24,724 bases of DNA. Source: a virus. Location: positions 1 to 24,724 of IMG/VR virus record IMGVR_UViG_3300042906_000415, one strand, 5' to 3'. Below are positions 1 to 24,724 of this stretch, one piece after another (the first letter of the stretch is position 1; every line of letters begins with the position of its first letter). The translations under genes were made by a program, and so were the position numbers. The notes beneath the pieces are model-generated. The model was not told the DNA's origin. It was given only the letters and a program-made list of their open reading frames with translations, and did no database searches.

Positions 1-1
1 G

Positions 2-172
2 GCCTACAACTGTGGACTGGGTAACCTTCGTATCAGTACCTTCAGGAAGAGGATCAACGAGAAGAACTGGGAAGAGGCTGCGCTGGAGTGTCTGAAGTGG
101 GACAAAGCAGCCGGTAGAGTGCTCAGAGGATTGACTAGGCGTAGACAGGCTGAATCTTTATTATTGAGGTAA
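2..172 (+). CDS. Lysozyme (GH24, endolysin), C-terminal fragment
   Basis: The window opens inside a reading frame whose last 56 codons read AYNCGLGNLR... and end at TAA. This matches the C-terminal part of GH24 phage lysozymes (lambdoid R/RrrD type): an 'AYN.G.GN....T' helix, then a '(F/L)xxWxKAxGxVxxGLxxRRxxE' tail, here LKWDKAAGRVLRGLTRRRQAE. These enzymes hydrolyse the MurNAc-GlcNAc bond of peptidoglycan during lysis. The catalytic Glu of the N-terminal half lies outside the window, so activity cannot be judged. The last codons use TTA-TTA for leucine, like the next gene, which starts 3 bases after this stop. Confidence 0.8.
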   Translation, partial: AYNCGLGNLRISTFRKRINEKNWEEAALECLKWDKAAGRVLRGLTRRRQAESLLLR

Positions 173-174
173 AC

Positions 175-915
175 ATGGCAAACTTATTTGATCCAAGTAG
201 TATTTATGAACTCCTAGCTAAGTACGGGGCCGTTCCTCAAGTGTCTGGACGAAGCCCGTATTCCTCCGCGTCTGGAGAATATGAAACAGATACAAACAGA
301 ATTGTCGCGCCTGATCCAAGTTTAATGAGAAATCCTGAGCGTGCTGTATCTACGTTAAGTCACGAGATGTCACACGCTGCACAGCATCAGTTATTTTTTG
401 ACGCTGCTAGTAGAATCCAGACTAAAATTAGGAATAAAGAAAAAGTTTCTAATGAAGAAAAAAGATTCTTAGAAAATGCTAGAAAAATGTACGGCTCTTC
501 ATTCAGTACTATTGGACATTCGGATAGAAAGAAAGATAAAGAAAGTAAAGAAAATCTGGATGCTGCAATAGCCAAAATGTATAAACCGTCAGGCGCGTCT
601 GGAAAGATGTCTAATTGGGACTTTTATCGAACAAGTCCTATTGAATTACAGGCATTTGGTGTCGGAAGAATGACTAAAGGAGGAAAACAACAACAAGAAG
701 CAATTAACCCTTCAGATAACCCGCACTTAGACCCTTCTTTCGCAACTGAGTTTGCTATTTTGATGGAGCAGTTTAAGGGACTCCCGGAAGATGTAAAAAT
801 AAGACCTCAAAAAAGAGACGATTTCTTACGGGGACAGCGAGAGGCTCAAGATAAAAATCCAACATATCAGTTTGTTGACATAACTGCCGATCCTTTTAAG
901 CCGTCCATCAAATAA
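175..915 (+). CDS. HExxH zinc-metallopeptidase-like protein of unknown role
   Basis: A 246-residue protein starting 3 bases after the lysozyme stop. Residues 63-67 read HEMSH within STLSHEMSHAAQHQ, the zinc-binding HExxH motif of metallopeptidases. A later SPIELQAF segment supplies Glu157 as a possible third ligand, which would make a gluzincin-like arrangement. The middle (about residues 82-140) is lysine-rich and probably helical or disordered. I see no signal peptide or membrane segment. Base composition is clearly more AT-rich than the rest of the window, and 8 of its 13 leucines use TTA, suggesting recent acquisition (a moron-type gene). It sits in the lysis region just before a terminator. 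Its substrate is unknown: virion maturation, host-protein cleavage or help in lysis are all possible. Confidence 0.75.
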   Translation: MANLFDPSSIYELLAKYGAVPQVSGRSPYSSASGEYETDTNRIVAPDPSLMRNPERAVSTLSHEMSHAAQHQLFFDAASRIQTKIRNKEKVSNEEKRFLENARKMYGSSFSTIGHSDRKKDKESKENLDAAIAKMYKPSGASGKMSNWDFYRTSPIELQAFGVGRMTKGGKQQQEAINPSDNPHLDPSFATEFAILMEQFKGLPEDVKIRPQKRDDFLRGQREAQDKNPTYQFVDITADPFKPSIK

Positions 916-917
916 TT

Positions 918-965
918 AAGCCCCTGCAAGGTTCCTATAAAGGTTCCTTGACAGGGGCTTTTTTT
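918..965 (+). terminator. Rho-independent terminator
   Basis: A 9-bp stem AAGCCCCTG / CAGGGGCTT is extended inward by CAAGG/CCTTG with a bulged A and followed by a run of T. It lies 3 bases after the metallopeptidase stop and ends the plus-strand lysis transcript. The T-run overlaps the end of the convergent minus-strand gene at 964. Confidence 0.85.
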
Positions 966-1137
966 ATTCCGTGAAGAAATCTCCGATCAGGATTTCAATG
1001 AACGGTATCTTTATGATTAGGCCAACAAAGCAAACAACTTCTTCTTTGCCTTCCTCGTCTAACATACAGTACCGATTGATCTCATTGTGTTCGATGTCGA
1101 AGCCGATACCGAGCCTGAACTGTAGGATGAAGTTCAC
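964..1137 (-). CDS. Small hypothetical protein (57 aa), last gene of the replication operon
   Basis: A GTG-started frame of 57 codons. Its start overlaps the stop of the ribonucleotide reductase gene in a GTGA junction (1134-1137), the coupling pattern used throughout this operon. The product has an N-terminal hydrophobic/aromatic stretch (VNFILQFRLGIGF), a charged centre (DEEGKEE) and a hydrophobic C-terminal half (VVCFVGLIIKIPFIEILIG) that could be a membrane or beta-rich segment. No family is recognised. Its stop codon lies in the T-run of the convergent terminator, so the two transcription units abut. The overlap start and the absence of other explanation for this stretch support it; the short length lowers certainty. 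Confidence 0.55.
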   Translation of the reverse strand: MNFILQFRLGIGFDIEHNEINRYCMLDEEGKEEVVCFVGLIIKIPFIEILIGDFFTE

Positions 1138-3029
1138 GGTAGTTCGCAGGCTCCAGCCGTGCAGGCCAAAGTCTGTGCTCCTTCTACATTGTCAGTCCTT
1201 TCAATGAAAGCATCCCAGTCAATCCCCGCAGGCATTGCAGCCTTTAGGCGTTCGTACTCCGCACTGTCGATCTCCTCATACGGTGCCTGTCGATAGGTTC
1301 CTCCGTCCATCGGCAGGAAAGACACGCCAGTGATCTTGTCAAAGTTGTCCCACACCCAAGCACCAACCTTAGGCCACTCTTGTTCCTTGACAGAGATGGT
1401 CACAGAAGGCTTGTGCTCACAGTAGTGTTCCTGATACAGCAGCCACAGACGCAAGTGCTTGATAGCATCCAAGTCCTCACGCAGCACAGCACCGTCAGCC
1501 ACAGCCACAGGGAAGCTGAACACTGTCGTGCTGTCAGACTTATAGAAGTCAGGCTCTGACGGGAACCCTTGAGACTTCAGGAAGTCAGTGAGAGGGTCTT
1601 TGTTATCAGAACGAACCCGGCGAATATAATACTTAGCGTGTTGAGGATGAATACCACTAGCAGTGCCCGTGAGCTGGGAGACTGTACCCTCAGGTTTGAT
1701 AGCTGTGATAGCAACACTCCGGTTGATACCGATAGCGTCAGCCATAACAGCATTAGTGTGAACAGCATGAGTTTTCAACTTCTCCAAAAGGTCAGGTAGA
1801 CGGGGATCGTCAGGGTTGTTCAGCAACGAGTTATCCAAGATACCCGTCATTGACACACCTAGCAATCGTTCCTCTTCGGTGTTGTTTTGCCAAATCTTGC
1901 GAAGATACGGGAAGTTCGTAAGTGTTGACTGCCAAGTTCCCAGGATAGTTGCAAGACGCACTTTACGCTCAAGATCAGAGAAAGTATCGCTAGGCCGCAC
2001 AATGACAGAACTAAGATTACAGAACTGATAAGGGCGTAGAATAATTTCACTACATGGATTCGTTCCCCATTCCTGATTTGGGTCACGGCGGCCATTACGA
2101 GCCGCCTGAGCTTGACTAGCATACCGATTGAAGATACCTCGTTCACCAGAGTGTGATTCATAAATAGCAGACCATTCACGCATGAACTGACCAACAGAGG
2201 GCTTAGTCGTGTAGACTGCCGAGTTGTTGGCCAATGCACGCTGTGCGTTACCTTCCCACCAGTTGCCTGCCTTAGCGTGAGCCATACGGTCATCGCTCAG
2301 GTCAGACAGGCTAATCATCGCAGACCGGCGTACCCCTCCAACCACAACGACTTCCCCGATCTTGCACAGAATATCATGGCATTCCAGCGAGTTAAGTTTA
2401 CGACCAGCGGCTGTCTTGAATTTAGCGACAGTGTAGCGGAACAACTCCACCAACGGTTCCGGGCCACTTGCTCGACCACCAAAGGTCTTAAGGCGTGCCC
2501 CAGCAGGACGTACGGCGGATACATCCCACTTAGGTACCTCTCCGGCATACAGGAGGGCAATAATCTGTCGCAGAGCCTTTGCCCAGCCTTCCTTAGAGTC
2601 CTTGACGACCACCACAGTGTTAGAGTCAAACAAATGATCTGGAACTTCCGGCAGACGATTGACATACTTTTCCTCTACGCTAAAGCCTACCCCTGTACCA
2701 CAGAGTAGGATATACATTGCCTCATCGAATGCCTTAGGGTCATCAACGGGCAGATACGAGCAGTTGTATCCGGCCACATTCTGACGATCCAGGGCATCGC
2801 CTGCGGTCATAATCGCACGCATGGACGGCACAACCTCAAGGTTTGTCACAGCATCTTGCAGTTCCTTGCGAAGCTCAGTAGGCAAGAGATAGTTGTGTTT
2901 CTTCCTCAGGTGTCCTTCCATGAAGTCAAAGTAACGATTGACTGTCTCAGGCCAGTGCTCACGGCGGCCTTTGTCGTCAAGGTAACGGGAATACCTGGAC
3001 TTGGCAATGTAGGTTTGGTACGGAGTCAT
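1134..3029 (-). CDS. nrdJ: Adenosylcobalamin-dependent (class II) ribonucleotide reductase
   Basis: A 631-residue enzyme reducing ribonucleotides to deoxyribonucleotides for phage DNA synthesis, most like the monomeric B12-dependent type (RTPR). Visible hallmarks: Cys90 in GYNCSYLPVDD (one of the active-site disulfide pair), NPCSEI at 324-329 with Cys326 as the thiyl-radical residue and Glu328, CNLSS with Cys337 (the other disulfide cysteine), and a C-terminal redox-shuttle pair CTAGAC (Cys623, Cys628). It is somewhat shorter than the roughly 740-residue Lactobacillus enzyme. The start overlaps the preceding gene's stop (TAATG). It is near the distal end of the replication operon with thyX, which fits nucleotide supply. 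A class II enzyme needs cobalamin but no oxygen, so it works in oxic and anoxic hosts. Confidence 0.93.
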   Translation of the reverse strand: MTPYQTYIAKSRYSRYLDDKGRREHWPETVNRYFDFMEGHLRKKHNYLLPTELRKELQDAVTNLEVVPSMRAIMTAGDALDRQNVAGYNCSYLPVDDPKAFDEAMYILLCGTGVGFSVEEKYVNRLPEVPDHLFDSNTVVVVKDSKEGWAKALRQIIALLYAGEVPKWDVSAVRPAGARLKTFGGRASGPEPLVELFRYTVAKFKTAAGRKLNSLECHDILCKIGEVVVVGGVRRSAMISLSDLSDDRMAHAKAGNWWEGNAQRALANNSAVYTTKPSVGQFMREWSAIYESHSGERGIFNRYASQAQAARNGRRDPNQEWGTNPCSEIILRPYQFCNLSSVIVRPSDTFSDLERKVRLATILGTWQSTLTNFPYLRKIWQNNTEEERLLGVSMTGILDNSLLNNPDDPRLPDLLEKLKTHAVHTNAVMADAIGINRSVAITAIKPEGTVSQLTGTASGIHPQHAKYYIRRVRSDNKDPLTDFLKSQGFPSEPDFYKSDSTTVFSFPVAVADGAVLREDLDAIKHLRLWLLYQEHYCEHKPSVTISVKEQEWPKVGAWVWDNFDKITGVSFLPMDGGTYRQAPYEEIDSAEYERLKAAMPAGIDWDAFIERTDNVEGAQTLACTAGACELP

Positions 3030-3181
3030 TAAAATTCCTTCTCTAGTTGTTCTTGTTTGTCTTCGATCAGGTCTTCAAACCGATCTACGATGTCTTCGCT
3101 CTTCAGGTCTAAAAGCTCCAGAAGCGTTACTTCATCCAGAGCCTTTAGACGATCCTTCAAATCATTGAACGTCAGGGTCAT
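3029..3181 (-). CDS. Small acidic hypothetical protein (50 aa)
   Basis: A 50-codon frame, MTLTFNDLKD...EQLEKEF. Its stop overlaps the reductase start by one base (TAATG), and its start lies 20 bases inside the end of the DUF3310 gene. The product is almost wholly helical in pattern (LKDRLKALDEVTLLELLDL, then SEDIVDRFEDLIEDKQEQLEKEF) and strongly acidic. Small proteins of the form 'LK..L...DE.TLLELL...SEDLVDRF.D.IE' are familiar to me from podovirus-like genomes next to reductase or polymerase genes, but no function is known. It may be an adaptor or regulator. Tight overlap on both sides supports it as real. Confidence 0.7.
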   Translation of the reverse strand: MTLTFNDLKDRLKALDEVTLLELLDLKSEDIVDRFEDLIEDKQEQLEKEF

Positions 3182-3539
3182 ACTTATCAATCTCCCGCTG
3201 GAGATACCAGAGGGCTTTCTTCAAGTCCTCTAGGCCATTCTTTTGTCGGTGTCGAGCCACATACTTGATGACATTGGAGAGCCTGAAATTCAGCTTCCAA
3301 GCCTCAATAGCATCAATGGGCTGCACCGTGCTGTAGTTGTAATGAACTGGCTTGCTAATAGCATCCATATTCTGTTCTTCTTCCTTAGTTGTCTCAGCGT
3401 ATATGTTCTTGTCAACCCAGTTCTCGTACTGCGTACCCTTTAGCGTGAAGCAGGTGTCGCAGATACGGTGCATGGTTTGCTTGACAGGCCCATAGAAGCA
3501 GGTCTTACACGATATGTCTGAGAGTATCCCTCGACTCAC
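3162..3539 (-). CDS. DUF3310 (SaV-like) protein with N-terminal zinc-ribbon-like CxxC pairs
   Basis: The C-terminal half carries the DUF3310 signature: HYNYSTVQPIDAIEAWKLNF, then NVIKYVARHRQKNGLEDLKKALWYL. This family is widespread in phages and its role is unknown. I chose the GTG at 3539 because AAGGGA lies 7 bases upstream and because it keeps two CxxC pairs (Cys11/14 and Cys27/30 of 125 residues), a likely zinc-binding module. The open frame extends further upstream, but that part is the shadow of the exonuclease gene, which this gene overlaps by 35 bases. An ATG at 3638 is a less likely alternative. Confidence 0.8.
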   Translation of the reverse strand: MSRGILSDISCKTCFYGPVKQTMHRICDTCFTLKGTQYENWVDKNIYAETTKEEEQNMDAISKPVHYNYSTVQPIDAIEAWKLNFRLSNVIKYVARHRQKNGLEDLKKALWYLQREIDKYDPDVQ

Positions 3540-4245
3540 TAATTGTTCCCTTAGCTGCTGACCAAGTTGCACAGTCTCGGCATTGATACCGCTGGTATCG
3601 GCCTGCTTTCGTGTGATTATAACCTCGCTTTTGGACATTGTGACTCCCACAAGTAGGACAAACATGGTCAGTGTCCATGTGAACACCGCGATTAGGATGG
3701 TTCTTGATCCAAGGCAGGAACCGCTTGTACACCTTCTCAAGCAACAGAACATCTTGGACATTGTACGCCTGCATACGAGTCCAGGCATCCTTGTCCTTGT
3801 TCATGCACTTGATCCACAACTCAAAGCCTTCGTGAGACACTTTCTGCCCCAGTCCCAGAGCACGGCCAACATAGTCTAGCTTGTTGCTTGGAAACCGGAA
3901 CTGCTGTCGTGCAGTCTTCAGAAGGTCAATCTGAGCATACGGACTAGGCGGTGACATCCCTGCCTCAAGGAATTCCTTGTTGAGCGTAGGAATGTCGAAC
4001 CTAGAACCATTGTAGTGAACTACTGCGTCAGCCTCGTCCAGCAGCTTGTGGATGCGCTGTAGCATTTTCTTACGTCCACCCATAATGCTGCTGAACATGA
4101 CATCTTCTTGATCCAGCCACTTAGCAGCCCAGCACAGCATTGCGCTAGAGTCCACGATCTGACTGATGCTGATGTTTTGCTTGAAGAGTCCCCAGACATA
4201 GGCTGTGTTCGGTGCTGTCTCAATGTCAAGTAGTAGTATCTTCAT
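3505..4245 (-). CDS. DEDDy 3'-5' exonuclease (RNase H-like/DnaQ fold) with C-terminal zinc finger
   Basis: 246 residues. Exonuclease motifs are in order: LLLDIET (Asp7, Glu9), VVHYNGSRFDIPTL (Asp84), and YNVQD (Tyr161, Asp165), the Y-x3-D form of the DEDDy class. Residues 196-225 add a separate module, CPTCG...CRDC, a four-cysteine zinc ribbon probably for nucleic-acid binding. The DNA polymerase in this operon has its own 3'-5' exonuclease domain, so this is an additional nuclease, perhaps for host DNA breakdown, end processing or recombination. It overlaps the next upstream gene by 20 bases and the downstream DUF3310 gene by 35. Confidence 0.85.
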   Translation of the reverse strand: MKILLLDIETAPNTAYVWGLFKQNISISQIVDSSAMLCWAAKWLDQEDVMFSSIMGGRKKMLQRIHKLLDEADAVVHYNGSRFDIPTLNKEFLEAGMSPPSPYAQIDLLKTARQQFRFPSNKLDYVGRALGLGQKVSHEGFELWIKCMNKDKDAWTRMQAYNVQDVLLLEKVYKRFLPWIKNHPNRGVHMDTDHVCPTCGSHNVQKRGYNHTKAGRYQRYQCRDCATWSAAKGTISESRDTLRHIV

Positions 4246-4444
4246 CGCTAGGGAAGTCTTTGAAACCAGTAGGTTCGTTGATTGTGATGTTCTTACGGAT
4301 GTCGTATCCGTAGACAGAACCCATAAAGTCTAAGAACTTCTGCATAACATCCGGCCAATATGCGATGTTCTCAGAGCATTCATAGCTGATGCGACGACCA
4401 TCGTCGATATAGGTGAACTTAAAAGTCTCAAAATCATCATTCAT
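4226..4444 (-). CDS. Hypothetical protein (72 aa)
   Basis: Starts inside the end of thyX (8-base overlap, ATGAATGA) and overlaps the exonuclease start by 20 bases. The product begins with beta-like strands (FKFTYIDDGRRISYECS), followed by an aromatic helix (WPDVMQKFLDFMGSVYGYDI) and a short acidic tail. I recognise this layout ('FTY.D..RR.SYE ... FL.FL...YGYD') from small proteins near nucleotide-metabolism genes in phages, with no known function. Position in a continuously translated operon supports it as a real gene. Confidence 0.72.
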   Translation of the reverse strand: MNDDFETFKFTYIDDGRRISYECSENIAYWPDVMQKFLDFMGSVYGYDIRKNITINEPTGFKDFPSDEDTTT

Positions 4445-5069
4445 TTTCTACCAAAGCCTCCATTACGTTAGGGAAATCACGCCACAGTTCCTGCTCACAC
4501 AGCAGCGCAATCTCACGGTGTTCCTTCTGAGTCTCCACTCCGGTCCTGATCTGGATATAGTGGAGCCAACTCCTCAGTGTTCCATTCATGTACATCTTAC
4601 TCGTTGTCAAGCCCTCTGGCAAGACCTTCCGAGCAACTTCCTTAGCTATTCCTGCATTCAGTGCATTCTCATACGCCGCCTTAGCAGCCTTGAGTACATT
4701 GGACTGCTGCTCTTCCCAGAAACGGAGCATCTCCCGATCTTCTACGGGCAGACTGTTCTGTCTGTTCTTTTCATCCTGTAGCCGTGGCTCAGAGTATGCA
4801 TAGCCATCTGCCACTGCGTACCGCTGACTGAACTCCTGGAAGGAGAAGCTACGATGCCTCAGAATCTGCCTTGCGATGTCTCGTGTGCATTCTATCTCCA
4901 TGCAAACATTGACCATCTCGAAGGGACTCCAGTGCTTGTGCTTTATCAGGTACTTGATTAGCGGAACATACTTCTCATTTGCCTGATTCGCTGGATTCGA
5001 TACCCGAGCCATGTACGCTATCAGCTTCTCCGCCTCCGGCGTCTTCCACACTGTCTTCACGGACGGCAT
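4437..5069 (-). CDS. thyX: Flavin-dependent thymidylate synthase ThyX
   Basis: 210 residues. It converts dUMP to dTMP using FAD, NADPH and methylene-tetrahydrofolate. The family signature RHRxxSxxExSxRY is present as RHRSFSFQEFSQRY at 71-84. Other conserved elements are the N-terminal TPEAEKLIAYMARVSNP, HWSPFE (46-51), LPEGLTT (150-156) and LRSWLHYIQIR, which contributes the substrate-binding Arg region. Length is normal for the family. The start at 5069 has a strong upstream AAGGAAGGAA ribosome site, although it lies 95 bases inside the preceding small gene. With the class II reductase it forms a folate-sparing dTTP supply route common in phages. Confidence 0.95.
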   Translation of the reverse strand: MPSVKTVWKTPEAEKLIAYMARVSNPANQANEKYVPLIKYLIKHKHWSPFEMVNVCMEIECTRDIARQILRHRSFSFQEFSQRYAVADGYAYSEPRLQDEKNRQNSLPVEDREMLRFWEEQQSNVLKAAKAAYENALNAGIAKEVARKVLPEGLTTSKMYMNGTLRSWLHYIQIRTGVETQKEHREIALLCEQELWRDFPNVMEALVENE

Positions 5070-5208
5070 ATTTCATTCCTTCCTTAATTCCATTCTTGAT
5101 TGCTTCCATGATAGCGAAGCGAATCAATGCCTCTTTTTCCAAGGCAGTCAACTCAAAGCTAAAGTCTGCACTACCGTCCGGGTTCTCACGAATCTGCGTT
5201 ACTTCCAC
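4975..5208 (-). CDS. Small hypothetical protein (77 aa)
   Basis: The GTG start at 5208 gives MEVTQIRENPDGSADFSFELTALEKEALIRFAIMEAIKNGIKEG and an acidic, Gly/Ser-rich C-terminus. The first half has the pattern 'T.IRENPDGSA.Y.F.LT..E.EALLRFGI..AIK.GI', which I know from small phage proteins of unknown function. A TTG 24 bases further upstream is possible, but the GTG start aligns better with that pattern. Its C-terminal 95 bases overlap thyX in another frame, which explains the low-complexity tail. It overlaps the preceding gene by 23 bases. Confidence 0.65.
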   Translation of the reverse strand: MEVTQIRENPDGSADFSFELTALEKEALIRFAIMEAIKNGIKEGMKYAVREDSVEDAGGGEADSVHGSGIESSESGK

Positions 5209-5416
5209 GATACTCTTTCTTAATGAACTCAACGAAGTCAGTATGGCACATGTAGTATTCTAGCAGCGTCACAAAAGCACCTTCAAGCTGCGCGTTGTTA
5301 GCAATGTCCTCCGGGTGCTTCACTGTACGACGATTGTAGCGCACACCGTCTAGACCGTCTTTCAAGGACTGGACGAGGAACTCATCCAGTGCTTCGTTCG
5401 GTATTTCGATTTTCAT
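5186..5416 (-). CDS. Small hypothetical protein (76 aa)
   Basis: Product MKIEIPNEALDEFLVQSLKDGLDGVRYNRRTVKHPEDIANNAQLEGAFVTLLEYYMCHTDF.... It begins with a short beta-strand then helices. The form 'I.IP...D....L.....L.......HPED...N..L..A...LLEYY' is common in phage early regions and is probably a small nucleic-acid or protein partner; no function is established. AAGGTG lies 6 bases before the ATG. It overlaps the nuclease gene by 35 bases and the next gene by 23, as elsewhere in this operon. Confidence 0.72.
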   Translation of the reverse strand: MKIEIPNEALDEFLVQSLKDGLDGVRYNRRTVKHPEDIANNAQLEGAFVTLLEYYMCHTDFVEFIKKEYRGSNADS

Positions 5417-5741
5417 TGTACACCTTAAAGAAGTAATCAGCGTCCACGATAACTAGCGGCTTACACTGATTCTGTTTGATGACCACCAGAGGCTCATAAG
5501 TCCCGTGCGTGGCTGCTTGACGGTAAAAGTCGTATACAGCAATCTTTGCATGAGACTTACATTCGATCTGGAACGGGTAAATCTTCCGAGCAGCAGGGGA
5601 CAGTTTGACATCAGCACCACCTGCGCCCATGCTAGTGCTTACAACATCGTCAGGCTCTAGCGTAGGTGCATACTCCAGCATCTTCTTGGCAGTCCACTGC
5701 TGCAACAGCCTGCCTTTGTTCTTTGCGCTACTTGGTTTCAT
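5382..5741 (-). CDS. PD-(D/E)XK family nuclease
   Basis: 119 residues. The core nuclease motif is visible: MGAGGADVKLSP with Asp44, then FQIECKSHAK with Glu60-x-Lys62, followed by a helix ending in FYRQAA. This is the D...ExK layout of small phage endonucleases and resolvase-like nucleases such as the VRR-NUC or T7 endonuclease I-type fold. The role is probably in recombination intermediates or host DNA degradation; the exact activity cannot be told. The start is preceded by AGGA and overlaps the preceding gene's end by 14 bases. Confidence 0.75.
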   Translation of the reverse strand: MKPSSAKNKGRLLQQWTAKKMLEYAPTLEPDDVVSTSMGAGGADVKLSPAARKIYPFQIECKSHAKIAVYDFYRQAATHGTYEPLVVIKQNQCKPLVIVDADYFFKVYNENRNTERSTG

Positions 5742-5994
5742 TCATTGTCCTAGAATACTGATGAAGCAAACCACCAAAAGTGTCAACAAACTCCTCATCA
5801 TGGTTTGTCTTACCCATTGTAAACAGCACCGCATGGACAAGTTCATGGTAAAAGGTAGCCTCCTGAGCCTGCTCCGGCAACGATGCACGAATCTTGATCG
5901 TGTGCGTTTCCGGGTCACACAGGCCCATCTCAGTCATGTGCGCTACGCTTAAGACTGTCCACTGGCATCCTGCGAGGTTGAAGGAGGCAACCAC
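5728..5994 (-). CDS. HExxH metallopeptidase-like protein (ImmA/IrrE-like)
   Basis: A short protein with HELVHAVLFTMG, where HELVH is residues 50-54 of the 88-residue form, followed by HDEEFVDTFGGLLHQ, whose acidic residues could be the third zinc ligand. This is the compact HExxH...DEE(F/L)VD layout of ImmA/IrrE-like or phage 'putative metallopeptidase' proteins. I prefer the GTG at 5994 because upstream codons are the shadow of the exonuclease gene in another frame; an ATG at 6084 would add 30 residues. It lies between the FEN-type exonuclease (46-base overlap) and the PD-(D/E)XK nuclease. ImmA proteins cleave repressors, so an anti-repressor or host-control role is conceivable but unproven. 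Confidence 0.75.
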   Translation of the reverse strand: MVASFNLAGCQWTVLSVAHMTEMGLCDPETHTIKIRASLPEQAQEATFYHELVHAVLFTMGKTNHDEEFVDTFGGLLHQYSRTMNETK

Positions 5995-6674
5995 ATTTGA
6001 TCCGGCGTCCTTCGCAACCACAGCAGTTGCCCGTTTTCTGTCAGTCTTTCTAGCGACAGTTCGTGTTTCTGATACGTCTTCCATACAGCCTCATACAGTT
6101 CTTGTTCAGTTTTACATTCACTAAGTATCTTGGTGGCCTTGACTGGCCCGATACCGTGAATGCCCTCAATATTGTCTGTTCTGTCTCCTGTCAGCATCTG
6201 CTTGTAGAAGTTCCGTAGCCCTTCAAACTCAGTGACCGTGTACTTCTCGCATTTGACAGGATTGTAATGAAGCCCTGGAAGTTGATCCAAGTCTTTATCC
6301 ACATGGACGATCCAAGCACTCGGGTTCTCCGTGGATGCGATACCGACAGCATCGTCAGCCTCCTCGCCATCAGTCACGATTGCACCCAAACGCTTGACCA
6401 AGACATCACGAAGATACTCGTAATGCTTTGGCTTCTTCATGTCCTTGCGGTTGCCCTTGTACGGAACAGTCTTGGCAATGTCGTACCTGTAGTTAGACTT
6501 GCCGGTGATCCACGCCTTGTAATCCTCGCACTTCAGGTCGATGTATACAATGTCAGTGAACCACTCGACAAGCCTAGCCCTAGCAATGCTCTCGGAGTCA
6601 TTCTCTGACGCGAAGCCGATGCGGTAAACCATCACATCAGCATCCACGAGAGCGATACTAGGATTAGAGGACAT
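5949..6674 (-). CDS. 5'-3' exonuclease (FEN/T7 gp6-like)
   Basis: 241 residues with the flap-endonuclease fold: ALVDADVMVYR (Asp11, Asp13), PYKGNRK (71-77), DGEEADDAVG with Asp107/Asp108, VDKDLDQLPG (Asp126, Asp128), and LTGDRTDNIEGIHGIGPVKATKIL, which holds Asp164 and Asp167 followed by the helix-3-turn-helix DNA-binding motif. Such enzymes remove RNA primers and degrade 5' ends; T7 gp6 also recycles host DNA into nucleotides. It is directly downstream of the SSB gene (11-base overlap), as part of a T7-type replisome set. Confidence 0.92.
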   Translation of the reverse strand: MSSNPSIALVDADVMVYRIGFASENDSESIARARLVEWFTDIVYIDLKCEDYKAWITGKSNYRYDIAKTVPYKGNRKDMKKPKHYEYLRDVLVKRLGAIVTDGEEADDAVGIASTENPSAWIVHVDKDLDQLPGLHYNPVKCEKYTVTEFEGLRNFYKQMLTGDRTDNIEGIHGIGPVKATKILSECKTEQELYEAVWKTYQKHELSLERLTENGQLLWLRRTPDQMWLPPSTSQDASGQS

Positions 6675-7089
6675 CTTCCGTTTCTTCCTTCAAGGAACCT
6701 TCAGGATTGTAGGTCTTCAGTTCCGTTACGATGAGCTTCTGGATGCTCGGAGCAGAGCCGAACTTGGCAGACATCTTGTGACGATACGAAGTCACCAGAG
6801 CAACAACCTTGGTGCCGTTACCGATCTTCTTGATGTCTACTGGGTTACCGTCTTCGTCCACAGGCTCAAACACAAACTTGGACTTACCAACGATGAACTT
6901 GCCCATCGTGTCCTTGTTCTTGATCTTGATGCCCAGTTCCTCCAGGGCTTCGCAAGCCTTGTCAGACAGCATACCGAGAGTGCATTCGTACTTCGTGTTG
7001 TCTTCATTGAACTTGGTGTTGAACTCTGCCATCCAGTTGGCCCAGAAAAGCTCACCAGCAACGCGAACAGGCTTGTTATCACTACTCAT
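6664..7089 (-). CDS. Single-stranded DNA-binding protein (T7 gp2.5-like)
   Basis: 141 residues. A beta-rich core (GELFWANWMAEFNTKFNEDNTKYECTLGML, later IKIKNKDTMGKFIVGKSKFVFEPVDEDGNPV and IGNGTKVVALVTSYRHK) matches the layout of phage gp2.5-type SSBs: 'IGNG(S/T)...A...' then 'Q.L.V.ELK.Y'. The C-terminus is acidic (KEETEDVL), the usual protein-interaction tail of SSBs. It coats single strands and recruits polymerase and primase-helicase. A strong AAGGAAGATGA site precedes the ATG. The tRNA gene lies between it and the polymerase block. Sequence divergence makes the exact subfamily uncertain. Confidence 0.8.
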   Translation of the reverse strand: MSSDNKPVRVAGELFWANWMAEFNTKFNEDNTKYECTLGMLSDKACEALEELGIKIKNKDTMGKFIVGKSKFVFEPVDEDGNPVDIKKIGNGTKVVALVTSYRHKMSAKFGSAPSIQKLIVTELKTYNPEGSLKEETEDVL

Positions 7090-7113
7090 TTCATCTTCCT
7101 TTCAGTTTTACAA

Positions 7114-7198
7114 TGGTGCGGCTGGCGGGACTCGAACCCACACAGCGTAAGCCGGGAGATTTTAAGTCTCCTGTGTCTACCGATTCCACCACAGCCGC
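7114..7198 (-). tRNA. tRNA-Leu, anticodon UAA
   Basis: An 85-base class II tRNA. The acceptor stem GCGGCTG/CAGCCGC is perfect, the discriminator is A and CCA is encoded. The D-arm contains GTGGTGGAATCGGTAGACAC, the anticodon stem-loop is GAGA-CTTAAAA-TCTC with UAA at 7162-7164, and a short variable arm precedes the T-arm GGGTTCGAGTCCC. It reads UUA. It is embedded in the replication operon, 24 bases downstream of the SSB start, so it is probably cut from the early transcript. UUA is frequent in the AT-rich peptidase gene at 175-915. Confidence 0.96.
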
Positions 7199-7208
7199 GA
7201 AAGAGCTA

Positions 7209-7409
7209 CTATTGTAGCGTCATATTGTCCGGAATGCAACCATTTTCTTCATAAGCCCTTATGATGTGTAGGGCTTCCATGAGCAAATGCTTTGCATCAT
7301 CGTAGTTCATGTTCTGAGAAATCTTCAGATCGAAGCCTTCCTCATCTGCTTGAATGATTACGATTCCAGCCGGAGGGCCATCAGTGGGTTTCTTTCCAAT
7401 TCTTGCCAA
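7209..7409 (-). CDS. Small hypothetical protein (66 aa)
   Basis: The open frame overlaps the end of the polymerase gene. The best start is the TTG at 7409, with GGAG 7 bases upstream; it gives LARIGKKPTDGPPAGIVIIQADEEGFDLKISQ..., then helices (MNYDDAKHLLMEALHIIRAYEE). An ATG at 7466 would lie deep inside the polymerase. The pattern 'GPP.G......D.....I.....MS..DA..L...A' is one I have seen in unnamed phage early proteins. It fills the space between the polymerase and the tRNA gene. No function can be proposed. Confidence 0.6.
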   Translation of the reverse strand: MARIGKKPTDGPPAGIVIIQADEEGFDLKISQNMNYDDAKHLLMEALHIIRAYEENGCIPDNMTLQ

Positions 7410-9096
7410 TCTTGTACTCCCCGTCCAATGGACATCGTAACTTAAAATGTTGTCCTGCTTCCACAATGCTCAGTCGTGCAGCCTTGCCTGCTTCGTCGGC
7501 AACACTGGCGTGACACTCAAACTGAAACTCATCGTGGACATTGGCAACTAGCTTCACTGGCCACTTGTTCTTCTTGATCTTGTCATAGAACAAGCACAGT
7601 GCCTTCTTCATCACAATCGCTCCGGCACCTTGGAGTAGGCTGTTAAGTGCTGCATGCTCGGAGCGAACCCAAATCTTACGACCATCAAGCCCCGGTACAA
7701 AGCCCTTGCCTGCATACTTGGATACCTTATCTCGTAGAGCCTTGAGTGCGGGAGTCGCATTAAGGAAGGAACTTGTAAGTCTTTCACCGTCCTTTGCCGA
7801 CCCACCAACGATAGAACCAATCTTCGATGGCCCTGCCCCGTAGAGGAAAGCGTAGATGAACGTCTTTGCTTGATCCCGTGTCTGTAATCCTGCTGCTTTT
7901 TGATTCTTCGTGTGGACATCAGTTCCGTCCTTGGAAGACCCTTCCACAACCGTCTTGACATAATCGTCATCCTTCATGTAGTGTGCCAACATCCGAAGCT
8001 CTAGCCCTGATGCGTCACAGCCAACCAAGACATTTCCAGTCTCAACAGTCCAGCACTGACGGCACTCAGGCCCATAGACAGAACCCGCATTGGGAATCTG
8101 TGCCATGTTCGGGCTTTGGTGTGTCATCCGGCCTGTTACAGCGCCATTGGTGATAACCCTACCATGCACCCTGCCATCAGAGCCTACAGCCTCCATCCAA
8201 GACTCAATCTGTGCCACACGCTTCTGTAGCATCAGGTACTCAGCAATCAGTTTAGCCTCTGGAAGTTCGATCTTCGACAGGATAGATTCGTCAACCATCG
8301 GCTGTCCTGTCTCTGTGAACTTCTCTGGCTTCCACCCAAGCTCAATCAGCTTTTCTCCGATCTGCTTGCGTGATCCTGGGTTGAAAGTAACCAACAACGG
8401 CTTGAGTTGCTTTCCTGTCTTTTCACTGACTCGTGGGACTTCGTATGATGGCCATCGCTGCTGCATTGACTCATATACTTCTGCCATTCTTCCCTTGATG
8501 TCAACAAGTAGCAGGGTTGCGTACTCTTGATCCAACTTGAAACCATTTCGTTCCTGCTCCGCAATGATGGCTGCAACCTTGTGCTCAAGGTCAACAGACT
8601 CCTGACTGAACTCCTTGCGGGTGACTTCCTCTGTCAGTCTACGGTACAACAGTTCAGTGACTTCTACGTCTGCCGTACAGTATTCCACCAGAAGGTCAGG
8701 GAAAGGATTGTCAAAGCATTCACCTTTGTAGGCTTGCTGCCGTCCAGCAAGTTCTTCCCAACGTGTAGCGTAGTCAATCTTTTCCTTCCCGAGTGTCTTC
8801 CCCCATGCCTCCAGGCTGTGTCCTTGCTCTCGACTCGGATCGAGCAGCCTTGACACTATTAGAGTATCGTAGCATTGGCTCAAACGAATCCTCGTCTGCC
8901 AAGTACGATTTAGGATCGGTGCATCGAACGCCAGAATGTTTTGGCCGATTATTAACGTAGCGTCCTTTAAATACGCCCCGAGGGTCGCGGCTTCCTTCCA
9001 TGTCTTTATCTCTTTACTGTCAATGTCTTTAGTGATTACCAAGTGAATCGTACGGTGATCCGTCGATGTTTCGATGTCCAGCACTAGCCTTTTCAT
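7381..9096 (-). CDS. polA: DNA polymerase A (T7 gp5-like) with 3'-5' exonuclease domain
   Basis: 571 residues. The N-terminal proofreading domain has LVLDIET (Asp7, Glu9), AFDAP (Asp58) and YCTADVE (Tyr139, Asp143). The palm has motif A GCDASGLELR (Asp361), motif B RDQAKTFIYAFLYGAG (407-422) and motif C NVHDEF (His521-Asp522-Glu523). Motif B is close to that of T7 polymerase, with Tyr415 at the position equal to E. coli Phe762. It is shorter than T7 gp5 (704 residues), and I see no obvious thioredoxin-binding insertion. It replicates the genome with the primase-helicase, whose gene lies upstream with one small gene between. Confidence 0.95.
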   Translation of the reverse strand: MKRLVLDIETSTDHRTIHLVITKDIDSKEIKTWKEAATLGAYLKDATLIIGQNILAFDAPILNRTWQTRIRLSQCYDTLIVSRLLDPSREQGHSLEAWGKTLGKEKIDYATRWEELAGRQQAYKGECFDNPFPDLLVEYCTADVEVTELLYRRLTEEVTRKEFSQESVDLEHKVAAIIAEQERNGFKLDQEYATLLLVDIKGRMAEVYESMQQRWPSYEVPRVSEKTGKQLKPLLVTFNPGSRKQIGEKLIELGWKPEKFTETGQPMVDESILSKIELPEAKLIAEYLMLQKRVAQIESWMEAVGSDGRVHGRVITNGAVTGRMTHQSPNMAQIPNAGSVYGPECRQCWTVETGNVLVGCDASGLELRMLAHYMKDDDYVKTVVEGSSKDGTDVHTKNQKAAGLQTRDQAKTFIYAFLYGAGPSKIGSIVGGSAKDGERLTSSFLNATPALKALRDKVSKYAGKGFVPGLDGRKIWVRSEHAALNSLLQGAGAIVMKKALCLFYDKIKKNKWPVKLVANVHDEFQFECHASVADEAGKAARLSIVEAGQHFKLRCPLDGEYKIGKNWKETH

Positions 9097-9211
9097 ATCT
9101 GGCTTTCAGTTCTTCATACTCGTGGATTAGACTCTGGTGATTCCTTAGTAGCTCGTCATACTTCCCCTCCAGTTCCCACACCCGAGCCACGAGTGATTCT
9201 ATGTCCATCAT
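9029..9211 (-). CDS. Small coiled-coil protein (60 aa)
   Basis: Starts with tandem ATG codons whose first ATG overlaps the primase-helicase stop as ATGA (9208-9211). The N-terminal 40 residues show a heptad-like pattern (IESLVARVWELEGKYDELLRNHQSLIHEYEELKARYEKA) typical of a coiled coil. The C-terminal third overlaps the polymerase start by 68 bases in another frame and is polar. Position between helicase and polymerase suggests a replisome adaptor or simply a spacer gene. No family is recognised. Confidence 0.6.
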   Translation of the reverse strand: MMDIESLVARVWELEGKYDELLRNHQSLIHEYEELKARYEKASAGHRNIDGSPYDSLGNH

Positions 9212-10791
9212 AATGTTTCCTCAACCTCAAGCATTCTGCCTGTGTAAGTGTCAAACAACAAGTGACACGCAGGGCCGGTGTAGCCATTGTACCTGTTCTT
9301 GGCCACTGAAACCTTTGTCGTGTGCCTGTCATTGTGATCCTCTGCCATGCTGTTACGTTCCAGTGTAATCACTGCATCCGACAACTGAGCAATGGCCCCT
9401 GATCCCCGCAATTGAGACAACGACACTGCCTGCCCATCCTCGTGCCCTGCATTGCCCGTGGGCCTACGAAGGTGAGACACACAGAATAGCGTAATCCCAA
9501 GCTCCTGTACCAGTGTCCGCAGCTTAGTCATCAGATTGTCAATGGCCTTACGCTCATCGCCTAAGTCCTGCCCTGACACCACGATACTGATGTGATCCAG
9601 GAACACAACCTTACAGTCCAAAGCCTTAGCCATGTAACGGATACGGTTCAGCACATTCTCAATCTCCAGCGATCCGAAGTGATCGAACAGGAATACACGC
9701 CCGGTTCCAAGAGTCGCATCGAAGGCATCCTTCAGTTCTTCGCCGGTCACTGGAGTGTCTGGCAAGTGCAGCATCTTGTTAGCGTGTACTGACATGATGC
9801 TTCGTGCTGTCTTGCGTACAGACTCTTCCAGGAACATAGCTCCGATCTTCCAGTCCGTTGTCTTGAGCAGTCCGTACAGGATTTCCCGTAGGAACTGACT
9901 CTTACCCAAGCCTGATCCGGCGGTGACGGTAATCAGTTCAGCGTCACGGATGCCGTACAGCAGCTTGTTCAGTCCTTTCCACGGGTAATGCGCCTTAGCA
10001 GGCTGCTCGGGAGTGCTAACAGAGTCCCACAGATCAGCCGAGTTAACGATACCGTCCGGTACATAGACTTCTGCTTTCCACCACTCTGAAACAAATTCCT
10101 TAGTCGCGCCAGCAATGAGGTAGTCACAAGCATCTTTGAACCCCGACAGATGTTTTACGATCTTCGCCTTAGGCCCAAACAGCTCAGCCACTTCTTTGGC
10201 TGCCTTGCGTCCAGGCTCATCAGCATCAAAGCAGATTACAATGTTCTCGAAACTGTCTAGCCACTCAAACTGTGCCTTACAGTCCTTCAGGGCTGCGTTA
10301 GCACCGTTACGGATAGACACAACAGGCCACTGACTCCCGGTAAGTTGGTAAGCAGCAAGGGCATCCAGTTCGCCTTCGACCAAAGTAACATACTTACCTC
10401 CCTGATGGAACAGGTTTTGACCAAACAGCTTAGCCTGCTGGAAGTCTCCACGGATGGAAAACTTCTTCTCTTCTACATTCCTGACCTTGTAAGCGACGAT
10501 GGCAGAATCATTGTCAAGATACGGGTAATAATGGTTTGAATCATCTTGCAGGACTCCGAACTTTTCACAGGTTTGTCGATTGATGCCACGCTCAGGGATG
10601 CCCCTGACAGTGCCGCTAACGCTCAGGCTCTTAGCCTTGGGCGGTTTCGGTGCTTGTTGAGTGTCTTCCACGCTTACCCTCGTAGTGTTACAAGCGAAGC
10701 AGTGTGTGTGCCCGTCATCGTACAGCGCATTAGCGTCTGAGCTTTTACACGAAGGGCATTCAATATGCTTAACGAACTTTGATTCTGTCAA
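9208..10791 (-). CDS. Bifunctional DNA primase-helicase (T7 gp4-like)
   Basis: 527 residues in three parts. An N-terminal zinc finger CPSC...CFAC (Cys12, 15, 31, 34) recognises primer sites. A TOPRIM primase domain has VEGELDALAAY (Glu139) and CFDADEPGRK (Asp189, Asp191). A RecA-like DnaB-family helicase has Walker A AGSGLGKS (291-298), Walker B KVVFLDH and the late QLRGSGAIAQLSD motif. Length is close to T7 gp4. The start is TTG, overlapping the preceding stop as TTGA, with GGAG 6 bases upstream. It unwinds the fork and lays primers for the polymerase encoded just downstream. Confidence 0.95.
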   Translation of the reverse strand: MTESKFVKHIECPSCKSSDANALYDDGHTHCFACNTTRVSVEDTQQAPKPPKAKSLSVSGTVRGIPERGINRQTCEKFGVLQDDSNHYYPYLDNDSAIVAYKVRNVEEKKFSIRGDFQQAKLFGQNLFHQGGKYVTLVEGELDALAAYQLTGSQWPVVSIRNGANAALKDCKAQFEWLDSFENIVICFDADEPGRKAAKEVAELFGPKAKIVKHLSGFKDACDYLIAGATKEFVSEWWKAEVYVPDGIVNSADLWDSVSTPEQPAKAHYPWKGLNKLLYGIRDAELITVTAGSGLGKSQFLREILYGLLKTTDWKIGAMFLEESVRKTARSIMSVHANKMLHLPDTPVTGEELKDAFDATLGTGRVFLFDHFGSLEIENVLNRIRYMAKALDCKVVFLDHISIVVSGQDLGDERKAIDNLMTKLRTLVQELGITLFCVSHLRRPTGNAGHEDGQAVSLSQLRGSGAIAQLSDAVITLERNSMAEDHNDRHTTKVSVAKNRYNGYTGPACHLLFDTYTGRMLEVEETL

Positions 10792-11066
10792 CTTTCGCTC
10801 CTTGCTCTGATGGCTTCTCCGAGCGCACGGGCCTCATGTTTCGCGGCGTACCGCATCATTGCTTCGGCTTCATCGCGTGCAGGACGGGGGTTGTCCCATC
10901 CTTTAGATCGTTCTTCGCAAACTTTCGCGCACGCATCACGCTCTTGTGCAGTCACCAGTTCAGCGAATCTTTCAAGCGCCTCGGCAAACTTAGTACGGTC
11001 TTTACCAAGCCCGTAGACGTCCAACCAAGCCTCCATCGCCATGCGGATGATGTCTTCTCGGTTCAT
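10788..11066 (-). CDS. Hypothetical protein (92 aa), 'NREDIIRMA' type
   Basis: Begins MNREDIIRMAMEAWLDVYGL and continues with alternating charged helices (FAEALERFAELVTAQERDACAKVCEER), ending AKHEARALGEAIRARSES. Proteins with the 'REEIIRMA ... LERFA.LV...ERE.CAKVCE' pattern are frequent in phages of proteobacteria; none has a known function. The start sits in an ATGA junction with the 14-codon frame upstream, and its stop overlaps the primase start (TTGA). It shares its first ten residues with that short upstream frame. Confidence 0.75.
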   Translation of the reverse strand: MNREDIIRMAMEAWLDVYGLGKDRTKFAEALERFAELVTAQERDACAKVCEERSKGWDNPRPARDEAEAMMRYAAKHEARALGEAIRARSES

Positions 11067-11107
11067 GCCCGCCTCCCTGCCATGCGGATCAGTTCTTCGC
11101 GGGTCAT
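11063..11107 (-). CDS. 14-codon ORF, apparent remnant copy of the next gene's N-terminus
   Basis: The frame MTREELIRMAGRRA is bounded on both sides by ATGA junctions (11104-11107 and 11063-11066). It fills the only space between the 84-aa and 92-aa genes. The sequence resembles the start of the 92-aa protein (MTREELIRMA against MNREDIIRMA), with shared bases ATCCGCATGGC. It may be a truncated duplicate kept because it maintains translational coupling, or a leader peptide. It is too short to support a function by itself. Confidence 0.45.
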   Translation of the reverse strand: MTREELIRMAGRRA

Positions 11108-11358
11108 GTCTTCTCTCCTAGTCGTTCGCGCAGGGCGGTGATGGCTGCGCAATCTTGGCAAATGCAGTCACCGTCATGCAATTGAATGTGCTGCTTCAAC
11201 GCCTCCAGCGCCTGCCGCAGCAGGGTGGTGTCATCGACGGGGCGGGTGTAGAGGGGCATCCCGTCACCATGTTGATTGAACACAATGCGTCCACTCCAAA
11301 GGCCGTCATCGTCAACGAAGTTTTCAGTCTTTACCCACGCCACAGGCTCATTGCTCAT
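11104..11358 (-). CDS. Hypothetical protein (84 aa), 'PVAW...PLYTRP' type
   Basis: Begins MSNEPVAWVKTEN and contains GMPLYTRPVDDTTLLRQALEALKQH, then a CxxC pair (CICQDCAA) and ITALRERLGEK. The 'EPVAW....G......PLYT.P....LLRQALEAL' layout is very common in phages and prophages of proteobacteria and has no known function. It is coupled by ATGA junctions to both neighbours. Its C-terminal helices resemble part of the next gene upstream, suggesting a shared origin. Confidence 0.75.
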   Translation of the reverse strand: MSNEPVAWVKTENFVDDDGLWSGRIVFNQHGDGMPLYTRPVDDTTLLRQALEALKQHIQLHDGDCICQDCAAITALRERLGEKT

Positions 11359-11630
11359 GCTTCACCTCCAATCCCGTGTGCGCGCTCGATGGCGCGGGCG
11401 AACTCGATGAAGTCGTCATGCTGTGCAAACGCCGGGTCAATCGGCGGTGCGTGCTTGACTGCAAGCAACTCAATCTCCTCATCCGTCAGCGGCTTGCGCT
11501 CAGGCTCCGCAAGCGCGGCGCGTAGGGCGGTGACGGCTTTTTCGTCAATCTCGTCCCACAGACGAGGCAGATATTCTTTCCAGTCTTCCAACGCCTCAAG
11601 CGCCTTCCGCGCTGCTTGTCGTAGGCTCAT
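11355..11630 (-). CDS. Hypothetical protein (91 aa)
   Basis: MSLRQAARKALEALEDWKEYLPRLWDEIDEKAVTALRAALAEPERKPLTDEEIELLAVKH.... The N-terminal half matches the 'LRQAL(E/D)AL ... ITALR..LAE' module of phage accessory proteins, and the C-terminal half begins 'KPLTDEEI', another recurring module. It appears to be a fusion of two such pieces. Start and stop are both in ATGA junctions. No function is known. Confidence 0.72.
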   Translation of the reverse strand: MSLRQAARKALEALEDWKEYLPRLWDEIDEKAVTALRAALAEPERKPLTDEEIELLAVKHAPPIDPAFAQHDDFIEFARAIERAHGIGGEA

Positions 11631-11815
11631 TCCTCCACCTCTAGCGCCTTCTCATCAGCTTCGTCTTCCAGCTTCGCCAGAGCCTTAGCACTCAGATCAT
11701 CGATATCAAACTCCAAACCGTTTATGGTCATGCTGATGATCTTGGCTCGGTAGTTCCTGCTGATCTTGGCTTCGACCTCAGCCAAGCAGTCGCCCATGTA
11801 AGTCTTAAAAAACAT
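11627..11815 (-). CDS. Small hypothetical protein (62 aa)
   Basis: MFFKTYMGDCLAEVEAKISRNYRAKIISMTINGLEFDIDDLSAKALAKLEDEADEKALEVEE. A mixed alpha/beta N-terminal half is followed by an acidic helical tail. Its start lies 11 bases inside the end of the winged-helix gene and its stop overlaps the next gene as ATGA. No family is recognised. The continuous packing of the operon is the main support. Confidence 0.6.
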   Translation of the reverse strand: MFFKTYMGDCLAEVEAKISRNYRAKIISMTINGLEFDIDDLSAKALAKLEDEADEKALEVEE

Positions 11816-12080
11816 TTTTCACCCCAATCACGCGACGGTTGCGACCAGACACACCAGGCTTGCGAAGTCCTGTGTCTACGAGAAGCCCCAAGCGCATCAG
11901 AGGAGCGATCCTAGGTGTGATGCTTTGGAGGTCAATCCCCGTAGCTCTGGCGATCTCCTCGGTGGTCATTGGGCCATTCGCGTTGATGGCCTCAAGCACC
12001 ATACCCTCTAGGGTGGTGGTGTTGAGCTTCGCTGCCTCGTGTGAGGTGTCGGGATCGGTGTTTCGTGCTAGTCCACTCAT
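11805..12080 (-). CDS. Winged-helix DNA-binding protein
   Basis: 91 residues beginning MSGLARNTDPDTSHEAAK, a start typical of a phage regulator-like family. Residues about 26-75 form a helix-turn-helix/winged-helix: VLEAINANGPMTTEEIARATGIDLQSITPRIAPLMRLGLLVDTG, followed by a basic wing (RKPGVSGRNRR). It probably binds DNA as a regulator of early genes. An AAGGAAG ribosome site precedes the ATG. It is the first gene after the 72-base gap holding an operator-like palindrome (12115-12128), so its expression may be separately controlled. Confidence 0.78.
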   Translation of the reverse strand: MSGLARNTDPDTSHEAAKLNTTTLEGMVLEAINANGPMTTEEIARATGIDLQSITPRIAPLMRLGLLVDTGLRKPGVSGRNRRVIGVKNVF

Positions 12081-12114
12081 TTCGGCTTCCTTTCGCTTAA
12101 CGGACTGTGTGATG

Positions 12115-12128
12115 ATAAGCCACCTTAT
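12115..12128. promoter_or_regulatory. Operator-like palindrome A
   Basis: ATAAG-CCAC-CTTAT, a perfect inverted repeat with a 4-base spacer. It lies in the largest non-coding gap inside the minus-strand operon, 35 bases upstream of the winged-helix gene start. It shares the TAAG-N4-CTTA core with three other sites (14548-14563, 14585-14600, 18859-18872). Confidence 0.55.
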
Positions 12129-12139
12129 GCAGAGGTGGC
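12119..12139 (-). other. Hairpin in intergenic gap
   Basis: GCCACCT and AGGTGGC form a 7-bp stem with a 7-base loop, overlapping palindrome A. No T-run follows on the minus strand, so it is unlikely to be a full terminator. It could be an RNA-processing or attenuation hairpin in the operon mRNA. Confidence 0.35.
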
Positions 12140-12152
12140 CTAGTGATTACCC

Positions 12153-12395
12153 TTAGAACTCAATATCGTTCGTGCGGCGGCGGGGCTTGTTGGAGTTTTC
12201 TTGATCTTCCGGCGGGTTCAGGTAGGCGTATCCGTTCCAACCGCCTTCAACAACTGGGATGCAGTCCCACTTCATCATGAGACCGTTTTTGGTTTCGATG
12301 ACAGCGCCCATCTTCAAGTAGCGGTTCTTCTCTTCGCCATCTTTGTTGGTGTACTTTCCGATCACGACTTTGATGTCATACATTAGCTTGGCCAT
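12153..12395 (-). CDS. Hypothetical protein (80 aa) with SSB-like C-terminal tip
   Basis: MAKLMYDIKVVIGKYTNKDGEEKNRYLKMGAVIETKNG.... The pattern 'YD..VV.G.Y...DGEEK.RY...G.V.E...G' is shared by small phage proteins often next to recombination genes; they resemble a single beta-barrel. The C-terminus is basic then ends NDIEF, reminiscent of the DDIPF tip of bacterial SSBs that recruits partners. It overlaps the lambda-Exo-like gene by 20 bases and has AAGGA upstream. A role with single-stranded DNA is plausible but not shown. Confidence 0.7.
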   Translation of the reverse strand: MAKLMYDIKVVIGKYTNKDGEEKNRYLKMGAVIETKNGLMMKWDCIPVVEGGWNGYAYLNPPEDQENSNKPRRRTNDIEF

Positions 12396-12999
12396 ACTGT
12401 TCCTTAAGTTTTGCTACGGTTGAATCGACTTCTGCCAGGAACTTGACGATCTCGGCTTCCATCTCTGCTATGAAACGATCGTCCCTCTCCACTCGAGCAA
12501 CGAACATTTGCATACTCTCTGGCATCCTCGGGTCATAGACCACGAAGTCACACCACTTCTTGTCGGCGCACTTCATCTGAAGCTGCATCTGCTTGAAATA
12601 CTTATCCGGGATTTTTCTTGTCAGGAGCTGGTCGATCATGGTGGCCGTTTCAGGGCACTTGATCTCCACCAAGCCCTCTCCAACAACCCCGTCCGGTGAT
12701 GCTCCGCACATCTCAATGGTCGGGTGAGGCATGAACCCCACCTCGGCCACCAGGACGCCCATACGGGCCTCATAAGCGGCCCTGGCCTCTGCCTCTGTCT
12801 GTACTCCCCACTCCATCGCTGCGTTGGAGTAAGTCTTGGCAGGCTGGCCTGTGAGCCTCTCCACAACGAGTTGGGCTTTGTAGTTGTCCCGATCTGCTCC
12901 ATACCCTGTTTTGGTCTTTGCCATGACCTTGTAAACAGAGGATGCGGTGACCTTTCCGGCTCGCTGTTCGAACCACTCTGGAGACCTTTGGTCGGTCAT
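12376..12999 (-). CDS. Lambda-Exo/YqaJ-type 5'-3' exonuclease
   Basis: 207 residues. Typical N-terminus RSPEWFEQRAGKVTASS, then WGVQTEAEARAAYE (metal/phosphate region), CGASPDGVVGEGLVEIKCP giving the Asp103...Glu112-x-Lys114 nuclease centre, and YFKQMQLQMKC with Gln137. This family resects double-strand ends to leave 3' tails for an annealing protein. The Erf-type annealing gene is two genes upstream, so the pair probably forms a phage recombination (SynExo) module. The start is in an ATGA junction. Family assignment is secure; the exact partner is inferred. Confidence 0.92.
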   Translation of the reverse strand: MTDQRSPEWFEQRAGKVTASSVYKVMAKTKTGYGADRDNYKAQLVVERLTGQPAKTYSNAAMEWGVQTEAEARAAYEARMGVLVAEVGFMPHPTIEMCGASPDGVVGEGLVEIKCPETATMIDQLLTRKIPDKYFKQMQLQMKCADKKWCDFVVYDPRMPESMQMFVARVERDDRFIAEMEAEIVKFLAEVDSTVAKLKEQYGQANV

Positions 13000-13208
13000 T
13001 GTGAGACCTCATCGATCCACTTTGCCCACTCGATAGCGACTTTTTCATCTGTGGTGCGCTCACCGCCAGGAAGAACCCAACCCTCTTTGAAATACTGCAT
13101 CTTTCCGTTCTGGGTTTCGGTTCCCCACAAGATGCGGCCCTTGCCGATCTGGATGTTGCGGAAGTCAAGGAACACCTTGAAGCCGTCTTCTTGGTTCTCT
13201 TTCATCAT
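12996..13208 (-). CDS. Small hypothetical protein (70 aa)
   Basis: MMKENQEDGFKVFLDFRNIQIGKGRILWGTETQNGKMQYFKEGWVLPGGERTTDEKVAIEWAKWIDEVSQ. Beta-rich N-terminal part and a C-terminal helix rich in tryptophan. It lies between the exonuclease (ATGA overlap) and an 83-aa gene, inside the recombination module, so it might help that module. AGGA precedes the tandem ATG. No family is recognised. Confidence 0.62.
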   Translation of the reverse strand: MMKENQEDGFKVFLDFRNIQIGKGRILWGTETQNGKMQYFKEGWVLPGGERTTDEKVAIEWAKWIDEVSQ

Positions 13209-13211
13209 TTC

Positions 13212-13463
13212 TCAATCCTTTCCTAATGGACTTACATGATCTTGCGGATACAGCCTATCTATATCCGCTTGGTACTGCTCTAAAGCCTCGTGTGCCGTGT
13301 CCCACCACCAGCCTTGTGCCGCGGTGTCTTTGATGCTCAACAGCAGACACTCCAGCTCTAGAGCGAGTCTCTTGGCGTGAGCTGCGATCTGGTGATCTTT
13401 GCGGTAGTCATCAAGCGTGCTATGCAGGATGACAGTCCCGACCTCAACGCCGCCTCTTTTCAC
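13212..13463 (-). CDS. Small hypothetical protein (83 aa)
   Basis: GTG-started, overlapping the Erf gene stop as GTGA (13460-13463). Product MKRGGVEVGTVILHSTLDDYRKDHQIAAHAKRLALELECLLLSIKDTAAQGWWWDTAHEALEQYQADIDRLYPQDH.... Mostly helical, with a WWW cluster near the middle and a Tyr/His-rich tail. It sits between the annealing protein and the exonuclease genes. I recognise no domain. Confidence 0.62.
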   Translation of the reverse strand: MKRGGVEVGTVILHSTLDDYRKDHQIAAHAKRLALELECLLLSIKDTAAQGWWWDTAHEALEQYQADIDRLYPQDHVSPLGKD

Positions 13464-14005
13464 TTTGCCGCCCCTTTCAGACTAGCCTGGTGCTTCGTCC
13501 AGAACCGAGTCTTAGCCGGAGATGCAGGGATAGCCTTGAAAGCCGCCTGGAGCGCGTCTAAACCCTCCATAGCAGCCTCTCTGAGTGCGTCCAGGTGTTG
13601 AGCCTCAAACGCTTGATCCTCTGCTCCGGAGCTGCGACTGGCTGCGTTGCCATCGTCATCCTCTGGGGCGATTCCACAAGCCGCCATGAGAGAGTACCGA
13701 CGCGCATAGGTCAGGGCCGATCCGTAGCCTTGCGGATCTTGCTTGGAGGCTGGAACATGGAGCTTGCCGCTAGAAAGCATTTCTCCCGACTCGTGGAGGA
13801 ACACGGTCTCGACAATCACTCCATCAGAGCATTCGGTGTTCTGCTGCATCAGCATGATTCCGTTTGCATTCAGAGCGTCGATGACTGCCTCAACGCAAGC
13901 CGCCAGATCAGCGTAACGGCTCTTGAAGTGAGGATTTGATGAGGTCTTGAGAGCAGGGCCAAAAGCCTTCTGCGCGGCGACTAAAGCTGTTGCGATGTTT
14001 TTCAT
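13460..14005 (-). CDS. erf: ERF family single-strand annealing protein
   Basis: 181 residues from the ATG at 14005. ERF motifs: AQKAFGPALKTSSNPHFKSRYADLAA near the N-terminus and DPQGYGSALTYARRYSLMAACGIAPEDDDGNAA (90-122), the conserved 'G..TYa.RY.L....GI....DDDg' block. These P22 Erf-like proteins anneal complementary single strands during recombination and repair of phage DNA. An upstream in-frame ATG exists, but those ten codons are the shadow of the membrane microprotein; the chosen start is in an ATGA junction with it. No Shine-Dalgarno site precedes it (the upstream bases are pyrimidine-rich), so translation probably depends on the coupled upstream frame. Confidence 0.9.
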   Translation of the reverse strand: MKNIATALVAAQKAFGPALKTSSNPHFKSRYADLAACVEAVIDALNANGIMLMQQNTECSDGVIVETVFLHESGEMLSSGKLHVPASKQDPQGYGSALTYARRYSLMAACGIAPEDDDGNAASRSSGAEDQAFEAQHLDALREAAMEGLDALQAAFKAIPASPAKTRFWTKHQASLKGAAK

Positions 14006-14124
14006 AGGAAGAAGAAGAAAAAGAGTGCACCACACAAACCGAGGAAGATGGCAAACAGCACATCCATAGCACCTTTACGGCGAGCCTCGATAGCCTCATG
14101 AGAAGGGCGATAGACGTATCTCAT
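14002..14124 (-). CDS. Membrane microprotein (40 aa)
   Basis: The frame runs ATGA to ATGA between the cysteine-rich gene (14121-14124) and erf (14002-14005). The product has a basic N-terminal half (MRYVYRPSHEAIEARRKGAM) and a single C-terminal transmembrane helix (DVLFAIFLGLCGALFFFFFL) that runs to the end. The positive-inside rule predicts a cytoplasmic N-terminus. Function is unknown; candidates are superinfection exclusion, membrane docking or simply a coupling frame for erf, which has no ribosome site of its own. Confidence 0.65.
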   Translation of the reverse strand: MRYVYRPSHEAIEARRKGAMDVLFAIFLGLCGALFFFFFL

Positions 14125-14348
14125 TCTTCCCACTCCTGAGCAGGAGGAAAGGCATCGTCATAAGCCCACAACTCTCCTTCAGGGCCGCACTTGTTACCGC
14201 GAATCCGTGCGGTGGTGCAGAAGAGAGGTTCTTTGTCGCCCGTCACCACATTCGTGACCTGAAGGTCAGGGTGACCGCATTTTGAGTTCATCACATTCTG
14301 ACGATTCTCAATCACGAACTGACAGCGAATGCATGGATTGATATTCAT
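14121..14348 (-). CDS. Cysteine-rich, probable zinc-binding protein (75 aa)
   Basis: Starts at 14348 in an ATGA junction rather than at an upstream ATG in the same frame. MNINPCIRCQFVIENRQ... has Cys6/Cys9 (CIRC), then KCGHPDLQ, LFCTTAR and NKCGPEGELW. The 'C..C ... CGHP ... C...R....CG..G..W' arrangement is a recurring small phage protein that likely binds zinc. It precedes the membrane microprotein in the operon. No function is established. Confidence 0.7.
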   Translation of the reverse strand: MNINPCIRCQFVIENRQNVMNSKCGHPDLQVTNVVTGDKEPLFCTTARIRGNKCGPEGELWAYDDAFPPAQEWEE

Positions 14349-14503
14349 TGCTTGCTCGCCCACTTGATGAACTTGGCCATCTCGTCACCGAAGGCGATGC
14401 CATTGCGGGACGCACACTCCTTGAGGCATGACTTCCACTCAAGGCCGGGGCACATATTGAACAGATCAATCGCTTGACTGAGTGCTGTTTTGTAGGCTTC
14501 CAT
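14345..14503 (-). CDS. Small hypothetical protein (52 aa), first gene of the minus-strand operon
   Basis: MEAYKTALSQAIDLFNMCPGLEWKSCLKECASRNGIAFGDEMAKFIKWASKQ. The ATG at 14503 has AGGAG 7 bases upstream; earlier in-frame codons fall in the control region and are not needed. The form 'LK.CA..NGI..G.EM..F..WA' is common in small phage early proteins of unknown function. As the first gene after the divergent control region it should be expressed early. Confidence 0.68.
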   Translation of the reverse strand: MEAYKTALSQAIDLFNMCPGLEWKSCLKECASRNGIAFGDEMAKFIKWASKQ

Positions 14504-14547
14504 TTGCTTGCTCCTAAAAGACCGCGATCTAGCGGCATGGGAAGAAT

Positions 14548-14563
14548 CATAAGCGATCTTATG
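14548..14563. promoter_or_regulatory. Operator-like palindrome B
   Basis: CATAAG-CGAT-CTTATG, perfect 6-bp arms with a 4-base spacer. It lies between a possible -35 (TTGTCA) and -10 (TATGAT) of the leftward promoter. Its centre is 37 bases from the centre of palindrome C. Confidence 0.6.
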
Positions 14564-14584
14564 GGATGACAACATAGGACTTTC

Positions 14585-14600
14585 CCTAAGTCCACTTATC
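14585..14600. promoter_or_regulatory. Operator-like palindrome C
   Basis: CCTAAG-TCCA-CTTATC contains the TAAG-N4-CTTA core. The next bases outward (C and T) do not pair, so it is weaker than A and B. It lies just upstream of the possible rightward -10 at 14611. Confidence 0.55.
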
Positions 14601-14622
14601 CTAATCGGGCTTACACTACAGC

Positions 14623-14709
14623 GGGGCCAGGAACGGGTTAGCGCCGTGCGCCTGGTGTTTTCGAATTATCAGCAGGAGCAACTCTGCTACATGAGAGCTG
14701 GCCCCACCA
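14623..14709 (+). other. tRNA-like folded leader element upstream of cro
   Basis: GGGGCCAG (14623-14630) pairs perfectly with CTGGCCCC (14698-14705), and ACCA follows directly. Inside are hairpins ACGG/CCGT with a 7-base loop (14633-14647), CTGGTG/TATCAG (14652-14672) and GCAG-type/CTGC (about 14672-14687). Length (87) and 3' ACCA are tRNA-like, but there is no canonical T-loop, anticodon stem with 7-base loop, or T8, so it is not a standard tRNA. It ends 10 bases before the cro start and could be a decayed tRNA, a regulatory leader or chance pairing. Confidence 0.35.
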
Positions 14710-14719
14710 AGGGAGAGAC

Positions 14720-14881
14720 ATGGACAAGAAAGAGCTAATCAAGAAGGCTGGAGGAGTCACCGCACTAGCGAGACTTCTGGGCATCTCCTGTCCTGCGATT
14801 TATCAATGGAAGCGGGTTCCGCAGGCTCGGCTGTGGCAACTCAAGACCCTTCACCCCGAGTGGTTTGAGGAGCAAACATGA
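14720..14881 (+). CDS. cro: Cro-like transcriptional regulator
   Basis: 53 residues, MDKKELIKKAGGVTALARLLGISCPAIYQWKRVP.... Residues 12-34 form a helix-turn-helix of the Cro/YdaS type: 'GG.TALARLLGIS..AIYQW..VP..R'. The C-terminal HPEWFEEQT is a short dimer arm. Such proteins repress early promoters by binding short palindromes. It is the first gene rightward of the divergent control region, the lambda cro position, with GGGAGAGAC just before the ATG. Palindromes A-D are natural candidate targets. I see no CI-type repressor gene in this window. Confidence 0.85.
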   Translation: MDKKELIKKAGGVTALARLLGISCPAIYQWKRVPQARLWQLKTLHPEWFEEQT

Positions 14882-15039
14882 AGAAACTGGCTATCGCTGC
14901 CGCAATGATGCTGCTTGGTGCTAACGCTCATGCGGCCTGCACTTCCCACACCTATATCGTCAATGGCAAGACGGTGACCTGTATGACCTGTTGCTACGGA
15001 GAGGGTCAGTTCAGGACTTGCACAACTACTTGCAACTGA
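14878..15039 (+). CDS. Secreted cysteine-rich microprotein (53 aa)
   Basis: Overlaps the cro stop as ATGA. The N-terminus is a textbook Sec signal peptide: MKKL, hydrophobic AIAAAMMLLG, then ANAHA-A with an Ala-x-Ala cleavage site at about residue 19. The mature part is about 33 residues with six cysteines (21, 35, 38, 39, 48, 52), suggesting a disulfide-bonded periplasmic peptide. The Cys at 21 is not in a normal lipobox. I recall similar short 'C..HTY...G..V.C.TCC....C.T.C' phage proteins without known role. Early expression with cro makes a host-envelope or superinfection-exclusion role conceivable. Confidence 0.75.
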   Translation: MKKLAIAAAMMLLGANAHAACTSHTYIVNGKTVTCMTCCYGEGQFRTCTTTCN

Positions 15040-15045
15040 GGTAGA

Positions 15046-15162
15046 GTGAGAAAGCGCCGTGAGAAGCGCATAAGGTGGGCCTGGATCAGTGTCCTTGGGT
15101 GGACGGCTTCAGGCCCGATAAAGCCCGTAATGGGTTGGCCCGCCTCGGAATTCTCACCCTGA
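15046..15162 (+). CDS. Possible small basic protein (38 aa)
   Basis: A GTG-started frame in the 146-base gap between the secreted microprotein and the DUF1376 gene. The product is MRKRREKRIRWAWISVLGWTASGPIKPVMGWPASEFSP: a basic N-terminus and a short tryptophan-rich hydrophobic stretch. GAGG lies 4 bases upstream of the start, a rather short spacing. It may be a real membrane-associated peptide or chance; the length is too small to decide. If not coding, the gap holds no other feature I can see. Confidence 0.35.
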   Translation: MRKRREKRIRWAWISVLGWTASGPIKPVMGWPASEFSP

Positions 15163-15185
15163 GGCTGTCCCCCCAAGGAACGCTG

Positions 15186-15950
15186 ATGCATTTCTATCAG
15201 TTCAACATCAAGGACTACCAGTCCCACACGGGACATCTTGATGAGTTCGAGGACTTGGCATACCGCCGACTTCTCGACTGGTGCTATCTTCACGAGCGCC
15301 CGCTTCCACTAGATCCAGACGAGATTGCCCGTTTAATCAGGATGCGATCGCATAGCGACTGCGTTGCGTCCGTTCTACGGGAGTTCTTCGTCCGTACGGA
15401 TCATGGATGGATTTCAGATCGTGTCCTGCGTGAGATCAGCTCGGTGAACAACAAGTCCGAGAAGGCCCGAGAGAGTGCAAGGGCTAGATGGGACAAGAGG
15501 TTAGATGCGAACGCATTGCCAACGCAGTCCGAAGGCAATGCTCCCATTACCCATGACCCATTACCCATTACCCAAGACACAATACCCAAAGAGAAGAAAC
15601 GCACATCGACTCTCGTCGAGTGCTTCTCTGGTGTTGATCCTCAAGTCTGGAATGACTGGTTGGCGATCCGCAAAGCCAAGAAACTTCCCTTGACCAAGAC
15701 CGCTATGGCTCAAGTCGAGGCCGAGGTGAAGAAGGCTGGCATCTCAATGCAGGAAGCTCTGAAGGAGTGCTGCCTGCGAGGTTGGGGTGGCTTCAAGGCA
15801 AGCTGGTATGTCCCGGCCCCAACGCTGACCGTCCCGAGCGCACCGATGCGTGATCCTGCTTTGGTCAAAATCGAGCAGGATTCTCTGAGGAAGATCGCGC
15901 CTCCTCCTGAGATTCGCCAGATGCTGAACTCGATCATCAAAAAAGTATGA
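15186..15950 (+). CDS. DUF1376 protein, probable replication initiator/organizer
   Basis: 254 residues from the ATG at 15186, which has AAGGAA 5 bases upstream; the frame is open further left but with no family match there. The N-terminal 90 residues are DUF1376: HFYQFNIKDYQSHTGHLDEFEDLAYRRLLDWCYLHERPLPLDPDEIARLIRM. A polar linker with ITHDPLPITQDTIP follows, then a C-terminal helical domain (VWNDWLAIRKAKKLPLTKTAMAQ...). Phage DUF1376 proteins occupy the lambda O/replisome-organizer position after cro, as here. The linker is encoded by a 7-base tandem repeat. Initiator function is inferred from position. Confidence 0.85.
   Translation: MHFYQFNIKDYQSHTGHLDEFEDLAYRRLLDWCYLHERPLPLDPDEIARLIRMRSHSDCVASVLREFFVRTDHGWISDRVLREISSVNNKSEKARESARARWDKRLDANALPTQSEGNAPITHDPLPITQDTIPKEKKRTSTLVECFSGVDPQVWNDWLAIRKAKKLPLTKTAMAQVEAEVKKAGISMQEALKECCLRGWGGFKASWYVPAPTLTVPSAPMRDPALVKIEQDSLRKIAPPPEIRQMLNSIIKKV
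15543..15577 (+). repeat. 7-bp tandem repeat inside the DUF1376 gene (iteron-like)
   Basis: Five in-phase heptamers: CCCATTA, CCCATGA, CCCATTA, CCCATTA, CCCAAGA, followed by degenerate CACAATA and CCCAAAG. They encode the Pro/Ile/Thr linker. Lambda's origin iterons also lie within its initiator gene, so an origin role is possible; replication slippage in a linker is the plain alternative. Confidence 0.7.
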
Positions 15951-16159
15951 ACTATTTTGAAGCCGTAAAACTTCTAAACGAGGTTAAAGATGGAGTCAAT
16001 CACAGCACAGAGTCAATCACCTACGCTCTCTTCCTCACAGGAGACATTTCGGATGGAATGCGAGGCGAAACATTGGGTCAAGACTTTCAACGCAATGAAA
16101 GCCGATCATGGGCTGATTACTGCATCAGCGTGGTGGGGACAAACAATCCGAGACATTGA
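15947..16159 (+). CDS. Small hypothetical protein (70 aa)
   Basis: Starts in an ATGA junction with the DUF1376 stop. MNYFEAVKLLNEVKDGVNHSTESITYALFLTGDIS.... The 'I.YAL.LTGD' segment recalls small phage proteins placed after replication initiators. The C-terminal half overlaps the next gene in another frame and is less convincing, so the real protein may be a shortened or frameshifted version. No function is known. Confidence 0.55.
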   Translation: MNYFEAVKLLNEVKDGVNHSTESITYALFLTGDISDGMRGETLGQDFQRNESRSWADYCISVVGTNNPRH

Positions 16160-16223
16160 AAAGAAGCGAGGCCCAAAAGCTACCCAAGAACTCCGCGACG
16201 CAATGAATAGGTTGAAGAAATGA
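16053..16223 (+). CDS. Small hypothetical protein (56 aa), DUF7696-like pattern
   Basis: From the ATG at 16053, with AGGAG 9 bases upstream: MECEAKHWVKTFNAMKADHGLITASAWWGQTIRDIEKKRGPKATQELRDAMNRLKK. The 'CE..HW......R....IEKKRG..A...L' pattern resembles a small phage family that I tentatively relate to DUF7696. The stop is in an ATGA junction with rusA, supporting translation. An earlier in-frame ATG (15990) adds unlike residues that are probably a shadow. Its first 107 bases overlap the preceding gene. Confidence 0.6.
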   Translation: MECEAKHWVKTFNAMKADHGLITASAWWGQTIRDIEKKRGPKATQELRDAMNRLKK

Positions 16224-16648
16224 CATTCATAGTTGTCTTTACCGTCGAAGGAATCCCTCAAGGCAAGGGAAGACCAAGGTTCCGAAGGGCTGGAAACTTC
16301 GTCCAAACTTACACCGATGCTAAGACAAAGAGCTATGAAGCAACCATCAAAGACGCATCTGCTCGCGCAATGGGGTCAGCAAGCCCACTAGAAAGCCCTG
16401 TGAGCGTCGATCTCTACATCAGAGTACCTTGCCCCTCATCTTTCTCCAAACGCCGCCAGAACGAGTGCTTTGAAGGAAGGGAGAGGCCGACGAAGAAGCC
16501 TGACATCGACAACATAATCAAGGCATATTTAGACGGAATGAATGGAATTGTATATTTGGACGATACACAAGTGGTCAGAGTATCCGCAAAAAAAGTGTAT
16601 TCAATGGTTGCTGGTGTAGATGTTTGTGTAAGAGAGGAAATATTGTGA
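16220..16648 (+). CDS. rusA: RusA-type Holliday junction resolvase
   Basis: 142 residues. RusA motifs: FTVEGIPQGKGRPRF near the N-terminus and KPDIDNIIKAYLDGMNGIVYLDDTQVV (93-119), carrying the conserved aspartates Asp95, Asp97 and Asp114/115. RusA homodimers cut four-way junctions, resolving recombination or replication intermediates before packaging. It sits in the lambdoid nin-like position between the initiator and late genes. Overlap starts and stops (ATGA, GTGA) tie it to its neighbours. Base composition is somewhat more AT-rich than the genes to its right. Confidence 0.93.
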   Translation: MTFIVVFTVEGIPQGKGRPRFRRAGNFVQTYTDAKTKSYEATIKDASARAMGSASPLESPVSVDLYIRVPCPSSFSKRRQNECFEGRERPTKKPDIDNIIKAYLDGMNGIVYLDDTQVVRVSAKKVYSMVAGVDVCVREEIL

Positions 16649-16947
16649 GTTATTCAATAATTGAGCTGGAGATTATTCGTTGGGCCGAAAAAAGGCGCAT
16701 TATTCCAAACAGCACAACCGAGAAACAACTTCTCAAGTGCATGGAAGAACTTGGCGAATTGGTCTCTGCGACATTAAAAGGAAACAAAGAGGCTCAGATT
16801 GACGGGTTCGGTGATGTTCTCGTCACTCTTATCCTGGCGGCAGACCTGGCTGGGCTTGATCTGATTACCTGTCTGAACAGGGCGTATGAAGAGATAAAAG
16901 ATCGGAAGGGAACGCTCCATGCAAATGGAATATTTGTCCGAGATTGA
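16645..16947 (+). CDS. MazG-like nucleotide pyrophosphohydrolase
   Basis: 100 residues from the GTG in a GTGA junction with rusA and with GAGG 7 bases upstream; a further upstream ATG would run into rusA. MazG-type metal-binding motifs are visible: MEELGELVSATLKG (E-E-x-x-E helix) and DGFGDVLVTLILAADLAGLDL (the 'D..GDV...' helix). The C-terminus AYEEIKDRKGTLHANGIFVRD matches the usual 'A...K...RKG....G.F.K' ending. These enzymes hydrolyse nucleoside triphosphates; in phages they may clean the nucleotide pool or alter (p)ppGpp signalling. Confidence 0.85.
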   Translation: MSYSIIELEIIRWAEKRRIIPNSTTEKQLLKCMEELGELVSATLKGNKEAQIDGFGDVLVTLILAADLAGLDLITCLNRAYEEIKDRKGTLHANGIFVRD

Positions 16948-17011
16948 GATATTCATCTCCATAGCGATCATCGCGGTACTCCTCAAGACGATAGAGAGAC
17001 TCATCAAGTGA
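16919..17011 (+). CDS. Single-pass membrane microprotein (30 aa)
   Basis: MQMEYLSEIEIFISIAIIAVLLKTIERLIK, a peptide that is almost entirely one transmembrane helix (about residues 9-24) with a basic tail. AAGGGAA lies 7 bases upstream of the ATG; a second in-frame ATG lies 6 bases on. It overlaps the MazG-like gene end by 29 bases and its stop overlaps the next gene's GTG start as GTGA, so the gap between the two genes is fully explained by it. Function is unknown; small phage membrane peptides can block superinfection or modulate host pumps. Confidence 0.62.
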   Translation: MQMEYLSEIEIFISIAIIAVLLKTIERLIK

Positions 17012-17334
17012 ACGCACACGCCGCCATCGACTTCATCATCAGGAACTCAGGAGACTACGCCAAGGCCAAGGCCCAGCGGGTGTACCTAGAGGAGTTCAGA
17101 AAGAGCAAGAAAGCTCTGCTGATGAAAGAGGCGATGCTCAAATTTGAGGCAGTCAACGCACAAGAGAGGGAGGCGTACTCACATCCGGAGTATCAGGAGC
17201 TTCTAAAGGGACTGGCGGCTGCGATAGAGGTTGAGGAAGAACTGAAATGGAAGCTGGAGGCAGCAAGGATGAGGACTGATGTCTGGAGGACAGAACAAGC
17301 AACCGCTCGAGCAGAAGGACGGGCTACAGAATGA
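17008..17334 (+). CDS. Helical phage protein of unknown function (108 aa)
   Basis: GTG-started in a GTGA junction. NAHAAIDFIIRNSGDYAKAKAQRVYLEEFRKSKKALLMKE..., then EREAYSHPEYQELLKGLAAAIEVEEELKWKLEAARMRTDVWRTEQATARAEGRATE. The 'A.AKA.RVYLEEFRKS.KA.LM' and 'HP.Y...L..L..AVE.EE..RW......A...VWR..QA..R' blocks are well conserved in many phages. The protein is strongly helical, likely a coiled coil. It is usually found beside the nuclease gene that follows here. No function is established. Confidence 0.8.
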   Translation: MNAHAAIDFIIRNSGDYAKAKAQRVYLEEFRKSKKALLMKEAMLKFEAVNAQEREAYSHPEYQELLKGLAAAIEVEEELKWKLEAARMRTDVWRTEQATARAEGRATE

Positions 17335-17651
17335 TTCAGAAGCACACCTACATCCGAAGCCCCAAACTCCTTAGAGCAGTCGCGGAGTTGTCCTGTCAAT
17401 GCTGTGGACACCCGAACTCCCAAGCAGCTCACTCCAACTGGACTGGCGGGAAAGGAAAGGGAGTGAAGGCAGACGACAACCACATAGCCGCCTTATGCCT
17501 CAAGTGCCATTGGGAGATCGATCAGGGCAACAAGATGACCAAAGAGGAGCGGAAGGAGAAGTGGCTTGCTGCTCACCGCCGGACAGTCCAGGCTCTACAG
17601 AGTCAGGGAAAATGGCCTATTGACATTCCGATTCCCGATATAGAATTGTGA
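17331..17651 (+). CDS. HNH-like nuclease (YbcO/DUF1364-like)
   Basis: 106 residues. Zinc and active-site pattern: LSCQCCGHPNSQAAHSNW (Cys22, Cys25, His34), then DDNHIAALCLKCHWEIDQGNKM (Cys56, Cys59, His60, Asp64). The 'CQ.CG....AAHSN......G...KA.D..IAALC..CH.EIDQG' layout is that of small phage HNH-type nucleases like E. coli YbcO from the lambdoid nin region. Probable role in recombination or DNA processing. The start is in an ATGA junction; a terminator follows, so this is the last gene of the right early operon. Confidence 0.82.
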   Translation: MIQKHTYIRSPKLLRAVAELSCQCCGHPNSQAAHSNWTGGKGKGVKADDNHIAALCLKCHWEIDQGNKMTKEERKEKWLAAHRRTVQALQSQGKWPIDIPIPDIEL

Positions 17652-17678
17652 TGCCCCTTAATCCGCAGTTGCCGGGGT

Positions 17679-17701
17679 GGGGCCATAGTGCCCCTTTTTT
17701 T
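17679..17701 (+). terminator. Rho-independent terminator of the right early operon
   Basis: GGGGC-CATAGT-GCCCC stem-loop followed by seven T. Upstream, CCCC at 17654-17657 can instead pair with GGGG at 17674-17677 to form a separate hairpin; a second GGGG at 17679-17682 is the one used in the terminator. Confidence 0.8.
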
Positions 17702-17712
17702 CTGGAGCGATG

Positions 17713-17865
17713 ATGAAAAAGAAGACTGTGGAAGAGATGCAGAAGTATCTCAATCAGAACAAGCGCAAGTACCATCAAACGAAGCCCATGAAGGCTTACA
17801 AGATGGCAGACGAGTTCGGCAAGGGCTACGAGGCCATTGAGATGCAGAAGGCGATGAAGAAGTGA
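17713..17865 (+). CDS. Small lysine-rich hypothetical protein (50 aa)
   Basis: MKKKTVEEMQKYLNQNKRKYHQTKPMKAYKMADEFGKGYEAIEMQKAMKK, rich in Lys and Met. I chose the second of two tandem ATG codons because it leaves five bases after GGAG; the first (17710) is possible. It is the first gene after the terminator, and its stop overlaps the next gene as GTGA. The high positive charge suggests nucleic-acid contact or, given its position before the packaging genes, a small virion protein. No family is recognised. Confidence 0.65.
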   Translation: MKKKTVEEMQKYLNQNKRKYHQTKPMKAYKMADEFGKGYEAIEMQKAMKK

Positions 17866-18338
17866 AGTGCCCTATCGCCACCCAGGACACAGAGGTCAAC
17901 CTCAAGAACCGTAACCACGCCTTCGAGGAGTACGGTTACGGGCCTGCCAATCCCGAAAACCCGGGTAATTTCTGGGACGAACGCGCAGAGGAATGGAACA
18001 CCACCCCCGAGATCGCTCAGTCGATGAGGTGTGGGAACTGCGCTGCTTTCATTCAAACGCCCGAGATGATGGGGTGCATCACCGCCGGGATTCAGAAGGA
18101 AGAATCCGACGATGAGACCTATGCTCCCGAGGTTGTTGAGGCGGCTGATCTGGGTTACTGTGAGCTGTTCGAGTTCAAGTGTGCGGCAGACCGAACCTGT
18201 AGCGCATGGCTCACAGGTGGCCCGATCACCAAGATGACCACGAAGCGCAAGCAGATGCTTCAAATGGCTAAGTACAACGCACGAAAGGGCGAGTATGAAG
18301 ACGAAAGCGGAGAAGAAAATCTCGAAGGTGATGACTGA
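17862..18338 (+). CDS. Cysteine-rich phage protein (158 aa), possible metal or Fe-S binder
   Basis: GTG-started in a GTGA junction. N-terminal KCPIATQDTEVNLKNRNHAFEEYGYGPANP is followed by RCGNCAAFIQTPEMMGCI (Cys57, 60, 72) and LGYCELFEFKCAADRTCSAWLTGGPI (Cys100, 107, 113), then a charged tail. The 'MRCGNC..F ... C ... LGYC..F.FKCAA.RTC.AW..GGPI' block is conserved in many phages next to structural genes. The CxxC...C...CxAW order recalls high-potential iron-sulfur proteins, but zinc is equally possible. The last 44 bases overlap the next gene. Confidence 0.75.
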   Translation: MKCPIATQDTEVNLKNRNHAFEEYGYGPANPENPGNFWDERAEEWNTTPEIAQSMRCGNCAAFIQTPEMMGCITAGIQKEESDDETYAPEVVEAADLGYCELFEFKCAADRTCSAWLTGGPITKMTTKRKQMLQMAKYNARKGEYEDESGEENLEGDD

Positions 18339-18441
18339 GTACGGCAAGGGCAAACTCAAGAGCAGCTCTGGCAGCAAGGTCACCAATCCCAAGCAGGCTA
18401 TCGCCATCGCTCTTTCCGAAGCCAAAAGGAAAAAGAAATGA
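18295..18441 (+). CDS. DUF6496-like small basic protein (48 aa)
   Basis: MKTKAEKKISKVMTEYGKGKLKSSSGSKVTNPKQAIAIALSEAKRKKK. The 'KVM.E...GKL.S.SG..VTNPKQAIAIALSEA.K' signature is that of DUF6496, found in phage and bacterial genomes; its role is unknown. It overlaps the end of the preceding gene by 44 bases, and its stop overlaps the next start as ATGA. It is strongly basic, in line with the neighbours at 17713 and 18438, and might bind DNA. Confidence 0.8.
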   Translation: MKTKAEKKISKVMTEYGKGKLKSSSGSKVTNPKQAIAIALSEAKRKKK

Positions 18442-18593
18442 AAGGTCTTTACGCCAATATCCACGCCAAGCGTGAGCGCATCGAGCGCCAGAAGGCCGCA
18501 GGCAAGACTCCTGAGCGGATGAGAAAGCCCGGAACCAAGGGAGCGCCGACTGCTGCTGCTTTCAAGGCTGCTGCTAAGACGGCAAAGAAATGA
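18438..18593 (+). CDS. Small Lys/Ala-rich protein (51 aa), 'KGLYANIHAKR' type
   Basis: MKGLYANIHAKRERIERQKAAGKTPERMRKPGTKGAPTAAAFKAAAKTAKK. The opening '(K)GLYANI..KR.RI' is common in short phage proteins encoded upstream of the terminase. The tail is Ala/Lys-rich, like histone-H1-type or nucleoid-binding sequences. ATGA junctions link it to both neighbours. A DNA-binding or virion-packaged role is a guess from composition only. Confidence 0.75.
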   Translation: MKGLYANIHAKRERIERQKAAGKTPERMRKPGTKGAPTAAAFKAAAKTAKK

Positions 18594-18862
18594 TTAAGCG
18601 CGGCAAGGAGCAGTTCCAGGGCTATAACCAGCCAAAGCGAACGCCCAACCACCCCACAAAAAGCCATGCAGTCCTGGCAAAGAGTGGGGATGAGGTCAAG
18701 CTCATTAGATTCGGTCAGCAAGGCGTAAGCGGCTCCCCAAAGAGAGAAGGGGAGTCAGAAGCTGACAAAAGGCGCAGGGAATCATTCAAGGCCAGACACG
18801 CCGAGAACATCCAAAAGGGAAAGATGAGCGCAGCGTACTGGGCGAACAAGGTTAAATGGTAA
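18590..18862 (+). CDS. Conserved phage protein (90 aa), 'SFKARHAENI..GKMSAAYWA' type
   Basis: MIKRGKEQFQGYNQPKRTPNHPTKSHAVLAKSGDEVKLIRFGQQGVSGSPKREGESEADKRRRESFKARHAENIQKGKMSAAYWANKVKW. The blocks 'KSHAVLAK.GD.VKLIRFGQQGV.GSP' and 'RR.SFKARHAENI.KGKMSAAYWAN.VKW' are highly conserved across phages, and the gene is usually near terminase as here. The biochemical role is unknown; the charged, compact C-terminus suggests a nucleic-acid or capsid partner. It starts in an ATGA junction; its stop codon lies inside palindrome D. Confidence 0.82.
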   Translation: MIKRGKEQFQGYNQPKRTPNHPTKSHAVLAKSGDEVKLIRFGQQGVSGSPKREGESEADKRRRESFKARHAENIQKGKMSAAYWANKVKW

Positions 18863-18872
18863 GATTTCTTAC
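18859..18872. promoter_or_regulatory. Operator-like palindrome D
   Basis: GTAAG-ATTT-CTTAC, perfect 5-bp arms with a 4-base spacer. It overlaps the stop codon of the preceding gene and otherwise lies in the 54-base gap before the methyltransferase gene. It has the TAAG-N4-CTTA core of sites A-C. I cannot place a good -10/-35 pair beside it; TAAACT (18880-18885) is a weak -10 candidate. Confidence 0.5.
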
Positions 18873-18916
18873 GCAACCGTAAACTTTTTTACCCCGATGG
18901 CCCGAAAGGAGTCGGA

Positions 18917-20122
18917 TTGAACATCGAAAAGATCGACATCTCCGTGTTAATCCCATACGCACGGAACGCAAGAACCCACAGCGACGAGCAGATCGCCCAG
19001 ATCGCCGGAAGCATAAAAGAGTTTGGGTTCAACAACCCCGTCCTGATCGACAAGGACAACGGGGTTATAGCGGGGCATGGGAGACTGGCTGCGGCAAGGA
19101 AGCTGAGCCTCAAGGAAGTCCCCTGCATCCGTCTGGAGCATCTCACCGAGACCCAGAGGAAAGCCTACATCCTGGCAGACAACAGGATCGCCCTTAACTC
19201 AGGGTGGGAGGCCGAACTTCTAAGCCTGGAGCTAAGTGAGCTTCTGGATGGCGGTGTAAACCTGGAAAGCCTAGGTTTCGACGCAGACGAGATCGACGCT
19301 CTACTGAACAAAATAGAACCGACTGAAGGACTGACGGACGAGGACGCAACACCGGAAGTCCCTGAAGAGCCAGTCACAAAGCCTGGAGATGTTTGGATTC
19401 TCGGTAAGCACCGCCTGATGTGCGGGGACTCCACTAGCGTAGATGCTGTGGATAAGTTGATGGCAGGCCAAAAGGCCGACATGGTGTTCACCGACCCACC
19501 GTATGGGGTTGACTACAAAGGCATCAACAATGACGGCAGGGATGGGCTAGAGGAGCTTTTAAGAGGTGCTTTTGGCAATTTCCTGGCATCATCAAAGGCT
19601 GGTGCGTCTTGCTATGTTTTTCATTCAGATAAGTGCGCTGATATTTTTCATAAGGTTTTCAGAGAGTTTTTCCATTTCAGCAGCATGATTATCTGGGCGA
19701 AAAACAGCCTCACACTCTCAAGAACAGATTACCAAAGCCAACACGAGCCTTGCCTATATGGTTGGATGAAAGACGGCTCTCATTCGTTTTATGGGGACAG
19801 AAAACAGGTTAGTGTCTGGAGGTTTGATAAGGAGCGCGTCCAAGGACACACAACGCCAAAGCCTGTTGCATTGATTGAAAGAGCAATACAGAACTCAAGC
19901 AAAAGCGGAGACTTGATCTCAGACCTGTTTGGCGGCTCCGGCTCCACGCTCATCGCGGCAGAGAAGACAGGGCGCATTGCCAGATTGATGGAGCTTGACG
20001 CAAAGTATTGCGATGTCATAGTAAAACGCTGGCAAGACTTCACAGGCAAGCAGGCAACACTAGAGTCAACAGGCCAAACCTATAGCGAACTTACTGAACT
20101 TTCGGGATTACAAAATGCATAA
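18917..20122 (+). CDS. ParB-like domain fused to DNA methyltransferase
   Basis: 401 residues, TTG start with AAAGGAG 5 bases upstream. Residues 1-130 are a ParB/Sulfiredoxin-like N-terminal domain: SVLIPYARNARTH, FGFNNPVLID, VIAGHGRLAAARKL. Residues 155-375 are an amino-methyltransferase with motif IV TDPPYG (192-197) before the SAM-binding FGGSGST (338-344), the beta-type order of N6-adenine/N4-cytosine enzymes. Phages use such fusions to modify their own DNA, probably against host restriction; no restriction enzyme is next to it. The stretch around 19550-19900 is more AT-rich than both flanks, hinting at a recombinant centre. It begins the packaging operon. Confidence 0.92.
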   Translation: MNIEKIDISVLIPYARNARTHSDEQIAQIAGSIKEFGFNNPVLIDKDNGVIAGHGRLAAARKLSLKEVPCIRLEHLTETQRKAYILADNRIALNSGWEAELLSLELSELLDGGVNLESLGFDADEIDALLNKIEPTEGLTDEDATPEVPEEPVTKPGDVWILGKHRLMCGDSTSVDAVDKLMAGQKADMVFTDPPYGVDYKGINNDGRDGLEELLRGAFGNFLASSKAGASCYVFHSDKCADIFHKVFREFFHFSSMIIWAKNSLTLSRTDYQSQHEPCLYGWMKDGSHSFYGDRKQVSVWRFDKERVQGHTTPKPVALIERAIQNSSKSGDLISDLFGGSGSTLIAAEKTGRIARLMELDAKYCDVIVKRWQDFTGKQATLESTGQTYSELTELSGLQNA

Positions 20123-20468
20123 GACTTCAGGGCAAGGCGTAGCCCATAAGCCAAATGATGAAAACCGAAAGGTCGTAAAGATGCTTAGCGCGGTAGGCAC
20201 TAGGCACGAGGATATTGCTTCCAAGCTGGATATCACCGACGACACCCTTCGCAAGCATTACAGGAAAGAACTGGACGAGGGCCGTATTGAGGCCAATGCG
20301 TCTGTGGCGCAGACTCTGTATCAGCAAGCCAAAAACGGGAACACCACCGCGGCTATCTTCTGGCTCAAGACCCGCGCCCAATGGCGGGAGAATGACCGAC
20401 TCGAGGTGACGGGGGCAAATGGCAACCCGCTGGAGATGGTGATCTCATGGGCAAACGAGAAATCGTAA
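20115..20468 (+). CDS. terS: Terminase small subunit
   Basis: 117 residues. N-terminal helix-turn-helix: ENRKVVKMLSAVGTRHEDIASKLDITDDTLRKHYRKELDEGR, followed by helices ANASVAQTLYQQAKNGNTTAAIFWLKTRAQWRE. The 'QTLY..A..GN..A.IFWLK.R..W.E' pattern is characteristic of phage small terminases of this type, which recognise the packaging site and regulate the large subunit. It overlaps the methyltransferase end by 8 bases and the large subunit start by 22. Confidence 0.88.
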   Translation: MHKTSGQGVAHKPNDENRKVVKMLSAVGTRHEDIASKLDITDDTLRKHYRKELDEGRIEANASVAQTLYQQAKNGNTTAAIFWLKTRAQWRENDRLEVTGANGNPLEMVISWANEKS

Positions 20469-21709
20469 TTCCCTATTCCCCGCGGGAGCCACAGCTCGCC
20501 ATCCATCAGATGATGCGGGATCGCCGCTTTGGGGTGGTGGTTGCTCACCGACGGATGGGAAAGACCGTCGCCGCCCTAAACCACATCATTCGGGATGCCG
20601 TGGAGAACCGTAAGGAAGCCCCCCGGTATGCTTACATCGCTCCTACTTATGGGCAGGCAAAGCGGGTGGCCTGGGACTATCTGCTGAAATACACAGAGCC
20701 TCTGGGCGCGACTCCAAACATCTCGGAACTCCGCACGGACTTCTGGGGTCGCAGAATCCAGCTCTACGGCTCAGACAATCCTGACTCCCTCCGAGGCCAA
20801 TACTTCGATGGCGTCATCATTGACGAGATTGCCGACCAAGACCCGCGAATCTGGACTGACATTGTTCGTCCTGCGCTGTCAGACCGACTGGGCTGGGCGC
20901 TGTTCCTCGGAACCCCAAAGGGATCAAACCACTTCAAAGACCTGAGAGACCAGGCCGAGGAAGAGGAAGACTGGGGCTTACTAGAGTTCAGAGCCTCACA
21001 GACTCACCTTATTCCTGAGTCGGAACTCCACGCCGCCAAGCGTGAGATGGGTGTGGACAAGTACAACCAGGAGTTCGAATGCTCCTTCCATGCCGCTGTC
21101 GAAGGTTCTTACTACGGGGCGCTGATAAACGACCTGGAGGAGAAGGGCAGGCTCACGAACATTGACCGGGACGATCTGACCCGGACATTCACCGCTTGGG
21201 ACTTGGGTATGTCTGACACCACCGCGATCTGGGTGGTTCAGGTGGTCGGCCAAGAGTACCGAGTGATGGATTTCGTGGAAAACCACGGCCAAGGGCTAGA
21301 TTGGTATGTGAACTGGCTCAGAGAGAATAAGTGGCATACCGCCGAACACATCTTGCCTCATGACGTAGAAGTGCGAGAATTGGGGACAGGACGCAGCAGA
21401 AAGGAAATGCTGCAAGAGGCAGGGCTACAAATAACCGTCGCTCCGCGCTTGTCAGTTGCAGATGGAATCCAGAGCGTCAGACGCATTCTCCCGAAGTGCT
21501 GGTTTAATGTGCCGAAGGTGAAGCAAGGTCTAGACGCGCTCAGGAACTATCGGCGCAACTTTGACGAGAAGAGAAACGTATTCTTTGACACACCGCTACA
21601 CGACTGGGCCTCTCATTCGTCCGATGCGTTCCGATACTTCGCTATCGGGATTCACGAACAGGGCGACTGGAGCAAGCCGATTAGCGTTAACACAAGGTGG
21701 GTGGTCTAA
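20447..21709 (+). CDS. terL: Terminase large subunit
   Basis: 420 residues. The ATPase domain has an adenine-binding Q motif region (PREPQLAIHQ), Walker A VAHRRMGKT (32-40), Walker B GVIIDE (122-127) and the coupling motif LGTPKGSNHF (154-163). The C-terminal RNase H-like nuclease domain begins at TAWDLGMSDTTAIW with Asp252 and continues to the HDWASHSSDAFRY motif supplying later acidic residues. It pumps and cuts concatemeric DNA into procapsids at the portal. Length is at the compact end for this family. The stop overlaps the next small frame as TAATG. Confidence 0.95.
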   Translation: MGKREIVIPYSPREPQLAIHQMMRDRRFGVVVAHRRMGKTVAALNHIIRDAVENRKEAPRYAYIAPTYGQAKRVAWDYLLKYTEPLGATPNISELRTDFWGRRIQLYGSDNPDSLRGQYFDGVIIDEIADQDPRIWTDIVRPALSDRLGWALFLGTPKGSNHFKDLRDQAEEEEDWGLLEFRASQTHLIPESELHAAKREMGVDKYNQEFECSFHAAVEGSYYGALINDLEEKGRLTNIDRDDLTRTFTAWDLGMSDTTAIWVVQVVGQEYRVMDFVENHGQGLDWYVNWLRENKWHTAEHILPHDVEVRELGTGRSRKEMLQEAGLQITVAPRLSVADGIQSVRRILPKCWFNVPKVKQGLDALRNYRRNFDEKRNVFFDTPLHDWASHSSDAFRYFAIGIHEQGDWSKPISVNTRWVV

Positions 21710-21888
21710 TGTGGGCAACGCCTCAAGGCAACATCAACGCCAAACTCGCGGAGCTGGAGCGACGCATCAAAGCGTTAGAGGAAAAGCATGAATCAAATCA
21801 GCCTGAAAAGCCTGCTCGAGGCCGAAATCGATGGAGCGATCGGGTATCTCCAAACGGAGACAACCGAGCAGAGAACCCGGTCACTTGA
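21709..21888 (+). CDS. Small coiled-coil ORF between terminase and portal (59 aa)
   Basis: Starts at the TAATG junction with terL. MWATPQGNINAKLAELERRIKALEEKHESNQPEKP... begins with a short coiled-coil helix, then a polar tail that overlaps the portal gene by 101 bases in another frame. The N-terminal part is the only coding content in the 78-base space before the portal start. It may be a real minor protein or a coupling frame. No family is recognised. Confidence 0.45.
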   Translation: MWATPQGNINAKLAELERRIKALEEKHESNQPEKPARGRNRWSDRVSPNGDNRAENPVT

Positions 21889-23833
21889 GTATTACCTTCG
21901 TTACCCTTACGGGAACGAGGTAGAGGGTCGAAGCCAGATCGTCACCGGAGAGGTGGCAGAGGTCATTGACGGCGCGATTCCTCAACTGATCCGCATCTTC
22001 ACCGCCTCGGATGACATCATCCGTTACGAGCCTGTCGGCCCCGGTGATGAGCAGGGCGCGAATCAAGCCACGGACTACTCGAACTGGGTGTTCTACAAGG
22101 ACAACCCTGGTTTCGCCATCCTGCACGATTGGTTCAAGGATGCGCTGCTTGAGAAGGTCGGCGTGGTCAAGGCTTACTGGGATAACAAGATTGACGTTAT
22201 CAAAGAGACCTACGAGAACCTGAGCGATGCGGAACTGGCGATGCTCCTGTCAGATGGGACTCGGGAGATCATCGAGCAGGAAACAATCGTCAAGCAGGTT
22301 TTAGACCTTCAAGGCAACCCCGCTATCGGGATGGACGGCGTAGAGATCACCGAGGTTTACTACAACGTCAAGGTTAGGAAGAAGAACCAAGTCGGACGGG
22401 TGGCGATCCAGAACATTCCTCCCGAGGAGTTCCTGATCTCCAAGAAGGCCACAACGATCCAGGACTCACCCTTTGTCGCTCACCGTCGACTGATGCCTCG
22501 GTCTGACCTGGTGGCAATGGGCTTTCCTGAAGAGGTTGTCCGCGACCTCCCGGCTTACGATGACCTAAGTTTCTCTCCTGAGCGCGTGGCTCGGTACTCT
22601 GAGGGCGAGCAGCCTAGCCAAGACGAAAGCCTCGACCCGACCATGCAGGATGTGGAGGTGTACGAGTGCTATATCCGCGCAGACCGGGATGGTGATGGTC
22701 TGGCCGAGCTTCTCCAGGTTTGGTACGCCGGAAGCGAGATTCTCGAGGAAACGGAAACGGACTACATTCCTTTCCATAGCCTCTGCCCGATTCCTGTTCC
22801 GCACAAGTTCTATGGCTTGTCCCTCGCGGATAAGGTCATGGATTTGCAGCTGCAGAAGTCCACGATCACCCGGCAGATGCTGGACAACCTGTATCTGACG
22901 AACAACTACCGGGTCGGTGCGGTGGATGGTCAGGTAAACCTGGACGATCTCATCTCTCCCACGCCTGGTGGTGTGATTCGGATGAAGAACCCCAATGCGG
23001 TGGTTCCGATGGCGGTTCAGCCTGTGGCGAACCAAGCCTTCCCGATGCTCGAGTATCTGGATGCAGTCCAGGCCAAGCGCACGGGCGTTTCGGATGCTAC
23101 GCAGGGTCTTGATCCAAATGTCCTGCAGAACGTCACCGCTACGGCTGTGGCTGCGTTCCAGAACGCCTCTGCTGGCAAGATGGAACTCATCGCTAGGAAC
23201 TTCGCTGAGACCGGCGTAAAGAGTCTGTTCAAGGGCATCCTCCAGCTCCTGTGCAAGTACCAAGACAAGCCCCGGATTATTCGGATGCGGGGTCAGTACG
23301 TCCAAATGGATCCCCGTGAATGGTCGAATCAGTACGATGTGAGCATCTCTGTCGGACTGGGAACGGGCAACAAGCAAGAGCAGATGGCGATGCTTGCGAT
23401 GATCCTGGACAAGCAGGAGCGGATTCTTCAGCAGTTCGGCCCTGCCAATCCTCTGGTGTCGGTGGCTCAGTACCGCGACACTCTTGGAAGGATGATTGAA
23501 GCCGCAGGATTCAAGGACTCGGCGACCTTCTTCAAGCCGATCACGCCTGAGATCGACCAGGCTCTGAGCAATCCTCCTCCGCAGCAGCAGCAACCCGATC
23601 CGGCCATCCAAGCGATGATGATGCAGGCTCAGGCCCAGTTGGAGATTGACCGCCAGAAGGCTTTGGCCGACATTCAAGCCAAGCGAGAAAAGGCGGCGGC
23701 TGAGATTCAACTGGCACGAGAGAAGGCTGCGGCTGAACTGGAGCTGAAGCGCCAAGAGTTCGAGGCTGAAGTCCAACTCAAGGCTGCAAAGCTCGGCGCA
23801 GGCATTTCCTCTAACGTAGAGATTCCGGGGTAA
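21788..23833 (+). CDS. Portal protein (head-tail connector)
   Basis: 681 residues, podovirus-like portal of the large (P22/T7-size) type. The N-terminus has SLEYYLRYPYGNEVEGRSQIVTGEVAEVIDGAIPQLIRIFTASDDIIRYEP, a conserved portal opening. LADKVMDLQLQKSTITRQMLDNLYLTNN and GVSDATQGLDPNVLQNVTATAV mark the stem and crown regions. From residue ~600 there is a PPPQQQQPDP linker, then a long charged coiled coil (QKALADIQAKREKAAAEIQLAREKAAAELELK). It forms the dodecameric ring through which DNA enters and to which the tail attaches. GAGG precedes the ATG. Confidence 0.92.
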   Translation: MNQISLKSLLEAEIDGAIGYLQTETTEQRTRSLEYYLRYPYGNEVEGRSQIVTGEVAEVIDGAIPQLIRIFTASDDIIRYEPVGPGDEQGANQATDYSNWVFYKDNPGFAILHDWFKDALLEKVGVVKAYWDNKIDVIKETYENLSDAELAMLLSDGTREIIEQETIVKQVLDLQGNPAIGMDGVEITEVYYNVKVRKKNQVGRVAIQNIPPEEFLISKKATTIQDSPFVAHRRLMPRSDLVAMGFPEEVVRDLPAYDDLSFSPERVARYSEGEQPSQDESLDPTMQDVEVYECYIRADRDGDGLAELLQVWYAGSEILEETETDYIPFHSLCPIPVPHKFYGLSLADKVMDLQLQKSTITRQMLDNLYLTNNYRVGAVDGQVNLDDLISPTPGGVIRMKNPNAVVPMAVQPVANQAFPMLEYLDAVQAKRTGVSDATQGLDPNVLQNVTATAVAAFQNASAGKMELIARNFAETGVKSLFKGILQLLCKYQDKPRIIRMRGQYVQMDPREWSNQYDVSISVGLGTGNKQEQMAMLAMILDKQERILQQFGPANPLVSVAQYRDTLGRMIEAAGFKDSATFFKPITPEIDQALSNPPPQQQQPDPAIQAMMMQAQAQLEIDRQKALADIQAKREKAAAEIQLAREKAAAELELKRQEFEAEVQLKAAKLGAGISSNVEIPG

Positions 23834-23836
23834 GTC

Positions 23837-24724
23837 ATGGCAACACAAGCGCAAATCAGAGAGCTTTACCGCACTTATCTCGGGCGAGAGCCTGATGCCG
23901 CTGGTCTTGAGTTCTACTCAAACCCGCAGTTCAGCCTTAGCCTGATTGCTGATGACATTGCCAACTCTGCCGAGGCAAGGCAGTTCGCTCAGCGTGCAGC
24001 AGAGAGTGAGGCGGTAAGGGCGCAGCAATACGCTACGGGGAATCCCGCAACAGAGGCAGAGGTTCGCTCCGCATACCAGGACATTCTTGGACGCGCCCCC
24101 GATCAAGCAGGATTGGATTTCTACCTCCAGTCGGACTTCTCTCCTGAGCAAATTCGTGGTGTTCTGCTTGGCTCTCCTGAGCGTCAGGGCATGGCTGCGC
24201 GTGAGTATGCGACTGGCACACCGGCGACAGAGGCTGAAATCAGGCAGATTTACCGAGATGTTCTAGGCCGGGAAGCAGATAAGGCTGGTCTTCAGTTTTA
24301 TCTGGGATCTGACTTCTCAGCCGATCAGATTCGGGCGAACATCCAAGGCTCTCCCGAGAATATGCAGCTCGCCACCAATCCGGCTCAGCGAGCAGGGTTT
24401 ACACCGGCACAGATCGGCCCGGTGATTTCTCCTACGAGTACCTACAACTACTTCCCCACCAACGGCCCGTATGGTGCTGGTCGATTTGGCGCAACGATAA
24501 ATCCGTTCTTTTTCTCTGCGCCGACCTCTGGGATGCAGACCATTCCGACTCAGCCTACGCGCCAGACCGCTCTTGGCACAACTGGTGGAGAGACCACAAC
24601 TGTTAACCCCGCTCCTGGCGGTGGCGTTAGCGGTGTGGTTGGTGGTGGAACCGTCAGCGGTCTGTTGACGAATGGATCAACCGCAACGACTGGGACAACT
24701 GCCACTTTTGACCCAAACACGGGG
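23837..24724 (+). CDS. DUF4214-repeat protein, 3' end beyond the window
   Basis: Open from the ATG at 23837 (GGGG 6 bases upstream) to the window edge, 296 codons so far. Three repeats of the DUF4214 type occupy residues 9-51, 79-120 and 138-180, each of form 'YR..LGREPD.AGL.FY......S...I...I..SPE'. They are joined by near-identical linkers (YATGNPATEAEVR, YATGTPATEAEIR). After residue 190 the sequence becomes Gly/Thr/Pro-rich and low-complexity. DUF4214 is mainly known from bacterial surface and secreted proteins. Its position right after the portal suggests a virion or scaffold-related protein; the role is not known. Confidence 0.85.
   Translation, partial: MATQAQIRELYRTYLGREPDAAGLEFYSNPQFSLSLIADDIANSAEARQFAQRAAESEAVRAQQYATGNPATEAEVRSAYQDILGRAPDQAGLDFYLQSDFSPEQIRGVLLGSPERQGMAAREYATGTPATEAEIRQIYRDVLGREADKAGLQFYLGSDFSADQIRANIQGSPENMQLATNPAQRAGFTPAQIGPVISPTSTYNYFPTNGPYGAGRFGATINPFFFSAPTSGMQTIPTQPTRQTALGTTGGETTTVNPAPGGGVSGVVGGGTVSGLLTNGSTATTGTTATFDPNTG

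Follow-up and report, generated by a model that had tools for sequence, protein, structure and literature searches.

A gene slot beside the phage portal in which whole reading frames, among them a triple DUF4214 gene, are exchanged between closely related phages

The head operon of a tailed phage usually ranks with its best-conserved parts, and the locus described here raises the question of what a gene opening with three DUF4214 repeats is doing in such an operon, directly after the portal gene. The window, by which the whole analysed stretch of 24,724 nucleotides (IMG/VR record IMGVR_UViG_3300042906_000415) is meant, carries the first part of this gene, hereafter gene X. An earlier note, made from the letters of the window, proposed that its product could be a scaffold, a head decoration or an adhesion-like virion protein, possibly with a domain taken from a host surface protein. 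What this first reading could not see is that the gene lies in a slot exchanged wholesale among near-identical phages. The slot exists: whole ORFs are exchanged in it at codon precision, otherwise unrelated X proteins keep a short movable motif, and payload domains recur among them. The features of the portal region are as follows.

20115–20468, plus strand: terminase small subunit (phrog_309, E = 9.1e-19)
20447–21709, plus strand: terminase large subunit (profile matches)
21788–23833, plus strand: portal protein (SU10_portal, E = 5.7e-222), the conserved 5′ neighbour of the slot
23837–24724, plus strand: first 296 codons of gene X, with an ATG start and no stop before the window end
23843–23998, plus strand: DUF4214 unit 1, aa 3–54 (19.2 bits singly, below the Pfam cut-off)
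24050–24202, plus strand: DUF4214 unit 2, aa 72–122 (24.4 bits singly)
24227–24382, plus strand: DUF4214 unit 3, aa 131–182 (23.6 bits singly)
24440–24523, plus strand: anchor region TYNYFPTNGPYGAGRFGATINPFFFSAP, assigned from the sequence and the pattern of the X family
24473–24487, plus strand: GAGRF core of the anchor region
24539–24724, plus strand: Gly/Thr-rich low-complexity tail with one GLL tripeptide at 24659–24667
L005:8001–9455: complete window-type X on a second contig

The triple DUF4214 gene directly after the portal is borne out, as X opens 3 nt past the end of the portal gene at 23833 and the Pfam match to DUF4214 (PF13946) comprises three stretches with an E-value of 1.8e-16 and 60.4 bits against a curated cut-off of 23.2 bits, which units 2 and 3, though not unit 1, exceed on their own. 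The near-identical linkers between the units (QQYATGNPATEAEVR and REYATGTPATEAEIR) and the Gly/Thr-rich tail are both present as well. X is incomplete in the window because the linear record of 24,724 bases ends inside the gene; the full-length gene, coding for 484 aa, was obtained from IMG/VR contig 3300043466_000025 (L005, also L013), whose X is 97% identical to that of the window over the common part and whose portal is 99.7% identical. The portal/X junction is the same on this contig as in the window, and related X genes, 69–73% identical, lie directly 3′ of the portal in L006, L007, L008, L009 and L010, so that a misplaced assembly join, which the earlier note had kept in mind, is unlikely.

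Besides DUF4214, the window X gives no Pfam match above the cut-off, no PHROG match at E <= 0.01 and no NCBIfam match. Judged by hydropathy, no export segment was found at the N-terminus of the complete window-type X (L013), in which the strongest 20-residue hydrophobic stretch is located at residue 426 and is weak (1.19). A membrane-inserting reading of the long X forms was rejected, the hydropathy signal being marginal there and lacking in the window type. GC3 is lower in X than in the portal gene (53% vs 70% in the window and 39% vs 70% in L014), which is unlike a core head gene. In the tail of the L005 X (8001–9455), for which the structure model is of low confidence, about four tandem repeats of ~30 aa each with the pattern FDxxTGGVxQGxxIxDPISGxVIG can be discerned by eye, modelled partly as strands, again with low confidence.

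Elsewhere in the window there is a ParB N-terminal domain fused with an N6/N4 DNA methyltransferase just 5′ of the terminase genes (18917–20122, plus strand) and a tRNA-Leu with the TAA anticodon (7114–7198, minus strand), which is flanked by minus-strand ORFs; reading by eye suggests a DNA polymerase for one of these. A weak metallopeptidase-like ORF (175–915, plus strand) remains below the Pfam cut-offs and has no PHROG match.

The structure of the repeat array was predicted, as the earlier note had recommended. Most of the full-length X model is unreliable (mean pLDDT 44.4), with the three DUF4214 units helical at ~65–80, and the model of units 2 and 3 based on 35 sequences is all helical with a mean pLDDT of 81.6. 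When the DUF4214 model was compared with the PDB using Foldseek, nothing reached an E-value of 0.001; the top rows are phycobilisome linkers (E = 0.3–0.5), and the N-terminal domain of LPS-bound RsaA is fourth (E = 0.47). The first VIA-align row is also a phycobilisome linker (Z 4.7, 48 residues, rmsd 1.9 Å, 21% identity) with many linkers below it, an unrelated chain standing at Z 4.6 and RsaA at Z 2.9–3.0 among unrelated rows of equal Z. The 35-sequence DUF4214 profile recovered the linker ApcE at an E-value of 3e-4, without any single stretch passing alone, and a 16-sequence profile recovered none at E-values of 1 or below. Of the predicted viral structures, DUF4214 proteins from uncultured Caudovirales phages match the fold best (E = 1.2e-4); databases therefore already contain phage DUF4214 as such. 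Judging by these models, the DUF4214 unit is likely to be a linker-like repeat. Ca2+-dependent O-antigen binding is described for the RsaA N-terminal domain in the accessible part of PMC6978808, and we hypothesize from the modelled fold that the DUF4214 array may bind glycan.

The surroundings of the slot were compared in viral contigs using the best 80 of 365 confirmed portal relatives plus eight X relatives. The gene order is terL – portal – X – small76 (coding for 76 aa) – scaffold – MCP; small76 was found in 65 of the 83 locus rows, and its start lies 347 to 3243 nt past the portal end in all 65 of them. A separate scaffold gene is located two genes 3′ of X in L005 (PHROG head scaffolding protein, E = 2.3e-50). 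Among the annotated phage records with a portal match, 15 of 304 were opened, and in 12 of these the portal gene is followed, without X, by a gene of ~60–120 aa or less (one record ends there), the remaining three possessing a large X-like gene; X is thus an accessory gene of the wider group but a constant one in the window lineage. According to the accessible part of PMC10386132, a related podovirus has seven congruently inherited core genes, namely those for the portal, tubeA, the scaffold, the capsid and three small proteins of unknown function, and we take it that X is not among them. Venkman, one of the X-less relatives, has a short tail as far as the accessible part of PMC10580990 goes, so a short tail is likely for the slot-bearing phages too. 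The accessible part of PMC6811365 contains nothing on a portal-adjacent exchange slot, nor the word “portal”, and none of the five papers that a literature search on such a slot brought up describes one, judging by titles and the beginnings of abstracts.

Two further observations concern the phages with portals ~66–70% identical to that of the window (L073–L089). Their TerL proteins are of two types, ~35–40% identical over 220 aa or ~69% identical, which suggests terminase replacement. One of these phages carries a short X of 116 aa without the motif in the same slot (L089:8085–8435).

Exchange in the slot was assessed on 25 loci in which X is complete and the portal shares at least 94% identity with that of the window, all of them metagenome contigs, giving 300 pairs. 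The portals of these pairs have a median identity of 96.5% (range 93.7–99.9%). Their X proteins share less than 5% matched residues in 151 of the 300 pairs, 5–50% in 102 and more in 47; the 151 unrelated pairs, counted as rows from related loci, are not independent. The upstream block of identity (median 93.9%) ends inside X at a median of 4 nt, which is the precise value in 78 of the 151 pairs, and never beyond 30 nt. The downstream block, for which 143 pairs gave a match, begins with precisely the final 3 nt of X in 127 of them and includes 10 nt of X at most. Since the flanks match up to the start codon of X and again from its stop codon, which in the exchange group overlaps the start of the next gene, the whole ORF is exchanged, as exemplified by L005 compared with L014 or with L036. 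Other pairs share parts of X, so modules recombine inside the gene as well. The X proteins of this set range in length from 343 to 1080 aa and fall into 12 N-terminal classes by the clustering rule, or somewhat fewer on visual inspection, as L023 and L019 start alike. TerL, small76 and the scaffold, where located, are 93–100% identical to those of the window or L005, and MCP is 95–98% identical in most of the group. In L039, L040 and L085 the MCP is only ~82% identical while the adjoining scaffold is ~95% identical, which suggests that the MCP allele has been replaced in these three loci.

The motif kept by the otherwise unrelated proteins was studied in 43 distinct X of 79, with a pattern defined after inspection of the sequences. 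G[AT][GQ]RF occurs in 29 of the 43, compared with a mean of 0.11 and a maximum of 1 in shuffled sequences, and a slightly wider pattern is found in every one of the 53 complete X whose portal shares at least 78% identity with that of the window, at positions ranging from 11% to 98% of the protein length. The most enriched tripeptide in the 43 X is GLL, observed 136 times against 17 expected and in 31 proteins against 13.6, a count inflated by homologous modules; most X of the lower-identity portal clades have no GLL. Scanning 2.9 million viral contigs for the DNA form of YGAGRFGA returned 34 stretches, of which 27 lie inside X genes, 22 on contigs already in the set and five new (L116, L119, L122, L123, L126); the remaining seven, with no adjoining portal, small gene or scaffold, look like chance occurrences. 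A contig from an alphaproteobacterial MAG, with a portal of 58% identity, encodes an X with YGAQRF; this protein (L105:5185–6759) has a Cys-containing end (GGGGCVIATHAVANG...) and no PHROG or NCBIfam match. The GAGRF motif is missing from X with portals below 75% identity, being found in none of 13 complete X and flagged in none of the 38 DUF4214 loci described below, and 16 X of these clades keep a longer C-terminal region of their own. Kinship of the GAGRF anchor with the C-terminal region in the clades with 61–74% portal identity was rejected (hhalign probability 0.05%).

The remainder of X is highly varied. A Pfam scan of 53 X detected DUF4214 in 15 and SGNH/GDSL hydrolase in 12. GDS and block III-like motifs are present in 17 loci, all in alleles other than that of the window, and a DxxH motif is found in nine of these by pattern and in five of the other eight by direct reading. 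SGNH/GDSL hydrolases with a Pfam match as well as the Ser and D-x-x-H motifs are present among these other alleles. One GDSL domain of X matches a solved acylhydrolase (E = 1.5e-5), and for a second one no solved relative was found. Other X contain extended repeats of coiled-coil or helical type. PHROG “minor head protein” is matched by some of the coiled-coil X (three of 53, best E = 2.2e-13) and PHROG “tail fiber protein” by one SGNH type (two of 53); a few coiled-coil X match scaffold families, PF06810 in three of 53 (best E = 9.5e-8; the match examined singly falls below the Pfam cut-off) and phrog_194 in two of 53. All these matches may have compositional reasons. A glycosidase-like barrel guessed from the sequence of the L014 X found no support. 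When five X queries were compared with 50,697 phage records using tblastn, the sole match of both the window X and the L075 X was EBPR siphovirus 2, the sole match of the SGNH part of L017 was Lactobacillus phage LF1 (two records), and the L020 and L021 X had no match.

A search of viral contigs with a profile of DUF4214 pairs returned 43 loci. In 34 of the 38 examined, the DUF4214 gene lies directly after a portal gene (61–71% identical to that of the window), 30 of these loci being on new contigs and four on contigs already seen, and in the other four it lies elsewhere; as the query was drawn from the portal-adjacent slot, the search leans towards the slot. The search for DUF4214 beside portals in other phages, which the earlier note had called for, thus gave a positive answer with this leaning. 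In two of the four exceptions (L152, L172) there is a PHROG virion structural protein upstream of the DUF4214 gene and a weak DNA ejection protein match downstream (E = 3e-4 and 3.5e-6), directly next to it in L172, with one or two other genes intervening otherwise. The proteins of L152, L161, L171 and L172, ~860–1090 aa long, join a DUF4214 core to a conserved GDGMSDSIP...FVVPADVV.HLGNGS.DAG stretch. The EBPR siphovirus 2 match of the window X is gp15, but in another gene context; it is annotated as a protease and starts with a DUF4214-like stretch (L004:3915–5198).

The suggestion that the domain had been taken from a host surface protein found no support in light testing, as far as recent capture is concerned. 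DUF4214 was detected in three of 190 and two of 185 sampled bacterial genomes of two classes (5/375), with many copies in two of them, and in their best short matches to the window units 14 fetched bacterial loci (of 57 listed) are no closer than ten distant phage loci. The two genomes with many copies, G017 and G150 (L178, L179, L181–L184, L186, L187), have 29 and 22 DUF4214 matches, and 187 of the 190 genomes of that sample have none. The occurrence of DUF4214 in the slot across portals down to 61% identity suggests an old association.

The explanation that we favour, with the case about evenly poised, is that X is an accessory virion protein supplied by a dedicated portal-adjacent exchange slot, docked by its motif and carrying an exchangeable envelope-directed payload. 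X would be made together with the head proteins and would become part of the virion, the motif docking it during assembly on a conserved partner of the head or portal vertex, for which the portal, MCP, scaffold and small76 proteins are candidates. The rest of the protein would be a payload acting on the host envelope, either on contact of the vertex with the cell or during ejection of the head contents; in the window it would consist of a triple helical DUF4214 array, most likely a surface-glycan binder, and a flexible low-complexity tail. Payload swapping may then fit phages that are near-clonal in other respects to differing surfaces or envelope barriers of their hosts. That the motif is common to X counts against a purely cytoplasmic role, the SGNH hydrolase in the particle proteome of Sinorhizobium phage phiM5 is a precedent for X in the virion, and the DUF4214 homologues between virion structural and weak ejection protein matches in L152 and L172 argue in the same direction. 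Against it speak the poor full-length X model, the weakness of the fold and profile matches, the X payloads that are not recognisably glycan-related, the X of the clades with portals below 75% identity, which have no GAGRF motif, and the GC3 of X, which is below that of the portal and unlike a core head gene.

A bolder reading, which we put forward only tentatively, is that of a plug-in payload system, in which a floating docking peptide would let a podovirus-like head take almost any protein at the portal vertex and payload genes would be swapped at codon precision among near-clonal phages, tracking host surface variation. Lectin-like DUF4214 arrays, esterases and coiled-coil rods are examples of such payloads.

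Two narrower forms of the favoured explanation differ in where X would act. According to the first, which is rather unlikely, X is an internal head protein packaged by means of the motif and injected with the DNA to counter host defences or breach the envelope, like T4 Ip1–3, which have only an N-terminal capsid-targeting leader in common and are encoded in a genomic hotspot, as the accessible part of PMC12373910 has it, and so resemble X with its motif. The weak DNA ejection protein match near the DUF4214-core homologues of L152 and L172 and the absence of an N-terminal hydrophobic segment from the window-type X (L013) are in line with this; however, T4 leaders are N-terminal whereas the X motif stands anywhere from 11% to 98% of the length, SGNH and DUF4214 payloads point to envelope or extracellular targets more than to cytoplasmic ones, and X forms reach 1080 aa. 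According to the second, which we also place on the unlikely side, X is an adhesin or decoration of the head or vertex surface holding the particle on host glycans. The SGNH hydrolases with Ser, Asp and His motifs are consistent with it, as are, weakly, the likeness of the DUF4214 fold to the O-antigen-binding RsaA domain and the frequency of variable adhesion genes in metaviromic islands (accessible part of PMC3909814), but nothing puts X outside the particle, the RsaA match is weak, and relatives carry annotated tail fibre genes elsewhere in the genome.

It is quite unlikely that X is moron-type cargo, expressed with the head operon and not present in the virion: such a gene would be accessory, precisely swapped and unlike the portal in codon usage, as X is, but unrelated morons would have no reason to share the motif, which is found without exception in the 53 complete X whose portals reach 78% identity. 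The scaffold suggested by the earlier note, or a portal-nucleation factor, is very improbable despite the position of X beside the portal and the few coiled-coil X matching scaffold families, as a separate scaffold gene is present two genes after X in L005, the scaffold stays conserved while X is swapped, X is absent from 12 of the 15 annotated relatives opened, and the window X itself has no scaffold-family match. That the variability of X is an artefact of metagenome assembly, all the exchange-compared loci being metagenome contigs, is hardly credible, given that no measured pair has a break more than 30 nt away from an ORF end, that the flanks continue on both sides, and that the same X alleles recur on separate contigs such as L034 and L036.

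If the favoured explanation, an accessory virion protein from an exchange slot, is true, a fixed slot that swaps unrelated genes yet retains the motif would lend itself naturally to display or delivery, and the diversification of phages would extend beyond the tail fibres to the head. The idea is open to direct tests through the motif and the precise boundaries of exchange, and the slot gives a first hypothesis for the role of DUF4214 in phages.

Several known systems share part of these characteristics. The phycobilisome linker (PF00427-type) and RsaA N-terminal folds bear a weak likeness to the modelled DUF4214 unit, a helical unit of ~50 residues, but their function is not transferable, the scores being at a level where unrelated helical chains also appear. 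The window X agrees with PF13946 proteins elsewhere in that its repeats match the family profile, whereas one bacterial example sits in a metalloprotease-like protein with further repeats. Phage phiM5, the portal of which is 38.7% identical to that of the window, has in common with the slot phages a related portal and an SGNH/GDSL hydrolase in the head block, annotated in its record as “detected in phage particle proteome”; in phiM5, however, the hydrolase is a separate gene after MCP, and portal and scaffold have no X between them.

Metaviromic islands of marine phages resemble the slot in containing virion genes that vary among relatives, often with glycan or host-recognition domains, but they hold the same genes with different sequence, whereas in the X slot unrelated ORFs replace each other at one place (PMC3909814, in the accessible part of which the main text does not contain the word “portal”). 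The T4 Ip locus is similar to X in comprising accessory head-associated hotspot genes, unrelated save for a short common peptide (accessible part of PMC12373910). It differs in that the T4 leader is N-terminal and directs packaging, whereas the putative docking motif of X floats (judged by position, at 11–98% of the length, it is not a T4-type N-terminal leader), and in that the X slot lies inside the head operon, beside the portal. The T4 Ip locus is the nearest working model for the slot and the metaviromic islands are the nearest ecological one.
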